DNA from: Actinoallomurus soli
GTDB taxonomy: Bacteria > Actinomycetota > Actinomycetes > Streptosporangiales > Streptosporangiaceae
DNA length: 64,000 nucleotides
Assembly: GCF_024055715.1 (NCBI RefSeq)
Contig: NZ_JAMXMV010000019.1
Span: 1-64,000, forward strand
Direction: 5' to 3'
This document shows positions 1 to 64,000 of the stretch, piece by piece (within the stretch, counting starts at the first letter, position 1; each line of letters opens with the position of its first letter). The position numbers were made by a program, and so were the translations under genes. The notes beneath the pieces were generated by a model. That model had not been told where the DNA came from. It was given only the letters and a program-made list of their open reading frames with translations, and did no database searches.

Positions 1-75
1 GGCCTTTCCGCTCGACTTGCATGTGTTAAGCACGCCGCCAGCGTTCGTCCTGAGCCAGGATCAAACTCTCCGTTA
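1..75 (-). rRNA. 16S ribosomal RNA, 5' end only
   Basis: The reverse complement reads the universal 16S start: GAGAGTTTGATCCTGGCTCAG, followed by the conserved GACGAACGCTGGCGGCGTGC and the TTAACACATGCAAGTCGAGC block. The gene runs leftward out of the window, so only its first ~75 bases are present. The mature 5' end is placed near 75 by comparison with other actinobacteria and could be off by a few bases. The variable stretch after AAGTCGAGCGG (AAAGGCC) is the form common in Streptosporangiales. Confidence 0.97.
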
Positions 76-120
76 AGGCCAAACGACGATCATCGGCGAA
101 GACGACCGCCAAACCCAACG

Positions 121-151
121 AAAAAAAATCCCGGCAAGAATCATACTTGCC
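121..151 (-). terminator. hairpin plus T-tract in the rRNA leader
   Basis: On the reverse strand a 6-bp perfect stem GGCAAG/CTTGCC (133-138 with 146-151) is followed by GGGA and eight consecutive T (121-128), only ~45 bases before the 16S start. The shape is that of an intrinsic terminator, but in an rRNA leader it may serve in processing, or be read through by the antitermination complex that assembles at the upstream box. Confidence 0.4.
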
Positions 152-228
152 AAAGGAATCCAAACCAACCACAATCAACCCGAAGGACCGACCATGATCA
201 GCGAGGACCATAAAGGCACTGGCTTTTA

Positions 229-256
229 GCACACTGTTGAGTTCTCAAGAAACGGA
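229..256 (-). promoter_or_regulatory. rrn leader antitermination (boxA-like) element
   Basis: The reverse strand reads TTTCTTGAGAACTCAACAG, the sequence typical of actinobacterial rRNA leaders and taken to nucleate the Nus antitermination complex. It lies between the proximal promoter and the 16S gene. Confidence 0.65.
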
Positions 257-312
257 CACACACCGTCAGGTCCCTGTTTCCAGTTTCCCGTCTGGGGCAT
301 TTCCTTGGGTCT

Positions 313-341
313 ATCTTACCGATTTGCTTTCCTTTGTCGAA
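313..341 (-). promoter_or_regulatory. rRNA promoter, proximal
   Basis: Reverse-strand TTCGAC (336-341), a 17-base spacer and TAAGAT (313-318) make a good sigma70-type (HrdB) promoter about 240 bases upstream of 16S and upstream of the antitermination box. Confidence 0.65.
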
Positions 342-583
342 TTGACCGACTCGGGATAACTCCTCGATACCCGCCCAGCACTCAGAAACCGAAGCCAAAA
401 CTTCAGTGACTTTCACTGGGAGGTTCCCGGCGACCGCGCCACCTTGTCGGTGTCACGTACTCGGCCGGGCCGACAACCCATCCTACCCGCGCCGCAGAGT
501 GACTCTGCCACGCGCTATCGAGTGGGGTGTCTTCCGCGGGGCCGGCCGCCTTTCGGCGTCCCGCTCCCCTGCGGGCAACGAGG

Positions 584-612
584 ACTCTACGTGGCCCCGG
601 CAGCAAGGTCAA
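584..612 (-). promoter_or_regulatory. rRNA promoter, distal
   Basis: Reverse-strand TTGACC (607-612), a 17-base spacer and TAGAGT (584-589) form a second strong sigma70-type promoter. The stretch from about 75 to 874 holds no convincing gene; it is the multi-promoter rRNA leader plus the space shared with the divergent cupin gene. Open frames inside it are shadows. Confidence 0.6.
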
Positions 613-874
613 ATTGCGCCGCTGGCACGTAAAGATCGGCAGGTCAGCTTCGTTGTTCTCCCTACCCCCGGAGTTCGCGGGCGAAACCTCGACGGCCGGA
701 ACAACTTCCGGCGATCGCTCTCGGACGGTCCACCGGGTGGCTCGGCCGGCGGGTTCGCCGGCGCAGGCGCCCGCCCACACGTACGCCCTCGGCCGTCACC
801 TGAACTCCATGACCGGGCCGGTGGGGACGGGTCGGCGCTGGGACCAGGGCCCGTACGGCGGCAAGATCCGACGC

Positions 875-1211
875 ATGACTACGCACAACGAGACGAGTCC
901 GGTGTCGATCGACGAGGTGATCGCCGGCGGCCCGGTCCTTACCGACCGCAGGACCTGGTGACGGCGAACGACGCCATCGTGCGGGTCGCCCCGTTCGAGG
1001 GCGAGCGCCCGTGGCACCACACGACGAGGACGAGCTGTCCCTGTGCCGGGACGGCGGCTTCCGCGTCGAGCTGGAAGGCCGGGAGCCGGTCACGCTCAGC
1101 AAGGGCGAGTTGTTCGTCGTGCCGAGGGGCGTCCGGCACCGCCTCGTCGCCGAGCGGCCCGTGCACGCCCTGATGCTCGAACGCCCGGAGACCGAGCAGT
1201 ACGGGAACTGA
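875..1211 (+). pseudogene. small cupin protein, two frameshifts
   Basis: Three reading frames each carry one part of a ~110-residue single-domain cupin. The start MTTHNETSPVSIDEV is in one frame (ATG 875). DLVTANDAIVRVAPFEGERPWHH follows in a second (around 945-1020). DEDELSLCRDGGFRVELEGR to the terminal ERPETEQYGN is in a third, ending at 1211. Single-base losses near 940 and near 1020 explain both shifts; the second falls in the metal-binding HHHxDEDE stretch. Cupins of this size bind a metal through His/Glu in a beta-barrel; the substrate is not predictable. Two shifts in one short gene suggest either a decayed gene or local sequence error. Confidence 0.7.
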
Positions 1212-1220
1212 CCCGCCGCC

Positions 1221-1249
1221 GGGGAGGCCGTACGGTCCACGGCCTCCCC
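1221..1249 (+). terminator. hairpin after the cupin gene
   Basis: A perfect 11-bp stem (GGGGAGGCCGT at 1221-1231 with ACGGCCTCCCC at 1239-1249) and a 7-base loop lie directly downstream of the cupin stop. There is no T-tract, which is usual for high-GC actinobacteria. Confidence 0.6.
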
Positions 1250-1346
1250 GCACCGATTCCGCCGCGCGCCCCGCCGATCCGCTCCGCACGAATTACGATC
1301 TCGACTGCCGCAGCAGGACGATCGGATGCCGGAGAAGGACGTTGCC

Positions 1347-2015
1347 GTGATCGACGAGAGCGTTCCCCTCATACGCGTACGGCCTCGGGCGGCGGCGGTC
1401 GTCCTCCTGGCCGTGGTCGCCGCGACAGGCTGCCGGTCCGAGGAGCGATCCGCCGCGCGACCGTCGGCGTCCTCGGCCCCTGCCTCGTCGGCCGCGTCGG
1501 CGCCGAACCCCGCGCCCTCCTCACCCCTGCCGGCGCCCGGCACCCTTACGGACACTCCGACGCCCAGTGCCTCGGGCCCCGCCGTCGGCGTCCCGGGCCA
1601 GGCCGCCATCCGGCGCGTGCTGACCCGTACCGTCGAGGCGGCGGACCCGTCCACGCACTTCGTCAGCGACCGCCCGCCGGTGACGACGCCGGACGGGCAC
1701 GGCGGCACCCTCACCGCCGTGATCGGCCAGCGGTACCCGACCGCCGATGGCAAGGGCCAGCTGGTCTTCTTCTGGCACGGCACGCGGTTCCTCGGCTGGG
1801 ACGCCGTCACCGAGACCGACGCCGTACGGGCGGTGACCGCCGGCCCCGGCAGTTTCCGGGTCACCTACCTGCACTACGCGGCGCGGGACCCCGAGTGCTG
1901 TCCCTCCCTCTCACCCGCCGCCGTCACGTACACGTGGCAGGACGACGACCGCCTGGTCCCCTCCGGCACGCGCCCGCAGCACGGCGCGGCGGTCCGCGTC
2001 CGGCTCATGTCGTAG
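1347..2015 (+). CDS. LppP/LprE-family lipoprotein
   Basis: Predicted secreted lipoprotein of 222 residues. A basic N-terminus is followed by a hydrophobic stretch and the lipobox AATGC, giving a lipidated cysteine near residue 29. A ~50-residue Ser/Ala/Pro linker follows, then a domain with the pattern of the LppP/LprE family (TDTPTPSAS... QLVFFWHGTRFLGWDA... VTYTWQDDDRLVP). An upstream in-frame ATG exists at 1326, but the GTG at 1347 has a strong GGAGAAGGA 7 bases ahead and was preferred. The family is known mainly from mycobacteria, where its function is not settled. It stands alone between a hairpin and a convergent gene. Confidence 0.8.
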   Translation: MIDESVPLIRVRPRAAAVVLLAVVAATGCRSEERSAARPSASSAPASSAASAPNPAPSSPLPAPGTLTDTPTPSASGPAVGVPGQAAIRRVLTRTVEAADPSTHFVSDRPPVTTPDGHGGTLTAVIGQRYPTADGKGQLVFFWHGTRFLGWDAVTETDAVRAVTAGPGSFRVTYLHYAARDPECCPSLSPAAVTYTWQDDDRLVPSGTRPQHGAAVRVRLMS

Positions 2016-2042
2016 CCGCCGGGCGCGCTCGGCGGCGGGCGG

Positions 2043-2906
2043 TCAGGCGGCCGCGGCCGTCGTACGGCCGAGGGCGCCGAGGTCGCCGCGGAGGACGTCG
2101 GTGTACGGGATGGTGAAGTCCCCGTTCGGCATGGTGCCGGTGAAACGCGTTCCGATCACCCGGGCCGGGAGGTACGGCGCGGCGGGTCCGTGCCGGTCGG
2201 GGTGACGGCCGTGTCCCGTACGGCTGTCAGCGGCGGTGTAGTCGACCGGGACGCCCCAGGAGGCCGGTGCGTCGTCGCGCCCGAGGATGACCCAGTGGTC
2301 AGTGTCAACGCGCGCGGTCAGGTCGGGGACGCCTCCGGTGTGGCAGTCCAGCGCCGGGAGGACGAAGTGGCGGAGGCTGTGCGGCCGGTACCACAGGAGC
2401 AGGGGGTTCGCCGATCGCGCCTCGGTGTTGTCGAAGCAGCACACGATGATCGCGTGCCCGGGGTGGCGGGCGGCGTAGAAGTCGAACAGCGGCGGGTTGG
2501 GCCGGATCCGCCGGTGTTCGGGCACGCGTTCCAGCGCCTCGGGGATCAGGGTCGGGTCGGTGGCCAGGACGACGGTGTAGATGTCATGGTCGAAGACCTG
2601 GACGGGCGGTGGTCCGCCGGCCACCGCCACGCAGCCCTCCGGCAGCGGCCCACGGCCGCGGGTCCGTGGGGCGAGGGCGTCGACCATGTCGCGCAGGACG
2701 CGCGGGCAGTGGCGGGTGTCGACGAAGTTCGCCGGGGTCATGCCGGTGGCGGGCACGTGCAGGAGCATCGCGTTCGGCCCGTCCGAGAGGTTGACCGCGG
2801 TGTTCTGGTAGCCCAGCACGTGAACCCGGCCGTGCTCGGGATGGCTCGCCCGACCGTGGTACAGGATCGTGCCCGAGAACCGTGACGCCGCCGTCGACAC
2901 GCACAT
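2043..2906 (-). CDS. hypothetical protein, unrecognised
   Basis: A 287-residue soluble protein with no signal peptide and no membrane segment. The ATG at 2906 has a strong GGGAGGGGG ribosome site. The composition is ordinary and coding-like: paired Cys in VIVCCFDN, several His and Trp, few low-complexity stretches. I do not recognise a family. The two coding neighbours on either side are a lipoprotein (convergent) and the D,D-carboxypeptidase (same strand, 84 bases downstream of the latter's stop), so co-transcription with the carboxypeptidase gene is possible but unproven. Confidence 0.7.
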   Translation of the reverse strand: MCVSTAASRFSGTILYHGRASHPEHGRVHVLGYQNTAVNLSDGPNAMLLHVPATGMTPANFVDTRHCPRVLRDMVDALAPRTRGRGPLPEGCVAVAGGPPPVQVFDHDIYTVVLATDPTLIPEALERVPEHRRIRPNPPLFDFYAARHPGHAIIVCCFDNTEARSANPLLLWYRPHSLRHFVLPALDCHTGGVPDLTARVDTDHWVILGRDDAPASWGVPVDYTAADSRTGHGRHPDRHGPAAPYLPARVIGTRFTGTMPNGDFTIPYTDVLRGDLGALGRTTAAAA

Positions 2907-2990
2907 CCGAACCCCCTCCCGAGGTCGAGATCACCGCGAACCGTACCGCCCGGCCCGCCCGCGCGGCGGCTCCCCGCGCGGGCGGCGTGC

Positions 2991-5606
2991 TCACCTGAGA
3001 CGGATGAGCCGCTTGAGGATGGACGGTCCGTCCAGGTCGCGGTCGACGGTCACGGGGACGGCCGCGGAACCCGCCCGTACCGTTCCGACGCGCTCACCCT
3101 CGGCGGCCTGGTGCGGCGGATCGCCGGTGACGCGGACGGGAACGGTCAGCCCGCTCCAGCCGACCACCGTCACGGGCTGCGCGGCGCGCAGCGGCACGCG
3201 CCCGCCGAGGCCGTCGTCCACCTGCGCGACCCGCGCGCCGGCCTTGGCGAGGGTGACCGAGGTCAGGGCGTTCTCGGCGGCGACGACGAGCTGCTGGGCG
3301 ACCTCGATCGCGCCCAACGCGCTGGGCGACTGCTGTCCCATCACCGCGCCGACGATCGTCGTGGTGACCTTGTCGATCCGTTTCTGGGCGGCGAAGACGA
3401 AGTTGCCGCCCGCCGCGTCGGTGTAGCCGGTCTTGCCGCCGATCACCCCGTGCCGCCCGACCAGGACGTCACCGGCGGAACGCGGTGGCCGCCCGTCGTT
3501 GGGGACGTAGGTGTGCATGGCGACGATCTCGGCGAACGCCGGGAGCTTCATCGCCGCGGCGAGCAGCTTCACCTGGTCGGCCGCGGTGCTGACCGTGTGC
3601 GAGTCGTATCCGCTGGGATCGGTGTACGTGGTGGAGGTCATCCCCAGCGACCGGGCGGCGGTGTTCATCTTCTGGACGAACGCCTGCTCGTCGCCCGCGT
3701 CCCAGCGGGCCAGCTCGTGCGCCAGGTTGTTCGCCGAGACGATCAGCAGCGCCTCCAGCGCCTTGTGCTCGGTGAACTCCTGCCCGGCGACGACCTCGAC
3801 CAGCGACTCGCCCCGCTGCTTGCGCTCGGGGAGCCGGGCGGCCTCCTCCGCCGAGATCTGGAACGTCGGCCCGTCCTCGCCCGCCCGCAGCGCGTGGTCG
3901 TGCAGGACGACGTAGGCGGTCATGACCTTGGCGACGCTGGCGGTCGGGGTCGGCGTCTGCCCACCGGCGGACCCCATCGACCCGAGGCCCTCCGCGTACA
4001 GGGTCGCCTGGCCCTGCTGCGGCCACGGAAGGTCGAGGGCAGGGCCGCCGAAGGTGTAGCGGGTGGTCGACAGCGTCAGGCGCAGCGTCGGCGCGGGCAC
4101 CGGCCGTACGAGCTGGCCGGCCACTCCGCCCGCCAGCAGCATGAGCACGACGATGGCGGCGATCAGGCGGCCGCGCCGCCGTTTCCGTACGGGTGGTTCC
4201 GCCTCCGGGGCCGGTGCGGGGAGCTCCGCGATGGGCTGCCGGGTGGTCGCGGGCGGGAGCATCGGGGCCGGGGGCTGCGCCGTACGCGGCGAGACCTCCT
4301 CGTACGAGGGCGTCGTACGCGGCGAGGTGTCCTGATACGAGGACGTCGTACGCGGCGAGACCTCCTGATACGGCGGCGTCGCCCGCGGCGGGGCCTCCTC
4401 ATACGAAGGTGTCGCATGCGGCGGGGCCGTCCGCGGCCGGGTCTCCCGGTACGGCTCCATCGCCGGCGCGGGCGGGACGATCATCGGCAGGCCGTCCCGC
4501 TGCGTCGTGTTGGCGAAGTCCGCCGAGGTGAACGGGCGGGTCCCGGGCAGCGCCTGCTCGACCGTTCGCGGAGCCGGGGGATGCTCGGAGGCGGCCGCGC
4601 GCCGCGGCGGCGTAGGCGTGTCCGCCTCCGGCTCACGGTGGGCGCCCGGCGTACGCGGCTCGGGGACCGGTCCGGAGGCGGACTCCGGGGGGCTCGGCTG
4701 TCGCGGAGCGGGCGCCTGCGGCTCGGAGGCCGGCCCCGGGGCGGGCTGCGGGGAGCGTGACTCCCGCGGAGCGGGCTCGTGCGGAGCGGCCGGCTCGGCG
4801 CGCGGGTCCGTCCGTCGTCTCAGGGGATACGACAGGCGGGGAAGGTCCATGACCGTGGGGTCCAGGGACACGGCGGGCCGCTTCGGCCGTGGCGGCGGCT
4901 CGAACAGGGAGGGTCGCGTGACTCCGCTCTCGTCGGTACCCGTGTCCTCCGCTCCCGTACGGGAGCCGCCGGGTTCGGAGCGGGACCGTCCGGTCTCGGC
5001 CGGGGGCTCCGGGCGTACATGCTCGGCGGTCGCCGTCTCGTCGTCGCCAGGGGCGGCCTCGGCCGCGACGGTCTCGGCCGCGACGGTCTCGGCGGCGGAG
5101 GAGGGCTCGGCGGATGACGACGAGCGGGCGGAGGAGGGCTCGACGGAGTCGGGGGACGGCTCCGGCCGTTCCTCGTCCGCCTGCTCGTCCTCCTCGTCCG
5201 CCTGCTCGTCCTCCTCGTCCGCCTGCTCGTCCTCCTCGTCAGCCTGCTCGTCCTCCTCGTCAGCCTGCTCGTCCTCCTCGGCGTCCGCGTCCGCGGTGTC
5301 GTCCTCGTCCGCGTCGTGGCCGGTCGCCGGGGACAGGTGTTCCGGCTCCTCGTCCGCGTCGGCCGTGTCCTCGGACGCGGGCTCGGCCGCGTCGTCGGAG
5401 GTGGGTTCGGTGGCGGGGCCGGGCTCCGGGGAGCCCTCCCGTTCGGGCGCGGGCCGGGACGGCGCGTCGGATTCGTCGGCGCCGGCGCCGGACGGGGTGC
5501 CCGTCTCCTCCCCCGGTTCGGGCTCGCTCTCGGGATCACCCGGCGACGGCGGTCCGGAGGTCTCGTGCCGTGCGTCGTCCTGCGACTCCTGCGACGCATC
5601 ATTCAC
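2991..5606 (-). CDS. D-alanyl-D-alanine carboxypeptidase with long acidic N-terminus
   Basis: An 871-residue S11-family (PBP5-like) serine carboxypeptidase that trims peptidoglycan pentapeptides outside the membrane. The C-terminal ~370 residues carry the catalytic set: SVAK near residue 557, the SAN triad in LLIVSANN near 620, and GKTG near 723. One membrane helix (RLIAAIVVLMLLAGG, about 477-495) makes it a type II membrane protein. The ~470 residues before it are cytoplasmic and of low complexity: Glu/Asp-rich with about five back-to-back EEDEQAD heptads (5165-5280), then Pro/Arg-rich with four to five (T)PSYEE-xSPRT repeats (4270-4420). Ordinary relatives are 380-450 residues, so the extension is the unusual feature. 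Start GTG 5606 follows AGGAGG by 7 bases. Confidence 0.9.
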   Translation of the reverse strand: MNDASQESQDDARHETSGPPSPGDPESEPEPGEETGTPSGAGADESDAPSRPAPEREGSPEPGPATEPTSDDAAEPASEDTADADEEPEHLSPATGHDADEDDTADADAEEDEQADEEDEQADEEDEQADEEDEQADEEDEQADEERPEPSPDSVEPSSARSSSSAEPSSAAETVAAETVAAEAAPGDDETATAEHVRPEPPAETGRSRSEPGGSRTGAEDTGTDESGVTRPSLFEPPPRPKRPAVSLDPTVMDLPRLSYPLRRRTDPRAEPAAPHEPAPRESRSPQPAPGPASEPQAPAPRQPSPPESASGPVPEPRTPGAHREPEADTPTPPRRAAASEHPPAPRTVEQALPGTRPFTSADFANTTQRDGLPMIVPPAPAMEPYRETRPRTAPPHATPSYEEAPPRATPPYQEVSPRTTSSYQDTSPRTTPSYEEVSPRTAQPPAPMLPPATTRQPIAELPAPAPEAEPPVRKRRRGRLIAAIVVLMLLAGGVAGQLVRPVPAPTLRLTLSTTRYTFGGPALDLPWPQQGQATLYAEGLGSMGSAGGQTPTPTASVAKVMTAYVVLHDHALRAGEDGPTFQISAEEAARLPERKQRGESLVEVVAGQEFTEHKALEALLIVSANNLAHELARWDAGDEQAFVQKMNTAARSLGMTSTTYTDPSGYDSHTVSTAADQVKLLAAAMKLPAFAEIVAMHTYVPNDGRPPRSAGDVLVGRHGVIGGKTGYTDAAGGNFVFAAQKRIDKVTTTIVGAVMGQQSPSALGAIEVAQQLVVAAENALTSVTLAKAGARVAQVDDGLGGRVPLRAAQPVTVVGWSGLTVPVRVTGDPPHQAAEGERVGTVRAGSAAVPVTVDRDLDGPSILKRLIRLR

Positions 5607-5921
5607 GGCGCGACCTCCTCGACTGTGGGACCGGGCGGAGGGGCGGGATCACCGGACAGGCGCGTGCATCGACCCCGCCGACGCCTCTCATACAGGTGAA
5701 GACGCGGATGTCAGCGACAAAGTTCACGCGGTTCGCCGGTTCAGGGCCTTGGCCGCCGGAAGCCGATGGTAGGCCGGGGCCGGCACCCCGCGATGCGCCG
5801 GTACCGGGGAAACGCGGAACGCCGGCGCCGGACCACCGCGAAGCGCCCACCAGGGGCGATCGCCACCCGATGGGCGCCGTACGGGAATCCGGGCGCGCGC
5901 GGCGTGACCCGGCCCCGCGCG
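5607..5921. promoter_or_regulatory. 315-base gap with a weak candidate promoter
   Basis: No gene is visible here. On the reverse strand CTGACA (5709-5714), a 16-base spacer and TATGAG (5687-5692) could be the promoter of the carboxypeptidase gene ~80 bases downstream. The remainder is GC-rich and featureless. Confidence 0.3.
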
Positions 5922-6137
5922 TCAGCCTTCCGGCGTCTGCTGGAGCATGGCCAGCGTCAGGACGTCGCCGCCGATGCCCCAGCCGCCGTCGGTGACCTCC
6001 TCGACCAGGACCATGGTGTTGGCCCGGGCGCGTTCGCCGTAGATCTCGACGTACAGGTCGGTGGTGCGGGTGACGATCTGCTTCTTCTGCTGCTCATCGA
6101 GGGTGCCGGCGGGCACCTTGAAGTTCGCGAACGGCAT
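5922..6137 (-). CDS. tautomerase family protein
   Basis: A 71-residue 4-oxalocrotonate-tautomerase-like protein. It begins MPFANFKVPAG, so Pro2 (exposed after Met removal) is available as the general base. It also carries a DEQQKKQIVTRTTDLYVEIYG helix and the VLVEEV strand of this fold. The second residue and size (60-80) agree with the family; the physiological substrate is unknown. AGAAAGGA lies ~7 bases before the ATG. It follows the short-chain dehydrogenase gene by 83 bases on the same strand, so both are probably co-transcribed and controlled by the divergent regulator. Confidence 0.85.
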   Translation of the reverse strand: MPFANFKVPAGTLDEQQKKQIVTRTTDLYVEIYGERARANTMVLVEEVTDGGWGIGGDVLTLAMLQQTPEG

Positions 6138-6220
6138 GGCTGTTTCCTTTCTGCGGTGAATGATCCGGAACCCCGCGGTGGTCGGGGCGGGGCCGGACGA
6201 GCGAACGGGGCCGCGGCGGG

Positions 6221-6994
6221 TCAGATGATGCCGCCGTTGGCCCGTATGACCTGGCCGTTGACCCAGTGGCCGGCCGGGGAGGCGAGGAAGGCGACGAGTT
6301 CGGCGATCTCGGCGGGGGTGCCGATCCGGTTCACCGGGGTCTGGGCGGCGATGCGGGCGACGGTCTCCTCGTCCTTGCCGTCCAGGAACATGTCGGTGGC
6401 CGTGGCGCCGGGGGCGACGGTGTTCACGGTGATGTTCCGGTCGCCCAGCTCGCGGGCGAGGACCAGCGTGAGGGCCTCGACGGCGCCCTTGCTCGCGACG
6501 TACGCCCCGTACGTCGGGAAGGCCAGCCCGACCTGGGACGTGGAGAACGTGATGACCGCCCCGCCGGGCCGTACGGTGCGCGCGGCCTGCCGGGCGACGA
6601 CGAAGGTGCCGCGGATGTTCGTCCGGTGCAGCGCGTCGAGGACGGCCAGGTCCAGGTCGGCGATGGGCGACAGGTCCATCCGCCCGGCGGCGTGGACGAC
6701 GACGTCGACGCCGCCGAACTCGGACTCGGCGGTTCCGAACATCGCGGTGACGGCCTCTTCGTCGGCGACGTCGGCCTGGGCGGCGACCGCCCGGCCCCCG
6801 GCCGCGACGACCTCCTTCACGGCGGCCTCGGCCAGGTCGCGGTTCCCCGCGTACCCGACCACGACGGCGAACCCGTCGGCGGCCAGCCGTACGACCGCCG
6901 CCCGGCCGATGCCCCGCGAGCCACCGGTGACGATGGCGACCCGCGGGCGGCCCGGGTCCTCCCCGGGCGTGGCGGGGCCGGCGGGAAACGACAT
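6221..6994 (-). CDS. SDR family NAD(P)-dependent oxidoreductase
   Basis: A 257-residue classical short-chain dehydrogenase/reductase. It has the Rossmann motif TGGSRGIG (23-30), an N-A-A-G-like HAAG near 101, and the active-site YxxxK (Tyr165, Lys169) with the upstream Ser in FSTSQ. The end ...WVNGQVIRANGGII is typical of cytoplasmic SDRs of the 3-oxoacyl-ACP reductase type. The substrate cannot be named. It is divergent from a MmyB-like regulator and upstream of the tautomerase gene; in actinobacteria this regulator/SDR pairing is common, and the regulator is usually thought to repress the SDR. Confidence 0.9.
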   Translation of the reverse strand: MSFPAGPATPGEDPGRPRVAIVTGGSRGIGRAAVVRLAADGFAVVVGYAGNRDLAEAAVKEVVAAGGRAVAAQADVADEEAVTAMFGTAESEFGGVDVVVHAAGRMDLSPIADLDLAVLDALHRTNIRGTFVVARQAARTVRPGGAVITFSTSQVGLAFPTYGAYVASKGAVEALTLVLARELGDRNITVNTVAPGATATDMFLDGKDEETVARIAAQTPVNRIGTPAEIAELVAFLASPAGHWVNGQVIRANGGII

Positions 6995-7089
6995 GGAGAC
7001 TCCTCGGGAGGTGGGTACGGGGCGTCGTGCCCCCTGACGTGTCCTCCACGATGAGGCGGCGCGCGCCGGTCAGCCAGGGCTGCGCTTAC

Positions 7090-7110
7090 CCTGGGGTCGA
7101 CGACCCCTGG
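7090..7110. promoter_or_regulatory. candidate operator between SDR and regulator genes
   Basis: In the divergent intergenic region there is a nearly perfect inverted repeat: arms CCTGGGGTC (7090-7098) and GACCCCTGG (7102-7110) around a GAC centre, with one mismatch. It lies ~26 bases before the regulator start. No direct evidence of binding. Confidence 0.35.
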
Positions 7111-7135
7111 TTCCGGGCTCGGCGCACAAGTCAGG

Positions 7136-8017
7136 ATGGAGAACGTGAACCTTCCCGAACTCGCCGCGTTCCTGAAGTCCCGGCGCGCCCGGGTCCGGCC
7201 CTCCGACGTCGGCCTGCCCACCGGCCCCCGGCGCCGGGTGCCCGGCCTGCGGCGCGAGGAGGTCGCGCAGCTCGCCGGCCTGTCGGCGGACTACTACACC
7301 GAGATCGAGCGCGGGCACAGCGCCCAGCCCTCGGCCCAGACCCTGGCCGCCCTCGCCCGCGCGCTCCGCCTGAGCGGCGACGAACGCGACCACCTGTTCC
7401 ACCTCGCCGACCGCCGCATCCCGGCGGCGCACGGGCCGACCGCGCACGCCCAGCCCGCGCTCCTCGGCCTCCTGGACCGGCTCACCACCACTCCCGCCCA
7501 GGTCATCACCGACCTGCACGAGACCCTCGTCCAGAACGAACTGGCCGTCGCCCTCGTCGGCCGCCATCCGGCCGTACGGGGCCCGGCGGCGAGCTTCGTC
7601 TACCGCTGGTTCATCGATCCCGCCACCCGCGACGTCTATCCGGTGGACGACCACCCGTACCACTCCCGGAAGTTCGTCGCCGACCTGCAGGCGGTCGCCG
7701 CCCGCCGCGGCCGCGACCCGGAGGTGGCGAAGATGGTGGCCTCGCTCCGGCGCCGCAGCGAGGAGTTCGCCGCGCTGTGGGACACCCACGACGTCGCCGT
7801 GCGCCGGACCGACCACAAGCGCATCGTCCACCCGACGCTCGGCGTCATCGAGCTCGACTGCCACAGCCTGCTCAGCGAGGACGGCCGCCAGCGCCTACTG
7901 TGGTTCACCGCCCCGCCCGGCACCGAGGGCGCCGCCAAGCTCGAACTGCTCTCCGTCATCGGCACCCAGGACCTGGCGCCCGGCGAGGCCGCCCACCCGG
8001 CTCCCGAGCGGGCCTGA
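7136..8017 (+). CDS. XRE-family regulator with MmyB-like ligand-binding domain
   Basis: A 293-residue DNA-binding regulator. The N-terminal helix-turn-helix contains the family signature VPGLRREEVAQLAGLSADYY followed by TEIERG and LARALRLSGDERDHLFHLA. The C-terminal ~170 residues (FVYRWFIDP..., LWDTHDVAVRRTDHKR) match the MmyB-like PAS-type ligand-binding domain that senses fatty-acid-like or other small ligands. The start is ambiguous: ATG 7136 or GTG 7145, neither with a good ribosome site. It is divergent from the SDR/tautomerase pair and probably controls it. Confidence 0.88.
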   Translation: MENVNLPELAAFLKSRRARVRPSDVGLPTGPRRRVPGLRREEVAQLAGLSADYYTEIERGHSAQPSAQTLAALARALRLSGDERDHLFHLADRRIPAAHGPTAHAQPALLGLLDRLTTTPAQVITDLHETLVQNELAVALVGRHPAVRGPAASFVYRWFIDPATRDVYPVDDHPYHSRKFVADLQAVAARRGRDPEVAKMVASLRRRSEEFAALWDTHDVAVRRTDHKRIVHPTLGVIELDCHSLLSEDGRQRLLWFTAPPGTEGAAKLELLSVIGTQDLAPGEAAHPAPERA

Positions 8018-8062
8018 CCGCCGGCGGTCCGGGTCCGCTCGGGGTGTGCCGCCCGCGCGGGC

Positions 8063-8767
8063 TCAGCCGATCGGCACCTGCTGGATCACGGCGTCCTGGT
8101 CCGGCGCGATCAGCGCCCACGACTTGACCGACCCGTGGCCCTCCCACGGCAGGTGGTCGGAGATCCCCTTGAGCGAGTCCCCGCCGTCGCCGTTGACGAG
8201 GGTCACCTCCTCGATCGGACCGCTCGGCATACGCGCCGCGAAGGTGTACCACCACAGCGGCCGGTCCGGCAGCGCGTACCCGGTGAACAGCCGCTCGGCG
8301 ACGACCATGGTCGGCGACCGGTCCGCGGCCGCCTGCTGCGTCACCTCGGTGAGGCCGCCGAAGTCGCGGATCGCGATCGGCCCGTAGTGGATCTTGGCCG
8401 CGCGCCGCCCGTCGAAGCGCATCTCGGTGTGGACGTTCGCGGCGAGCCCGTGACCGGGCATGGCATACGCGGCGAAGACCGGGAAGACATAGTGCAGCCA
8501 GTCGTACGCGGCGGCGACCACCGGATGCCGGTCGTCCCCGCCGACGCCGACGGCCTGGTCCCAGGCGAACACCTCGCCCCACGCCGGATGGTTCACGCCG
8601 ATCGGCATCCGTACGACCACGCCGTTCGGCTGCAGATCCGGGGTGTCCACCGCGATCCGCAGCCGGGCCTCCGGAAGCTCGACGACGTTGTTGTCGAGCC
8701 GGCAGGCCAGGCCGTGCCCCTCCCCGAACATCCGGGCCAGCAGCTCCGCCGCACTCGCCGCGTCCAT
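8063..8767 (-). CDS. conserved hypothetical protein (possibly DUF6348-like)
   Basis: A 234-residue soluble protein beginning MDAASAAELLARMF; the ATG at 8767 has GGAAGG six bases upstream, while the longer frame to 8830 lacks a ribosome site. Recognisable stretches include VAAAYDWLHYVFPVFAAY, HYGPIAIRDFGG and a C-terminal WALIAPDQDAVIQQ. It resembles actinobacterial proteins I associate with DUF6348, but I cannot confirm that from memory. It is convergent with the MmyB-like regulator and shows no membrane segment. Confidence 0.7.
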   Translation of the reverse strand: MDAASAAELLARMFGEGHGLACRLDNNVVELPEARLRIAVDTPDLQPNGVVVRMPIGVNHPAWGEVFAWDQAVGVGGDDRHPVVAAAYDWLHYVFPVFAAYAMPGHGLAANVHTEMRFDGRRAAKIHYGPIAIRDFGGLTEVTQQAAADRSPTMVVAERLFTGYALPDRPLWWYTFAARMPSGPIEEVTLVNGDGGDSLKGISDHLPWEGHGSVKSWALIAPDQDAVIQQVPIG

Positions 8768-8925
8768 CACACACCTTCCGCTGGGGATCATGAACGTTGA
8801 TCCGACGAGCCGGTCGCTCCTTCGGTTCACGCCGTTTCGCGCCGGTCCCCCGGCCTCACCGGTTTCTGGATCGGCAAGGGCGGGGGCTCACGCGTCACCG
8901 CGGTCGGTGTGGACGCGCGACCGGC

Positions 8926-9378
8926 TCAGCGCCGAGGGCGCCCTTCGCGCAGCTCTTCGACCGCCTGGACGACGCGGCGCTCCCGCGTCTCGGCCTTCTT
9001 CGCCTGTTCGATCCAGGTGACGTACGCCTTCTTGCGGGAGGGCGACAGGCCGTCGAAGCAGCGCTGCGCCTCCGGCTCGGCCTTCAGCGCGTCCGCGAGA
9101 TCGGCCGGCACGGTGAGCTCCTGCGGCGCGTCGTCGAGCTCGACCTCGACGTCCACCTCGTCCCCGGCCGCGATCCCGGCGCCCTTGCGGTGCTCCGCGC
9201 TGACCGGAATCTTCGTCACGCCGCGCATGCTCCCGAACGTGGTCGCGTACGCGTAGCCGTTGATCGTGACCTTCACCCGGGCGCGCTTGCCGCCCCCGAG
9301 CGCTTCCACGACGTCGTCCGGAACGTTGATCCCCGTCGCCGTCTTACCGTCCAGTTGCACCGTCGCACGGAACCTCAT
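8926..9378 (-). CDS. YdeI/OmdA-type protein with DUF1905 domain
   Basis: A 150-residue protein with two recognisable parts. The DUF1905 beta-barrel-like region runs from FRATVQLDGKTATGINVPDDVVEALG to the KIPVSAEHRKGAGIAAGDEV stretch. The C-terminal OmdA/YdeI tail contains FDGLSPSRKKAYVTWIEQAK and Lys/Glu-rich helices. Such proteins are widespread in actinobacteria; OmdA was named for bacteriocin protection, but the biochemical role is unclear. The ATG at 9378 (MRFRATVQ) is preferred to the longer frame because family members start there. Confidence 0.85.
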   Translation of the reverse strand: MRFRATVQLDGKTATGINVPDDVVEALGGGKRARVKVTINGYAYATTFGSMRGVTKIPVSAEHRKGAGIAAGDEVDVEVELDDAPQELTVPADLADALKAEPEAQRCFDGLSPSRKKAYVTWIEQAKKAETRERRVVQAVEELREGRPRR

Positions 9379-9511
9379 GGACGGGAGTATCCCTCTGAGA
9401 CGCCTCGAGATCACTGTGTTCTGTGACGAACCAGCCCCGGATGGGCCTTGGCGGTCAGAGACGGCCGGTCCGAGTCGCGCTCCTACCGCGGTCGGCCCAG
9501 CCGCTCCGCGC

Positions 9512-10000
9512 TCAAGCCACAGCCGGGCGCAGGCGACGTACGGCGGTGGTGATGTCGTCGAGCGAGTGGTCGAGGGACTGGTCGGACAGGACGATCGGGG
9601 TGCCGTACCGCGCCAGGTTGCCGCGCGCCTCGCGGAACAGCCACGGCCGCACCCGGTCGACGACGATCTCCGGTTGAGTGGGAACGATCAGCAGGACCGG
9701 AGTGCTCGTCCTGCCGCGCAGGGCGGCGGTTCGCCTGACATCGGCCACCTCGTCCCAGCTCAGCCGTACGCCCATCAGCGGAAGCCGGACTCCGCTCTCG
9801 TCGACCGCCACCACCGGCACCCGGCACACCGTGCTGACGACGACCGGGCCGCCGAACAGCACCAGCAACACGGCGCCACAGACGGCGATCACCGCTCCCG
9901 GCAGGTCGGCCCGGGTCACCCCGAACACCAGCGCTGCCACGGCGGCCAGCATGAACAGCAGGTACGGCCCGTTGGGCCGCAGGCGTACGCGCAACGACAT
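9512..10000 (-). CDS. small membrane protein, STM3941-like
   Basis: A 162-residue membrane protein. Two adjacent hydrophobic helices (PYLLFMLAAVAALVFGV and VIAVCGAVLLVLFGGPVVV) are followed by a cytoplasmic domain with VDESGVRLPLMGVRLSWDEVADV, typical of PH-like proteins of the STM3941 type. The start ATG 10000 has GGAGG 7 bases upstream. It lies 29 bases after the stop of the ASCH gene on the same strand, so both may form one transcript. Function unknown. Confidence 0.75.
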   Translation of the reverse strand: MSLRVRLRPNGPYLLFMLAAVAALVFGVTRADLPGAVIAVCGAVLLVLFGGPVVVSTVCRVPVVAVDESGVRLPLMGVRLSWDEVADVRRTAALRGRTSTPVLLIVPTQPEIVVDRVRPWLFREARGNLARYGTPIVLSDQSLDHSLDDITTAVRRLRPAVA

Positions 10001-10029
10001 GAGGCCTCCACGATCGGCCGCTTCGCCGG

Positions 10030-10461
10030 TCAGGACCGGCCGGGTTCGCCGGGCGCCACCACACGGAAGCGCTCGGCGACGACGAGTGTTGCATCGTCGA
10101 TCACGGGAGTGTGCCCCAAAAACTCGCTTACTCCCTCGCTCCGGAAGAACTCCTCGTGCGCCGCCCGCCACTCCGCCGCGTCCGCGTACCCGCGCCCTTC
10201 CGCCCGCGCGTACTCGTCGTCGATCTCCTTGATGGGGACGACGCGGACGTCGACGAGCTCGATCACGACCGCCGTCCGTCCGTCGGAGTCGAGCACGGCG
10301 AACCGCTGCCCGGCCTCCGGCACCGCCTCCCCGGCGTGCTCGTAGATCTCAAGCAACCCGGTGAGCGCCGTCTTCTCCCCGTTCAGGATCGCCGCCACGC
10401 CGCTGTCCCGCAGCGGGCCCGGGAAGGCGAGTTCGAGAGTCGGAAGATCGTCATGTGCCAT
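10030..10461 (-). CDS. ASCH domain protein
   Basis: A 143-residue protein with the ASCH fold features: the early GPLRDSGVAAILNGEKTALTGLL (substrate-cleft lysine in the GEKT motif), GQRFAVLDSDGRTAVVIELVDV, and a C-terminal ERFRVV strand. ASCH proteins are PUA-related and are thought to bind RNA or act on modified nucleosides; YqfB-type members hydrolyse N4-acetylcytidine. The specific role here is not predictable. It is divergent from the TSCPD/Nudix genes. Confidence 0.85.
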   Translation of the reverse strand: MAHDDLPTLELAFPGPLRDSGVAAILNGEKTALTGLLEIYEHAGEAVPEAGQRFAVLDSDGRTAVVIELVDVRVVPIKEIDDEYARAEGRGYADAAEWRAAHEEFFRSEGVSEFLGHTPVIDDATLVVAERFRVVAPGEPGRS

Positions 10462-10601
10462 GGCGCGAGCGTACGACCTCGATCAGCTTCAAGGACGTCG
10501 GCGAGCCATCCCGCGCCGTGACCGCCCGGCTCAGTACGCTCCCCGGGCGCCACGTGGAGGAGACAGATTCAGCGGCTCTCCCACAGATGGTGGAACCGGT
10601 C

Positions 10602-11096
10602 ATGGAGGCGAATTTGATCTACCCCCCGAGCCCACGGCACGAACGGCACATGCCCCGACGCCGGGCCGGCCTGACCACCACCGTCACTATCGGCGGAGAG
10701 CGGTTCTCTCTGACCGCCAACGGCCGCCAGGACGGCACGCTCGGTGAGGTGTTCATCCAGTGGGGCAAGCAGGGCCAGACGCAGGCCGGGCTCTTGGACA
10801 TCTACGCCGTCACGCTCTCGGTCGGGCTTCAGCACGGCGTCCCGCTACTCGACCTCGTCCGCCAGGGCCTGGACCTGTACTTCGTGCCCAACGGCCACAC
10901 CGACGACCCTCAGATTCCGCGGGTCCGGTCAGTGGTGGACTGGGTGGCCCGGCGCCTGGCGATCGACTGGCTGCCGTACGAGGTCCGCGCCGTCGAAGGC
11001 ATCTTGACGATCCAGGAATGCGAAACCGCCGCCACAGACTGGTTGGCAACCGAGACCGTCGGCATTCCGGCGCTCAGTTCTGCGAGCAGCCGGTGA
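10602..11096 (+). CDS. standalone TSCPD domain protein (class II ribonucleotide reductase tail)
   Basis: A ~164-residue protein whose central ~100 residues match the C-terminal TSCPD domain of B12-dependent ribonucleotide reductase (NrdJ): TVTIGGERFSL, DGTLGEVFIQWGKQG, LSVGLQHGVPLLDLV, GHTDDPQIPRVRSVVDW, and RRLAIDWLPYEVRAVEGI near the end. The catalytic barrel of the reductase is absent. In full enzymes this region sits near the redox-active C-terminus; alone it may be a regulatory or scaffolding paralogue. The start is uncertain: ATG 10602 has no clear ribosome site, while TTG 10614 has GGAGG five bases ahead and would remove four residues. Its stop overlaps the next gene's GTG by three bases, implying coupling. 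Confidence 0.75.
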   Translation: MEANLIYPPSPRHERHMPRRRAGLTTTVTIGGERFSLTANGRQDGTLGEVFIQWGKQGQTQAGLLDIYAVTLSVGLQHGVPLLDLVRQGLDLYFVPNGHTDDPQIPRVRSVVDWVARRLAIDWLPYEVRAVEGILTIQECETAATDWLATETVGIPALSSASSR

Positions 11097-11862
11097 CTGT
11101 AGAGCCCTTCGATGTTCGCCGGCTCCGTCTGGTGGAGGTCGAAGCGCCGCAGTTGTCGCTTGAGGAACAACACGCCAGGGACCGCGTGTGGGAGGCCGCG
11201 GTCGAGGCGAACCCGTGTCTGTTCGACGGTCCGGTGGCGGCGTGCGCGGGATTGGAGACGGATGGCGCGCACGGTTTGATTCTGTCGTGGGCGCGGGTCA
11301 CCTACCGGCACTTCGCCCTGCGTCGGGTTCCCGGCAACGCCTCGTGGTTGCCCTCGCTCTTCATGGATGTCGTACAGCCGACGGACGACGGACGCATTCT
11401 GGTGGGGAGGGGGTCGTCGTCGACCGCCGCGCCGGGCCGTCAACCGCCGCGCCGGGCCGGTGGCAGCTTCCCGGCGGTTCCCTAGAGCCGCCTGAGCAAC
11501 GTGAGGCGCTCGATGAGGCCGCCTTGCGGCGCCACGCCGCGAGAGAACTGGTGGAGGAGACCGGAATCGACCTCGCCTCGGAGAAACTACGTCCGTGGGG
11601 CATCGTCCGCAGTGAGAGACACGGCATCGGCTTGGTCTTCCTAGCTCCGCCTTGGCCAGAGACGGAGCTACGTGATCGCTTCGAAGCCATGGCAACCGCT
11701 GAGCGGGCCCTGGGACGCGACCCGGAGCTGGACCGGATGGCTCTGGTGCGCGCCCCGGCTGAGGTCTCCGCCCTACAAGGACCGCACACCTACTACCTTG
11801 AAGCGGTCGTACGCCGGCACGCCGAGGCCTCGTCCCGAGGGGATACCGAGAAGCCTCGGTAG
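11093..11862 (+). pseudogene. Nudix hydrolase, interrupted by a 20-bp tandem duplication
   Basis: The N-terminal half (VTVEPFDVRRLRLVEVEAPQ ... DVVQPTDDGRILVGRGSSST) is read from GTG 11093. The C-terminal half, carrying the Nudix box with AARELVEETGID, WGIVRSE and HTYYLEAVVRRH, is one frame off and ends at 11862. Deleting one copy of the 20-bp repeat at 11420-11459 restores a continuous ~250-residue reading frame through GRWQLPGGSLEPPEQ. Nudix enzymes hydrolyse nucleoside diphosphates linked to other groups. The gene overlaps the TSCPD gene by GTGA and was presumably co-translated with it before the duplication. Confidence 0.85.
11420..11459 (+). repeat. 20-bp tandem duplication, two copies
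   Basis: Two adjacent 20-base units (11420-11439 and 11440-11459) differ at one position (TCGACCGCC versus TCAACCGCC at the start) and share the rest, ending GCGCCGGGCCG. Twenty bases is not a multiple of three, so it shifts the Nudix frame. Confidence 0.95.
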
Positions 11863-11915
11863 GCGGTCGACACGTTGCCGCGAGACGGGGAACACGGCGA
11901 AGCGCTATGAGGCCG

Positions 11916-12362
11916 CTAATACGAGCAGAGACGCTGCTCGGCCCATACGACCTTGCCGCCCTCCTCGCAGTGCACAGCCGACCAGCGCGCGCTGAGCATC
12001 TCGATGATTCCCAGGCCCCGGCCGTCTAGGTCGAGGTCGTTCGGCTGGCGCTTGGTCGGGAGGACTGGGTTGATGTCCCAGACCTCAGTGAAGAGGCTTG
12101 GGCTCGTCCATCTGAGACGTAGGCGGATCCGGCCGATCTCAGTGATCCCCATGGCTCGGTGGAAGGCGTCGGTGGCCTTTAGCGCGTTGGTGGCCAACTC
12201 CGACACGATCGTCTCCGTGTCGTAGATGAGCTCGGTCGGTAGGTGCCAATGCCGAGCCACCTCGGCGACCAGGCGTCGGGCGAGAGGGACGGCGTTCGGT
12301 GCGGCAGCCAGGGTGACGGCCTGGTCCTGCTGGTTCGGGAAGAACGCCACGGTTGGCCTCAT
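11916..12362 (-). CDS. ATP-binding protein, RsbW-like histidine-kinase-type ATPase
   Basis: A 148-residue HATPase_c_2 protein of the anti-sigma/serine kinase type. It shows VARHWHLPTELIYDTETIVSELATNA (N-box Asn), the G1-like RGLGIIEMLSARW, and a final GGKVVWAEQ strand. Such single-domain ATPases are abundant in actinomycetes, often beside XRE-DUF5753 and DUF397 genes as here, and many have unknown partners. Start ATG 12362 (MRPTVAFFPNQQDQ) is chosen by alignment with the usual family N-terminus; the longer frame to 12473 runs into the divergent gene. Confidence 0.82.
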   Translation of the reverse strand: MRPTVAFFPNQQDQAVTLAAAPNAVPLARRLVAEVARHWHLPTELIYDTETIVSELATNALKATDAFHRAMGITEIGRIRLRLRWTSPSLFTEVWDINPVLPTKRQPNDLDLDGRGLGIIEMLSARWSAVHCEEGGKVVWAEQRLCSY

Positions 12363-12420
12363 GCGATCACCACGCTCAGTAAAGTGTCGGAAGCTCAGTG
12401 TGAACCTGCAACGAAGATCA

Positions 12421-12452
12421 ATGCAACCTGTTGCATAGGATTTAGGTTGCAT
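12421..12452. promoter_or_regulatory. candidate operator between ATPase and XRE genes
   Basis: The perfect inverted repeat ATGCAAC-CT-GTTGCAT (12421-12436) is followed by a further half site GGTTGCAT (12445-12452). It is centred in the 110-base divergent region just before the XRE gene, the expected place for autoregulation. Confidence 0.5.
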
Positions 12453-12471
12453 AGTTCTCAAGGAGGCCCCC

Positions 12472-13347
12472 ATGCCTGCTCACCCGCGCCCTACTGTCCG
12501 GCTGCGCCGCCTGGCTGGAAGCTTGAGCCGATTGCGTACAGCTCGCGGCCTGAGCAGGGAGGACGTGGCAGAAGCCACCGGCATCAACAAGGCCACGCTC
12601 TACCGAATCGAGAAGGCGAAGGTCCGCCCGCAGACGCGCACGCTCGCCGCCATGCTCACGCTCTATGGAGTCGATCTCGACGAGCAACGGGCTCTGACCA
12701 AGCTCCTCAAAGACTCGCCGCAGCCCGGATGGTGGCAGGCGTACACGGACGAACTGCCCGAGGAGTACAGCACCTACATCGAGTTCGAGGACGAAGCTCG
12801 GAGCGTCTGGAACTACGAGAGCCTGTACATCCCGGGCCTACTCCAGACCGAGGAGTACGCCCGCGCCGTCATCCCCGGCGGCATGCCATCCCTAAGCCGG
12901 GAAGAAGTCGACCGGCGAGTCCAGGTCAGGATGGAACGCCAAGCGATCCTGGACCGCGACCCCACGTTCCACCTCTGGGCCATCTGCGACGAAGCTGCGA
13001 TCCACCGCGCGGTCGGCGGCCCAACCGTCATGCGCGACCAGCTCGTGCATCTGGTCTCGGTTATGGAACGGCCGAACGTCACGCTCCAAGTAGTGCCGTT
13101 CGCGACTGGTGCGCACCCCGGCATGCCGGGATCGTTCGTCGTGCTGCAGTTTCCCGGCGATCCGTCCGTTGTGTACATCGACAGCATGGCCGGCAACCTT
13201 TTCCTCGAAGAGGAAACAGACGTACGTCGCTACACTGGGCTCTACGAACACCTCAGAGCGGTCGCAATCAGCCCAGGAGCCACCAGACAGCTCCTAACGT
13301 GCGTGGCCAGTGAGCACTCAGCGAGGGGAGGGACAGGCGATGGGTGA
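12472..13347 (+). CDS. XRE-family regulator with DUF5753 domain
   Basis: A 291-residue regulator. It has an N-terminal helix-turn-helix (LSRLRTARGLSREDVAEATG, INKATLYRIEKAKVRPQ) and then DUF5753 from about residue 85 (YIPGLLQTEEYARAV, VDRRVQVRMERQAIL, LHLVSVMERPNVTLQVVPF, GSFVVLQFPGDPSVVYID). This architecture is a very common streptomycete/actinomycete regulator usually paired with a DUF397 protein, as here: the next gene's ATG overlaps its stop by eight bases. A palindromic operator lies just upstream. The ATG at 12472 follows AAGGAGG (12461-12467) by 4 bases. Confidence 0.92.
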   Translation: MPAHPRPTVRLRRLAGSLSRLRTARGLSREDVAEATGINKATLYRIEKAKVRPQTRTLAAMLTLYGVDLDEQRALTKLLKDSPQPGWWQAYTDELPEEYSTYIEFEDEARSVWNYESLYIPGLLQTEEYARAVIPGGMPSLSREEVDRRVQVRMERQAILDRDPTFHLWAICDEAAIHRAVGGPTVMRDQLVHLVSVMERPNVTLQVVPFATGAHPGMPGSFVVLQFPGDPSVVYIDSMAGNLFLEEETDVRRYTGLYEHLRAVAISPGATRQLLTCVASEHSARGGTGDG

Positions 13348-13450
13348 CTTGTCCCGGATTGATTGGCGCAAGAGCAGCCGATCCAGTTCAAACGGCCAGT
13401 GCGTTGAGGTTGGAATAGTCGAAAAGATAGCCAGCCCGCAACAGACCTAA
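13340..13450 (+). CDS. DUF397 protein, truncated
   Basis: A 36-residue product starting MGDLSRIDWRKSSRSSSNGQ and containing CVEVGIVE, the diagnostic first half of DUF397. Complete proteins run to 55-70 residues and end with a VRDSK...FTPxEW block; that block is missing and the frame stops after SPQQT. The stop lies exactly where the oppositely oriented SRA-like gene ends (4-base overlap), so the truncation probably marks the insertion edge of the defence pair. The start overlaps the regulator gene (ATGGGTGA), with GGAGGGACAGG upstream. Confidence 0.75.
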   Translation: MGDLSRIDWRKSSRSSSNGQCVEVGIVEKIASPQQT

Positions 13451-14394
13451 GGCAACCCAGATTCACGCTGCATTAGCGGACATGCACCACAGAGACGCGC
13501 CGCTGCATCGATACGCTTGAACGATCCCTCCTCTTCCTCTTCGAAGATGCATGTTATTCCAAGTCCACCAAGGAGCTCGACCATATCTTGGGTCGGCCGC
13601 GTTGGCAGAAGGATAGCTCGTCGCCGAACTTGAGCATGTCGACCATAGTCTAGTATCTGCCCAATCGCCATGCGTATATCGCCACGGCTCGCCGAGCCTT
13701 TCGCTTCAACCAGTTCATTGGCGGTCACATCGAAAAGGTCAGTCTTCAGAGGAAAAGCGCGATCAGGCAAGCTTATGCGCCGCTGTCTAGATATATGACC
13801 TCGCTCGCTTAGCCATGCCGCATACCGCTGCACCAGCATGGATTCCCGCCGCTCAGCCTCCGTGATCGGCTTAGCGCGGTTGACCCGAAAACGATCCGCA
13901 TTGTGCGCTTCCAGATCGACATCTTCTATTGTCACCTGATCATAACGCTCGTCGTCATACAGCCGAGCGTCGCTTACACGCCAGAGACGAAAGACAATCA
14001 CTTGTCGCATATCTTTGTTGACGTCGGGCGCGTCTTCATATCGAAAGGGATCCCGTTCGTCAACTACATATTCACCTAGGTAGCAATGCTTGCTAGGGAT
14101 AGCCTCTTCGAAGAGATGAACCGTCCGGCCTGCCAGACGGTGATCGCGAAGCGCAGCGTTATTGCTACTAGAATTGAATGTCTGGTCGCCAACCTGTCCA
14201 TCGCCGGTGTATTGGTATCCACCATCGCCGAGTGGATGATCCAACCCGTAAAGCTTGCGGCCCTTTATCGTTGAGAACAGCAAGACGGCAGATGATTCGT
14301 TCGAGATGGAGATCCCCCTTTGGCGTTGCCCGCCGCATCGGCGGTGGATCTCCTGGCGAGGAAGGACTTCCCCTTCCCTGATCTTCCATGGCAT
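13447..14394 (-). CDS. putative modification-dependent nuclease, SRA-like plus PD-(D/E)xK
   Basis: A 315-residue protein. The N-terminal part (WKIREGEVLPRQEIHRRCGG, QRQRGIS, then GYQYTGDGQVGDQ near 60, HLFEE, YLGEYVV, RQVIVFRLWRV) resembles SRA/YDG-type domains that recognise modified DNA. The C-terminal part has LFDVTANELVEAKG (Asp near 218, Glu-x-Lys near 229-231) and QILDY, the pattern of a PD-(D/E)xK nuclease core. I infer a type IV-like enzyme cutting modified DNA. The base composition is visibly poorer in G+C than its neighbours, a sign of transfer. ATG 14394 is preferred to the upstream TTG 14403. It is divergent, with a 92-base gap, from the PLD-helicase gene. Confidence 0.65.
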   Translation of the reverse strand: MPWKIREGEVLPRQEIHRRCGGQRQRGISISNESSAVLLFSTIKGRKLYGLDHPLGDGGYQYTGDGQVGDQTFNSSSNNAALRDHRLAGRTVHLFEEAIPSKHCYLGEYVVDERDPFRYEDAPDVNKDMRQVIVFRLWRVSDARLYDDERYDQVTIEDVDLEAHNADRFRVNRAKPITEAERRESMLVQRYAAWLSERGHISRQRRISLPDRAFPLKTDLFDVTANELVEAKGSASRGDIRMAIGQILDYGRHAQVRRRAILLPTRPTQDMVELLGGLGITCIFEEEEEGSFKRIDAAARLCGACPLMQRESGLP

Positions 14395-14486
14395 AGGCCG
14401 CAATATACGGCAAACCGGACTTTTTGTCGTGTCGAACGCCGTTCGCCCCTGTTGGGTTGTCGGCGGCAGGCCATACGGTTGCTTGC

Positions 14487-17400
14487 ATGCCCGAACTCTC
14501 CCCTGGGGTTTACGAACACCTCATCACCGTTGACCTGCGTGAACGTCTCCATTCGGTTGACAGTGACCTCGTACGCAAGGAGCATCTCATCGAAGATGAC
14601 GCCGATGAAGTCCTCGTACGACACCTTGGCGAGTTGACACGTCGCGCATTGCGGATGGTTCGGGAGGCCAGCAGGAAGGACGCGCTCGCAGCACAGGTGA
14701 CTGCAGCCAACGGTATCGCCAAGGCCATCGCATCGGTTGTCGCTGAGGCGGTCACTGACTCCGACCTCGTCGCTGATGAGCAGGAGTTGCTGGTAGCGAT
14801 CGCCGCCGGTCGCCGGCCAGACGGCAGTGTTCCCTTCCCTGAACGGCCCGACATCCCACTCTCAAGCAGCGCCCTTCTGGTCAACGGGCGTGACCAGCCG
14901 CAGATTGGCCGCGAGGTCGTCAAGGAACTTGCATCCGCTGATCAGGTCGATCTCCTGTGCGCCTTCATCAAATGGCATGGCTTGCGGCTCATGGAGGACG
15001 GGCTTCGGCGCTTCATCGAGCGTGGCGGCAAGCTGCGGGTCATCACTACGACCTACATCGGCGCGACGGAGCGGAAGGCGCTGGATCGGCTCATCGAGAT
15101 GGGAGCCGAGGTCAAGGTTAGCTACGAGACCCGGACCACCCGTCTTCATGCCAAGGCATGGCTGTTTCACCGGGCTTCGCAGCTTGACACCGCGTACGTC
15201 GGGTCGTCCAACCTGTCTAAGACAGCGCTGACAGATGGCAAGGAGTGGAACGTCCGGATCGCGCGTGCGGAGCAACCGCACCTGCTGGACACTTTCGAGG
15301 CCACCTTCGACGAGTACTGGGCGGATCCCTCCTTCGAGAGCTACGACCCGGACCGAGATGCCCAGCGGCTCGACGAAGCACTGAAGAAGGAAGCCGGTGG
15401 TCCCACCGACCTTCCACTCCAGATCACCAACATTGCGGTTGTGCCGTACCCCTACCAACGCGAGATCCTGGACGAACTCCAGGCAGCACGCGAGCTACAC
15501 GACCACTGGCGCAACCTAGCCGTCATGGCAACCGGCACCGGCAAGACGGTCGTTGCCGCGCTCGACTACAAGCGGCTGCTGGCCCAAGGCACTGCCAAGT
15601 CGCTGCTGTTCGTTGCACACCGCAAGGAGATCCTGCAGCAGAGTCTCTTGACCTTCCGGCAGACGCTGCAGGATGGTTCGTTCGGTGAGCTGCTGGTCGA
15701 TGGCCAACGACCCCAGGAGTGGCAGCACGTCTTCGCTTCGATCCAGTCGCTGTCCCGTCTCGAGATCGAGCCGGACCACTTCGACATGGTGATCGTGGAT
15801 GAGTTCCACCATGCAGAGGCCGCAACGTACACCCAGCTACTCGATCACCTGAAGCCGAAGGTGCTGCTAGGCCTCACCGCGACACCAGAACGCACAGACG
15901 GCGCCGACATCCTTCATTGGTTCGACGGTGGCAAGCCGACCGTAGAGCTTCGGCTGTGGGAAGCGCTGGAACGAGAGCTCCTGGTCCCCTTCCACTACTT
16001 CGGGATCCACGACGCGACTGACCTGTCTCAGATCACATGGCGGCGTGGCACCGGCTACGACATCGCGGAACTGACGAATCTCTATACCGGGCATGAAGCG
16101 CGTGTTTCCATGGTGATCAAGGCCTTGACGGACAAGCTCGCCAACGTCAGCGCCATGCGCGCAGTCGGCTTCTGCGTCAGCATCGCGCATGCGGAGTTTA
16201 TGGCGGCGCGCTTCAACCGGGCAGGGATCCCTTCGATCGCAGTCACCTCCGCGACTGATCCCAGCGCGCGAGCGCAGGCCCTGGTTGATCTCCGGAACCG
16301 GAAGATCAACGCCCTCTTCACGGTGGATCTGTTCAACGAGGGCGTCGACGTGCCCCAGATCGACACAGTTCTCTTCCTACGTCCCACCGAGAGCGCGACC
16401 GTCTTCCTCCAACAGCTCGGCCGCGGCCTACGCTTCGCCGACGACAAGCCATGCCTCACGGTCTTGGACTTCGTTGGACGCCAGAACGTCAACTTCCGCT
16501 TCGACCTGCGGTACCGAGCGCTCACAGGCGATAGCCCACGCCAGCTCGAACGCGACATCCACACCGGATTCCCCGCCCTGCCAGCCGGCTGCCATATCGA
16601 TCTCGATCGCGAGGTCAGCAAGCTTGTGCTGGAAAATCTGAAACAGGCGCTCAACGCGAACAAGAAAGCGATCCTCGCTGAGATACGCAGCTTGGCGGAG
16701 CAGAACCTGGCTAGCTTCCTCGAAGAGACTGGGCTGGAACTCCAAGATCTGTTCACGAGTTCGCGAGGAGGCTGGGTTGGCCTTCGCCGCGAGGCTGGTC
16801 TTGAGCAACGGCTGCCGGAAGACCTCAAGGATGACCGGAGTCTCGCCGCCGCGATCGGCCGCATGCTGCACCTAGACGATCCCGAACGGATCGCCTTCGT
16901 CCACGAAGTGCTCTCACAAGACGAACCGCCTCAACCAGCGGCCTTCGATGCTCGCCAACGACGCCTCCTGGCGATGTTCCATGCGTCAGTCGACAGCAGC
17001 CTGCCGATGAGTGCTCTTACCCGGAACCTTGAGCGCTTCTGGCGGAACCCGGCGCGAAGAGATGAGGTGCTGGAGATTACTGAGGTGTTGCGAGCACGCC
17101 TTCACCGCATCACTCCCGCGTTGGCCGAGGCGAGCCACGTCCCTCTTCGCCTCCACGCCACCTACACCAAAGACGAGATCCTGGCTGCCTTCGGAGTGGA
17201 GAAGCCTCGGTCGTGGAGATCCGGCGTTCGCTGGATGCCTTCGGAACAAGCTGACATCTTCTTCGTGACGATCAACAAGACAGAAGCTCACTTCTCGCCG
17301 CAGACGATGTACAGCGACCGGGCGATCAGCCCTACCGAATTTCAATGGGAGTCCCAGCATGTCACCCCCGAGGGCTCCGAGACCGGCCAGCGGTACATCC

Positions 17401-17585
17401 ACCACGCTGAGCGAGGTTCGAGCGTCCATCTCTTCGTCCGCGAGCACAAGGGCGATCCGTTCATCTACGCCAGTCCGATGACGTACAAGAGCCATGAGGG
17501 AGAGCGTCCAATGCGTATCCGCTGGCAACTGGCTCATGAGCTCCCCGCGGACGTCTTTCACTATGCCAAGGTCACGGCAGGATGA
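14487..17585 (+). CDS. PLD-nuclease / SF2 helicase / DUF3427 protein
   Basis: A 1032-residue multidomain protein. An N-terminal PLD-like domain carries RLHAKAWLFH (HxK near residue 219) and GSSNLS. An SF2 helicase core follows: Walker A ATGTGKT near 350, DEFHH near 437, GLTATPERTDG, and motif VI QQLGRGLRF near 641. DUF3427 closes the protein from about residue 910 (FFVTINKTEAHFSP, ...HLFVREHKGD). This domain order is a known family found in restriction/defence neighbourhoods. The ATG at 14487 (MPELSPGVYEHLITVDLRER) is chosen over 14424 because the shorter start matches the family's usual beginning. Its partner is probably the divergent SRA-like nuclease. Confidence 0.9.
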   Translation: MPELSPGVYEHLITVDLRERLHSVDSDLVRKEHLIEDDADEVLVRHLGELTRRALRMVREASRKDALAAQVTAANGIAKAIASVVAEAVTDSDLVADEQELLVAIAAGRRPDGSVPFPERPDIPLSSSALLVNGRDQPQIGREVVKELASADQVDLLCAFIKWHGLRLMEDGLRRFIERGGKLRVITTTYIGATERKALDRLIEMGAEVKVSYETRTTRLHAKAWLFHRASQLDTAYVGSSNLSKTALTDGKEWNVRIARAEQPHLLDTFEATFDEYWADPSFESYDPDRDAQRLDEALKKEAGGPTDLPLQITNIAVVPYPYQREILDELQAARELHDHWRNLAVMATGTGKTVVAALDYKRLLAQGTAKSLLFVAHRKEILQQSLLTFRQTLQDGSFGELLVDGQRPQEWQHVFASIQSLSRLEIEPDHFDMVIVDEFHHAEAATYTQLLDHLKPKVLLGLTATPERTDGADILHWFDGGKPTVELRLWEALERELLVPFHYFGIHDATDLSQITWRRGTGYDIAELTNLYTGHEARVSMVIKALTDKLANVSAMRAVGFCVSIAHAEFMAARFNRAGIPSIAVTSATDPSARAQALVDLRNRKINALFTVDLFNEGVDVPQIDTVLFLRPTESATVFLQQLGRGLRFADDKPCLTVLDFVGRQNVNFRFDLRYRALTGDSPRQLERDIHTGFPALPAGCHIDLDREVSKLVLENLKQALNANKKAILAEIRSLAEQNLASFLEETGLELQDLFTSSRGGWVGLRREAGLEQRLPEDLKDDRSLAAAIGRMLHLDDPERIAFVHEVLSQDEPPQPAAFDARQRRLLAMFHASVDSSLPMSALTRNLERFWRNPARRDEVLEITEVLRARLHRITPALAEASHVPLRLHATYTKDEILAAFGVEKPRSWRSGVRWMPSEQADIFFVTINKTEAHFSPQTMYSDRAISPTEFQWESQHVTPEGSETGQRYIHHAERGSSVHLFVREHKGDPFIYASPMTYKSHEGERPMRIRWQLAHELPADVFHYAKVTAG

Positions 17586-17630
17586 TGCGCACCTTGGTCT
17601 CGAAAAACTCCGGCGAATCGGTGCCAGCCC

Positions 17631-18440
17631 CTAACCTCTAGTGACCTGCCGATGTACCGCCCAGACTCCTGCGGCCTCAGCCATATTCTCGATCCATTCC
17701 ATCGGAGTGTCGTCGGCGATCTCTTCCCACAATTTGGCACACGCCTGCGCGAAGACGGCCAGTCCCTTCGGGGGCGCGGCCTGCCAGGCGGGCGCCCGCT
17801 TCACCACCTGTTCCGCTGAGGTCGCGCTATGCCCGTTCGCGATCAGCCGCAGGATGAGGCAGGCCGGATCGATCCAACCGGCCCCCCTCGTCGGCCAGGC
17901 CCAGTCGATGAGCAGCGCCTGACCATCGGCGATCAAGACGTTGAGCGGGTTGTAGTCGGTGTGAAGGAGCCGGTCGCCCTTGAGCCATTCCAGGTCCGCA
18001 GGCTCGTCCACGTACGTCCGCCAACGGTCCTCCGCCAGTTTCACAGGCAGATCCGGGCACTGGATAGTGCCGAGCTCCGTCATGGCCTCGGCGACCTTCG
18101 GCAGATCGGCGGAGCCAGGCCGGTAGTCGGCGTGCCGGCCGTCGATCACTTCGAAGCCGAGTACGTCCCACTCGCCTTGCACCCGCCACAGCAGTCGGGA
18201 CGACAGGTGCGCGACATACGGGTTGATCATCGCTTCCATGTCCTGGTTCCAACGCCGGGGGTAGTCCCGATGCAGCCCCTTGACGAAAACAGGGCCGGCC
18301 TCGGTGGCCAGTATGGCCGCCACGGCGGAGTTCAGTCCTTCCGACACGGTCTTCGCTGACCACACCGTGCCGGTGTGCTCCTCGACCGCCGCCCTCGTCT
18401 CACCAGGTAGGTCTTCCCAGTGGATACGTTCGACCGCCAT
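17631..18440 (-). CDS. aminoglycoside-phosphotransferase-like kinase
   Basis: A 269-residue protein-kinase-like phosphotransferase. The Brenner motif LLHTDYNPLN (HxDxxxxN, near 158) and LIDWAWP (metal-binding Asp, near 176) are intact. The ATP-binding Lys is probable in GPVFVKGLHRDYP. ATG 18440 (MAVERIHWEDLPG) has GGGGGAG four bases upstream. It is the last gene of the radical-SAM RiPP locus, 71 bases after the precursor stop and beyond a hairpin, so it is transcribed with it but probably at lower level. It could phosphorylate the peptide, a pathway intermediate or an unrelated metabolite; the sequence does not decide. Confidence 0.8.
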   Translation of the reverse strand: MAVERIHWEDLPGETRAAVEEHTGTVWSAKTVSEGLNSAVAAILATEAGPVFVKGLHRDYPRRWNQDMEAMINPYVAHLSSRLLWRVQGEWDVLGFEVIDGRHADYRPGSADLPKVAEAMTELGTIQCPDLPVKLAEDRWRTYVDEPADLEWLKGDRLLHTDYNPLNVLIADGQALLIDWAWPTRGAGWIDPACLILRLIANGHSATSAEQVVKRAPAWQAAPPKGLAVFAQACAKLWEEIADDTPMEWIENMAEAAGVWAVHRQVTRG

Positions 18441-18466
18441 GTCTCCCCCTTGCTGACCGTGCCGAA

Positions 18467-18496
18467 GGGCCGCCCCGCGACATCGTAGGGCGGCCC
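18467..18496 (-). terminator. hairpin between precursor and phosphotransferase genes
   Basis: GGGCCGCCC (18467-18475) and GGGCGGCCC (18488-18496) form a perfect 9-bp stem with a 12-base loop, 15 bases after the precursor stop. A partial terminator here would raise precursor mRNA relative to the downstream kinase, a common feature of RiPP operons. Confidence 0.55.
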
Positions 18497-18511
18497 CGCC
18501 TCCAGCGACGG

Positions 18512-18643
18512 TCAGTACGGCTGGTCGTCGCCGGCAGTGCATGCACACATTGCCGTCTTGACCAGCGTGTCCAGGTCTCCGACGAACTCAACCTCGGACA
18601 GGGCCGTAGTCGGCTTCGGCCCGATTACAAGACCAACGGTCAT
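18512..18643 (-). CDS. putative RiPP precursor peptide, CxCxxGDDxPY C-terminus
   Basis: A 43-residue peptide. It begins MTVGLVIGPKPTT, has an acidic/hydrophobic middle (SEVEFVGDLDTLV), and ends KTAMCACTAGDDQPY. The ATG overlaps the stop of the radical-SAM gene (ATGA at 18640-18643), so translation is coupled. Size, position next to a SPASM-type radical-SAM enzyme, and a short Cys-containing tail rich in Asp and an aromatic residue all fit a precursor whose last ~14 residues are the core. The upstream in-frame extension (to 18769) lies inside the radical-SAM gene and is rejected. I do not recall a named family for this tail; it is not an FxLD, FxS or SCIFF precursor by sequence. Confidence 0.8.
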   Translation of the reverse strand: MTVGLVIGPKPTTALSEVEFVGDLDTLVKTAMCACTAGDDQPY

Positions 18644-19767
18644 CCAGCTACCCCCTCTCTCGGTTCTCGGTGCTGGCAGTAGGTCGCCAGCGGAGCCTTG
18701 GCCTTGCGGTACAGCTGCACGAGCGGCATGCAGGTGCCACACGTGCTCTGGAGCGAACAGCCGGTGCATCCGCCTTGCCGGAGGAGAAGCGAGTTGGCGA
18801 TCTCGCCGAGGCGACGAAGCCCTTCCACGCCTTCCTCGACGAGCGGGATGTTGGGGTCACGTCCGATCTTGCAGATGCTGGCCATACCGTGCGGATCGAC
18901 GTGGAAGAAGCTGTGGCCGGCATTGCAACCGGTGAACGGCTTGCGCTTGCGAAGATGCTCGACGGACTGCGCGGGCAGCGTCTCCGCACCGCCGTAGATC
19001 GTCGGTGCCATGTTCATGTAGAGGTGGTGAGGCACACCGAGCGCGTCACCCATGGCCTGCATCTGTTCGACCTCATGCGCATTGGTCTTCGTGATGATCA
19101 GGCTGAGTTTGAGTGGCAGGCGGGCCTCGTGCGCTGCAGCCAGCCCACGACTGAACGCTTTGAACGCGCCCCTTCGCCGGGTCAACCCGTCGTAGCTCGC
19201 CTCGGTCGCGCCGTAGACGCTGATTGTGATCTCGTGCGGTCGATGGGTCGTCAGCAGTTCGAGGATCTTCGGGTTGGCCAGCCGCGAACCGTTGGTGAGG
19301 ATGGTCAGCATCATGCCCAGGCGGTAGGCCGTGTCGTAGACGTTCGAGAAGAGCTTGTCGATCATTGGCTCGCCGCCCGTGAGCTGGAGCCAGAGCACAC
19401 CGGCGTCCCGCAGGATGTGAAGCAGCTTCTCCCGCTCTGGCCAGGACAGTCCCTCGAAACGCTTCAGCCCGAGATAGCAGTGTTCACAGTCGTAGTTGCA
19501 GCCGAGGTTGAGTTCGTAGGTTGCTCGCACGTAGCCGTACGGCGATTCAGTCCGTACGACGGCTGTCTCGTTAAGCGGTCGGCTGCTGATGTCGAGTTGC
19601 CAGGCCTGGCGCACGGCGTCGACCATCCACTCCGGCGCGTACCCACCGTTAGCGGCCGTCTTGCAGAGTGCCCGGTACTTGTCGCGTGGTAGCCGCAGGC
19701 CACCGTGGCTCCCTGGGCGCAGCACCAGGTAGTCGCCGGAGAATGGAGAGACGATCAATTCGTGCAT
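18640..19767 (-). CDS. radical SAM/SPASM peptide-modifying enzyme
   Basis: A 375-residue enzyme. The N-terminal ~70 residues (MHELIVSPFSGDYLVLRPGS...) look like a short recognition region. The radical-SAM cluster motif CNYDCEHC follows (Cys90, Cys94, Cys97), with LQLTGGEP and ILTNGSRL of the barrel. A C-terminal Cys-rich SPASM-like region (GCNAGHSFF, ASICKIG, GGCTGCSLQSTCGTCMP) should bind auxiliary Fe-S clusters. Such enzymes form C-S or C-C cross-links in RiPPs. ATG 19767 has GAGGGGAAG just upstream. Its stop overlaps the precursor start, which identifies the substrate. Confidence 0.9.
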   Translation of the reverse strand: MHELIVSPFSGDYLVLRPGSHGGLRLPRDKYRALCKTAANGGYAPEWMVDAVRQAWQLDISSRPLNETAVVRTESPYGYVRATYELNLGCNYDCEHCYLGLKRFEGLSWPEREKLLHILRDAGVLWLQLTGGEPMIDKLFSNVYDTAYRLGMMLTILTNGSRLANPKILELLTTHRPHEITISVYGATEASYDGLTRRRGAFKAFSRGLAAAHEARLPLKLSLIITKTNAHEVEQMQAMGDALGVPHHLYMNMAPTIYGGAETLPAQSVEHLRKRKPFTGCNAGHSFFHVDPHGMASICKIGRDPNIPLVEEGVEGLRRLGEIANSLLLRQGGCTGCSLQSTCGTCMPLVQLYRKAKAPLATYCQHREPREGVAG

Positions 19768-19991
19768 GGCTTCCCCTCGAAGATCGTCAGACCCTGTGGA
19801 CCGGCTCCGACTTCGTTTGGCGCGTAGGCCACAACTCTGAGCCGGATTCCGGGTGACATGCATGCGTGACGAGCGTGATCGGGGGGTGAAGCATTCCAGG
19901 CGTTCTCCATCGGCCGCCTTCCCGTGAGGGTGACCTTCGCCTGGACAGTAAGACGGCAGCAGCCTCCAACTCCGGAACCGGGTTACGGGGT

Positions 19992-20006
19992 AGGAACCTG
20001 GTTCCT
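19992..20006. promoter_or_regulatory. 15-bp palindrome in the 250-base gap upstream of the radical-SAM gene
   Basis: AGGAACC-T-GGTTCCT is a perfect palindrome with a one-base centre, too tight for a hairpin and therefore more likely a protein-binding site. It lies between the HAD gene stop and the radical-SAM start, where a promoter for the enzyme/precursor genes would be. Confidence 0.35.
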
Positions 20007-20017
20007 GATTCCGCAGC

Positions 20018-20626
20018 TCAGCCGAGCCGCAAAAGCTGTTCGACGCGAGCGATTCCCGCCTCTACATCGTCGAAGAACACCACGGCCATGCCCAGCCGTT
20101 CGGCCGGAGGCAGGTTGTGCGCGGTGTCGTCAACGAACACACAGTCCGACGGCCGCACCCCCATCTTGTCGGCGGTGAGCTGGTAGATATCCTCGCCGGG
20201 CTTACGGAGCCCGACCCGGTCGGAGATCACGACGGCGTCGAACCTTTCTTCCAGCCTGTACCCGTCGTATGGGTCATAGCTGCCGGTTCCCCATGAGTTG
20301 GACAAGACCGCTGTAGCGATACCCGCCGCACGGGCACGGTCGACCAGTTCCAAGACCGGTCGGCACGGCCGTAGGTCGGCGAGAATCTCACCCAACAGGC
20401 CGTGGGAGTCGACACCCAAGAGCCGCGCCAGCGCCGCTTCATACTCGCGCTGAGGCAAACGTCCATCCTCGACTGCGGCCAGCGCCGCCCGGCCCTCCTC
20501 GGAGTTGCGCAGTACGTTCTCGACGGCGGTCTCCCCCAGCCCTTCCCTGACGCCGAATGCCCGCATCGCTCCGTAGAAATCCGTGGTGACCACTCCGCCA
20601 AAGTCCAGAATCAGTCCCCGATACAA
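20018..20626 (-). CDS. HAD-superfamily phosphatase (subfamily IA)
   Basis: A 202-residue haloacid-dehalogenase-fold hydrolase. Motif I is in LILDFGGVVTT (Asp nucleophile; the usual second Asp is replaced by Gly, as in GGV-type IA members). Motif II is VLSNSWG, the motif III lysine is in RKPGEDIY, and motif IV is CVFVDDTAHN. The cap region between motifs I and II is alpha-helical. It starts 15 bases after the stop of the XRE-TPR regulator gene, so the two form one transcript ahead of the radical-SAM gene. It may oppose or complement the phosphotransferase of the same locus, but this is inference. Confidence 0.88.
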   Translation of the reverse strand: MYRGLILDFGGVVTTDFYGAMRAFGVREGLGETAVENVLRNSEEGRAALAAVEDGRLPQREYEAALARLLGVDSHGLLGEILADLRPCRPVLELVDRARAAGIATAVLSNSWGTGSYDPYDGYRLEERFDAVVISDRVGLRKPGEDIYQLTADKMGVRPSDCVFVDDTAHNLPPAERLGMAVVFFDDVEAGIARVEQLLRLG

Positions 20627-20640
20627 CCCTCAGCCTCCGA

Positions 20641-21978
20641 TCAGGAGATCGCCTTCAACTCGATCAGCTTCTCACCGAGTCGCCGGACCGTCGGTGTCCG
20701 GGTCGATCGCACGGTTTTGAACAATCTGGCTACTCGCTTCAAGCTGTCGGCGTGCCGAGTCTCGTTGATGATCTTCAACGCGTCGAGGGCATGTTCGGCG
20801 CCCTCCTCGACCTTCCGGTCCTGGACGTATGCCTCAGCGAGATCGATGTGGGCAGTGCAGCGGTGCTTGCGCAACGCTGGATCCAGCCGTCCGAGCGCGG
20901 CCAGCAGTTCGTCCTGGGCTTCGGCGTACCGACCGAGCCGCATGAGCCCGCCACCGCGGTAAGCGGTCACCTTATCCGCGTTGAACACACCGATGCCGAG
21001 CCACGGTCGAGCAGAGCCATCGCGTTGAAGGTGGGAGTCAGCCTCCTCCAGCAGCCGTTCGCAGTATCGGTCTTCACCACACGCAGCGTGCATCTCTGAG
21101 GCAACCGCCGACAGCCAGCCGTGAGTGACTGGGTGAACCCCGCGCCCTGCCAGATCGAGCGCACCACGAGCGAAGCCGACGCCGGCTCTGAGGTCACCGT
21201 CGTAGGAGGAGTGGAAAGCCCGACAACCGAGCGCGAACGCCAGGAGCTCAGGGTCGTCGATATGCTGGCCCGCCCTCGCTGCGACGGCCAAGTACTGCCG
21301 GGAGGACTCGAAGTCACCCAGATCCAGCATCAACATGACGCCGACCAGCGCAGCCATCTGCCCGATCATCGACACTACTCGGTTACGGTGCTCGCCAGCG
21401 TCGGGCGCGAGTTCCAAAAGTACATTTAACGTTCCGTAAGCCGGCCCAATCAGCGAGAACGCTGACGAAGATCGATAAACCTGGCGATAACCGAGTGTGG
21501 CCTGTTCCAAACCCTTCAGCGTCTCCGTGTCCAAGCGATGTTGCTGCGACAGAGCCGATTCGAGCCGATCCCCGAGGTCGCGCGGATTAGCCGGATAGCC
21601 GCCGAGCAGCTCTAGCATTCCCATGACCGAGGCGGCTGCCTGCCCAAAGAACCAGCGACGCTTCATCTCAGACCACATCTCCCAGTCACGAGGATTGATC
21701 AGCAGATGCATGAACTTTAGGGTCTGCTGCTGCTCAGGCTGCTCCTGCTCGCCACTGGTTCGCGCATCCAGGGCGACCAGATGAGCCAGCCGGACACCGA
21801 GGAGGGTGGAGATCTTCTGAGCGAGGTTGAGACTGTCGAGACGTATCACGCCCGTCTCCACCTTGGAAACCCAACTCTCACTTCGACCGATCAGATCTCC
21901 GAACTGCAACTGTGAGAACCCTTTGCGGCGCCGAGCCTCCGCCATACGTCGCCCCACTACGGTGTCGCGCTCGTCCAT
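20641..21978 (-). CDS. XRE-family regulator with TPR-like repeats
   Basis: A 445-residue regulator. The N-terminal helix-turn-helix (GRRMAEARRRKGFSQLQFGD, LIGRSESWVSKVETG) is followed by a ~350-residue helical region with tetratricopeptide-like pairs (e.g. FESSRQYLAVAARAGQHIDD, GRYAEAQDELLAALGRLDP, EGAEHALDALKIINETRH). This design is common among actinomycete regulators that sense peptides or act as switches for secondary metabolism. It is the first gene of the RiPP locus transcription unit (regulator, HAD, radical SAM, precursor, phosphotransferase, all leftward). Confidence 0.88.
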   Translation of the reverse strand: MDERDTVVGRRMAEARRRKGFSQLQFGDLIGRSESWVSKVETGVIRLDSLNLAQKISTLLGVRLAHLVALDARTSGEQEQPEQQQTLKFMHLLINPRDWEMWSEMKRRWFFGQAAASVMGMLELLGGYPANPRDLGDRLESALSQQHRLDTETLKGLEQATLGYRQVYRSSSAFSLIGPAYGTLNVLLELAPDAGEHRNRVVSMIGQMAALVGVMLMLDLGDFESSRQYLAVAARAGQHIDDPELLAFALGCRAFHSSYDGDLRAGVGFARGALDLAGRGVHPVTHGWLSAVASEMHAACGEDRYCERLLEEADSHLQRDGSARPWLGIGVFNADKVTAYRGGGLMRLGRYAEAQDELLAALGRLDPALRKHRCTAHIDLAEAYVQDRKVEEGAEHALDALKIINETRHADSLKRVARLFKTVRSTRTPTVRRLGEKLIELKAIS

Positions 21979-22141
21979 GGGCCCACCGTCTCCGCTGGTG
22001 TGATCCGCTGCTTCTAAACAGCATCGAAGCTAATGCATCAACCGCTGCATGACCCAGCACAACGAAAACATCTCCCGACCCGAGGGCAGTCCTACGGTTC
22101 CCCCGTAATTGCAGTCAGATCGCCGTACGCCGGAGCGAGAC

Positions 22142-22288
22142 ATGATCACCCGCCCTCCGCGGAGATCGCCGGTCCTACTGTGTGATCACTTCGACGAGGC
22201 GCTCGCCCAGAAGTACGCCGCAGCGCGGGAGCGTCCCACCTCGATGAGGGGCGGCTTCTGCGTTGGGTGTGGCTTCCCAGATGACTAG
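22142..22288 (+). CDS. possible 48-residue protein containing the repeat sequence
   Basis: An ATG with GGAG nine bases upstream opens a frame encoding MITRPPRRSPVLLCDHFDEA, then ALAQKYAAARERPTSMR and a tail with CVGCGF. The 76-bp repeat is translated in this frame, and three of its four differences from the second copy fall in synonymous or conservative positions, suggesting the segment was once coding. It may be a small protein or the 3' end of a lost gene. The rest of the 394-base gap 21979-22372 holds only the upstream region of the XRE-TPR gene and nothing else recognisable. Confidence 0.35.
   Translation: MITRPPRRSPVLLCDHFDEALAQKYAAARERPTSMRGGFCVGCGFPDD
22174..22249 (+). repeat. 76-bp direct repeat, copy 1
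   Basis: The sequence from CCTACTGTGTGATCACTTCG to ...CCCACCTCGATGAGG recurs in the same orientation at 30359-30434 with four mismatches. The pair brackets the FxLD lanthipeptide remnant and the toxin-immunity cassette. Confidence 0.95.
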
Positions 22289-22372
22289 ATCTGGCGCTGG
22301 CTAGCGAGCGGGGATCACTCCCATCCGAGCCTGGCCCTAATGACTGGGCGGCCCTCATCTCCCAGGGGTTCG

Positions 22373-23590
22373 TCACCAGCTGATCGTCACCCGCGTGGTG
22401 GGCCGATTGATGAGCATGCCGGGCGCAAGCTTTTCATCAGGAGTACCCGCGGGGTGCGCGGTGATGATGGGTTGGGAGGGCCGGTCGTTGTCCCATTGAT
22501 GCAGCAGGTCGGCGAGGCTTGCGGCGAGCTTGACACTGTCGGGCCCATGCGTGATCACGCCGAGCTCGTCGACGTCCTCGCTGCAGGGGCGTACCGCGAT
22601 GTAGGCGATCGTGCCGCCGTGGTACAGGCAGGCGCCGGCCCAACGCCGGGCGGGGTTGATCAGGCCGCTGTCGCGGGCTGCGTTGGTGACGGCCAGGCGG
22701 CCGAACCGGCTGGCGTTGGTGGCCAGCCACAGGTCGAGGTGTTCGACCGGTTCGTCGTCGCGGACCCGTAGTCCGGTCCAGTGCTCATGGGCGGGGTAGG
22801 CCAGGGCCTGGGTGAGCAGGTCGTCGTCGTGGGGGTCGCGGGCGTCCAGTTTCAGGACGACGTCGGGGCTGAGCTGGATGATGTGGTCGCCGTGGGCGGC
22901 GCTGCCGCGCATGGGCACGAACCCGCACACGCGCGCGTGGCTGCTGACCATCCGGCCCGAAGGATTGAGGTCGAAGGCGATCGAGCGGGTCAGGCCGCTG
23001 CCGTGCAGGCGCAGCGGCACGACGATCCGTCCGCCGGGGGCGAGCTGCTCCCACCATGGAGAGGGGATGTCCCACGCTTCGGCGGTGACGATGATCCTGT
23101 CGTACGGGGCGCCGGCGGGATGTCCGGCGGCGCCGTCCCCGCAGATCGCCTCGACGTTGCGGTAACCGGCCCTGGCCAGCGCGGCGCGGGCCCCAGCGGT
23201 CAGGTCCTCGTCGATCTCGATGGTGACGATTCGACCGGCGTCGCCGGCCACTTCGGCGATCAGGGCAGCATTGATGCCGGTGGCCGCACCGATCTCCAGC
23301 ACCCGGTGACCGGGGTGGACGTCCAGGTCCTCCAGCTGGGTGGCGACCAGGTTCGGATGGGAAGCCGAGGAGATCGCGCTGCCGTCGGGGGCTCGTTTGG
23401 TGATGACGACCTGCGGGGCGTAGGCGGTCGCCAGGTCGACGCCTTCCAGGAACAGGTGCCGCGGCACGGCGAGGAAAGCCCGCTCTACCTGCGGGGTGCG
23501 GAACGTGCGGCGCCTGCGGATGTAGTCGACCAGGCCGGCCCGCAGCTGCGCGGGGTCAAGGCGCGAGGTGTCGATGGCGTCGTTGGTCAC
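22373..23590 (-). CDS. FxLD-system methyltransferase (PIMT-like)
   Basis: A 405-residue protein related to protein-L-isoaspartate O-methyltransferase: FRTPQVERAFLAVPRHLF, SSASHPNLVATQLEDLDVHP, the SAM-binding VLEIGAATGINAALIAEVAG, IVTIEIDEDL, and a C-terminal ~170-residue extension ending RPTTRVTISW. This matches methyltransferases encoded with FxLD lanthipeptides, where the related enzyme makes isoaspartate/aspartimide-type changes. GTG 23590 gives the usual N-terminus (TNDAIDTSRLDPAQLR). The same frame is open up to 23854 and there encodes the end of the thiopeptide-type protein, so a fusion is also possible. First or last steps of maturation cannot be assigned because no intact precursor is present. 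Confidence 0.85.
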   Translation of the reverse strand: MTNDAIDTSRLDPAQLRAGLVDYIRRRRTFRTPQVERAFLAVPRHLFLEGVDLATAYAPQVVITKRAPDGSAISSASHPNLVATQLEDLDVHPGHRVLEIGAATGINAALIAEVAGDAGRIVTIEIDEDLTAGARAALARAGYRNVEAICGDGAAGHPAGAPYDRIIVTAEAWDIPSPWWEQLAPGGRIVVPLRLHGSGLTRSIAFDLNPSGRMVSSHARVCGFVPMRGSAAHGDHIIQLSPDVVLKLDARDPHDDDLLTQALAYPAHEHWTGLRVRDDEPVEHLDLWLATNASRFGRLAVTNAARDSGLINPARRWAGACLYHGGTIAYIAVRPCSEDVDELGVITHGPDSVKLAASLADLLHQWDNDRPSQPIITAHPAGTPDEKLAPGMLINRPTTRVTISW

Positions 23591-24444
23591 CGCTGTCAGC
23601 GTAGCCGCAGGTGCGGCGGCAAGCGGTGCACTTCCGGAGCCGGGAGGCTCCATGTCCTGGTGGAAGACGGCATGGGCTGCCGTACCTGCGAGGACACCTT
23701 GCACATCGCCCGGCAGGCCCATCCGGTTCCAGGCGAACAGGATGTGGTGGGCGAGTACGGCCCGCACACCCCTGGTGAGGCGCCCGTCGGTGGCGAGGTC
23801 GGCGATGCGCCGGCCGGTGTGGGTGAACACGTCGGGCCAGGCGGGGACAGCCATGAGGGGATGTCGGCGCTGTGGCCGACGGCGGTGATGAGCTGCTGCA
23901 CGCTGCGCTCCGCGGCCTCCGACGGGACCGGCTGGTCACTGCTCCGGTGAGCAGTGACCTGGGCCCACACGTCGCCCTGTTCGTACCAGTCCAGGCCGGC
24001 GCCGCGCATCAGTGCAGTGCCCAGAAGCAGTCCGAGTTCCCGCCGGTGGTCCAGGCGCGCGTGCCGGATGTAGTCGAGGACGTGACGACTGTCGGCATGG
24101 AACAGCTGGTGGGCCAGGTCGATGCCGTCGGGGCCGCCGAACGCGTGGGTTTCGGGCTCATAGATCGGGGTGGTCCACCGCCGGATCGCGCCGGTGGCGG
24201 TCAGCTCCCGCATGAGCTGTTCGAGAAGGGCGACGGCCTGCGTCTGCCGGCCAGGGGCGGGAAGGTAGCGGATCCGCCAGGAGACGCCCTTGCGGAGGAA
24301 CCACCACGAGGTGATCACCTGAGCGTGCTCGGCGGCGACCAGTTGTGGGCCGAGGCGGCTGACGGCGATCTGCTCGGCGGTCGGCCAGTCGTCGCACCAC
24401 AGGGTCACTTGCCGCCAGAGGGTGTCCGTGGTCGGGATGTTCAT
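23591..24444 (-). pseudogene. thiopeptide-type bacteriocin biosynthesis protein, frameshifted
   Basis: From ATG 24444 (MNIPTTDTLWRQVTLWCDDW) about 196 residues match the thiopeptide-type domain (spaB C-terminal-like): SWWFLRKGVSWRIRYLP, WTTPIYEPETHAFGG, HADSRHVLDYI. After HSADIPSW near 23850 the frame degenerates, while the next frame carries the expected end of the domain (PAWPDVFTHTGRRIADLATD, RGVRAVLAHHILFAWNRMGL). That frame continues without a stop into the methyltransferase. So a one-base indel near 23845-23860 splits a gene that was either separate or fused to the methyltransferase. Such proteins assist the LanB dehydratase in glutamyl elimination. Confidence 0.75.
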
Positions 24445-24475
24445 CGCAGGGAGTTCCTTCACTGTTCGGCGTTGA

Positions 24476-25747
24476 CTAGTTGATCAGCAGGCTCGTTTCC
24501 CAGCCTCCGGAAGTCCCGGTCGCCAGGGTGTGCAGGACCAGCGCGGTCCCGGCGTTCCCGTCGATGAGCCCCGGCGTCTGCCCGACACGGGAGGCGTCGA
24601 CCGTGGCCAGGAGCGTGTCGAGCAGGCCGGGCAGCCGGGCGCCCAAGTCGGCAGAGAGCGCGTCGCCGGCGGCGCACCAGGTGGTGGCGATCAGACCGGC
24701 CCAGCCGTGGCAGAGCGCGGCGTCGGTGAGCCGGGCGAGTTGCGGCGGGTCGCAGAGGCATCGGGTGAGGGCCTGTTCGGCGTGGCGTTGCCGGTCCCGG
24801 TCGCCGAGGGCTTGGGCGGCGAGCTGCTGGGCGCGGGCGATGCCGGGGGTGCCGTAACACCAGGACGGCCGGGTCGGGCCGGTGCGGGCGGACCGGCCGG
24901 CCCGCAGGTCGGTCAGGGTGACCCGCTGCGGCCACCCGGGTCCCGTAGGGGTGTCGTAGCGCCAGGCGTCCAGCCACTGGCAGATCCGATGGATGGCGGT
25001 GGCCTGCCCGTCGACGGTGACGCCTTGCCGCATCGCGAGGGCGAGCAGCGCGAGAGGACCGCTGATCCCGTGGGCCATGCCGAGGTCGGCGTGCCCGCCA
25101 CGGAAGACGTCCGCGGGCCTGCCGTGGGGGATGTCGCTGGTCCACCAGCCCGGTGCTGCGTGCCCGGCTTCGTCGTCGGCGGGGAGTGGTTCGGTCAGCC
25201 GCACCAGGTAGGTCAGCACCTGGCGGCTCAGCGGTCCGTGTGGGTCGCGGTGCAGTAGGTAGGCGCCGAGTCCGGTCAGGCCGCGTACGAGGTCGAATTC
25301 GGCTCGGCTGGGGCGTGCCGCGGCGGCGATCCGGGCGGCGGCCGCCTGCAGGCGGGTCTGCACCAGCGCGGTCACGGCGGCGTCCAGCTGCTGCTCCGCC
25401 TTCGGATACCGGCCCGGCGGGGCTGTGACGGTGATAGCGAAGGCGACGGCGGGTGCCCCGTGCCATAGACCGGCGTTGGGTCCGGCGCTGATGTCCTCGC
25501 CGGCGGCATGCGCCAGCCACTGGTGGGCGCGGCCCCAGCCGCCGAGACCGGCGCGCGCGCGACAGCCGTGCAGAATAGCGACGCCTGCGGCTCCCTTGGA
25601 CAGGGACTGGCCCGGCCGGTGGGTGTCCGCAGGGCCCCGGTGTGTTCCGCAGGGCGGGGGGACGGCGAGGGCGTCTGACAGGCGGGCGGCGAGTTGGTGG
25701 GCGGCGTGCCGCTGCCGCGCGGACAGGACCTCGGTGAGCGAGCTCAT
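24476..25747 (-). CDS. LanC-like lanthionine cyclase
   Basis: A 423-residue LanC-family protein. The zinc ligands are present in SWCYGTPGIA (Cys near 294) and LCHGWAG (Cys-His near 345). The inner-barrel glycine motifs recur (SLSKGAAGVAILHG, DLVRGLTGLGAYLL, MAHGISGPLALLALAM). It would add Cys thiols to dehydrated Ser/Thr to close lanthionine rings. Its ATG overlaps the LanB stop (ATGA), so it belongs to the same operon. The enzyme looks intact although the upstream LanB gene is not. Confidence 0.9.
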   Translation of the reverse strand: MSSLTEVLSARQRHAAHQLAARLSDALAVPPPCGTHRGPADTHRPGQSLSKGAAGVAILHGCRARAGLGGWGRAHQWLAHAAGEDISAGPNAGLWHGAPAVAFAITVTAPPGRYPKAEQQLDAAVTALVQTRLQAAAARIAAAARPSRAEFDLVRGLTGLGAYLLHRDPHGPLSRQVLTYLVRLTEPLPADDEAGHAAPGWWTSDIPHGRPADVFRGGHADLGMAHGISGPLALLALAMRQGVTVDGQATAIHRICQWLDAWRYDTPTGPGWPQRVTLTDLRAGRSARTGPTRPSWCYGTPGIARAQQLAAQALGDRDRQRHAEQALTRCLCDPPQLARLTDAALCHGWAGLIATTWCAAGDALSADLGARLPGLLDTLLATVDASRVGQTPGLIDGNAGTALVLHTLATGTSGGWETSLLIN

Positions 25748-27792
25748 CGCTGCTCCTCGGCGGTGTCGTGGCGGGCGATCCAGCTGAGGGCGGCCGCGCG
25801 GGCGAGTCGGTCGCAGAGCTGTTCGGCGTCGGGATCGATCCCGCGGGCCCGGTTGTGGTGCAGGTGCAGCAGCGATCCGGTCACCGCGGCGGCCGTCACC
25901 GGGGTGCCGCCGGTGGCCAGGCGCTCGGTGTAGGTGACGACCGCGTCACGCCGAACCTCCCAGGCCTCGATCAGCGTGCCGAGCTCGTGGAAGGCCACCG
26001 GAGCGTTCGGCGGGCCGGCCAGTCGGAGGGTGTCGCGGACGAGACCGCGGTCGAGCGCCGGCGCCGGGGCGGTGCGCATGGTGGCGACGAGCCAGCGCAT
26101 TCCGGTACGGCGGTCTCCTGCCAGAGCGCAGGTCAGATCGATCATGCTGACAGCGGTGAGCACACTGGGATGGGCCTCGCGCCTGGCGGTCAATGCCTGT
26201 ACCTGCGCGACGGCGGCCGCGGAGTCGGCGGCGAACAGAGCTTCGGCGGCGGCCTGAGCCGTGCCCGAGCCGTAACGGGCGGTCTCCGGGTGGTAGGTGT
26301 CCAAGACCAGATCAGTGGCCAGGCCGCGTCGCCGTAGCTCAGCTGTCCAGGATCCGACCCGGGAGGCGGCCTCGCCGTACTCCTCAACGCGGCGCAGGTG
26401 AAGGCGGAGCCGCAGATGGGGGCGAGGGTCCCGGTACCGGATGAACCACCACATCGGCGCAGGCTCCCAACCGGCCAGGAGGTCCGGCACCGCTCGGGTG
26501 AGGATCGTGTCGAACACCTCCGGGTGCCCGTACACCTTGGCGAACAGCACGTCGCCCCCAGGAAGGACACCGTCCTGGTGGTCGACCAGCGGCAACGGGC
26601 CAGGACGGTTCACGACGGCGGGCGCCGGACCCGAGGGTGTGGACGACGCGATGGGGACGACGAGCTCGTGGGCGCGACCGCCGAACCATCCATGGTCGGT
26701 GGCCGACGTCGCTTCGGACACCACGGTGGTCTGCCCTCGCTTGGTGGTCTTGTCCAGGTGGTCCCGCAGCACCGCGCGATCCATCGGCGCGTCCAGATTC
26801 AGCCGCAGGAGACGATCGGACTCACCGACGCTCACGGTGGCCGGGAGGCCGAGACGCTCGCGTAGGGCGCTCAGCGCGGCGTCCCAGACCGGGCCGGGCG
26901 CCTCCGGGCCGGGGAGCGCGGCTGCGGAGATGCGCCACCGCGCCGGGGCCAGAACGGTGCGACCGGTACGGATGCGGGGCAGGAATGGCATGCAACCGGC
27001 AGGTCCCCAGGCGAACGGTGTCAGCGCGGCGTGCCGGGTGCGGGCGAGCTCGAAGACGAACCGGGCGAGCGGCGGCAGGGCGTGCCGGGCCGGCGCGTGG
27101 GCCAGCAAGGGCTCGACCATCTGTTGCCGGGACCGCGACAGGAGGTACAGGGCGTGGAGGTCTGCGGTGACCGCGAGATCGGGGAGGCAGAACCGTCCGG
27201 GTTCTTCAGCACGGTGCTCGGCGAGCGTGAGGATGTCGGGCAATAAGCGCGGTGCGCAGGTGAGGTTCTCTACGCGTGGATGCACGGGCGGAAAGCACAG
27301 CTGCGCGGCGATCGCCCCGTCGACACTGACCGGCAGTCGGCGGAACACACCGATCATCCGCTGCTGGTCCTCATCGGGCAGCAGGTCGAGGAACCGGCCG
27401 GCCAGGGCCGCCGCTGTCCGGCCCATCCCGACGACCATCAGCGTGAACGCTCCTTCGGCCAGCGCGGCCATCGTCGGCGCGGCCACCTCGACGCACAGGG
27501 CCGCGTGCGGAGCAGGCCGCGGTTGGATCGCCTCTCCCGCCGTCAAGGTGTCGATGAGGTGGTCATCGAGGACGACTTCGCGGGCACCGTCCAGGGCCGC
27601 TTGCTGGGCCAGCGCCAGCAGGCGTTGATCCCGCTGCGACATCGGCGCCGCCTGGCTCTGCTGCTCTGGGTTCGCGTAATGCGTGGGATACCCGAGGCCG
27701 GCCACCGGATCGATGAGCCGATCGAGAGGGACGACCGCGCTCTGCGCGTATCGACCGTGAACTGCGAGCGCTGCCGAATGATCTGCTGCCAA
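25744..27792 (-). pseudogene. lantibiotic dehydratase (LanB), N-terminal third missing
   Basis: The frame encodes the last ~680 residues of a LanB-type glutamyl-tRNA-dependent dehydratase. It opens at VPLDRLIDPVAGLGYP, which in complete ~1000-residue enzymes lies about one third in. It continues through MSQRDQRLLALAQQAALDG, PLARFVFELARTRHAALTPF, and the C-terminal elimination domain (LFAKVYGHPEVFDTIL, MWWFIRYRDPRPHLRLRL). A TTG at 27792 is the only start-like codon and has no good ribosome site. Upstream the sequence turns into an alpha/beta-hydrolase fragment in another frame. A deletion therefore removed the glutamylation domain's N-terminus, and activity is unlikely. Confidence 0.85.
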
Positions 27793-27839
27793 CCGGCCCG
27801 AGCAGGAAGCGGCGTACCGCCCGTTGAAAGGGCGCGGCA

Positions 27840-28246
27840 GCGGTCACCGAGTGGCGTGACGTGTAGAAAGCAGTGATTCCGCCACCGAAGCTGGCACCGA
27901 TGACGTTCACCGGACCGCTGCCCCTCTCGGCACGGGCGTGCTCTACGGCGGTGCGAATGTCGCTCACGACGCCCGAGATCGTGAGGTCTTCCTGTCGGCC
28001 GTCGCTCTCGCGATGCCCACGGAAGTCGGAGCGCAACGATGGCAGGGTGGCTTCGGCGATTCCCTCGGCCAGACGCGTGAAGAAACCGCCTTCATCCCGC
28101 GTGACACCAATCAGGCACAAGTCGGGGCTGGAGAACAGGCCGGCGGCGACGGTCCCCGGTTCCCTGTGGGCCAAGAACCGACGGACTGGTGCAGTAATAC
28201 GAGGAACGATCGTTCGGAATCTTGACATATCGCTCTGCTCTGACAT
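27840..28246 (-). pseudogene. alpha/beta hydrolase, 5' fragment
   Basis: About 130 residues match the N-terminal half of a serine-hydrolase of the alpha/beta fold: DLCLIGVTRDEGGFFTRLAE, LPSLRSDFRGHRESDG, and the nucleophile elbow IGASFGGGITAFY. After TSRHSVT the homology ends and the remaining frame is a shadow of the LanB fragment. The Asp and His of the triad are lost. The junction falls between about 27795 and 27840. The fragment is divergent, with a 96-base gap, from the WXG100 gene. Confidence 0.7.
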
Positions 28247-28342
28247 CGTCTGGTAGCGCTGTAAATGACGAGGGGGCGTCGACGCAGATGCGGCGTGGAG
28301 CCTACTGCCTACCGCCGGGGCCCCAGGGCCGGAGAGTGACGG

Positions 28343-28639
28343 ATGAGTAACCGGATCGTGGTCGATCTGTCGAAGGTGGAACAGGCGATCAGCGGGTTCG
28401 AGCGCGTGTTAGCCGCGTTGCGGAGACACTTGGCCGACTTGGATCGCGATCTGCAGGCATCCCTGGCGTCATGGGACGGGGATGCGGCGAGTGCGTACTG
28501 GGTGGCCCACAACGAATGGCAGGCGGCGGCCGCCGACATGGCCGAGCGGCTGGCGTCATTGCGCGGGACGCTGGTGACCGCACACGGCAACTACCGCACG
28601 TCTCTCCAGACCAATGTGACCATGTGGGACGTCGTATGA
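28343..28639 (+). CDS. WXG100-family type VII secretion protein
   Basis: A 98-residue helical hairpin protein with WDG at the turn (ASLASWDGDAASAYW) between two amphipathic helices, the WXG100 signature. It would pair with the downstream toxin protein for export by a type VII (ESX-like) system, which must be encoded elsewhere as no EccC-like gene is in the window. GGAGAGTGACGG precedes the ATG. The stop overlaps the toxin gene start (ATGA). Confidence 0.88.
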   Translation: MSNRIVVDLSKVEQAISGFERVLAALRRHLADLDRDLQASLASWDGDAASAYWVAHNEWQAAAADMAERLASLRGTLVTAHGNYRTSLQTNVTMWDVV

Positions 28640-30051
28640 CGGGCGGACCGCTGCCGTGGTCCCCGCCACAGCCGTGGCATCCCCCCTTGGTCGCTCCCTC
28701 ACGCGTCGAGGTGAGCCCGGAGATGGTGGCGGGCGCGGCGGCGAAGTTCGCCGTCGGTCAGCACGACCTCATCGATGCGTGGATGCGCCTGCAGGGCGCC
28801 CTGGAGGCCAACCGGGGAATGGCGGGCGACGACAAGGCCGCGCACACGTTCAACGACAAGTACGCGCCTGCCGTGCAGGCCGTATGGAAGGCCTTCCGGC
28901 AAGCCGTCGTCGTGCTCGGTGGGACCTCTCTTGGTCTCACGCAGACCGCGAACAATCATCTCAAGGCTGATCACCACTCACGCGCAGATGGTCGACAGGG
29001 ATCCCCCGGGCTGCTCGGCCCCAACGAGGTCTATCCGGACGTATCGATGGCGGCGCCTGCAGACGCCATCGGACCGGCGGCAACGGGCCCCTACTTCGGC
29101 GCGAACAAAATCCTGGCGGTGGTGTTGGCGGGGTATTGGCCGGCCGCTCACCCCAACGACCTCGAGAGTGCGGCCGGCGCCTGGCGGAACGCGGCGAGCG
29201 AGGTCATCAAGGTCGCCGACTGGTTGAACTGGGCCATCGGTCAGTTGACCGACTCGACCAAGACCCGTGACTTCGCCGCTATCCAGAAGTATTGGACGAC
29301 GGTCTACCGGCCCGGCGACGGACACAGCCTGTTGGGCGGGCTCGCCAAGTTGTGCAACGCACTCGGCGATGCCTGCGATGGCTTCGCGAGCGCCACCTGG
29401 AGTGCCCAGAACAAGATCAATCTAATCGTCAGCGCCCAGGAAGTACTCATCCTCCTCACCGCCGGGGCCGAGAACGTGATCGCCCGCGTCACCGCCGCCC
29501 TCGACCGGATCGCCCGGGCCAGTGTGACGGCAGTCGCGCGTGTCACCGGACGCACTATCACTGCGGAGGTCGTCGCCGAACTAGAGGCCGCTACTGCAGG
29601 CACCCCAAAGGTCGAACCGATCGAGGCGAATTTCAACGCCACCGTCGGTAAGGCCCTAGAAGACGAGATGGCCGCGGCAGATGGCGTGAAATCCGAAGGG
29701 AACCTGAGTATCACGGCAGCGAACCCATCGGACTCTGAGGTCAAAGCCGCCGAGTATCTCGCGGCACAAGGCCACGAGGTGATCCTGCGAGATCCTGTAG
29801 GCACCAGGGCCGGTGGCATGACGAGCGACCTGCTGGTGGACGGAGAACGCTGGGACGTTTACACACCGAAGAGCTCGAACCCCAACAGGATCGTCAGCGC
29901 GGTGGCTTCGAAGGGTAGTCAGGTGCACGGCGGCGGTGTCATCCTAGATCTGTCACAAACAAGCGTCACCCCTGAGGACCTTGGGAACATACAGGCCCGT
30001 ATAGCCGGGACGGGTGGTCGCGTGAGCAAGATAGTAGTGATGCCCAAATGA
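28636..30051 (+). CDS. polymorphic toxin with CdiA-type tRNase C-terminus
   Basis: A 471-residue protein. The first ~300 residues are a helical WXG/LXG-like secretion region (VSPEMVAGAAAKFAVGQHDL..., LESAAGAWRNAASEVIKVADWL) with an Ala-rich linker. The last ~110 residues (EVKAAEYLAAQGHEVILRDP, GGMTSDLLVDGERWDVYTPK, SAVASKGSQVHGGGVILDLS, GRVSKIVVMPK) match the PD-(D/E)xK-type tRNA-nuclease domain found at CdiA C-termini, with Asp in SDLLVDG and the D-x-Y-x-x-K of WDVYTPK as likely catalytic positions. Start ATG 28636 overlaps the WXG100 stop. It would be lethal to neighbouring or related cells lacking immunity. Confidence 0.85.
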   Translation: MTGGPLPWSPPQPWHPPLVAPSRVEVSPEMVAGAAAKFAVGQHDLIDAWMRLQGALEANRGMAGDDKAAHTFNDKYAPAVQAVWKAFRQAVVVLGGTSLGLTQTANNHLKADHHSRADGRQGSPGLLGPNEVYPDVSMAAPADAIGPAATGPYFGANKILAVVLAGYWPAAHPNDLESAAGAWRNAASEVIKVADWLNWAIGQLTDSTKTRDFAAIQKYWTTVYRPGDGHSLLGGLAKLCNALGDACDGFASATWSAQNKINLIVSAQEVLILLTAGAENVIARVTAALDRIARASVTAVARVTGRTITAEVVAELEAATAGTPKVEPIEANFNATVGKALEDEMAAADGVKSEGNLSITAANPSDSEVKAAEYLAAQGHEVILRDPVGTRAGGMTSDLLVDGERWDVYTPKSSNPNRIVSAVASKGSQVHGGGVILDLSQTSVTPEDLGNIQARIAGTGGRVSKIVVMPK

Positions 30052-30317
30052 GCAAGATACGTTGCGTATGCAAAACGATCCTGAGCACGAGCGGGGAAAT
30101 CCCTAATCCCATCGAGTGGAAGGTGATGTCAGACTCGAAGTTCGATGAATTCTCAGGATCGGTCGATGCTGAGGAGATCTATCGATCATGTGGTTCGATC
30201 TTCCGATGCCCCACGTGTGGTCGCCTTTGGGTGTTCTGGAACGATCTCGGCGAAGATCCTCAGCTGTATGCGCCGGAATCGATCGAACAACTGGATGATC
30301 ACATCGATGAAGGGTGA
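30048..30317 (+). CDS. putative immunity protein with a zinc-ribbon-like pattern
   Basis: An 89-residue acidic protein whose ATG overlaps the toxin stop (ATGA), the standard position of a cognate immunity gene. It contains CVC near residue 6 and CPTCGRLWVFW near 54-64, so four or five cysteines could bind zinc. It has no signal peptide and no membrane segment, as expected for a cytoplasmic tRNase inhibitor. The assignment rests on position and size; the family itself is not one I can name. Confidence 0.7.
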   Translation: MSKIRCVCKTILSTSGEIPNPIEWKVMSDSKFDEFSGSVDAEEIYRSCGSIFRCPTCGRLWVFWNDLGEDPQLYAPESIEQLDDHIDEG

Positions 30318-30358
30318 GTCGGACAGGTTCCCCCACTTGCCACCTGAACATCGAGCGG

Positions 30359-30434
30359 CCTACTGTGTGATCACTTCGACGAGGCGCTCGCCCAAAGGTA
30401 TGCCGCAGAGCGGGAGCGTCCCACCTCGATGAGG
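30359..30434 (+). repeat. 76-bp direct repeat, copy 2
   Basis: The second copy (72 of 76 identical) lies 41 bases after the immunity gene. In the same frame as copy 1 it encodes LLCDHFDEALAQRYAAERER then PTSMR and a stop (TGA 30435-30437), but there is an in-frame stop 12 bases before it and no start codon, so this copy is a fragment. Confidence 0.95.
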
Positions 30435-30489
30435 TGATGGAGGGGCGGCAGGTTGTATTCGTCGACCCTTCCTCTCGGAGGTCTCTGTC

Positions 30490-31335
30490 ATGAACGTCGG
30501 TATCGGTCTGCCCATCGGCGACCCGGCTCTCCTGCTCGACTGGGCGCGGCGCGCTGACGCCGGGCCGTTCAGCACGCTCGGCCTGCTCGACCGGCTCGTC
30601 TACGACAATCCCGAGCCCCTGGTGGCGCTCGCCGTCCTCGCCGGCGCGACGTCCCGTGTCCGCGTGCAGACCGAAGTGCTGCTGGCTCCGCTGCGCGACA
30701 CCTCGCTGCTCGCCAAGCAGGCCGCCACGCTCGACCGGATGTCCGGGGGACGGCTGGTCCTCGGTCTCGGGGTCGGCGGGCGCGAGGACGATCACCAGGT
30801 CGCGGGCGTGGACCTGCGTACGCGCGGGCGGCGTCTCGACGAGCAGCTGGCGGTGATGCGCCGCATCTGGTCCGGCGAGCCGTACGGCGACGGGGCCGGG
30901 CCGATCGGACCCGCGCCCGCTCGTACCCGCGGGCCTGAGGTGCTGTTCGGCGGGTTCAAGCCGGTCGCGCTCGAACGGGTCGCGCGCTGGGGGGACGGGT
31001 TCCTCGCCGCCGCGGCACCGTCGTGGGCGGGCGGGCTGTTCGACACCGTCCGTACGTTCTGGAAGGAGCACGGGCGGGACGGCGAGCCGCGCATCGTCGC
31101 GCAGGTGAACGTCGCGCTCGGCTCGCAGGACGTGATCGACGACGCGCGTGCCCGCATGGGCGCGTACTACGCGTTCAGCGGCATGGCCGATCGGATGGTC
31201 GCCGGGATGCTCACCACGCCGGGCGAGATTCGCGACGCGATCGCCGCCTTCGCCGACCTCGGCGCCGACGAGGTGATGCTGTACTGCTACGGGCTCGATC
31301 CGGCCCAGGTGGACCGCCTCGCCGACGTCCTCTGA
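30490..31335 (+). CDS. LLM class flavin-dependent oxidoreductase
   Basis: A 281-residue luciferase-like monooxygenase fold protein. It shows FSTLGLLDRLVYDNPEPL, RVRVQTEVLLAPLRDTSLLAKQ, the conserved TLDRMSGGRLVLGLGVGGRE, and a C-terminal DLGADEVMLYCYGLDP. Members use reduced FMN or F420; the substrate is not inferable. It starts 9 bases after GGAGG and lies just right of repeat copy 2, the first gene outside the accessory segment. Confidence 0.88.
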   Translation: MNVGIGLPIGDPALLLDWARRADAGPFSTLGLLDRLVYDNPEPLVALAVLAGATSRVRVQTEVLLAPLRDTSLLAKQAATLDRMSGGRLVLGLGVGGREDDHQVAGVDLRTRGRRLDEQLAVMRRIWSGEPYGDGAGPIGPAPARTRGPEVLFGGFKPVALERVARWGDGFLAAAAPSWAGGLFDTVRTFWKEHGRDGEPRIVAQVNVALGSQDVIDDARARMGAYYAFSGMADRMVAGMLTTPGEIRDAIAAFADLGADEVMLYCYGLDPAQVDRLADVL

Positions 31336-31604
31336 GGACTCCGGCAAGGCGGAGCGGGAACGGTTCCACTCGCGCGGACCGCAGACCGCAGACCGCGGGC
31401 CGCGTGGCCGCCCGGCGAGGGCGACCGCGCGGCCGCCGGTCACGCCCCGACCCACTGGGGAGATCATTTCGTTACCGACCGCGCCCGAACGGATCGCAGG
31501 GAGTGAGCGTCAGACTCGCCGACGAGAGATGATCTTGGTGCCTGACCTGCTCACCGGATCTCTCGATCGGGCATGGAGGGTTCGGCGGTGTGGAGGAGCG
31601 CGCG

Positions 31605-33263
31605 GTGACCAGTCGAGTTCTGTTGCCCGGCGACCCACGGCGCCTCGGTCCGTACGAGCTGACGGAGCGTCTGGGGGCGGGCGGGCAGGGCGTCGTCTAC
31701 CTGGCCAGACGTGCCGACGACCCCGGGGAGTACCCGCGGCGTCTCGCGGTGAAGATGCTCCGCCAGGACCTGGCGATCGACGACGCGGCGCGCGCCCGTT
31801 TCGTACGGGAGGTCGCGGCGGCCAAGGAGGTCGCCCGGTTCTGCACGGCGCAGGTGGTGGACGCCGACGTGACCGGCGACCGGCCGTACATCGTCAGCGA
31901 GTACGTCGACGGCCCGTCCCTGCAGCGGCTGATCTCGGAGAAGGGGCCGCGGGACGGCGCCGACCTGGAACGGCTGGCGATCGCGACCGCGACCGCGCTC
32001 GTCGCCATCCACGAGGCCGGGATCGTGCACCGGGATTTCAAACCGCACAACGTCCTGATCGGCCCGGACGGGGCGCGGGTGATCGACTTCGGCATCGCGC
32101 GCGCGTTCGACGCCGCCGCCACGATGCCCGGTCAGGTCTTCGGCACCCCGCCGTACATGGCGCCCGAGCAGCTGAGCGGCGGTGTCATCACGACCGCCAC
32201 CGACGTCTTCGCCTGGGCGTCGACCGTCACCTATGCGGCCTGCGGGCACCCGCCGTTCGGGAAAGACACCTTCGAGGCCGTCGCCGCCCGCATCCTGACG
32301 CACGAGCCCTTCCTCGGCGGTCTGGAGAGTCCGCTGCGCGATCTCGTCGCCGACTGCCTGGCCAAGGACCCCGCCGACCGCCCGTCGGCCCAGCAGGTGC
32401 TGCTGCGTCTGCTCCGGCGCAGCGAGGTGGTCGCCAGGCCGGCCGGTGACGTGCCCGCCGGCGCACCGGCCACCACGGTCATGCTGGCCGCGGGCACCGC
32501 GCTCGCCGACCCCACGGGGACCGCTTCGCTGCCGAGCGCTCTCCCCGGGACGCTCGGTGCCGCCGGTTCCGGCCGGAGCGCGGCGGACGTACCGTCCGGG
32601 GACGCCATCGCACCGGCGCCCGGTGAGCCCGGCCTGGAGACCTCGCCGTGGTCCCGGCAGACGCCGCCCGGGGAGGGGACCGCGTCCGGCGAGACGCACG
32701 GCGCGGCGAGGCCGGGCCGCCGGAGGCGGCGCGTGGTCGTCCTGTGCTCCGTGGCGGTCGCCGTCGTGGCCGTCGCGGCGGCGACCGTGGTTCCCGGCCT
32801 CGTCCATCGAGGAGGACCCGGCGCCACCGAGGCGAAGGCGGTCCGCAGGCTCCTGGGCTCGCATCTGGCGGCGGGGGACCCGCTGGCCGGAAAGCTCGCG
32901 GCGACCTGCGACGACGTCGCCGCCTCGATCCCGGCCTTCGCGCGGCTCGTGGCGGACCGCCGGCGGGAGTCGGCTCAGGCGAGCGCCCTGCGGGTCGACC
33001 GGTTGCCGCACGGCGCCGCGCTGCGGCAGGCCATCGCCGACGCGTACCGGTTCTCGCTCCAATCCGATCAGGCCCACCTCGCGCACGCGAAGTACGTCGC
33101 GTCGCTGGGCTGCGGCCCGCGGAACGCGCCGAACTCCGAGTACCTGCGGCAGGCGACCGCCCTCGACGACCGTGCCGCTGCCGCCAAACGGCGGGTCGTC
33201 GGGCTGTGGACCCCGATCGCGCGGAAGGAACACCTGCCGGTCTACCAGTGGAACCAGCTCTGA
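31605..33263 (+). CDS. membrane-anchored serine/threonine protein kinase
   Basis: A 552-residue PASTA-less Ser/Thr kinase. The kinase domain covers about 14-275: glycine loop LGAGGQGVV, AVKML (ATP Lys), HRDFKPHN catalytic loop (Phe where Leu is commoner), DFG in VIDFGIA, and GTPPYMAPEQ. A Pro/Ala/Gly linker leads to one membrane helix (VVVLCSVAVAVVAVAAATVV, about 381-400). A ~150-residue extracytoplasmic domain rich in Arg/Ala follows (RRLLGSHLAAGDPLAGKL ... KEHLPVYQWNQL), of no recognised family. GTG 31605 has GGAGGA 7 bases ahead; the GTG at 31590 does not. Confidence 0.9.
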   Translation: MTSRVLLPGDPRRLGPYELTERLGAGGQGVVYLARRADDPGEYPRRLAVKMLRQDLAIDDAARARFVREVAAAKEVARFCTAQVVDADVTGDRPYIVSEYVDGPSLQRLISEKGPRDGADLERLAIATATALVAIHEAGIVHRDFKPHNVLIGPDGARVIDFGIARAFDAAATMPGQVFGTPPYMAPEQLSGGVITTATDVFAWASTVTYAACGHPPFGKDTFEAVAARILTHEPFLGGLESPLRDLVADCLAKDPADRPSAQQVLLRLLRRSEVVARPAGDVPAGAPATTVMLAAGTALADPTGTASLPSALPGTLGAAGSGRSAADVPSGDAIAPAPGEPGLETSPWSRQTPPGEGTASGETHGAARPGRRRRRVVVLCSVAVAVVAVAAATVVPGLVHRGGPGATEAKAVRRLLGSHLAAGDPLAGKLAATCDDVAASIPAFARLVADRRRESAQASALRVDRLPHGAALRQAIADAYRFSLQSDQAHLAHAKYVASLGCGPRNAPNSEYLRQATALDDRAAAAKRRVVGLWTPIARKEHLPVYQWNQL

Positions 33264-33443
33264 CGTCGGCCCTGGACGGCCTTCCCGGTGCCCCCGGCTT
33301 CTCGGCGGGGCTCGTCAGGAGCGCGGGGAGGCGGCGGCGCGGAGGACGGCGGACCGCTCCTCGGGAGTCGGGTCGACCTGGGTGTGGGCGGTGAAGCCGA
33401 CCCCACGGCCCCGCGTCGCGGGCGACGGCGTCGACCTCGATGA

Positions 33444-34439
33444 TCAGCGCGGAAGCACGTCCGGGAGGCCGAACGCCGCGACCAGCGCGGGATCGTGGAA
33501 TTTGACCACGCGGGAGACGCCGGTGGCGGTGGGGGCCAGCACCACCGCGCCGTCGGCTCGGAGCACGCCGTCCGCGTCCCGGTGGTACACGACGGCGGCG
33601 GGCTGGCCGTTGGCCGCAGTGGCGATCATCCGCCAATCGCCCGGTGTGCCCAGCACGTACGCGTCGAGCGTGTGGATGCACATCGCCCGGCCCGCCTGCC
33701 ATTCGCGGAACGGCGTCGCCTCCAGCGTGGCGTCCGCGCGCAGCACCTGTTCCAGCAGGCCGGCGTCGGAGCGTTCGAAGGCCGCGATGTAGCCGTCGAG
33801 AAGCGCGCGTGCCCGTTGGTCGGTCGGTTCGAGGAGCTCCTCGGGCTTCGGCTCCACCTCGTCCAGCCGGGCGCGGGCGCGCTGCAGGCCGCTCTTGACC
33901 GCCGCCGTGGTGGTGTCGAGGATCTCCGCGGTCTCGGCCGTCGAGAACGCCAGCACCTCGCGCAGGATGAGGATCGCCCGTTGGCGGGCGGGCAGGTGCT
34001 GCAGACCGGCGATGAGCGCGAGCCGCAGCGACTCGCGCTCGATCACCACCGCGGCCGGATCGTCGGCGGGTGGGGCGATCCACGCGTCCGGCAGCGGCTC
34101 CAGCCACGCGACCTCGCCCGGCGCGAGGGGACTCGGCGGGCGATCGGGTCCGTCGTACGGGCCCGCCAGGCCTGAGGGCAGCACCCGGATCGAGCGCGGC
34201 TGCAGCGCCTTCAGGCAGACGTTCGTGGCGATCTTGTAGAGCCAGGATCGAATCGACGCCCGGCCCTCGAAGCCGGAGTAGGACCGCCACGCCCGCAGGT
34301 AGCTCTCCTGCACCAGGTCCTCGGCGTCGTGCGCCGAGCCGACCATGCGATAGCAGTGCGCCAGCAGCTCCCGGCGGAACCGCTCGGTCTCGGCGGTGAA
34401 CCGGTCGTGATCCGGTGCCGCCCGCAGATCCGAGGTCAC
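33444..34439 (-). CDS. ECF sigma factor with NTF2-like C-terminal domain
   Basis: A 331-residue RNA polymerase sigma-70 factor of the group carrying a SnoaL/NTF2-like tail (SigG/ECF56-like). Region 2 is recognisable in CYRMVGSAHDAEDLVQESYL and RASIRSWLYKIATNVCL, and region 4 in LPARQRAILILREVLAFSTA with AVKSGLQRARARL. From ~205 on, the tail (RALLDGYIAAFERSDAGLLE, MCIHTLDAYVLGTPGDWRMI, YHRDADGVLRADGAVVL) would replace a separate anti-sigma factor as regulator. In several actinobacteria such sigma factors neighbour DGPF/YCII or hydrolase genes; here an EthD-like gene is next. Confidence 0.92.
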   Translation of the reverse strand: MTSDLRAAPDHDRFTAETERFRRELLAHCYRMVGSAHDAEDLVQESYLRAWRSYSGFEGRASIRSWLYKIATNVCLKALQPRSIRVLPSGLAGPYDGPDRPPSPLAPGEVAWLEPLPDAWIAPPADDPAAVVIERESLRLALIAGLQHLPARQRAILILREVLAFSTAETAEILDTTTAAVKSGLQRARARLDEVEPKPEELLEPTDQRARALLDGYIAAFERSDAGLLEQVLRADATLEATPFREWQAGRAMCIHTLDAYVLGTPGDWRMIATAANGQPAAVVYHRDADGVLRADGAVVLAPTATGVSRVVKFHDPALVAAFGLPDVLPR

Positions 34440-34563
34440 ACCGGGAGCCTAGTGCCGTGACGCCTTCGGGCATGGCCCACGTGCCGACGCCGCCGACGAC
34501 GCCAGGCCCTGCCCCGGCCACCATCGACGACGCGGGATCCTCTCGCACAGGCGGCGTGCACGA

Positions 34564-34905
34564 TCAGACCTCGTCGAGTTGCAGGATCATGCCGCGGAAG
34601 GTCGCGTAGCGGGCCAGGTTCACCGTGGCGTCCTCGGCGACGCGCCGGCCGATCTCGGACCCGAGCGCGGCTTCCAGCGCGGCCATGTCATCCCAGTCCA
34701 GCATCACGACCATGTGGCACGGCTCGCCGATCACGGCCGCCGGCTCATGGCTACGCGTGTAACGACGCAGGCCCGGATACCGTTTCGCCAACGGGATGTG
34801 GACCTCGTCGTAGTGACGTTCGAACGCGTCGACGTCGGTCGGGGTGTCGTACATCACGACGAATCGCGCCGGCCGCTCAGGGGCCGGGTCCACGGTCGCG
34901 GTCAT
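34564..34905 (-). CDS. EthD family protein
   Basis: A 113-residue dimeric alpha+beta barrel protein. It shows ARFVVMYDTPTDVDAFERHY followed by DEVHIPLAKRYPGLRRYTRS, the typical EthD N-terminal half, and a C-terminal FRGMILQLDEV. The best known member, EthD, is needed for the ethyl tert-butyl ether degrading system, but most family members have unknown roles. ATG 34905 has AGGAG 9 bases upstream. It could share a transcript with the quinone oxidoreductase ~66 bases upstream. Confidence 0.82.
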   Translation of the reverse strand: MTATVDPAPERPARFVVMYDTPTDVDAFERHYDEVHIPLAKRYPGLRRYTRSHEPAAVIGEPCHMVVMLDWDDMAALEAALGSEIGRRVAEDATVNLARYATFRGMILQLDEV

Positions 34906-34970
34906 CTGCTGCAACTCCTGTCATGGGAACCTCCGGCGTGCGGCGTCACCGGCTCGGTACGAGGGGGGGT

Positions 34971-35963
34971 TCAGGGCAGCAGGGCCGATTTGCCGGCGGT
35001 GGCCCTGGCCGCCAGTTCCGTCAGCGCCTTCGGGCCGTCGGCCAGTTCGTACGCGGTCGGCGTGCCGGGGGCGAGCACGCCGGCCGCGATCAGCGCGGAC
35101 AGCTCCCCCATCAGCTCGCCGAAGATCTGCGGTGCGGCCTGGATCAGCACGCCGATATTGAGGCCGATGAGGTGGACCTGGTGCTCGTACACCAACTGCC
35201 AGTTGGTGATCGAGGCTTCGCCGCCCGCCACGCCGTAGACGATGACCCGGCCGGTGACCCGCTTGGCGGCGGCCAGGCCGGCGGCGAAGGTTGCGCCGCC
35301 GGCCGACTCCAGGACCACATCGGCGCCGGAGCCACCGGTCAGCTCCATCACCGCGGCGGCGAGGTCGCCGCCGCGAGAGTCAAGGACGTGGTCGGCTCCC
35401 AGTGCCAGCACCGTCTCGTGCTTGCCCGGCGAGGCAGTGGCGATGACCGTCGCACCGTAGTGCTTGGCCATTCTCACCGCGGCCTGGCCGGTCGCACCCG
35501 CCGCGGCGTGGATCAGTACGACCTGCCCGGCGGTGATGCCGCCCAGCGGCCTGAGCGCGGCCAGCGCGGTGGGCCAGTTCACGACCAGGCCCAGCGCCTG
35601 CTGCTCCGTCCAGCCCGCGGGCACCGGTACCGCCGCGGCCGCGGGCAGGACCATGTACTCGGCGAAAGCGCCGGCTCCGACGCCGACGACGCGGGCCCCC
35701 GGTCGCGGGCCGGTCACCGCCTCGCCCACCGCGACGACCTCACCGGCGGCCTCGAAACCCGCCAGGTACGGCGGGCGCGGGCCGCCCGCGAACGTGCCGT
35801 GGGCCTTCGAGATGTCGGCGAAGTTGACCCCGGCGGCGGTGACGCGGATCAGGACCTCGCCCCGGCCGGGGCTCGGCACGGGCGCGTCGGTGATCAGGCG
35901 CATGTCCTGCGGGCCGTTGAGGGAGGTCTGCTGCAGCGCGCGCATGGTCGCGGGAATGCTCAT
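34971..35963 (-). CDS. zinc-binding-type alcohol dehydrogenase / quinone oxidoreductase
   Basis: A 330-residue medium-chain dehydrogenase of the quinone oxidoreductase (QOR) branch. It shows GEVLIRVTAAGVNFADI, AGFEAAGEVVAVGEAVTG, the nucleotide-binding VLIHAAAGATGQAAVRMAKH, and ADVVLESAGG. The catalytic-zinc cysteine/histidine pair is absent, as in other QORs, so the enzyme is probably zinc-free and NADPH dependent. ATG 35963 (MSIPATMRALQQTSL) was chosen; the longer frame to 36050 is unsupported. It is directly upstream of the EthD gene on the same strand. Confidence 0.9.
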   Translation of the reverse strand: MSIPATMRALQQTSLNGPQDMRLITDAPVPSPGRGEVLIRVTAAGVNFADISKAHGTFAGGPRPPYLAGFEAAGEVVAVGEAVTGPRPGARVVGVGAGAFAEYMVLPAAAAVPVPAGWTEQQALGLVVNWPTALAALRPLGGITAGQVVLIHAAAGATGQAAVRMAKHYGATVIATASPGKHETVLALGADHVLDSRGGDLAAAVMELTGGSGADVVLESAGGATFAAGLAAAKRVTGRVIVYGVAGGEASITNWQLVYEHQVHLIGLNIGVLIQAAPQIFGELMGELSALIAAGVLAPGTPTAYELADGPKALTELAARATAGKSALLP

Positions 35964-36133
35964 TGGCGATCGGCCTTTCTCGGCGTACATGAGAGAGGCG
36001 CGGCCCGTCGCGCGGGCCGCGCCTCCCACCATGTAGATCCCGGCCGCCACGAGAAGGAATCGGCCGCTCCCGAAACATCTGCGACCGGCGACCCGGGTCG
36101 GCGGCCGGGCCGCCGAGCGGCCGTACGGGCCGG

Positions 36134-37291
36134 TCAGCCGCAGAAGGCGGCCTCGGCGACCTTCTTCAGGTCGGCGCGGAAGGCCGGGTCGGCCTGGAGC
36201 TTCTCGTCCGTCCGGTTGTAGGAGATGATCGCCTGCCGCCTACCGTCCTTGCTGGTGTACGCCCAGGTCCGGTAGCCGGGCCAGCCGCCGTCGTGGCCCC
36301 AGGCGCTGCCGCAGCGGAGGCGTACACGGTAGACGCCGAGGCCGTAGTCCTCTGGCGAGCCGTCGTCGATGACCGCGCGCGTCGTGGTCAGCTCGCGCTG
36401 CTGGGCGCGCGGGAGCAGCCGGCCGGTGAACAGGGCCCGGTGGAACGTCGCGACGTCGTCCACGGTGGAGATCATGCCGCCGGAGGTCCAGCCGCCGGAC
36501 GGGCTGATCAAGGTGCTGACGTCGCCGTACGAGCCGTAGTAGCCGTGGACGTACGGGCCGGAGAAGCCGGTGCCCCGGGGCATCGAGGTGTGCTTCAGGC
36601 CGAGCGGGCGGATGATGCGCCGGCCGATCTCGGATTCCACTCGGTGCCCGGTGACCTTCTCGATGATCATCCCGGCGAGGATGTAGTTGGTGTTGGCGTA
36701 GCTCCAGCCCTTGCCCGGATCGAACAGCGGCTCCTTCTCCAGCGCGATGTCGACCAGCTCCCGCGGCTTCCACACGCGCTCGGGCTGCGTCTGGATGCGC
36801 GGGTCCAGGGCGTACTCGTTCAGGCCGCTGGTGTGCTGCAGCAGGTTCCGTACCGTGATGCGGCGGCCGTCGTTGCCGCCTCCCCGTACGACCCCGGGCA
36901 GCCAGTGGTCCACGGTGTCGTTCAGCGAGAGCCTCCGCTCGGCCACCAGCTGCAGCAGCACGGTCGCGGTGAAGGTCTTGGTGATGCTGGCGATCCTGAT
37001 CTGGTCACGGGGGTCCATCGGGGTGCCGGTCTCTTGATCCGCGACACCGGCGGCGAGATGCGTGACCGTGTTCCCCCGGCGGGTCATCACGATGACGCCG
37101 GGCTGCCCGTCGGCGACGAGGCGGTCGACCGCCGTCCGCAGCCCCTTCGGCTGCCGCCCGTCGGCCGTACTCGCCTTCGGGGAGGTCGGACGGTCGGCCG
37201 CGTTCGCGAGCGGTGCGCAGACGGCCGTCAGGACCGCCGCCGCGAGCAGGCCGGCCGTCGCACGTCGGGCCATGGTTCCAGCGCGAGCCAT
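36134..37291 (-). CDS. secreted serine hydrolase, class C beta-lactamase fold
   Basis: A 385-residue exported protein. The signal peptide is at 1-32 (ARRATAGLLAAAVLTAVCAP, cleavage after ANA). Catalytic motifs: SITK (SxxK, in IRIASITKTFTATVLLQLVA), YANTNY (Tyr-x-Asn), and HDGG at the end of the fold. Relatives act as D,D-carboxypeptidases or esterases on cell-wall or aryl substrates. ATG 37291 has GGAG 6 bases upstream; the longer frame to 37432 is not supported. Confidence 0.9.
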   Translation of the reverse strand: MARAGTMARRATAGLLAAAVLTAVCAPLANAADRPTSPKASTADGRQPKGLRTAVDRLVADGQPGVIVMTRRGNTVTHLAAGVADQETGTPMDPRDQIRIASITKTFTATVLLQLVAERRLSLNDTVDHWLPGVVRGGGNDGRRITVRNLLQHTSGLNEYALDPRIQTQPERVWKPRELVDIALEKEPLFDPGKGWSYANTNYILAGMIIEKVTGHRVESEIGRRIIRPLGLKHTSMPRGTGFSGPYVHGYYGSYGDVSTLISPSGGWTSGGMISTVDDVATFHRALFTGRLLPRAQQRELTTTRAVIDDGSPEDYGLGVYRVRLRCGSAWGHDGGWPGYRTWAYTSKDGRRQAIISYNRTDEKLQADPAFRADLKKVAEAAFCG

Positions 37292-37514
37292 CACGTCTCC
37301 AGGTTCAGCGTGTAGGTCGGTCGGTGACGTGATCAACCCTGCTGGACGACGGGTGGGGCGCACATTGGTCCCAACCGGCGTATCCGGAGGTGTACGTGGC
37401 GACACCACGACCGAGAAGCCGGTCGACATCATCGCCTACGATCGCGCCGGCACCGTCGTCTTCACCCGGCATCGCCCGGGCATGCCGAGCGCGCCCGGCT
37501 GACCAGGCCACCGA

Positions 37515-38477
37515 TCACTGGATGTTCAGGCGGATCGGGTGGGAAGGGTCCTTCGGGCAGGTGAAGACGCGCAGCTCACCGAAGCGGCCGACGACGACGT
37601 CCGGGTCGCCGCCGCTGTCCATGGTCAGGAACAACCGCATGCGCGCGCCACACGAGCAGTCGATGACGTGGAGGTCGGTGAGGTGCCAGCTGGGCCAGCC
37701 GCCGACCTTCCACCCGGGGCGGCAGGCCAGGACGCGCTCGAACTCGACGTCGCGTTCCTCCGCCCAGCGGTCACCCTCGTCGTAGAGGTCGTCGGGGAGT
37801 TCGTCACTGGCCGGGAGGTCGACGATCTCGAGCGGGGCGACGGCGCAGGGGCGCGGGAGGTAGGACCTGCCCACGCGGTCCGGCCGGGGTGGGTCCAGCA
37901 CCGTCTCCACCGTGGACGACGACCGGTACCGCAGCTCGACGGTGGGGCCGGAGTAGTACGGCTGTCCCGGGAGGTCGCCGTGGTCGTTCGGGCACCACAG
38001 CACCTGCAGCACGTCCGTCCCGGGCGGCCAGTGATCTCCCGGGACGTCGCGGGCGAACAGCTGGAGCACGGGGACCATCGGCACGCCCGGGCCCGAGGTG
38101 TCCTGCACCCAGCGGCACCGCTCCCACGTGATCATGTCGAGCGCCGACGCGCCCGCCATGATCCGATCCTGCTCACGGGCCTCCTCGGCCGTGAGCTCGT
38201 ACGCCCGGCCCGGGTTCCGGCGGCGCCGTTCCTTCATGGCGCGGTCGATCCGCTGCCAGGTGTCGCGTTCCTCGTCCGACAGCTTCTCGCGCGCCTGCAC
38301 CAGGTGCGGCGCGGGGCATGCCGGCCACGGCTCGTCCGCCGGCCACAGCAGCGGCCCGCCGACGGAGCCGTCCCGGACTCCGGGCGTGCCCGCCGTCGGC
38401 CGCAGCAGGGTCGCCGGGCGGGCGTACTGCAGGAAAGCGGGAACGTCGGCTATCAGCGACTCGGCGGATACCGGCAC
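37515..38477 (-). CDS. DUF1963/YwqG-like protein
   Basis: A 320-residue soluble protein. The N-terminal SVGGPLLWPADEPWPACPAP and the central VPMVPVLQLFARDVPGDHWP, TDVLQVLWCPNDH are typical of DUF1963/YwqG proteins, which contain repeated GG-x-P and P-x-LQ-F motifs. CSCG near the end with the later FTCPKDPSHP could be a zinc-binding pair. The function of this family is unknown; members are often scattered single genes, as here. Confidence 0.75.
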   Translation of the reverse strand: MPVSAESLIADVPAFLQYARPATLLRPTAGTPGVRDGSVGGPLLWPADEPWPACPAPHLVQAREKLSDEERDTWQRIDRAMKERRRRNPGRAYELTAEEAREQDRIMAGASALDMITWERCRWVQDTSGPGVPMVPVLQLFARDVPGDHWPPGTDVLQVLWCPNDHGDLPGQPYYSGPTVELRYRSSSTVETVLDPPRPDRVGRSYLPRPCAVAPLEIVDLPASDELPDDLYDEGDRWAEERDVEFERVLACRPGWKVGGWPSWHLTDLHVIDCSCGARMRLFLTMDSGGDPDVVVGRFGELRVFTCPKDPSHPIRLNIQ

Positions 38478-38559
38478 GGGCGCACCCCATTCGACGGATC
38501 TCCAGGAGGGAATCCGATCATGGCAGGGCTCACGGGGCCGGTGGTGGCGTACGCGTCGG

Positions 38560-39489
38560 TCAGGCCGGGCGGGTGGCCTGGTTGAGGAGCGGCTCTCCGG
38601 CGGCGAACCTGCGCAGCTGCTCGGCGATCAGGCGTTCGGCGCGCGGGTAGAACGTCGCGGAGCCGCCGGCCACGTGCGGGGTGATCAGGACGTTCGGCGC
38701 CGACCAGAGGGGGTGGCCGGGCGGGGGCGGCTCGGGGTCCGTGACGTCGAGGGCGGCGCGGAGCCGGCCCGATCCGGTCTCGGCGAGGAGGGCGGCGGTG
38801 TCGATCGTGCCGCCGCGGCCGACGTTCACGACGAGCGCGTCATCGGGCAGGGCGGCGAGCAGGCGGGCGTCGAGGAGGCCGGTGGTCCCGGCGGTGAGCG
38901 GCAGGGTGGACACGACGATGTCCGTGTGCGGCAGCAGGTCCGGTAGTTCGCCGACGCCGTGCACCGACTCGGCCGGGCGGGCGCGGCGGGCCACGCGCCG
39001 TACCTCGACCTCGAAGGGCAGCAGCCGGGCCTCGACGGCGGCGGCGATCGAGCCGTACCCGAGCAGGAGGACCCGCGAACCGGCGAGCGAACGGGTGAAG
39101 TGCGGCCGCCAGCGCTTTTCGTCCTGGTCGCGGACCCAGCGGGGCAGCTCGCGCTGCGCGGCGAGGATCAGGCCGAGCACGTGTTCGGCGACGCCGGCGT
39201 CGTGCAGGCCCCGGCCGTTGCACACCGTGACGTCCGGCGGCACGTGCGGCAGCAGGGCGTCGACGCCGGCGCTGAGGCTCTGCACGGCCTCCAGTTTCGG
39301 CATGCCGCTCAGGAGGTCGAGGGTGCCGGGTCCCTTCGCGTACGGGAGCACGTAGAACCGGACCTCGGACAGGTCCGCCGGGGCCGGGCCCGTGCCGTCG
39401 TAGATCTCGACGGTCAGCGAGCCGGGCCAGCCGCCCATCAGGTCGGCGACGTGCGGCCAGGGGACGAGCGTGTCGGGTGGGGCACTCAC
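38560..39489 (-). CDS. 2-hydroxyacid dehydrogenase, NAD-dependent
   Basis: A 309-residue D-isomer-specific 2-hydroxyacid dehydrogenase. The NAD-binding motif GYGSIAAAVEARL follows VLLL; the cofactor-site strand VRRVARRAR and the substrate/catalytic residues lie in STLPLTAGTTGL, VNVGRGGTID, DVTDPEPPPPGHPLW and the His of ITPHVAGGS. The Arg and Glu of the triad are in the VGRGG and DPEP segments. GTG 39489 is the start; in the long upstream frame a fragment of an SGNH gene and shadows follow, so 39489 is well bounded. Confidence 0.9.
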   Translation of the reverse strand: MSAPPDTLVPWPHVADLMGGWPGSLTVEIYDGTGPAPADLSEVRFYVLPYAKGPGTLDLLSGMPKLEAVQSLSAGVDALLPHVPPDVTVCNGRGLHDAGVAEHVLGLILAAQRELPRWVRDQDEKRWRPHFTRSLAGSRVLLLGYGSIAAAVEARLLPFEVEVRRVARRARPAESVHGVGELPDLLPHTDIVVSTLPLTAGTTGLLDARLLAALPDDALVVNVGRGGTIDTAALLAETGSGRLRAALDVTDPEPPPPGHPLWSAPNVLITPHVAGGSATFYPRAERLIAEQLRRFAAGEPLLNQATRPA

Positions 39490-39504
39490 GCGCTCATCTT
39501 CTCG

Positions 39505-39654
39505 TACGACGTTCGACCAGCGCCCGTTGAGCTCGTTCCCGCACGGCTCGGCGTCGTCGGGGACGGTCGTCAGGACGACGCGGGCCCCGCCCGCGCCGAG
39601 GACGCGGACGGCCCGGTCGAGCTGCGCGTCGAACCGCGCGCGGAACACCGGAGG
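39505..39654 (-). pseudogene. fragment of an SGNH hydrolase gene
   Basis: Fifty codons read PPVFRARFDAQLDRAVRVLG through ARVVLTTVPDD to LNGRWSNVV, closely matching the middle of the intact SGNH gene at 41337-42236 (FRARFGAQVDRAVRVLGSGG, LTTVTDLAKPYWNEVNGRWSN). No start, catalytic Ser block or DxxH end is present. It is a decayed partial copy lodged between the dehydrogenase and the small secreted protein, evidence that this gene family has been duplicating locally. Confidence 0.85.
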
Positions 39655-39674
39655 TCGCGATGGACGGCGCCCGG

Positions 39675-39917
39675 TCAGCCCGCGAAGTCCGCCGGGTTCC
39701 AGTGCGTCCCCGCGTTCCGGTTGCACATCTCCGCGACATAGCGTGGCGTGAACCCGTTGTCCCGGGCGTACGCGTTGATGCCCGCGACGGACTGGCAGAT
39801 CCCGCCCGTTTCCTGCCGGACACCGCCCGCTGCGGCCGCTCCGCCCGCCGAGGCGACAATGGCGGTCGTCATCGCCGCGAACGCCATTCCGGCGCTCTGC
39901 ATTCGTGAGATTCGCAT
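39675..39917 (-). CDS. small secreted protein
   Basis: An 80-residue product with a clear signal peptide (RISRMQSAGMAFAAMTTAIVAS, cleavage after AGGAAAA) and a ~45-residue mature part (RQETGGICQSVAGINAYARD, ...AEMCNRNAGTHWNPADFAG) with two cysteines. ATG 39917 has GGAGGG nine bases ahead. I do not recognise a family; it is probably a secreted or cell-wall-associated peptide. Its stop lies 20 bases before the SGNH fragment. Confidence 0.7.
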   Translation of the reverse strand: MRISRMQSAGMAFAAMTTAIVASAGGAAAAGGVRQETGGICQSVAGINAYARDNGFTPRYVAEMCNRNAGTHWNPADFAG

Positions 39918-40024
39918 GGTCACAGCCCTCCGTTCGATCGATTTCCTCTGGCACGGTAGCCAGTCGGCGAGGCCGAATTGAATGGCGTTTCGGTCAAGGG
40001 ATCTCAGCCCCGCTTAAACGTTCG

Positions 40025-41347
40025 CTACGGCCCGCTGACCTGCACGTCGTCGCGCTGTTCGACGGGAGCCGGGGGCTGGAGGAGAACCGCCGCGCAGGCG
40101 ACGACCGCGGCGACCGCCAGGAATGCGGGAGCCATCACCTTCATCGGCTTTCGGCTGTGCCGCAGGGGATTCTCCACCAGATGGTACGAGGCGGTCGCGA
40201 GAACCGCCGTGGCGATCGCGGCCGCGATGACGCGATCGACGGCGGGCCATTGGGGGAATCGCACGGCGAGGAAGACCCAGATCGGCCAGTGCCAGAGGTA
40301 GAGCGAATAGCTCACCTTGCCGATGGCGACGAACGGCCGGGAGCCGGCGATCCGCGCGGGAAGCCCGTCCCCGGTGAGGACGAGGGAGCCGATGAGCGTC
40401 GCCGCCGCGACCCCGGCGACGGGCAGCTGCCAGGTGTACAGGGCGCGGCCGCCCAGGTCCGCGGTGGACCAGAGCCAGGCGAGGCAGGCGGCGGCGAGGA
40501 CGCCCGCCGGGGCGGTGACGCGCGCGGGCAGCCTGCGATCCACGACCGCCGCCGAGGTGGTGAGGACGGCGAGCAGGGCGCCCAGGGCCAGCCCGCCGGC
40601 GCGGCAGTCGGTGCCCAGGTAGGCGCGGTCCGGCGCGCCCGGGACGAAGAACAGGTGCATCGCCGTGTACGCGCACCCGGCGCCGAGCAGGGCGGCGCCC
40701 GCCAGCACCCGCCGGGAGCCGAGGACCCCGGCCAGCGCGACGAAGAGCAGCGGCCATACGAGGTAGTACTGCTCCTCGACCGCCAGCGACCACAGGTGGT
40801 TGAGCGGCGCCCGGTCGACGGGGACGCCCCAGTAGCCGACCTCCGCGAAGATCGAATACCAGTTGGAGCCGTACACCAGCGCGGCGAGCGTCTGCGCGTT
40901 GACGGTGTGGCGCATCGGTCCACCGGCGCCCAGGTGCATCCACGCCTGGACCACGACCAGCACCGTCAGCACGGCCGGGAACAGGCGACGGGCCCGCCGC
41001 GCCCAGAACACCGCCAGCCGCGTGGTCCCGGTGCGCGCCCGCTCGGCGAGCAGGAGCCGGGTGATCACGTAACCGGAGATGACGAAGAACAGGTCGACGC
41101 CCAGGAACCCGCCGCGCAGCGGCAGGCCGAAGTGGTAGGCGATCACCCCGAGTACGGCCAGCGCGCGCAGCCCGTCCACCGCCGGGAGGTGCGGCGCGCC
41201 CGTACGCCGTCCCCGATCGGCGCGGACCATCGGCTGCTCGCGGAGCCGGGAGCCGCCGGCGCCGTACGGGACGGAGAGGCGCGCCGGGCGGGCCGGAGCG
41301 CGATCCCGGACCGGGCCGCGGCGTCGCGGGCCGCCGTCAGGACGCAT
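40025..41347 (-). CDS. acyltransferase-3 family membrane protein (OatA-like)
   Basis: A 440-residue integral membrane O-acyltransferase. The family hallmarks are present: LPAVDGLRALAVLGVIAYHF, the FLGVDLFFVISGYVITRLL loop with WARRARRLFPAV, HLWSLAVEEQYYLVWPLLF, and SYSLYLWHWPIWVF. About ten membrane helices. Such enzymes transfer acetyl groups across the membrane to peptidoglycan or polysaccharides; in OatA they are fused to an extracellular SGNH domain that completes the transfer. Here the SGNH part is encoded by the two upstream genes. ATG 41347 overlaps the previous stop by 11 bases; 41230 is an alternative start. Confidence 0.9.
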   Translation of the reverse strand: MRPDGGPRRRGPVRDRAPARPARLSVPYGAGGSRLREQPMVRADRGRRTGAPHLPAVDGLRALAVLGVIAYHFGLPLRGGFLGVDLFFVISGYVITRLLLAERARTGTTRLAVFWARRARRLFPAVLTVLVVVQAWMHLGAGGPMRHTVNAQTLAALVYGSNWYSIFAEVGYWGVPVDRAPLNHLWSLAVEEQYYLVWPLLFVALAGVLGSRRVLAGAALLGAGCAYTAMHLFFVPGAPDRAYLGTDCRAGGLALGALLAVLTTSAAVVDRRLPARVTAPAGVLAAACLAWLWSTADLGGRALYTWQLPVAGVAAATLIGSLVLTGDGLPARIAGSRPFVAIGKVSYSLYLWHWPIWVFLAVRFPQWPAVDRVIAAAIATAVLATASYHLVENPLRHSRKPMKVMAPAFLAVAAVVACAAVLLQPPAPVEQRDDVQVSGP

Positions 41348-42236
41348 GGGCGTGCAGGTCGGCGTGGATCGCGTTGAGGAGCCACGCGGCGAGCCGGTCG
41401 CGGGCCGTAGGGGTCGGATGGCCCGTCTCGTCGTAGACGTCGATGCCGGAGATCACCCGCGGGCAGTCCCGGTCGCCGGTGCACATCTGGCCGTGCAGGT
41501 CGAGCAGCCGGACGCCCGGGTTACGGGCCGCCGCGGCGCGCAGGGCGGCGTTCATCAGATTCGACCAGCGCCCGTTGACCTCGTTCCAGTACGGCTTCGC
41601 GAGGTCGGTGACGGTCGTCAGGAAGACCCGCGCCCCGCCGGACCCGAGGACGCGGACGGCCCGGTCGACCTGGGCGCCGAACCGCGCCCGGAACACCGGG
41701 TCGGTGATCGAGGTCGGCCCGTCCTGGCCGGGAAGCTGCTGCCGGGTGTGCGCGTCGTAGATCCCCGTTTCGAGGAGGATCGCGTCCGGCCGGACCCTGG
41801 CCACCAGGCCCCGCCAGTGCTCCGGCCAGTCGTTGCACTCCGGCTTGGCGACCAGCTGGTTCGAGATCTCCACCCTGGCGGGCTGCATGATGCCGCAGCC
41901 GCCGCGGGCCGCCTTGACCACGACGATGTGCCGGTCCGGAGCCGCGTTGGCGAGCTTCTCCATGCCGTTGCCGAGGGTTCCGCCCCAGGAGTCCCCGACC
42001 ACGAGGACCCGCAGGTCCCTGACCTCCGGGCGCAGCGCCGCGTCACCCAGCGGCGGGACGTTCGGGCCGACCCGCGGTCCGGCGGGCGGTCGTACGGACG
42101 GCCCGGCGGGCGGTCGCACGGGCGATCCGGCGGGCGGTCGCGTCGCCGCGTCGCTCGTGCCGCCTGCCGGCGACAGGCCGAGCGCGCAGCAGCCGGCCGC
42201 CGCCAGGCACAGGATCACCCGGCTCGTCGTGCCCAT
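41337..42236 (-). CDS. secreted SGNH-type hydrolase, first copy
   Basis: A 299-residue exported protein: signal peptide (VILCLAAAGCCALGLSPAGG), a Pro/Ala-rich linker of three RPPAGxxV repeats, then the SGNH hydrolase domain with block I VVGDSWGG (catalytic Ser), block II-like GCGIMQPARVE, and block V DVYDETGHP (Asp and His). Related to the C-terminal domain of acetyltransferases such as OatA. It ends overlapping the acyltransferase-3 gene, so the two act together. A second copy lies 35 bases upstream (42271). Confidence 0.85.
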   Translation of the reverse strand: MGTTSRVILCLAAAGCCALGLSPAGGTSDAATRPPAGSPVRPPAGPSVRPPAGPRVGPNVPPLGDAALRPEVRDLRVLVVGDSWGGTLGNGMEKLANAAPDRHIVVVKAARGGCGIMQPARVEISNQLVAKPECNDWPEHWRGLVARVRPDAILLETGIYDAHTRQQLPGQDGPTSITDPVFRARFGAQVDRAVRVLGSGGARVFLTTVTDLAKPYWNEVNGRWSNLMNAALRAAAARNPGVRLLDLHGQMCTGDRDCPRVISGIDVYDETGHPTPTARDRLAAWLLNAIHADLHAHAS

Positions 42237-42270
42237 CACGGGGACTTCCCTTCTCCAGCGAGCGTGCGGG

Positions 42271-43086
42271 TCACCGGGCCCGGTGGCCGGCGGCCGTCCA
42301 CAGGGTGGTGAGGATCCAGTTGCCGAGCCGGTCGTGGGCCGGAGCGGTCGGATGGCCGGTCTCGTCGTAGACGTCCACGCCGCGGATGCGGGCCGGGCAG
42401 TCGTCGCTCACGCACAGCTGACGCCGTACGTCGAGCAGGTGGACGCCGCGCCGGGCGTTCCGCTGCACGACCGTCTCCACCTGCCGGTTCATCTCCCGGG
42501 CCGTACGGGCCTCGGCGCCCTTGCCCAGCACCGCGGTGCCCACGAACACCGCCGCGCCATGGGCGCGCAGCAGCCCGATCGCCCGGTCCATGTCGGCCTG
42601 GTACCGCTGCCGGAACACCGGATCGCCGAGGTCGCGCGGCCTGCCGCCGTCGATGACCTGGGGCGTCTGGTCCCAGTACGCGGTGTACAGCACCACCGCC
42701 TGCGGCCGGTACCGCTCGACGAGCCGGGGCCACTGCTCGGGCCAGGTCCGGCACGCGGGCCGGGTCTCGGTCAGCCGGCCACCGGGCGCCTCCTTGGTGG
42801 GCAGCATGATGCCGCAGCCGCCCTGGGCCGCGTTGACCACCGTGTAGCCGCGGCCCCTGCCCGCGTTCGCCATGCCGACGCCGAGGTTGCGCGCCCATGA
42901 GTCGCCCACGACGAGGACCGTGAGCCCGTCGGCCCGTGGCGCCGGGCCCTGCGTGCCCAGCGGCGGAGCGACCGCCTGCGCCGCTCCGCCGGCCGGCGGG
43001 GCCTTGGCGACCGGGTGACCGCAGCCGGCGGCACCTCCGAGCAGCACCGCGACGGCACCCGCACCGATCGACCTGATGATTCCCAC
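42271..43086 (-). CDS. SGNH-type hydrolase lipoprotein, second copy
   Basis: A 271-residue paralogue of the neighbouring gene: VVGDSWAR, GCGIMLPTKE, DVYDETGHP all conserved. Instead of a plain signal peptide it has a lipobox (VLLGGAAGC), so it should be membrane-anchored by a lipidated Cys near residue 22. Tandem duplication with the downstream gene is evident from shared blocks and length. Start GTG 43086 follows GGGGGCGAC. Confidence 0.85.
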   Translation of the reverse strand: MGIIRSIGAGAVAVLLGGAAGCGHPVAKAPPAGGAAQAVAPPLGTQGPAPRADGLTVLVVGDSWARNLGVGMANAGRGRGYTVVNAAQGGCGIMLPTKEAPGGRLTETRPACRTWPEQWPRLVERYRPQAVVLYTAYWDQTPQVIDGGRPRDLGDPVFRQRYQADMDRAIGLLRAHGAAVFVGTAVLGKGAEARTAREMNRQVETVVQRNARRGVHLLDVRRQLCVSDDCPARIRGVDVYDETGHPTAPAHDRLGNWILTTLWTAAGHRAR

Positions 43087-43250
43087 GTCGCCCCCGCCAG
43101 GCCGTCCTCCACAAGATCAGGTGGAGACGTTGCCGAGTGTGATCATGCGTAATCCGTGCGGTAGCCGATGGCTTGGCAAACATCGAGACCCAGGGCGAGC
43201 CGGGTCCCGGCCGCCGCGATTCTGTCGGTCGTTCCGGCAAAATCGCCTGC

Positions 43251-44957
43251 ATGGGCTTCTTCGACGATCTGATCGTGCCGGACCCGCCGGAAGAGCCGCA
43301 GCCGGAGTTCAGGGAGCTGGGTCCGCTCACGCCGGGCGCGAACAGGCCGCCGTCGGACTGGTTCCTGCCGGCGACGGTGCCGGTGGGACGTGAGGTCGGC
43401 GCCGGGCCGTACGTCCGCGTGATGCTGCACGGCTTCTCGGTGTGGCCCGACTGCGTGACCGTCCACCTGGCGGTGTTCGCCCGGCGGATCCGGACCGCGA
43501 GGCGACGCGCGTTCCCGCACCACGGCCGCCCGAAGGCGGGTGCCCTGCACGTCGGGCTGCTCTTCGGCGACGGACTGCGGGTGACCACGCTGGACGGCGA
43601 CCCGTACGGCGGGGCCGAACGGCTCAGCCTGCGGCCGACGCACGGTTCGGGCGGAGGCGGGTTCCACTACACCGTCGACCTGCTGCTCAGCGGGCTGCCA
43701 CCGGCGGGACCGGCCGAGCTCGTCGTCCAGTGGCCGGATGAAGAGGTGCCGGAGACGCGTGTCGAGATCGACATGGACGAGATCATCGAGGCGGCCTCAC
43801 GCGCGGTGGAGATCTGGCCGAGCCTACGGCCGCCTGAGCGGGGTCTCGGCAGGCTGGTCGGGACGATCACGATGAGCGGCCACGGGGGAATGATGGGCAC
43901 GGCCACGCTCACCGTTGCGGCGCGGCGCGGGGCGGGGCCGCAGAAGCCCGACGAAGAGGACCGGTACGCGCCGCGCGCCGAATGGCCCACGGAGGACGAC
44001 GACTGGAAGGACCTGCGGCTCATCAAGGCGCGGCTGACCGGCGGCGCCGAGCCGGAGGCGGACCTCGGCTATCACGGCACGCCGCTGCACCGGGCCGCCG
44101 CCGACGGGAGCGCGGAGGTCGTGGCCGAGCTGGTCCGCCACGTCGGCGACGTCGACCTTCCCGACCAGAAGGGCTTTCCCCCGCTGTACGCGGCCGTCCG
44201 CCACGGCAGGCTGGCCAACGCCGCGGTCCTGCTCGGCGCGGGGGCGGATCCGGCGGCGAGCCTGGGGACCGGCGGCACCGTCGGCCGGCTGGCGCTGGTC
44301 ACGCCGCTGGCGTCCCTGTTCGAAGGGCGGCCGGACGTGAAGCCGCTGACCAGAGCCGAACGCGCCGCGCAGGAGGAGGCGGACCGGCTCATCCGCGTGT
44401 TCCGGCACGTCGACACCGACGGGCTGGGAGCGGCGTTCGTCGGCGGTCTGGACGAGGAGGAGGTCATCCGGCGGCTCGGCGCGCACCCGGAGGACTGCCC
44501 CGTGCTCGACCTGGAGCGGGAGCCCGGCCCGTACGGCACCGGACCGGGCGGCTTCGACCCGTACGACTTCGAAGAGGCGCTCCAGTACGTCGGCGTCACC
44601 GCGGTGCCGGGCGGCTGCGTCATCAGCCAGCCGAACGGCTACCTGCCCTCGAGGCGGGACTTCCTGCTCCCGCTGTCGCGCGGCACCGTGGCCGGCGGCG
44701 TGTTCTTCAATCCCAAGGGCGGGCGGTACGGCTGCGTGATCCGGGACGAGGAGGTCGGATTCGACTACGAGTTCTTCGAACCGGGTTCGGACGCGCCGTA
44801 CGAGCACTGGCTGTACCGGTTCTGGGACAAGCAGCGCGGGTTCACGCGTGGGAGCGAGCTGGCCTTCGTCGCGGGAACGGCCGGCGTACGGCCCGAGGAC
44901 GCCAGGATGCTGAAGGGATCGCCCCGGCGCTGGGTCCGCGTGCCCGAGGAGGACTGA
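43251..44957 (+). CDS. ankyrin-repeat protein, otherwise unrecognised
   Basis: A 568-residue cytoplasmic protein. The N-terminal ~240 residues (GFFDDLIVPDPPEEPQPEFR, GREVGAGPYVRVMLHGFSVW, DEIIEAASRAVEIWPSLRPP) form an unrecognised beta-rich domain. Residues ~276-340 hold two or three ankyrin units (YHGTPLHRAAADGSAEVVAE, PLYAAVRHGRLANAAVLLGA). The C-terminal ~200 residues (DPYDFEEALQYVGVTAVPGG, FFNPKGGRYGCVIRDEEVGF) are again of unknown family. No signal peptide. ATG 43251 was chosen over the in-frame extension, which lacks support. It stands alone on the + strand. Confidence 0.75.
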   Translation: MGFFDDLIVPDPPEEPQPEFRELGPLTPGANRPPSDWFLPATVPVGREVGAGPYVRVMLHGFSVWPDCVTVHLAVFARRIRTARRRAFPHHGRPKAGALHVGLLFGDGLRVTTLDGDPYGGAERLSLRPTHGSGGGGFHYTVDLLLSGLPPAGPAELVVQWPDEEVPETRVEIDMDEIIEAASRAVEIWPSLRPPERGLGRLVGTITMSGHGGMMGTATLTVAARRGAGPQKPDEEDRYAPRAEWPTEDDDWKDLRLIKARLTGGAEPEADLGYHGTPLHRAAADGSAEVVAELVRHVGDVDLPDQKGFPPLYAAVRHGRLANAAVLLGAGADPAASLGTGGTVGRLALVTPLASLFEGRPDVKPLTRAERAAQEEADRLIRVFRHVDTDGLGAAFVGGLDEEEVIRRLGAHPEDCPVLDLEREPGPYGTGPGGFDPYDFEEALQYVGVTAVPGGCVISQPNGYLPSRRDFLLPLSRGTVAGGVFFNPKGGRYGCVIRDEEVGFDYEFFEPGSDAPYEHWLYRFWDKQRGFTRGSELAFVAGTAGVRPEDARMLKGSPRRWVRVPEED

Positions 44958-45093
44958 GGCCGGTCGGTCGCGGGCCGGTACCGGCGAATGAGGCGGAGGA
45001 GCGAGGAGAGCGGTGAGCCGGCAGGCGTCGAGCGGTGGGCGGCCCTGGTCGAGGAGTACGCCCGGGCGATGCCGCACTGATGCCGCCGGAGGG

Positions 45094-45987
45094 TCAGCGG
45101 CCGCTGCGGGCGGTGCGCCAGCGGCCGGGTGACAGGCCCTCCTGGCGCTGGAAGAACGCGGTGAAGTTCGCGGGGTCGTCGAAGCCGAGGCGTTCGGCGC
45201 AGCGGGCGACGGGCAGGTCGGTGTGGGCGAGGAGGCGTTTGGCCTCCAGCAGGATCCGCTGGTCGAGGAACCGCTTGGCGCCCACGCCGGCGTCGGCGCG
45301 GGTGGCCCGGGTCAGGGTGCGGGTGCCGTAGCCGAGCGCGCGGGCGTAGTCGCCGACCTGGTGCCACCGGGTGAAGTGCTCCTCGACGGCGGCGCGGTAG
45401 CGGCGGAAGACGGTGTGGTCCTCGGCCGCGACCGGGATCGCCGGCTCGGCCGGGACGACCCGGAGGACGAGGGCCGCGAGCAGGTGGGCGAGCACCGACG
45501 GCGCGGCCAGGCGCGGATCGGCGACGGCGGCCTCGTGCTCCCGGGCCAGGTGGTCCGCCGCCCGCAGGCTCAGCTCCCACGTGGCGGCGTCCAGGTGACG
45601 GGTGGTCGGCGCGAAGGCGTCCGCCGCCGCGCGGGCGGCCGGACCGGCGGGCAGGAAACCCTGCTCGAACAGGATGAGCGGGCCGTCGAGGCCCTCCACG
45701 TCGGTCCAGCGGTGCACGACGCCGGGCCGGATCCACACGACGCTCCGCTCGGCCAGGTCGTGGTCGACGAAGTCGGCCGTGTGCCGTCCGGTTCCCGAGC
45801 GGACGAGGGCGAGGACGTGGAAGTCAGGGCGCTGCGGCCGGGTGCGCCGGCGACCGGGGTCCATGTGCCGCAACCGCGCGAAGCTCAGCGCCTCGACGCC
45901 GAAGCCCGCCCCGGGGGCCGGGGAGTACCGCAGCTGCCGGACGCCGGGGAGCTGACCGTTTTCCACAATGGCGACGCGCCTTTCCAC
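45094..45987 (-). CDS. AraC-family transcriptional regulator
   Basis: A 297-residue regulator: an N-terminal cupin-like sensing domain (RRPDFHVLALV-type strand QRPDFHVLALVRSGTGRHTA, VVWIRPGVVHRW) and a C-terminal pair of helix-turn-helix motifs (VGDYARALGYGTRTLTRATR, LDQRILLEAKRLLAHTDLPV, CAERLGFDDPANFTAFFQRQ). It is divergent from an alpha/beta-hydrolase gene, 97 bases apart, so it probably regulates that gene. The N-terminal GTG at 45987 is used. Confidence 0.9.
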   Translation of the reverse strand: MERRVAIVENGQLPGVRQLRYSPAPGAGFGVEALSFARLRHMDPGRRRTRPQRPDFHVLALVRSGTGRHTADFVDHDLAERSVVWIRPGVVHRWTDVEGLDGPLILFEQGFLPAGPAARAAADAFAPTTRHLDAATWELSLRAADHLAREHEAAVADPRLAAPSVLAHLLAALVLRVVPAEPAIPVAAEDHTVFRRYRAAVEEHFTRWHQVGDYARALGYGTRTLTRATRADAGVGAKRFLDQRILLEAKRLLAHTDLPVARCAERLGFDDPANFTAFFQRQEGLSPGRWRTARSGR

Positions 45988-46084
45988 CGTGCCTATCGCG
46001 TGGTCCGAGCCTAGCTTTGATGACTGTCAGGCCATGACCCGGGCGGCCCGGAACGGACGGTCCGGCTTTCCAGAGGAGAACACG

Positions 46085-46891
46085 GTGACGACGGAAACCA
46101 CAATCACGAGCGTGCCGGTGACCGGCGGGGCGATCGACGTACGGCGGCAGGGGCGCGGCGGTCCGACACTCGTCCTGCTGCACTACTGGGGCGGGTCCGC
46201 GCGGACCTGGGACGCTGTCGTGGACCGGCTGCCGGCCGAGCGCGACATCGTGCGCTTCGACCAGCGCGGCTGGAGCTCGTCGCGGCGGCTGCCCGGCCCG
46301 TACGACCTGGACCGGCTCGCCGACGACGTCGCCGAGGTCGTGGCGGGCCTCGGCCTGGAGCGGTACGTCCTGGCCGGGCATTCGATGGGCGGGAAGGTGA
46401 GCCAGCTCGTCGCCGCCCGGCGTCCCTCCGGGCTCGCCGGGATCGCGCTGGTCGCCCCGGCGCCGCCGCAGCCGCCGGCCATGGTGACGCCCGAGTACCA
46501 GCAGGTCCTCGCGCACGCGTACGACTCGGCGGAGAACGTGGGGCAGGCGCTCGACCACGTCCTGGCCGCCGTCCCGCTGGACCCCGCCGTCAGGGACGCC
46601 GTCGTACGCGACAGCCTGGCGAGTGACGCGGACGCGCGTGAGGAGTGGCCGCTGCGCGGGATCGCGGCGGACGTCTCGGCGGTCGCCGGGCGGATCGACG
46701 TGCCGGTTCTCGTGCTGGCGGGCGAGAACGACCAGGTCGAGCCGCCGTCCGTCCTGCGGGAGCACCTCCTGCCCCACCTCCCGGACGCCCGGTTCGAGGT
46801 CGTCGCGAAGAGCGGGCACCTGCTGCCCCTGGAGGCGCCCGACGCCGTCGCCTCGGCGTTGGAGGACTTCGCCGCCCGCCTCGGCCACTGA
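46085..46891 (+). CDS. alpha/beta hydrolase
   Basis: A 268-residue alpha/beta hydrolase. Oxyanion strand LVLLHYWGG, nucleophile GHSMGGKVSQLVAARR (Ser near 103), acidic residue around AGENDQVEPP (Asp), and His in AKSGHLLPLEAP. The cap sequence is short. The substrate is not predictable; the family includes lactonases and esterases. GTG 46085 has GAGGAG 6 bases upstream. It is probably the target of the divergent AraC regulator. Confidence 0.9.
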   Translation: MTTETTITSVPVTGGAIDVRRQGRGGPTLVLLHYWGGSARTWDAVVDRLPAERDIVRFDQRGWSSSRRLPGPYDLDRLADDVAEVVAGLGLERYVLAGHSMGGKVSQLVAARRPSGLAGIALVAPAPPQPPAMVTPEYQQVLAHAYDSAENVGQALDHVLAAVPLDPAVRDAVVRDSLASDADAREEWPLRGIAADVSAVAGRIDVPVLVLAGENDQVEPPSVLREHLLPHLPDARFEVVAKSGHLLPLEAPDAVASALEDFAARLGH

Positions 46892-47001
46892 CCGCGGACC
46901 GAAAGAGCGCCCATTACTTAATTTGTCAATTTTGGCGCATGAGTCGTTGACTGTCCTTACTGCCACCCGCCGCTCAGGCGGACACCACGGAAGGACGCGT
47001 C

Positions 47002-47631
47002 ATGATCGAGGTCATCGGCGCCGGTTTCGGACGCACCGGCACCCTCTCGCTGAAACTGGCACTGGAACGACTCGGGTTCGCTCCCTGCCACCACATGACC
47101 GAACTCGTCGACAACGCCGAGCAGACGGATCTGTGGGCGCGCGTCGCCACCGGAGAGCCGCTGGACTGGGACGAGGTCTACCGCGGCTACCGGGCGACCA
47201 CCGACTGGCCGGGAGCGCACTACTGGCGCCGGCTGATCGAGCACTTCCCGCAGGCGAAGGTGATCCTCACCGTCCGCGACCCGCAGAAGTGGTACGAGAG
47301 CGTGCGCGGGAGCATCTACCGCGTCAGGTCTCTCCCGATGCCCGACGGCCTCGACGCGAAAAGGCGGAATTTCATCGACGAGATGATCTGGCAGCGCGAG
47401 TTCGGAGGCCGGTTCGAGGACGCCGACCACGCCATCGCGGTGTTCAACGAGCACAACGAGGCGGTACGCCGGGAGGTCCCCGCCGAGCGGCTCCTGGAGT
47501 TCCAGGTCGGCGACGGCTGGGAGCCGCTCTGCGGCTTCCTCGGCGTGCCCGTCCCCGACGAGCCGTTCCCGCGCAGCAATGACCGGCAGGAGTTCGCCGA
47601 CCGGGTCGCCCAGCGGATGCGGGCCCACTGA
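47002..47631 (+). CDS. sulfotransferase family protein, first copy
   Basis: A 209-residue P-loop protein: EVIGAGFGRTGTLSLKLALE (PAPS 5'-phosphosulfate loop with RTGT), WPGAHYWRRLIEHFPQAKVI and LTVRDPQKWYESV (3'-phosphate region). It would transfer sulfate from PAPS to a hydroxyl acceptor. Members are common in actinobacteria, where they are frequently duplicated. The upstream region 46892-47001 contains an AT-rich stretch (46913-46957) that is probably the promoter. A hairpin follows the stop. Confidence 0.85.
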   Translation: MIEVIGAGFGRTGTLSLKLALERLGFAPCHHMTELVDNAEQTDLWARVATGEPLDWDEVYRGYRATTDWPGAHYWRRLIEHFPQAKVILTVRDPQKWYESVRGSIYRVRSLPMPDGLDAKRRNFIDEMIWQREFGGRFEDADHAIAVFNEHNEAVRREVPAERLLEFQVGDGWEPLCGFLGVPVPDEPFPRSNDRQEFADRVAQRMRAH

Positions 47632-47636
47632 GGAAC

Positions 47637-47684
47637 CGCACCGGCGCCGCCTCCGGCCGCCCGGCCGGGGGCGGTGCCGGTGCG
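47637..47684 (+). terminator. hairpin between the two sulfotransferase genes
   Basis: A 15-bp stem (47637-47651 with 47670-47684, one G.T pair) with an 18-base loop follows the first gene. It suggests the tandem copies are separately transcribed or attenuated. No T-tract. Confidence 0.55.
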
Positions 47685-47791
47685 TCCGGGCGACCGGGTC
47701 ACTTGGCCCGTGAAGTGCGGATTCATCCTGATTCGCCCCTCTTCGGGCCGGGGAGAACGCAAGCGGGAACTGCCACTCCCGGGGGGACGCC

Positions 47792-48418
47792 GTGCTGGAC
47801 GTGATCGGGGCCGGATTCGGCCGTACGGGGACGCTGTCGTTGAAGCTCGCGCTGGAACGGCTCGGATTCGGGCCCTGCCACCACATGATCGAAATCATCG
47901 ACGACCCGGAGCAGATCGACCGGTGGGCGCGGGTGATCGAGAACGGCGACCGGAACTGGGACGAGGTCTACCGCGGCTACCGCGCGACCGTCGACTGGCC
48001 CGGCGTCGCGTTCTGGCGGGAGCTCGTCGAGCACTACCCCGAGGCCAAGGTGATCCTCACCGTCCGCGACCCGAAGAGCTGGTACGAGAGCGCCCGCGAG
48101 AGCATCTACCGCGCCGGCTCGATCCACACCGACGATCCGGTCGGCGTACGACGGCGGCGGCTCGTCCGCCGGCTGGTCTGGGAGGGCGACTTCGGCGGCC
48201 GGTTCGAGGACGCCGAGCACGCGATGGCGGTGTTCACCGAGCACAACGACGCCGTACGCCGGGAGGTCCCGGCCGGCCGGCTGCTGGAGTTCCGCGTCAG
48301 CCAGGGCTGGAAGCCGCTGTGCCGTTTCCTCGGCGTACCCGTGCCCGGCGAGCCGTTCCCCCGCACCAACGACCGCCGGGAGTTCGCCGAGCGGGTCGCC
48401 CAGCGGCAGGGACGATGA
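47792..48418 (+). CDS. sulfotransferase family protein, second copy
   Basis: A 208-residue paralogue of the preceding gene: DVIGAGFGRTGTLSLKLALE and FGPCHHM, LTVRDPKSWYESARESIYRA. The two share most of their sequence along the full length, so they arose by tandem duplication. Starts at GTG 47792 after a GGGGGGAC purine-rich site. Confidence 0.85.
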   Translation: MLDVIGAGFGRTGTLSLKLALERLGFGPCHHMIEIIDDPEQIDRWARVIENGDRNWDEVYRGYRATVDWPGVAFWRELVEHYPEAKVILTVRDPKSWYESARESIYRAGSIHTDDPVGVRRRRLVRRLVWEGDFGGRFEDAEHAMAVFTEHNDAVRREVPAGRLLEFRVSQGWKPLCRFLGVPVPGEPFPRTNDRREFAERVAQRQGR

Positions 48419-48483
48419 CGCGTCCCGGCCGGCGCGTGACCTCGACGCTTGTGGGGTGAGTCCGCGACGGGTATACAGCGCGG

Positions 48484-50037
48484 ATGAGCGAGCTCGCCCG
48501 GCTTTACCACGAAGCGACCGGCTTCGGCTCCGGACGCCCGCCGCGGCCGAGTGTCCCCGGGTTCATACCGTCCGACCCGGCCAACCGGCCCGTCCCGTTC
48601 AAGCGCTACTCCGGCGCGCCGGTCCTCGGCCTTCCCACGGACCTTCCCCCGGGAGGGGCGCCGGCGGTCGCGGCGCTGTCCGGGCGGGTGCCGCCCGCCG
48701 GGAACGGCGTGGACCTGGAGTTCCTCGCCCGGCTGCTGTTCCTCTCGGCGGGGGTCACGCGGTGGGCGGAGGTACAGGAGCAGGCCGTCTGGTTCCGTAC
48801 CGCGCCGTCCGCGGGCAACCGGCACCCGGTGGAGGTGTACGTCGCGGCGGGAGCCGTCGCCGGACTGGAGACCGGGCTCTACCACTTCGCGCCGGACGTG
48901 TTCGACCTGGAGGAACTTTCCACGGGCGACCACCGCCCGGCCCTGGCCGACGCCGCCGCCGCGCCGGAGATCGCGGCCGACCCGCTCGTCCTCGTCCTCA
49001 CCGGCGTTCCCTGGCGCACCGCGTGGAAGTACGGCGAGCGGGGCTGGCGGCACGTGTACTGGGACGCGGGCACCATGCTCGCCAACCTCCTCACGGTCGC
49101 CGAGGCGTACGGCATGCGGGCGCACGTCCTGCTGGGGTTCGTGGACTCGGCGCTGGGCCGGCGGCTCGGGATCGACGGTATCGCCGAGTTCCCGATCGCG
49201 GTGGTCACGATCGGCGGTCTCGGTGAGCCGACTCCGCCCGGCGAGCGCCCGGCCCCGCACCTGGCGGCCTCTCCCCCGGCCCCCGCCCCGCTCGAACTGC
49301 CGCTCATCACCGAGGTCCAGCGGGCGGGGCAGCTCGCGACGACCGGGCAGGTGACGGCCTGGCGGGCGGCGGCGCCCGCCGGGACGCGCGGCGCGGACGC
49401 GGTGGAACCGCCCGCGAACGCGCCGGACGAGACGATCGACTCCCTGATCCTGCGGCGCGGGTCCACCCGGCGGATGCGGCCGGACCTCGTACCGCCCGAA
49501 CTGCTGGAGTGGAGCATGGCCGTGGCCGGCCGGCCCCTGCCCGCCGACGCCCTCCCGGCCGGGTCGACCCTGCTCTCCCACCGGCTCACCGTCCACGCGG
49601 TCCGGGGTCTGGAATCCGGGCTGTACGACCGGACCGGAGGACGCTCGGAGCCGTACCGGACCGCGTCGGAGGCGTCGGTGCGGCGGCTGAGCCGCTACCT
49701 CTGCCGGGACCAGGCGCTGGCCGGCGACGCGGCCTTCACCGACTACATCTTCACCGACCTCGACCGGGTGCTCGACGCGTACGGGGACCGAGGCTACCGC
49801 GTCGCGCAGCTCGAGGCGGGGGTGGCCGCCGGGCGGCTGCAGCTGGCCGCATTCGCCCTCGGGTACGGCGGCACCGGCCTGACCTTCACCGACGACGACG
49901 TGGCGGCGGCGTTCGGCGGCCGGGGGTCGTGCATGCTCGCCGTCTCCGTCGGGATCCCCGCCTACCAGGCCAGGCCGGGCGGCCCGCCCGGCCGGCCGAC
50001 CCGCCTGGACCGGGTCGTGACGTCACGCCGCGAGTAG
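48484..50037 (+). CDS. SagB-type dehydrogenase with two nitroreductase domains
   Basis: A 517-residue protein with two flavin-nitroreductase units. The first has FLSAGVTRWAEV, FRTAPSAGNRHPVEVYVAAG and YWDAGTMLANLLTVAEAYGM; the second, weaker, has ILRRGSTRRMRPDLVPPELL, LEAGVAAGRLQLAAFALGYG and LTFTDDDVAAAFGGRGSCML. FMN-binding Ser/Asn/Arg in TAPSAGNRHP are intact. SagB/ThcOx enzymes oxidise azolines in thiazole/oxazole RiPPs, but no YcaO, precursor or cyclodehydratase gene is in the window, so a RiPP role is unproven; the enzyme may act elsewhere in metabolism. Confidence 0.85.
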   Translation: MSELARLYHEATGFGSGRPPRPSVPGFIPSDPANRPVPFKRYSGAPVLGLPTDLPPGGAPAVAALSGRVPPAGNGVDLEFLARLLFLSAGVTRWAEVQEQAVWFRTAPSAGNRHPVEVYVAAGAVAGLETGLYHFAPDVFDLEELSTGDHRPALADAAAAPEIAADPLVLVLTGVPWRTAWKYGERGWRHVYWDAGTMLANLLTVAEAYGMRAHVLLGFVDSALGRRLGIDGIAEFPIAVVTIGGLGEPTPPGERPAPHLAASPPAPAPLELPLITEVQRAGQLATTGQVTAWRAAAPAGTRGADAVEPPANAPDETIDSLILRRGSTRRMRPDLVPPELLEWSMAVAGRPLPADALPAGSTLLSHRLTVHAVRGLESGLYDRTGGRSEPYRTASEASVRRLSRYLCRDQALAGDAAFTDYIFTDLDRVLDAYGDRGYRVAQLEAGVAAGRLQLAAFALGYGGTGLTFTDDDVAAAFGGRGSCMLAVSVGIPAYQARPGGPPGRPTRLDRVVTSRRE

Positions 50038-50077
50038 GCCGTCCCGGTATCCGGGCACGGACCCGGCCGACGGCGTC

Positions 50078-50161
50078 GTCCCCGGCCCGGGCCGACCGCG
50101 GGCCCGTCCCCAGCGCGGGCCGACCGCGGGCCCGTCCCCGGCCCGGGCCGGTCGCGGGCTC
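50078..50161 (+). repeat. 28-bp tandem repeat, three units
   Basis: Three consecutive 28-base units (50078-50105, 50106-50133, 50134-50161) start GTCCCC and end GCGGGCCC or GCGGGCTC, differing at a few positions. They occupy the 170-base gap between the SagB-type and GH4 genes, and each unit contains GC-rich inverted halves that can form hairpins. Confidence 0.9.
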
Positions 50162-50207
50162 ACCTCGGAGACGCGCCGGCCGCGGGCGCGGGCGGGCCGG
50201 CGGTGGC

Positions 50208-51551
50208 TCAGGTGCGCAGGTAGGCGAGCTCGGGGAACCGGGCCTCGTACCGCTCCAGGAGGCGGCGCGCCACAGAGACGGAGTCCACCAGCGGGTGGGT
50301 GGCGAGGGCGCGCAGCGCGGCCGGGCGGGAGCCGGTCGTCGCGGCCTCCAGGACGGCGCGCTCCACCGCCTTGACCGTGGTGACGAGGGCGAGCTGGTGG
50401 TCGGCGAGCGGCGCGCAGGCGACCGGCCGGGCGCCGTTCGCGTCGACCAGGCACGGCACCTCGATGACCGCGTCGTCGTCCAGGCCCGGCAGGGCGCCCC
50501 GGCCCCGGACGTTGAGGATCAGGGTGGTGCGCTCGTCGTGGGCGATGGCGCGCATGAGCGCGAGGGCGACGTGCTCGTACCCGCCGGACTCCAGGTCGCA
50601 GGACTCGCGCTCGCCCGCGCCGGCGGCCTCGCGGTTCTCCGCCATGTACGTGGTCTCGCGGGCCATCCGGGTGGCCTCCCAGGCTTCGAGCGCGGAGCCG
50701 GGCGAGTCGGGCGTACGGGCGTAGAAGTCGCGCTGCTGGTCCAGGACGAGCGCGCCCCGGGTGAGCTCGGCGTTCCCGGCGGCCGCGACGGCGTCCCGCG
50801 CGAAGTAGTAGTAGTGCAGGTACTCGTTGGGGACCGCGCCGATCGCGCGCAGCCACTCGCCGCCGAACAGCCGGCCCTCCTCGAACGACGCCAGCGCCGC
50901 GTCGTCGGCCAGCAGGTCGGGGAGCACGTCGCGGCCCTCGACGCGGACGGCGCGCAGCCAGCCGAGGTGGTTCAGCCCGACGTAGTCGAACCAGGCGGCG
51001 CCCGCGTCCACGCCGAGCGCGGCGGCGACGCGGCGGCCAAGGCCGACGGGCGAGTCGCAGATGCCGATCACGCGGTCGCCGAGGTGGTGGGACATCGCCT
51101 CGGTGACGGTGCCCGCCGGGTTGGTGAAGTTGATGACCCAGGCGTCCGGTGCCACGGCGGCGACGCGGCGGGCGATGTCCACCGCGACGGGGATCGTGCG
51201 CAGGCCGTACGCGATGCCGCCCGCGCCGACGGTCTCCTGCCCGAGCACGCCCTCGTCGAGCGCGAGCCGCTCGTCGGCCGCGCGGCCGGCGAGCCCGCCG
51301 ACGCGGATGGCGGAGAACACGAAGTCCGCGCCGGTCAGCGCCTCGTCCAGGTCGGTCGTCGCGGTGACCGCCGGGGCGTCCGCGTGGCCGGCGGCCTGCT
51401 CGGCGAGGACCTGGCGGATCACGGCCGTGCGGGCGGGGTCGAGGTCGTACAGGACCACATCGGTGACGCGGCCCTTGCCGCGGTCGGCCAGGAGCGCACG
51501 GTAGACGAGCGGCACCCGGAACCCGCCGCCGCCGAGGATGGTCAGTCGCAT
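50208..51551 (-). CDS. GH4 family glycosidase (6-phospho-beta-glucosidase-like)
   Basis: A 447-residue NAD-and-metal-dependent glycoside hydrolase. The N-terminal NAD motif LTILGGGGFRVPLVYRALL, WVINFTNPAGTVTEAM, ICDSPVGLGRRVAAALG, and the metal-binding Cys-His neighbourhood (GLNHLGWLRAV) are all present. GH4 enzymes cleave 6-phospho-glycosides or related sugars by oxidation at C3. Which configuration or phosphorylation it needs cannot be settled. No PTS genes are adjacent. Confidence 0.88.
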   Translation of the reverse strand: MRLTILGGGGFRVPLVYRALLADRGKGRVTDVVLYDLDPARTAVIRQVLAEQAAGHADAPAVTATTDLDEALTGADFVFSAIRVGGLAGRAADERLALDEGVLGQETVGAGGIAYGLRTIPVAVDIARRVAAVAPDAWVINFTNPAGTVTEAMSHHLGDRVIGICDSPVGLGRRVAAALGVDAGAAWFDYVGLNHLGWLRAVRVEGRDVLPDLLADDAALASFEEGRLFGGEWLRAIGAVPNEYLHYYYFARDAVAAAGNAELTRGALVLDQQRDFYARTPDSPGSALEAWEATRMARETTYMAENREAAGAGERESCDLESGGYEHVALALMRAIAHDERTTLILNVRGRGALPGLDDDAVIEVPCLVDANGARPVACAPLADHQLALVTTVKAVERAVLEAATTGSRPAALRALATHPLVDSVSVARRLLERYEARFPELAYLRT

Positions 51552-51868
51552 GGTCCCGAGGCTAACCCGCGCGAGCGACGCGCGGATCGAGGATCGCGCG
51601 GGCGCGGACGACCCGGCACGGGTGAGATCGGGGATCGCGCGGGCGCGGACGACCCGGTGCGGCGGGCGCGGAGATCACGCGGCGCGGACGACCGGCCCCG
51701 GGGTCGCCGGAGCGGCGCGCGGGGCGGCCCGCTAGCCTCGGGAACGGCCGAGGTCACCGTCGGTGATCGTTCGGTCGGGCTGCGTACTCGGACACCTCAC
51801 AGGAAGCCCCCAGGATGCGGGGAGTTTCGAGGGTTATCCCTAAGGAAAGAACGCGGCAGGGGGGTGCG
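51552..51868. repeat. GC-rich gap with two identical 26-bp copies and a third degenerate one
   Basis: Between the GH4 and protease genes, a 26-base sequence (starting GGATCGCGCGGGCGCGG) is repeated exactly at 51591-51616 and 51632-51657, with a degenerate third copy at 51671-51695. No gene is supported in this 317-base stretch. The promoter of the protease gene should be in the right-hand part, which is less repetitive. Confidence 0.8.
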
Positions 51869-52705
51869 ATGCGTAGATTGTTGTGTTTGTTGGCGTCCGT
51901 GGCTCTGCTGGCCGGCTGCACCGAGGCCCGCGGAGGGACGCCGCACGTCGCGGCGCGCGCCGGAAGCGTCGAGACGCCGTCCCCATCACCGTCCCCGACC
52001 AGCGCGACCCCGACACCTCTCCCCAAGGGCACGCCGACCGCGAAGGCCCTCACCGCGGGCCGTCGCGTCGGGGCGATCTTCTCCCACGACACCTCGGGCA
52101 CGCACTTCTGCACCGGCAGCACGGTCGACAGCCCGAACCACAACCTGATCATCACCGCCGCGCACTGCCTGCACGGCGGCAAGGGCAGCGACTACACCAG
52201 CGACCTCGTCTTCGTCCCCGGCTACCACGACGGCAAGGCCCCGTACGGCGTCTGGAAGATCCGCTCGCTGCTCGTCGACACCCGCTGGGCGCACGACTCC
52301 GACGAGGACCTCGACGTCGGCTTCGCCATCGTCGCGCCCCTAAACGGCAGGAACGTCGGCGACGTCGTCGGCGTCAACACGCTCGGCATCGACCCCGGCT
52401 TCCGCAACGTCGTACGGGTCACGGGCTACCCGATGCGGTCCGACAAGCCCGTCACCTGCGTGAACGCCACGGCCAAGGAGGACACCTACCAGCTGCGCTT
52501 CGCCTGCAACGGGTACTTCCCCGGCACGAGCGGCAGTCCCTGGCTCGCCGACTTCGACCCGGACCGCGGCGGCCGGGTCGTGGGCGTGATCGGCGGCCGG
52601 GAGGAGGGCGGCGACGAGGACGACATCTCCTACAGCTCCTACTTCGACGACGATGTCAAGCACCTCTACGACGAAGCCGTCCGGGAGAGCGCCTCCCCCC
52701 AGTAG
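51869..52705 (+). CDS. secreted trypsin-like serine protease lipoprotein
   Basis: A 278-residue protein with a lipobox (CLLASVALLAGC, Cys17) followed by a Ser/Pro/Thr linker and a chymotrypsin-fold protease domain. Catalytic residues: His in LIITAAHCLHGG, Asp in DEDLDVGFAIV, Ser in FPGTSGSPWLADF, with GVIGGREEGG after it. Two Cys in AAHC and TGST regions may pair. It is anchored outside the membrane; substrates unknown. ATG 51869 follows GGCAGGGGGG; the upstream in-frame extension to 51815 is not supported. Confidence 0.9.
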   Translation: MRRLLCLLASVALLAGCTEARGGTPHVAARAGSVETPSPSPSPTSATPTPLPKGTPTAKALTAGRRVGAIFSHDTSGTHFCTGSTVDSPNHNLIITAAHCLHGGKGSDYTSDLVFVPGYHDGKAPYGVWKIRSLLVDTRWAHDSDEDLDVGFAIVAPLNGRNVGDVVGVNTLGIDPGFRNVVRVTGYPMRSDKPVTCVNATAKEDTYQLRFACNGYFPGTSGSPWLADFDPDRGGRVVGVIGGREEGGDEDDISYSSYFDDDVKHLYDEAVRESASPQ

Positions 52706-52716
52706 CGCCGGGCGGG

Positions 52717-54396
52717 TCAGTGGGAGCGGCCGCGTCCGGCCGGGGTCCTGGCCGGGGCGCGCTCGCCGTCGCCGCCGGTGATCGCGATGCGCCTCTCCTC
52801 GCCGTCGTCCGTACGGATCCAGGCGGTGTCCGGGGGCGGGACCACGTCGACGAACGCGTGGTTCAGGCGCACCCGTATCCGGCTCGCGGGGCGGTGGGCC
52901 GCCTTGGGCAGCACGCCGTGCTCGTCGGCCTCCGCCAGTGTCAGCACCTTCGCGGGCGGCGCCCGGCGGCCGAGGACCACCGCCGCGCCCGTCTCGTTGA
53001 TCGGGGTCTCGACCTCGATGTACGCGCCGTTGGGCAGCCGTTTGATGATGCCGCTCTCCATGCCGTGTTCGAGCATGTCCCGCTCCCGGCGCTGCAGGCC
53101 GAGGCACATCCACCGGGCGACGAGGAACGCGATGATCGGCCCGATGATCACCATGATCCGGAAGAACCACGTGGTCGCGAACAGCGGGATCTCGAACGTC
53201 TTGGCGATGATGTCGTTCGCGCCGGCCGCCCACAGCAGGCCGTAGAAGACGGCGCCCGCCAGGCCGATGCCGGTGCGCACGGGCACGTCGCGCGGCCGGT
53301 CGAGGAGATGGTGGATCTCGTAGTCGCGGGTGACCCAGCGTTCGAGGAAGGGGTAGACCGCGAGCCCGGTGAACAGCACGCCGGGCACGATCAGCGCCGG
53401 GACGATGACGTTCATCGGCAGCGTGTGCCCCCACGCGTTGATCTCCCAGCTCGGCATGAGCCGCAGCGAGCCCTCCAGGAAGCCCATGTACCAGTCCGGC
53501 TGCGACCCCGCGCTGATGGCCGCGGGCGTGTACGGGCCGAACAGCCACACCGGGTTGATCTGCAGGAACGTCGCCATCAATGCGACGATCGCGAAGACCC
53601 ACAGGAAGAACGCCGTGGTCTTGGCGAAGAAGACCGGCCACATCGGCTTACCGATGACGTTGCGGTTGGTGCGGCCCTTGCCGGGGAACTGCGTGTGCGT
53701 CTGCCGCCAGGTGAGGATCACCCCGTGCAGGGGGATCAGCGCCAGGAGGATGCCCGGGATCAGCAGGATGTGGATGGTGAACAGCCTTGGGATGATCACG
53801 TTGCCGGGGAACTCGCCGCCGAACAGGAACATCGACAGGTACGTCCCGACGATCGGGATGCTCAGGAGCACGCCCTCGAGGATCCGCAGGCCGGTGCCGG
53901 ACAGCAGGTCGTCGGGCAGCGAGTAGCCGAACAGCCCGTTGACGAGGGCGAGCAGGAACAGCACCACGCCGATCAGCCAATTGATCTCCCGTGGCTTGCG
54001 GAACGCGCCGGTGAAGAAGTTGCGCAGCATGTGAGCGACGATGGCCCCGATGAACAGGACCGTCGCCCAGTGGTGGATCTGCCGCATGAGCAGGCCGCCG
54101 CGCACGTCGAAGCTGAGACGGATCGTGGACTCGTACGCCTCGCTCATCGTGACGCCGCGCAGCGGCATGTACCGGCCGTTGTAGATGACCTCGTGCATGC
54201 TCGGTTTGAAGAAGAAGGTCAGGAAGACGCCGGTCACGACGATGATGAAGAACGAGTACATCGCGACCTCGCCGAGCAGGAAGGTCCAGTGATCCGGAAA
54301 GACCTTTCGCAAGGCTTTTGCAAAGAAACGGGCGCCCCCGACGCGTTCGTCGACCGCTCGGCCCGCGCTGGACAGTGGTTTCGGCACCGTGGCCAT
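52717..54396 (-). CDS. qcrB: cytochrome bc1 complex cytochrome b subunit
   Basis: A 559-residue membrane protein of the actinobacterial respiratory complex III. It shows the heme-ligating histidines in MRQIHHWATVLFIGAIVAHM and RLFTIHILLIPGILLALIPL (with HGVIL), the Qo-site PDWY (SQPDWYMGFLEG), and the long C-terminal tail typical of actinobacterial QcrB. About nine helices. qcrC and qcrA, which normally precede it, are absent here, so this is a lone, probably second, copy. ATG 54396 has GGAG 8 bases upstream; the longer frame to 54450 lacks a site. Confidence 0.92.
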   Translation of the reverse strand: MATVPKPLSSAGRAVDERVGGARFFAKALRKVFPDHWTFLLGEVAMYSFFIIVVTGVFLTFFFKPSMHEVIYNGRYMPLRGVTMSEAYESTIRLSFDVRGGLLMRQIHHWATVLFIGAIVAHMLRNFFTGAFRKPREINWLIGVVLFLLALVNGLFGYSLPDDLLSGTGLRILEGVLLSIPIVGTYLSMFLFGGEFPGNVIIPRLFTIHILLIPGILLALIPLHGVILTWRQTHTQFPGKGRTNRNVIGKPMWPVFFAKTTAFFLWVFAIVALMATFLQINPVWLFGPYTPAAISAGSQPDWYMGFLEGSLRLMPSWEINAWGHTLPMNVIVPALIVPGVLFTGLAVYPFLERWVTRDYEIHHLLDRPRDVPVRTGIGLAGAVFYGLLWAAGANDIIAKTFEIPLFATTWFFRIMVIIGPIIAFLVARWMCLGLQRRERDMLEHGMESGIIKRLPNGAYIEVETPINETGAAVVLGRRAPPAKVLTLAEADEHGVLPKAAHRPASRIRVRLNHAFVDVVPPPDTAWIRTDDGEERRIAITGGDGERAPARTPAGRGRSH

Positions 54397-54574
54397 CGCC
54401 GCACTCCGCTCTGGCGGCCCCCCGACCGCCCCGGCATTCGGGTCTTCCACCCACTTCTACTCCCCGGCCGGTAACGCAACGGAGTTGAGATGGCCACTTT
54501 TGGCACAATTAGTGCAAGTAGTCACTTCTCACCGGTAACTTGCGATCTCAGCCGTGGGCTGGGGGAGGTTCCGC

Positions 54575-55882
54575 GTGACGAACGAAGGGCGGCCGTGGTC
54601 GTACATTCCACCCGAACTCGCCGCCAAGGTCGCCCCAGGGCTGGCCGACGAGATGATGGAGGAGATCCACCACCGGATCCCCGAGTACGCCCGCCGCTGG
54701 GATGACGCCTTCGCGACGGTCATCCGCTCGGCCATCGACCGGGTGATCGACGAGGTCTTAAGGCGTCTCGCCGCGACCGAGGACGCCGCGCACCTCGCCG
54801 GGAGCGGGGACGCCGCGCACCTCGCCGGGAGCGGGGACGCCGCGCGTCCCCCCGGTCCTGCCGACCCCGACGCCGAGCCCATCGCCGACTTCTTCCGGGC
54901 GATCGGCCGCAGCGTGGCCCGCGAAGGGCGCGGACTCGACGGCCTCCAGACGGCGATCCGCGTCGCCGGGCTGGCCGTCTGGCGCCGGATCTCGGCCGAC
55001 GCCGGGCCGCTCGGGCTCTCCGCGCAGGTGCTGTGCGTCCTCGGCGAGACGGTCATGCTGATCCAGGACGAGGTCGCCGCCGCGGCCGCCGAGGGCTACG
55101 CCCAGGCCGAGGCCGCCGTGGCCGGGGAGCTGACCCGCCGCCGGAACCAGCTCGTCAACCTGCTCCTCGCCCGGCCCCCCGCCTCCTCCGAGGACGTCAC
55201 CGAACTCGCCCGCGTCGCCCGGTGGCCGGTGCCGCGCACGGTCGCCGCCGTCGCCCTCTACGAACGCCGCCAGGGCGTCGGCCGGCCCGCCCTGCCGCCC
55301 GACATCCTCGCCGACCTCAGCCGCTCCAAGCCCTGCCTGATCGTGCCCGACCCCGACGGGCCGGGGCGCGCCCGCCTGCTCGACGCCGCCCTCACCGACT
55401 GGGTCGCCGTCGTCGGCCCGACCGTCGGCATGTCGGAGGTGGCCCGGTCGATGCGCTGGGCCCGCCAGGGTCTCGACCTCGTACGCCGCGGCCTCATCGC
55501 CGACACCGACGTCGTACGGTGCGCCGAGCACATGTCCACGCTCATCCTCTTCCAGGACGAGGAGCTGCTCGCCGCCCTCTCCGCCCGGCAGCTCGCGCCC
55601 CTGGCCCACCTGCGGCCCAGCCAGCAGGACCGGCTGGCCGAGACGCTGCTGGCGTGGCTGCAGGCCGGGCGCAACGCCAACGAGGTCGCCGTACGGCTCC
55701 ACGTCCACCCGCAGACGGTGCGGTACCGGCTGCGCCAGCTCGACGACCTGTTCGGCGACCAGCTGCAGGACCCGGACCTGCGGTTCGAGCTGGAGATCGT
55801 GCTGCGCGCCCGCGCCCTGCTGTCGGAGGACAACCGCGCCCGTGAACCCGCCGAAGGCCAGGTGATCAGCCTCCGCCGCTGA
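54575..55882 (+). CDS. PucR-family transcriptional regulator
   Basis: A 435-residue regulator with an N-terminal purine-catabolism/CdaR-like region (DFFRAIGRSVAREGRGLDGL, QTAIRVAGLAVWRRI) and a C-terminal PucR helix-turn-helix (LAETLLAWLQAGRNANEVAV, RLHVHPQTVRYRLRQLDDLF). It faces qcrB across a 178-base gap that holds an AT-rich, TTTTGGCACAATTAGTGCAA-like stretch. GTG 54575 follows GGGGGAGG. An exact 27-bp tandem repeat near its start encodes two copies of DAAHLAGSG. Confidence 0.88.
   Translation: MTNEGRPWSYIPPELAAKVAPGLADEMMEEIHHRIPEYARRWDDAFATVIRSAIDRVIDEVLRRLAATEDAAHLAGSGDAAHLAGSGDAARPPGPADPDAEPIADFFRAIGRSVAREGRGLDGLQTAIRVAGLAVWRRISADAGPLGLSAQVLCVLGETVMLIQDEVAAAAAEGYAQAEAAVAGELTRRRNQLVNLLLARPPASSEDVTELARVARWPVPRTVAAVALYERRQGVGRPALPPDILADLSRSKPCLIVPDPDGPGRARLLDAALTDWVAVVGPTVGMSEVARSMRWARQGLDLVRRGLIADTDVVRCAEHMSTLILFQDEELLAALSARQLAPLAHLRPSQQDRLAETLLAWLQAGRNANEVAVRLHVHPQTVRYRLRQLDDLFGDQLQDPDLRFELEIVLRARALLSEDNRAREPAEGQVISLRR
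54782..54835 (+). repeat. 27-bp in-frame tandem duplication in the PucR gene
   Basis: Units 54782-54808 and 54809-54835 are identical (GACGCCGCGCACCTCGCC...), followed by a partial third start. Because 27 is a multiple of three, it only lengthens the low-complexity linker (DAAHLAGSG twice). Confidence 0.95.
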
Positions 55883-55887
55883 CCCCG

Positions 55888-56445
55888 TCACCGGTGGCGG
55901 GGCAGCGTGCGGAAGGCGAGGACGACGGAGAACACGGCCAGCGGGACCTCCAGGAGCACCGCCATCGCCACCGCCGTCACCTGGTCCGCGCCGGGCGCGG
56001 CGGTGGACACGTCGAACCACGCGTCCGCGACCAGCAGCGTCGCGGTGACCATCGCGGTCAGGCACGCCCGCGCGTCCCGCCGGATCACCAGCACGCCCGT
56101 CGCGACGAAGGACAGCGCCTCCAGGGTGTCCAGCCCGACCCAGGCGACCTTCCAGTGCGCGGCGGTCGCCGTCGCCGGCAGGCTCGTGGCCAGCACGAAC
56201 AGCCAGGGCAGGAGCGCCACACCCGCGCCGATCAACCCGAGGCCCAGCCGCCTCGGCCACCGCGCGCGAGTACGCGGCGCGACCCGGGAGCCCCGGGCCG
56301 AGGGGACGGTACGAGGCTCGTGCGGGGCGACGCGGGCGCCGGTCGGCCGGCGGCCGATACAGGGCCCGGTCGGCGTGACGCGGGGTCGCGGGGGCCGGGG
56401 GTCGGTACGGGGCCGGTGGGGCGGGGCGGCGGCGATGAGCGACAT
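55888..56445 (-). CDS. membrane protein of unknown family
   Basis: A 185-residue product. The first ~65 residues are Pro/Arg-rich and may not be translated as drawn. They are followed by four hydrophobic segments (LGLGLIGAGVALLPWLFVLA, LEALSFVATGVLVI, LTAMVTATLLVADAWF, VTAVAMAVLLEVPLAVFSVV). The start is uncertain; 56445 and 56475 are possible. Convergent with the PucR gene and divergent from the histidine kinase gene. No function is suggested. Confidence 0.6.
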   Translation of the reverse strand: MSLIAAAPPHRPRTDPRPPRPRVTPTGPCIGRRPTGARVAPHEPRTVPSARGSRVAPRTRARWPRRLGLGLIGAGVALLPWLFVLATSLPATATAAHWKVAWVGLDTLEALSFVATGVLVIRRDARACLTAMVTATLLVADAWFDVSTAAPGADQVTAVAMAVLLEVPLAVFSVVLAFRTLPRHR

Positions 56446-56578
56446 GATCACAAGCATCGCGATCGGGGACGTCACCGTCAGTCACGCGGCTTTCCGACCT
56501 CGGGGTGGTGCTGGCTTCACCCCCGGCCGGGCACCTGCTCCATGGCAGGACGTGAGGCGCCCGAAATAGAGTCGGCCC

Positions 56579-57841
56579 ATGACTTCTGCGGTCGCCCCGA
56601 ACCGCGCCTCCCCCTCCTGGACCGACTACCTTCCGTGGTCGCGCGGCGCATGGCGCAACACGACGTTCGTCACGGCGGGCGTGCCCGTCCACGCCCTGGC
56701 GGTGTCGCTGTTCGCCCTGCCCTGGGTCGACGGGCCCGTCTCGCTGGCGGAGGTCCTGCTCGCCACCGTGGTCTCGCTCGCGCTGCCAATCGCCGTGCTC
56801 CGGCCGCTGAGCGCCCTGCAGCGGAGCCGGTTCTGGGGGCTGCTCGGCGTCGACGTGCCCGCCCCGCCCCGTGGCCGGCGCGACCTCCGCGCCGCCCTCC
56901 GCTCCGGAACGACGTGGCGGCCGCTGATCTACCACGTGCTGGCCGGTCCGCTCCTGGCCGGGGGCGGGCTGCTGGTCGTCGTGATGTGGGCGACCGGCTT
57001 CGGCCTGGCGGGCCTGTACGCGTACGCGTGGGCGCTGCCGCCGTACAGCCCCCTCTACGTCCCGGAGCACCAGAAGTTCATCAACGTCCTGACCGTGTGC
57101 GGCGCCCTGCTCCTGATCGTCACCCCCGCCGTCGCGGCGGTGGTGGCGCGCCTGGACACCCGCGCCGCGCTGGCGCTGCTCGGGCCGAGCCGTACCGAGG
57201 AGCTCGAACGCCGGGTCGAGGACCTCGCCGAGAAGCGGGCCGGCGTCGTCGATGCGGCGGACGCCGAACGCCGCCGCATCGAACGCGACCTGCACGACGG
57301 CGTGCAGCAGCGGCTCGTCTCGCTCGCGATGAACCTCGGCCTCGCGCGGGAGACGCTCACGGACGTCCCGGACGACGCCATGCAGGTGATCGCCGAGGCG
57401 CACTCCGAGGCCAAGGAGGCCCTCACCGAACTCCGGAACGTCGTACGGGGCCTGCACCCGGCCGTCCTCGACGACCGGGGCCTGGACGCGGCGCTGTCGG
57501 GCATCGCCGCCCGCGCCCCCCTGCCCGTCAGGCTCCGGGTCGACGTCCCCGAACGTCCCGCGCCGACCGTCGAGGCGATCGCGTACTTCGTCGCCTCCGA
57601 GGCCCTCACCAACGTGACCAAGCACGCCCGCGCCTCGCACGCGGAGGTCGTACTGGCCCGCGAGGAGGACGTCCTGCGGATGACCATCATCGACGACGGG
57701 ATCGGCGGCGCCGAGCCCTCGCGCGGCACGGGCCTGACAGGTCTGCGCCAGCGCGTGGCGTCGGTCGACGGTACGTTCGCGATCACGAGTCCGGCCGGGG
57801 GGCCGACCGTCATCACCGTGGAGTTGCCGTGCGCGTTGTGA
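56579..57841 (+). CDS. NarL-type sensor histidine kinase
   Basis: A 420-residue membrane kinase. Four membrane helices lie in residues 30-190. The HisKA_3 dimerisation domain holds RRIERDLHDGVQQRLVSLAM (phosphorylated His239). A HATPase domain follows (FVASEALTNVTKHARASHAE, IIDDGIGGAEPSRGTGLTGL). The sensor portion contains the actinobacterial DUF/sensor-domain-like region common in this group. Its stop overlaps the response regulator start by 13 bases, so both are made together. Confidence 0.9.
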   Translation: MTSAVAPNRASPSWTDYLPWSRGAWRNTTFVTAGVPVHALAVSLFALPWVDGPVSLAEVLLATVVSLALPIAVLRPLSALQRSRFWGLLGVDVPAPPRGRRDLRAALRSGTTWRPLIYHVLAGPLLAGGGLLVVVMWATGFGLAGLYAYAWALPPYSPLYVPEHQKFINVLTVCGALLLIVTPAVAAVVARLDTRAALALLGPSRTEELERRVEDLAEKRAGVVDAADAERRRIERDLHDGVQQRLVSLAMNLGLARETLTDVPDDAMQVIAEAHSEAKEALTELRNVVRGLHPAVLDDRGLDAALSGIAARAPLPVRLRVDVPERPAPTVEAIAYFVASEALTNVTKHARASHAEVVLAREEDVLRMTIIDDGIGGAEPSRGTGLTGLRQRVASVDGTFAITSPAGGPTVITVELPCAL

Positions 57842-58479
57842 TCGCCGAGGATTCCGTCCTGCTGCGAGCCGGGTTGATCAAGCTGCTCGAGACGTCGGGG
57901 TTCGAGGTGCTCGCCGCGGCCGACGACGCCGAGGGCCTGCTCGCCGCGGTCGAGGAGCACCGGCCCGACCTGGTGATCGCGGACGTGCGGATGCCCCCCG
58001 GCTACTCCGACGAAGGAGTACGGGCGGCGCTCGTCATCCGCCGCCAGTGGCCGGAGGTCGCCGTGCTGCTGCTGTCGCAGTACGTCGAAGAGCGGTACGC
58101 CGCCGACCTCCTCGCGGCCAACACCAGCGGCATCGGCTACCTGCTGAAGGACCGGGTCGCCGACGTCTCGTCCTTCCTCGACGCGCTGCGCCGGGTCGCG
58201 TCCGGTGGCACCGCCCTCGACCCGGAGGTCGTCGCCCAGTTGCTCGTACGCCGGCAGAGCGACCCCCTCGAGACCCTGACCCCGCGCGAACGGGACGTGC
58301 TCGCGCTCATGGCCGAGGGCCGTTCGAACAGCGGCATCGCGCAGGCCCTGGTGGTCAGCGAGAGCGCCGTCGCCAAGCACATCAACAACATCTTCGCCAA
58401 GCTCGGCCTGGTCGACGGCGCGGCCGCGGATCACCGCCGCGTTCTCGCCGTCCTCCGCTTCCTGGAAGGAGGGTCGTGA
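57829..58479 (+). CDS. LuxR/NarL-family response regulator
   Basis: A 216-residue regulator. The receiver has the acidic pair in IAEDSV, phosphoacceptor Asp52 in VIADVRMPP, and Lys in LLKDRVAD. The LuxR-type helix-turn-helix is in LTPRERDVLALMAEGRSNSG with AVAKHINNIFAKLGL. Cognate partner is the kinase just upstream. GTG 57829; its stop overlaps the next gene's GTG, so all three are one translationally coupled unit. Confidence 0.92.
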   Translation: MRVVIAEDSVLLRAGLIKLLETSGFEVLAAADDAEGLLAAVEEHRPDLVIADVRMPPGYSDEGVRAALVIRRQWPEVAVLLLSQYVEERYAADLLAANTSGIGYLLKDRVADVSSFLDALRRVASGGTALDPEVVAQLLVRRQSDPLETLTPRERDVLALMAEGRSNSGIAQALVVSESAVAKHINNIFAKLGLVDGAAADHRRVLAVLRFLEGGS

Positions 58480-59321
58480 TCGAATCCCCCGAAGTACCGC
58501 AGACCGCTCCCCGGGAGCCGGCGACCGAGGCGATCTCGCAGCGCCCGCGCCGCCGGACGCTGTGGAGATTCGTGGCCGCCTTGACCGCGTTCGTCGTCGT
58601 CGTGCCGAACGGCGTGCAGATCTGGGGCAAGCTGGTCAGCCAGAAACAGCGGAGTCGCCTCATGGCCGACACCCGCCCCATCACGGCACTGGAAGTGGAC
58701 ATCGGCGCCGGTGACCTGTCGGTCACCGCCGGCGACGCCGGCGGGGTCACGGTGGACCAGACGCTGAGGTGGGTGACGCGCAAGCCGCGCGTCAAGGCGA
58801 CCTGGGAGGGCACGACGCTGCGGCTCACGGGCGCGTGCGTGGCGTGGGTGCCGTTGTCCGGCTCCTCGTGCAGCGTCGGCCTCCAGGTCCACGTCCCCGC
58901 CGGTGTGGCACTGCGGGCGACGTCCACCTCGGGCGAGGTCGCCGCCACGGGGCTCACCGGTCCCGTGCGGCTGTCGACCACCTCCGGCGTCGTCTCCATG
59001 CGGAACCTGACGGGGCCGGTCTGGGCGCGCGCCGGCTCCGGCGTCATCGAGGGGATGGGGCTCCGTTCGCCCCGGGTGGACGCCGGGTTGTCGTCCGGAG
59101 CCCTCGATCTGACCTTCGCGGACGCCCCGCAGGAGGTCACGGCGCGGGCCGGCTCCGGCGCGCTGTCCGTCTTCGTGCCGCCGGGACAGCGCTACCAGGT
59201 GACCACGAAGTCGTTCGGCGACCCGTCCGTCGAGCGCGGGCTGGCCGACGACACCGCCACCCGCCGCATCGACGCCCGGACCTCCTCCGGCTCGATAGAG
59301 ATCCGCTACGCCCGCCCCTGA
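58476..59321 (+). CDS. DUF4097 membrane-anchored protein, coupled to the two-component system
   Basis: A 281-residue protein: short basic cytoplasmic start, one membrane helix (FVAALTAFVVVVPNGVQIW), then an extracellular beta-helix-like DUF4097 region of repeated strands (LEVDIGAGDLSVTAG, LSTTSGVVSMRNLTG, ARAGSGALSVFVPPG, ARTSSGSIEIRYARP). GTG 58476 overlaps the regulator stop (GTGA), with GGAAGGAGG upstream. Such proteins commonly accompany LiaRS/DesKR-like systems and may sense envelope stress or be its output. Confidence 0.85.
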   Translation: MIESPEVPQTAPREPATEAISQRPRRRTLWRFVAALTAFVVVVPNGVQIWGKLVSQKQRSRLMADTRPITALEVDIGAGDLSVTAGDAGGVTVDQTLRWVTRKPRVKATWEGTTLRLTGACVAWVPLSGSSCSVGLQVHVPAGVALRATSTSGEVAATGLTGPVRLSTTSGVVSMRNLTGPVWARAGSGVIEGMGLRSPRVDAGLSSGALDLTFADAPQEVTARAGSGALSVFVPPGQRYQVTTKSFGDPSVERGLADDTATRRIDARTSSGSIEIRYARP

Positions 59322-59375
59322 CCGATCCGCCCCGGCGAGCCGGGGAAGATCGATGGCGGGGCGGGCAACCGGCCA

Positions 59376-60950
59376 TCACGGGCGGGCGAGCCGGGGGAAG
59401 ACCGGTGACGGGGCGGGCAGGCGGCCGTCGACCGCCGCGCACTGCCTCGCGATGCGATCCGCGGCGTCCGGCAGGAACGGCGAGAGTTCCGCACCGAGCG
59501 TCCGGCACGCGTGCAACAGCACCGCCAAGGCCGCGTCGAGGCGCCGGCCGGCGTCGCCGTCACCGGCCCGTTCGGCGCGCGCGAGCTCCCACGGGCGTAC
59601 CTGTTCGACGAACCGGTTCGCCGCGTCGGCGATCGCCCGTACGGCCTCCGTCGCCGCCCGGAGGTCGAACGCGTCGAGCGCGGCGGCGACGAGCGCCGGC
59701 GCCCGTTCGCATGCCGCGACCACCTGGCCGGCCGGCACGTCCGGCAGCCGTCCGGCGTCGCGGGGGCGCGCCTCAGGGTCGAGGAGGACCTCGCCATCGG
59801 TGCCGGGGAGGACGGGCGGGCGGCCGTCGCGGTAGCGGTGCAGCATCGCGACCACCCGGTTGACGAGGTTGCCGATCCCGTTCGCCAGCTCGTCGTCGGC
59901 GCGCGCGATCAGCCGGTCGTGGGTGAAGTCCGCGTCGCCGACACGTGGCACCTCGCGCAGCAGCCACCAGCGGACCGCGTCGGTGCCGTACGCGTCGACG
60001 AGCGCGACCGGATCGACGGTGGCGCCGCCGGACTTGCTGATCTTGCGGCCGCCGGCGGTGAGGTAGCCGTGGACCAGGATCTCCGTGGGCAGGGGCAGCC
60101 CGGCCGACAGGAGCATGGCCGGCCAGTAGACCGCGTGGAAGCGGACCACGCCCTTGCCCAGGAGGTGGATCCGGCGGTCGGCCGCCGACCACCAGCGCCG
60201 CAGGTCCGCGTCGCCGGTGCCGTACCCGAGGGCGGTCAGGTAGTTGCCCAGGGCGTCCCACCACACGTAGACGACCTGGCTCGGATCGCCCGGCACCGGG
60301 ATGCCCCAGCCTCGGGCCCGGGCGACGGAACGCGAGACGGAGAAGTCCTCCAGCCCGCCCGCGATGAAGCCCAGGACCTCGTTGCGGCGTTCGGCCGGCT
60401 CGATGCGCAGGCGGCCGCTGTCGATGAGGTCGTGCAGCCGGTCGGCGTAGCGGGACAGCCGGAAGAACCAGTTCTCCTCGGCCACCCGCTGCGGCGCGGT
60501 CCCGTGCTCGGGACAGCGCCCGTCGTCGAGCTCGGCCGGGGTGGAGAACTGCTCGCAGCCGACGCAGTACAGGCCCTCGTAGTGCTTGCGGTACAGGTCG
60601 CCCGCGGCCTCGCACGCCCGCCAGAACCGCTCGACACCGGCCCGGTGCCCGGGATCGCGGCTCGTGTGGACGACGTCGTCGACCGAGACGTTCAGCGGCC
60701 GGTGCAGCGCGACGAACGCCGCCGCGTTCCGGTCGACGAACTCCTGGACCGGGACGCCGGCCCGCTCGGCGGCCTGCACGTTCTTCAGCGCGTTGTCGTC
60801 GGTGCCGGCCTGGAGCCTGACCGCGTCACCGCGCCGGCGATGATGCCGGGCCAGCACGTCGGCCTGTACGAGTTCGAGCGCGAACCCGACGTGCGGGCGC
60901 GCGTTGACGTACGGGATCGTGGTGGTGACGTAGACGTGGGATCGGGTCAT
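59376..60950 (-). CDS. metG: methionyl-tRNA synthetase
   Basis: A 524-residue class I aminoacyl-tRNA synthetase charging tRNA-Met. HIGH-type motif PHVGFALE near residue 20, a zinc knuckle in CVGCEQF ... CPEHG (near 129-146), the KISKS motif near 300, and the DxxxRWWLLREVP segment. No C-terminal EMAP/tRNA-binding domain is present, so this is the short form. Many actinobacteria carry a second MetRS, and the leader peptide upstream suggests regulation by methionyl-tRNA supply. GGGAGGTTCCG precedes ATG 60950. Confidence 0.92.
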   Translation of the reverse strand: MTRSHVYVTTTIPYVNARPHVGFALELVQADVLARHHRRRGDAVRLQAGTDDNALKNVQAAERAGVPVQEFVDRNAAAFVALHRPLNVSVDDVVHTSRDPGHRAGVERFWRACEAAGDLYRKHYEGLYCVGCEQFSTPAELDDGRCPEHGTAPQRVAEENWFFRLSRYADRLHDLIDSGRLRIEPAERRNEVLGFIAGGLEDFSVSRSVARARGWGIPVPGDPSQVVYVWWDALGNYLTALGYGTGDADLRRWWSAADRRIHLLGKGVVRFHAVYWPAMLLSAGLPLPTEILVHGYLTAGGRKISKSGGATVDPVALVDAYGTDAVRWWLLREVPRVGDADFTHDRLIARADDELANGIGNLVNRVVAMLHRYRDGRPPVLPGTDGEVLLDPEARPRDAGRLPDVPAGQVVAACERAPALVAAALDAFDLRAATEAVRAIADAANRFVEQVRPWELARAERAGDGDAGRRLDAALAVLLHACRTLGAELSPFLPDAADRIARQCAAVDGRLPAPSPVFPRLARP

Positions 60951-60995
60951 CGGAACCTCCCGGGAGAGCCGGGGCTCCGATGCGCGGGAACGAAT

Positions 60996-61019
60996 CGAGG
61001 CCCCGTGTTCAGGGCCTCG
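60996..61019 (-). terminator. attenuator hairpin upstream of metG
   Basis: On the reverse strand CGAGGCCC (61019-61012) pairs perfectly with GGGCCTCG (61003-60996), 8 bp with an 8-base loop, 15 bases after the leader peptide stop and ~45 bases before metG. The leader also contains GCCCC-GCAC-GGGGC, whose second arm can pair with the terminator's first arm, giving mutually exclusive structures. Confidence 0.6.
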
Positions 61020-61034
61020 GATTTCGTGCGTCCG

Positions 61035-61091
61035 TCAGTGGCGGCGGCCCCGTGCGGGGCGCATCATCACCTGACCTACGGACGTGTTCAT
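61035..61091 (-). CDS. metG leader peptide with adjacent Met codons
   Basis: An 18-residue open frame, MNTSVGQVMMRPARGRRH, begins at ATG 61091 after a strong GGTGGAGG site and stops at 61035. Two consecutive ATG codons (Met9-Met10) followed by a hairpin and the methionyl-tRNA synthetase gene form the classical layout of ribosome-mediated attenuation: stalling at Met codons when charged initiator/elongator tRNA-Met is scarce would favour the antiterminator and expression of metG. Too short to be recorded by usual gene finding. The assignment is inference from position and codon content. Confidence 0.7.
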   Translation of the reverse strand: MNTSVGQVMMRPARGRRH

Positions 61092-61195
61092 GCCTCCACC
61101 CTACGGCCTGCGGCCCGGTACGGCACGGCGATTTCTCGGTCACGCAGAGCGGCCAATCCGTTACCCGCGAGGCCCGGTGGGGTTAACGTCGTTCC

Positions 61196-61711
61196 ATGAC
61201 CGACAGGATTGAGAGCGACTCGCCGGACCGTGAGTACCTCGACGAGTTCGGTGATCTGGACCTGGCCGTCGAACTCGTCCGAGGGCTGAACGACGAGCTG
61301 GGCGAACCGGATGATCGGTTAACCCGGCGTCTGCACGACCGGTTCTCGAGCGAGCAGGCCATCGACGACGTCCGCACCGGCTGCATGACGCTCCTGATGT
61401 TCCTCGGCGCGACGTTCCCCGAGCCGCCGCTCGACTTCATCCCCGCCGCCGTCCGCAAGATCCGGAAGCTCGGCGTCGTTCCCGAGGACGTCCTCCCGAT
61501 GATCGCGGGCGGGATGACCGCGGCGTTCCTCCGCATCTCGCCGAACGGGTGGCGGGACGCCCTCGGCCCGGTTCCCCGCGCCGAGTCGCTGGCGTGGGTC
61601 TACGCCGCATGGGCCCTGGTCAACTACGTCGACTTCTGCCTGGAGGAGAAGGGCGCGGCGCTCCGCCACCTCGACGACCTCGTGAACGAGGTGCTGGACG
61701 CGGACGGCTGA
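61196..61711 (+). CDS. hypothetical acidic protein
   Basis: A 171-residue soluble protein (pI clearly acidic: MTDRIESDSPDREYLDEFGD). Alpha-helical composition (RFSSEQAIDDVRTGCMTLLM, IPAAVRKIRKLGVVPEDVLP). I do not recognise a family. It begins 105 bases from the leader peptide start in the opposite direction. The stop lies at the start of a permease remnant. Confidence 0.65.
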   Translation: MTDRIESDSPDREYLDEFGDLDLAVELVRGLNDELGEPDDRLTRRLHDRFSSEQAIDDVRTGCMTLLMFLGATFPEPPLDFIPAAVRKIRKLGVVPEDVLPMIAGGMTAAFLRISPNGWRDALGPVPRAESLAWVYAAWALVNYVDFCLEEKGAALRHLDDLVNEVLDADG

Positions 61712-61991
61712 TACGGCGATTCCCGCGCGCTCTGGGCAGCACCCGGGGACGGATCCGCGGCCGGTTCCTCGCGGAGTCGGTGAGCGTCTGCGCTCTCGGC
61801 GGATGCGCCGGCGCCACGCTCGGCGCCTGGGCACCGCGGTGTACGCGGCGTCGCGCGGCCGGCCCGCGGTCATCCCGGCGATCGCGGTCCTCGGCGGCAC
61901 CGGAGCCGCCCTGCTGATCGGCATGCTCGCCGGCCTCTACCCGGCGACTCGCGCCGCCCGCCTGCCCCCGGTGGAGGCCCTCGCCCTGTGA
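61712..61991 (+). pseudogene. 3' remnant of an FtsX/MacB-type ABC transporter permease
   Basis: Two frames together encode the last ~90 residues of an ABC permease: RRFPRALGSTRGRIRGRFLA then ESVSVCALGGCAGATLGA in one, and LGTAVYAASRGRPAVIPAIA with GMLAGLYPATRAARLPPVEA in the next, joined by a single-base loss near 61830. The conserved cytoplasmic loop and final YPA-x-RAA-x-x-x-P-x-EAL of this family are recognisable. No upstream part remains, so it is a dead 3' end. Confidence 0.75.
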
Positions 61992-62028
61992 ACCGGCCCA
62001 GGCGGGGAGTTCAAGGACCTCGCCTGGC

Positions 62029-62047
62029 TGTAACGTCATCTGTTACA
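62029..62047. promoter_or_regulatory. candidate Rrf2 operator upstream of its own gene
   Basis: TGTAAC-N7-GTTACA, a perfect 6-bp inverted repeat, lies 11 bases before the Rrf2-family gene, overlapping the ribosome site region. The same pattern recurs before the NIPSNAP gene. Confidence 0.7.
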
Positions 62048-62058
62048 GGAGGTGGGTC

Positions 62059-62490
62059 ATGGCGGCGAACAGTCGGCTCACGATCGCCGTGCACGCTCTC
62101 GCGTGGCTGGCACTGGCCCAGCGGCAGGGCCGCGATCAGCTCACGTCGGACCAGGTCGCCGCCAGTGTCAACACCAACCCGGTGATCATCCGTCGCAGCC
62201 TCGGCGACCTTCGCCGGGCAGGCCTCGTCAGTGTCCGCCACGGACCGGGGGCAGGCTGGAGCCTCGCCCGGCCACCCGAGGAGATCTCCCTCGAGGAGGT
62301 CTACGACGCGGTCGAGCGGGATCCGCTGTTCGGGATGCACCACACCGAGCCGAACCTCGAGTGCCCGGTCGGCAAGGGCATCCGGCCGGCACTCGGATCG
62401 ATCTACGGGGGAGCCGAGCAGGCCCTGCGGCGAGAACTCGCCCGTACGTCGATCGCCGACGTGCTCCGCCAGACCTTGCGGGCGGGCTGA
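62059..62490 (+). CDS. Rrf2-family transcriptional regulator
   Basis: A 143-residue regulator with the winged helix-turn-helix SRLTIAVHALAWLALAQRQG, VAASVNTNPVIIRRSLGDLR and the wing GPGAGWSLARPPEEISLEEV. Unlike IscR/NsrR it has only one Cys in the usual cluster region (LECPVGKGI), so it probably does not hold an Fe-S cluster and may use another cue. It is the only regulator near two identical palindromes, one before its own gene and one before the downstream NIPSNAP gene, so it likely represses both. Confidence 0.88.
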   Translation: MAANSRLTIAVHALAWLALAQRQGRDQLTSDQVAASVNTNPVIIRRSLGDLRRAGLVSVRHGPGAGWSLARPPEEISLEEVYDAVERDPLFGMHHTEPNLECPVGKGIRPALGSIYGGAEQALRRELARTSIADVLRQTLRAG

Positions 62491-62524
62491 CGATGTACGC
62501 CCCGCCCCACTGACGGGGCAAAAA

Positions 62525-62543
62525 TGTAACAACTTTGATTACA
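62525..62543. promoter_or_regulatory. candidate Rrf2 operator before the NIPSNAP gene
   Basis: TGTAAC-N7-ATTACA (62525-62543), the second copy of the 19-base pattern found at 62029-62047 with one changed base, lies 16 bases before the NIPSNAP start. Confidence 0.7.
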
Positions 62544-62559
62544 GGAAGGACCTCCCCCG

Positions 62560-63294
62560 ATGACCGAACCCCGGTCTCAGGTCGTGGAACTGCGGCAGTA
62601 CACCCTGCACAACGGAAAGCGCGATGTGCTGATCGACCTCTTCGATCGGCAGTTCGTCGAGTCCCAGGAGGCGACCGGCATGGAGGTGATCGGCCAGTTC
62701 CGCGACGTGAACGCCGCCGACCGGTTCGTCTGGCTGCGCGGTTTCCCGGACATGCGCAGCCGGGATGCCTCGCTCCGCGCCTTCTATGGGGGTCCCGTCT
62801 GGGCGGCCCATCGGGACGCGGCCCGGGACACGATGATCGATACCGACGACGTGCTCCTGCTACGGCCCGTGGACGAGGACTCCGGCTTCCCGGCCGCCGC
62901 CGGACCACGGCCCCCGGTGGGCCCGGCGGACCGGCCGTCCTCGCTCGTCGTCGCGACGCTCTGTCGCCGCGATCGGCCCTTCGACGATGAGTTCGCCGAG
63001 TTCTTCCGCCACCGGGTGCGGCCGGTGCTGACCGAAACGGGTGCCGCGCCACTGGCGTACCTGCAGACCGAGCACGCTGAGAACACCTACCCCGCGTTGC
63101 CCGTACGGGCCGGCGAGAACTTCTTCGTGTGGTTCGCCCGGTTCGCCGACCGGGACGACCTCACCGGGCACCTGGGGCTGCTGGAGCGTTCGCCCTCGTG
63201 GCGCGACGACGTGCTGCCGAGACTGTCGGCCGTCCTCACGGGCGAGCCACAACGGCTGACGCTCACCCCGACCGCGCGGTCACTCCTGCGCTGA
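62560..63294 (+). CDS. NIPSNAP family protein
   Basis: A 244-residue protein with two dimeric alpha+beta-barrel-like halves; the first (VVELRQYTLHNGKRDVLIDL, MEVIGQFRDVNAADRFVWLR, GGPVWAAHRDAARDTM) is the NIPSNAP signature. The second half (FFRHRVRPVLTETGAAPLAY, FFVWFARFADRDD) resembles another copy. NIPSNAP proteins are widely annotated in actinobacteria, but no reaction is established. Regulated with high probability by the Rrf2-like protein just upstream. Confidence 0.88.
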   Translation: MTEPRSQVVELRQYTLHNGKRDVLIDLFDRQFVESQEATGMEVIGQFRDVNAADRFVWLRGFPDMRSRDASLRAFYGGPVWAAHRDAARDTMIDTDDVLLLRPVDEDSGFPAAAGPRPPVGPADRPSSLVVATLCRRDRPFDDEFAEFFRHRVRPVLTETGAAPLAYLQTEHAENTYPALPVRAGENFFVWFARFADRDDLTGHLGLLERSPSWRDDVLPRLSAVLTGEPQRLTLTPTARSLLR

Positions 63295-63402
63295 GGTGGT
63301 CGCCTGCCCGGATGGCCGAGGGTAGTGGCGGCTCGGCGAGGAGGACCGCGACCGCGCGGGCGTCTCGCCGGATCGGCGTCGTCCTGGTCATCGCGGCCGT
63401 AC

Positions 63403-64000
63403 TCAGCGCGGGGCCGCAGGGCTTCGGGTGTATCCGAGCATCGAGTCGTAGAGGTCGGTGCGCCGGTCGCGGATCAGGTCGTTCAACGGGGTCCAGATCG
63501 GGGCGCTGCGGGCCGAGACGACGTCGATGTCGGCCGTCAGGATGGTCTCCTCCTCGGCGCCGGCGACCCGGCCGATGGGCCAGCCGTTGGTCCCGGCGAT
63601 CAGCGAACAGCCGAGGAAGCGAGCGCCCCGGTCGGTTCCGACCCGGTTGGCTGCGGCGATGAACACGTTGTTGACGTGCGCGGCGGTCATGGTCAGGTAC
63701 GAGGCCATGCACCTGCCGCTCTCGTCGAAGATCGGCGGTGGTGTCCAGACCCAGTTGTTGACGCTGCAGATGATGTCCGCGCCCTGCTGGGCCAGCAGCC
63801 GGGGCGCCTCGGGGAACCAGATGTCCCAGCAGACCAGCAGGCCGATCCGCCCGATCCTCGTCTCGAACACCGGGAAGCCCAGGTCACCCGGGGTGAACCA
63901 TAGCTTCTCCTCGTTCCACAGGTGCGCCTTTCGGTAGCGACCCACATACCCGTCCGGTCCGACGAGGACGGCCGTGTCGTACAGGCGCACGCCGTCGCGC
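63403..64000 (-). CDS. nitrilase-family carbon-nitrogen hydrolase, partial
   Basis: The C-terminal ~198 residues of a nitrilase-superfamily amidohydrolase: catalytic Lys in YRKAHLW, catalytic Cys in LLVCWDIWFPEA, and the WVWTPPPIFDESGRCMASYL and AAANRVGTDRG segments. The catalytic Glu and the N-terminus lie beyond the right edge of the window. Substrate class (nitrile, amide or N-carbamyl compound) cannot be decided without that part. It is convergent with the NIPSNAP gene; the ~110-base gap between them shows nothing notable. Confidence 0.9.
   Translation of the reverse strand, partial: RDGVRLYDTAVLVGPDGYVGRYRKAHLWNEEKLWFTPGDLGFPVFETRIGRIGLLVCWDIWFPEAPRLLAQQGADIICSVNNWVWTPPPIFDESGRCMASYLTMTAAHVNNVFIAAANRVGTDRGARFLGCSLIAGTNGWPIGRVAGAEEETILTADIDVVSARSAPIWTPLNDLIRDRRTDLYDSMLGYTRSPAAPR

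Follow-up and report, generated by a model that had tools for sequence, protein, structure and literature searches.

A conserved actinobacterial locus with a small peptide, a SPASM radical-SAM enzyme and an APH-fold kinase that tracks a tail tyrosine

A short peptide gene, a SPASM radical-SAM gene and the gene of a kinase with an aminoglycoside phosphotransferase (APH) fold were found to form a conserved trio in the window (the whole stretch of DNA that was analyzed, 64,000 nucleotides), and across related loci the kinase was detected only where the conserved peptide tail carries a Tyr. We judge it rather probable that the locus makes a small radical-SAM-modified peptide, with the kinase phosphorylating the Tyr that follows an invariant Pro, a GNAT enzyme acetylating the peptide in sister loci, and the leader being cut off by functions encoded elsewhere.

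Results

All genes of the locus lie on the minus strand. The SPASM radical-SAM gene (375 codons, 18640..19767; Pfam Radical_SAM E 8e-13) is followed by a 43-codon reading frame (18512..18643), the putative precursor gene, and the two overlap in an ATGA in which the TGA of the former shares bases with the ATG of the latter. A likely ribosome-binding site for the precursor, GAGAGGGGG, is located at 18651..18657, and the conserved tail CACTAGDDQPY, of the C-x-C type with a terminal Tyr, is encoded at 18515..18547. The kinase gene (269 aa, 17631..18440), with its HTDYNPLN catalytic loop and LIDW motif, starts 71 nt behind the precursor gene. Two other neighbors, a HAD-IA phosphatase-like gene with a TTG start (20018..20626) and the gene of an NsdA-family XRE-TPR regulator (20641..21978; NCBIfam NF053720, E 1.4e-42), were found to lie outside the conserved set. 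The initial annotation had placed all of these genes correctly, as seen on re-reading the window, and had counted both neighbors as set members, describing a kinase/phosphatase pair. The kinase half of that pair was retained; of 62 loci, 3 had a detected HAD gene, these being the window itself and a pair of Actinoallomurus entries that seem to represent a single place in A. spadix (13 of the 62 flanks extended just 1.5 kb and some others were cut by contig ends), and a HAD/kinase cycle was therefore discarded. Strong XRE-TPR matches were likewise confined to Actinoallomurus loci, with weak partial matches in some others of the 62.

Related loci were compared to determine which features recur. 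From 160 loci, 7 were dropped for short ends or matches, and the remaining 153 were collapsed to 136 after removal of repeats; another radical-SAM match, in G651, and some matches of lower strength stand outside this set. The short precursor gene was conserved beside the modifying enzyme, as is a trait of RiPPs, with a small tail-bearing ORF adjoining the radical-SAM gene in 151 of the 153 loci (repeats included); when other 600-nt windows of these loci were scanned as a control with a slightly stricter pattern, 1 of 3492 contained a tail ORF. The two loci without a recognized precursor were (i) L204, where a truncated radical-SAM gene runs up to the GNAT gene; and (ii) L218, where the radical-SAM frame is broken and a reading of the frames yields an ORF ending in CSCNAGDDNPY. 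The ATGA overlap, proposed earlier as translational coupling, recurred in 72 of the 136 distinct loci (starts picked by a simple rule), and this recurrence, together with that of the tail-bearing ORF, upholds the view of a RiPP-like locus with a coupled precursor and a conserved C-x-C-x-x-G-D-D-x-P-Y tail. By column counts over the 136 loci, a single-Cys tail replaces C-x-C in 45. When the test set by the initial annotation was run, the small ORF was found to be kept and the Cys, Asp and Pro positions were not free to vary; the Tyr position does vary, to His, Phe or Asn, yet these changes parallel the absence of the kinase. One or two residues extend past the Tyr position in 42 of 136 loci (two in 1 locus, none or one in 135); a simple C-terminal Tyr carboxylate therefore does not qualify as the acceptor. 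The precursor had no Pfam or NCBIfam match and is annotated as 'hypothetical protein' in five plasmid records examined. A literature search that covered few subscription papers returned, for tail fragments including GDDNPY, nothing or papers unrelated by title, and no related work for combinations of radical-SAM, RiPP and phosphotransferase. Two papers came up for phosphotyrosine together with ribosomal peptides, and in one of them the term occurs only among the references.

The radical-SAM enzyme is of the SPASM type, as first annotated: Cys 90, 94 and 97 (CX3CX2C) and the SPASM residues Cys 281, 299, 334, 337, 343, 346 and 364 are each kept in 57 to 58 of 58 aligned relatives. The last SPASM spacing, CX2CX5CX2C, is one residue short of the usual CX2CX5CX3C. 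Among the best 25 of 50 matching NCBIfam families, none reached its cut-off (top 65.1 versus 500 bits), with the mycofactocin and PqqE maturases among the closest models, and SkfB was among the nearest solved structures. In the AlphaFold model (pLDDT 90.1), a beta-beta-beta-alpha-alpha domain occupies approximately residues 1-60, and this order of elements would fit a RiPP recognition element, a feature of many but not all RiPPs. The radical-SAM gene is retained with all four tail residues (Tyr, Phe, His or Asn), which points to the Cys/Asp/Pro part of the tail as the site on which its enzyme should act.

The kinase was only weakly matched by Pfam APH in the window (E 0.0016, 18.6 bits, under the cut-off of 23.2), and that of L131 passed at 29.6 bits. 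Its AlphaFold model (pLDDT 96.9) was found by fold comparison to match APH and choline kinases, with neighbors including the amicoumacin kinase AmiN, corramycin phosphotransferase and Cph001, as well as choline and fructosamine kinases, and residues H160, N167 and D179 were conserved in 53 of 53 aligned sequences. Together with its co-occurrence with Tyr tails, these matches agree with the initial annotation of an aminoglycoside phosphotransferase-like kinase belonging to the set. Sugars, choline, macrolides and Ser/Thr are the known substrates of APH-fold kinases, none of which is known to act on Tyr.

When the co-occurrence of tail and kinase was examined, as had been suggested from the window, the kinase was detected in 98 of 101 Tyr-tail loci compared with 0 of 35 loci with His, Phe or Asn (Fisher p 2e-29, descent ignored; L207, misread by the pattern, was set by hand to Tyr with kinase, the table earlier being 97/3/1/35). 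The three Tyr loci without a kinase, two of Glycomyces and L214, had none genome-wide at E 1e-20. On the radical-SAM tree, approximately five independent switches at the Tyr position were counted, the kinase changing in the same direction in 4.9 of 5 on average and in the opposite direction in none; the sign-test p of 0.0625 (range 0.0625-0.125) is the best attainable from five pairs. These counts were equal in a first tree that included 7 rows whose in-frame stops were read as X and in a second tree of 129 rows without them. One of the five switches in the first tree, L205, is a broken row, and L052 stands apart from the L026 clade in just one of the two trees, so that the honest count is four to five. 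Most non-Tyr loci belong to a single clade, 26 of 35 in the first tree and 25 of 33 in the cleaned one. Of the 27 positions compared in leader and tail, none predicted the kinase as well as the terminal one (0.83 of the kinase's entropy; next 0.52), which was again the best within the C-x-C type (0.81; next 0.64). Further comparisons fit this pattern: (i) in six fetched genomes that each have a Tyr locus and a non-Tyr locus (G082, G250, G557, G727, G741 and G806), the kinase is at the Tyr locus, which in G082 holds the single kinase found genome-wide at E 1e-20; (ii) G072 and G268, in which only non-Tyr loci were found, had no kinase genome-wide at that threshold; and (iii) the Phe loci L041 and L216 lack the kinase, whereas Tyr and the kinase occur together in the sister loci L059, L210 and L213, with GNAT in all five. 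The search for Tyr switches was extended to further genera and to the phylum. Of 14 more loci from further genera and plasmids (several of them repeats), 11 had Tyr and the kinase, 2 had His and GNAT without the kinase, and 1 had Phe with neither; these established no new independent Tyr switch. The occurrence of the kinase only where the tail has Tyr suggests that it phosphorylates that residue. No Ser or Thr is present in the last approximately 12 residues of 16 of the 98 kinase loci, and Tyr is thus the sole hydroxyl there; the other 82 have Ser or Thr in that stretch.

A GNAT acetyltransferase gene was found in 44 of 136 relatives; being absent from the window, it could not have been noted in the initial annotation. 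Loci mostly have either the kinase or GNAT, with both present in 8 of 136. The GNAT profile weakly matched solved structures of tabtoxin-resistance (E 0.0016) and nourseothricin (E 0.044) acetyltransferases. A Lys ahead of the first Cys was seen in just 16 of the 44 GNAT loci and is therefore not a fixed acceptor. All 44 GNAT loci have the N of DDNP, and Q at that position was seen exclusively in kinase-only C-x-C loci (32 of them); because some loci without GNAT have N too, this does not amount to a firm N/Q rule. Among up to two ORFs per side of 55 to 56 loci, the families with more than four members were HTH, DUF5753, TPR and HATPase, all of regulator type and all upstream, and no other enzyme gene was often recurrent. 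No transporter or protease recurs among the neighbor families listed; thus a secreted product is not evident. The locus is patchily distributed (11 of 149 relatives and, across the class, 17 of 394) and was seen in nine named actinobacterial families and in plasmid records.

Discussion

In the mechanism that we propose, the radical-SAM/SPASM enzyme would be translated together with the precursor, read its acidic, hydrophobic leader and act on the tail at its Cys/Asp-Asp/Pro part, where a bond between a Cys sulfur and Asp or a neighboring residue is the most likely modification. The APH-fold kinase would then phosphorylate the side-chain hydroxyl of the Tyr behind the invariant Pro. In sister loci, GNAT may acetylate the same class of tail elsewhere, perhaps at the new N terminus after leader removal, and a protease encoded elsewhere would cut off the leader.

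The kinase, and elsewhere the GNAT, might instead inactivate the mature peptide in its producer through Tyr phosphorylation or acetylation; some antibiotic producers use APH-fold kinases for self-protection. Such self-resistance would likewise account for the need of Tyr and agrees with AmiN, corramycin phosphotransferase and Cph001 as fold neighbors, with the weak GNAT matches to two resistance acetyltransferases, and with the alternation of kinase and GNAT. We nevertheless find it unlikely, given that the fold neighbors are broad and include choline and fructosamine kinases, that the kinase gene adjoins the precursor gene as a tailoring gene would, and that two of the three Tyr loci without a kinase carry GNAT. 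It also seems quite improbable that the link between Tyr and kinase reflects shared descent only, with kinase and GNAT acting on something else: the single large non-Tyr clade and the four to five switches leave room for it, but all switches are in step, and the six genomes with both kinds of locus and the Phe loci with Tyr sisters argue against it.

An intracellular, peptide-derived cofactor resembling mycofactocin or PQQ, tuned by phosphate and acetyl groups, would fit the lack of a recurrent transporter or protease among the families listed and the closeness of the mycofactocin and PqqE models among the best 25 of 50; we hold it to be highly unlikely, however, since the patchy distribution is unlike that of a housekeeping cofactor, plasmid records carry the locus, and no partner dehydrogenase recurs among the neighbor families listed. 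A prokaryotic viperin with a kinase, rather than a RiPP, is scarcely conceivable: the PADLOC pVip 'associated with kinases' match (E 1.2e-17) is limited to residues 85-233 of the radical-SAM core, the NCBIfam viperin score is 50.5 versus a cut-off of 180 bits, the SPASM Cys residues are conserved, the kinase is APH-fold, and nearly every locus has the precursor ORF. The kinase could also phosphorylate tail Ser/Thr for dehydration, like CaoK/CaoY or TsaC/TsaD with a HopA1-like lyase, and APH-like kinases in such a role are described (PMC9486802, PMC8153245). Most kinase tails do offer a Ser or Thr, yet we regard this role as very improbable, as 16 tails offer none, Tyr best tracks the kinase, and HopA1 was not seen more than once among 103 upstream or 98 downstream ORFs (one-member families partly listed) and not at all among the window neighbors scanned.

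Returning to Tyr phosphorylation of a radical-SAM-modified peptide, we tentatively propose, as a possibility short of an expectation, an unnamed RiPP class in which the acetyltransferase provides an alternative or additional cap. If true, this would add a RiPP family whose two caps form an unusual combination, and Tyr would be an acceptor for a fold best known from antibiotic resistance. The Tyr loci with kinase and the related Phe/His loci without it would constitute a natural experiment in which one tail residue is predicted to decide kinase presence. The tail, the radical-SAM gene and the kinase or GNAT gene provide a search signature for loci with 'hypothetical protein' precursors.

Several known systems share parts of this arrangement. 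The sactipeptide and ranthipeptide maturases SkfB and StsB are likewise SPASM radical-SAM enzymes beside a short Cys-containing precursor, and the conserved Cys and Asp would allow a Cys thioether in the tail; here, however, scores are below the equivalog cut-offs (StsB 59.5 versus 625 bits, SkfB 43 versus 300), and a short C-terminal tail has DD-x-P-Z. The SPASM enzymes of mycofactocin and PQQ biosynthesis likewise work close to the C terminus of a small precursor, but the enzyme here scores below the cut-off of either maturase (mycofactocin 61.5 versus 265 bits, PqqE 49.9 versus 381), the precursor has no NCBIfam match, and the tail Tyr is replaceable by His, Phe or Asn. Triceptide (three-residue cyclophane) maturases are also radical-SAM enzymes, acting on aromatic residues and needing two residues after the aromatic, which 1 of 136 tails here provides, and a triceptide assignment was rejected. 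Class V lanthipeptide and thioamitide loci encode APH-like kinases (CaoK, LxmK and TsaC; PMC9486802, PMC8153245) and so resemble our locus in having such a kinase in a ribosomal-peptide setting; membership in their dehydratase systems is not indicated, as here no HopA1 lyase recurs among the families listed, a radical-SAM enzyme is present, and the kinase tracks Tyr, not Ser/Thr. The lasso peptide kinases PadeK, ThcoK and PsmK are tailoring enzymes that likewise depend on a single conserved residue at the C terminus of a precursor, and acetylation, by AlbT, is a known tailoring step as well (PMC9266682). The lasso systems differ in having a Ser acceptor and a lasso cyclase and no radical-SAM enzyme.

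Locus organization and distribution of homologues

The genome carrying the window (9.4 Mb, Actinoallomurus-like) was found to encode a minus-strand row of three genes (17631-19767) in the order of a radical-SAM/SPASM enzyme, a 43-residue peptide and an APH-like kinase. The closest named locus was that of A. spadix, whose radical-SAM protein matched that of the window at 92%. Translational coupling of the peptide to the enzyme was borne out in the window, where the enzyme stop and the peptide start have the sequence ATGA in common. No description of this locus was found in a literature search that reached few subscription journals.

Homologues of the radical-SAM protein were collected by several routes. 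A pattern search of 84,980 species genomes returned 49 loci. Whole-genome samples, which overlap one another, revealed a homologue in 11 of 149 relatives, 29 of 297 genomes of the family, 17 of 394 genomes of the class and 71 of 392 genomes of one genus (f20/g87, probably Streptomyces), and the phylum sample gave 6 of 396, all already found by the other routes. Matches were also detected in eight plasmid records of PLSDB, one of which is chromosome-sized and two of which match over 52% of the query. In total, 160 loci with flanks were analyzed, including some from the same genome entered twice; 153 of these had enough downstream sequence, and 136 distinct loci remained after repeats were removed. 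The named loci span nine NCBI families, one of which is represented by a single metagenome bin labeled Mycobacterium.

Conservation of the precursor tail

The expectation that a small ORF with the tail seen in the window (CACTAGDDQPY) would accompany homologous radical-SAM genes held widely, with such an ORF located directly after the enzyme gene in 151 of the 153 loci; inspection of the homologous locus L218 revealed one further tail-bearing ORF behind a broken frame. As a control, 3492 windows in other parts of the 136 distinct loci were scanned with a slightly stricter tail pattern, and one contained it; the loci had themselves been selected for having the tail. Two tail types were distinguished (commonest letters given; Z represents the variable residue after Pro, which is Tyr or, in others, His, Phe or Asn): (i) C-x-C-x-A-G-D-D-[NQ]-P-Z in 91 of the 136 loci; and (ii) G-C-[GN]-[DN]-D-N-P-Z, mostly followed by one further residue, in the other 45. 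The Pro was present in all 136 tails, the Cys were invariant within each type as sorted, and the second Asp was conserved at 97% in the C-x-C type and 100% in the single-Cys type. The leader was hydrophobic-acidic and only loosely conserved, and the precursor was not fitted by any Pfam or NCBIfam model. The precursor and enzyme genes overlap by four bases in 72 of the 136 loci.

Partner genes and the association of kinase with tail Tyr

Profile searches detected the kinase in 98 of the 136 loci (after correction of the entry for one locus, L207) and a GNAT enzyme, which the window does not have, in 44; the two were found together in eight loci and neither was found in two. When switches of the tail Tyr on the radical-SAM tree were compared with kinase presence, four to five of them could be counted as independent, short of a secure five. 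This count makes phosphorylation of the tail Tyr by the kinase slightly weaker as an explanation of the association, and shared descent alone slightly stronger.

The HAD phosphatase and XRE-TPR regulator, which the initial annotation had counted in the same set, did not hold up as members: of 62 loci, only 3 gave a match to the HAD gene and the full XRE-TPR gene, namely the window itself and entries from Actinoallomurus. A scan of up to two ORFs per side in 55-56 loci revealed no other frequent enzyme family beside the locus among the families listed (the best 25 of 44 and the best 25 of 130, the remainder being single-member families). The 103 upstream ORFs included HTH_31 (15), HATPase (7), DUF5753 (5), TPR (5) and NUDIX (4), and the largest family among the 98 downstream ORFs had four members (GntR). 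Genes of DUF6415, annotated as 'natural product biosynthesis', were observed upstream in the plasmid copies L244 (4005-4910) and L246 (2999-3469), and accounted for 3 of the 103 upstream ORFs. Two loci with a Phe tail and neither kinase nor GNAT were seen by eye to have two other genes in common directly downstream. In L145 these genes follow the precursor, and in L246 (6346-7636) they encode proteins of 170 and 151 aa with no Pfam match; they possibly represent a third partner set.

Other loci in the window

An FxLD lanthipeptide gene set was observed on the minus strand (22373-27792), consisting of a TIGR04364 methyltransferase, a split dehydratase C-terminal protein, a LanC-like protein and a LanB. 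This set may be a remnant, since the N-terminal half of the LanB is apparently missing (of the 649 positions of the Pfam model, the match begins only at 317) and inspection of 27780-28480 by eye revealed no evident precursor ORF. On the plus strand (28343-30051), a short WXG100-like ORF identified by eye overlaps a 526-aa ORF with WXG100_2 and CdiA_C domains, the latter ORF likely encoding a contact-dependent toxin.

Relationship of the two enzymes to known proteins

None of the NCBIfam models listed reached its cut-off for the radical-SAM enzyme. The nearest solved structures to its profile were cytosylglucuronate decarboxylase, SkfB and a PQQ synthesis protein E, and its structural model has at its start a beta-beta-beta-alpha-alpha domain that could serve as a recognition element.

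Judging from its residues, the kinase should be active as an enzyme, as His160, Asn167 and Asp179 were each found in all 53 relatives compared, Lys54 in 52 of the 53, and Asp162 in 49 with Glu in the other four. A distant relative of the kinase was also noted elsewhere in the genome that carries the window (G000:C15:11122-12024), as two matching pieces. The kinase structure was predicted with a pLDDT of 96.9, and the model matched the folds of YtaA, choline kinase LicA, CcrZ, and aminoglycoside and macrolide phosphotransferases, as well as AmiN, the corramycin phosphotransferase and Cph001, with TM scores of about 0.49-0.65 (by query length) and identities of 12-20%.
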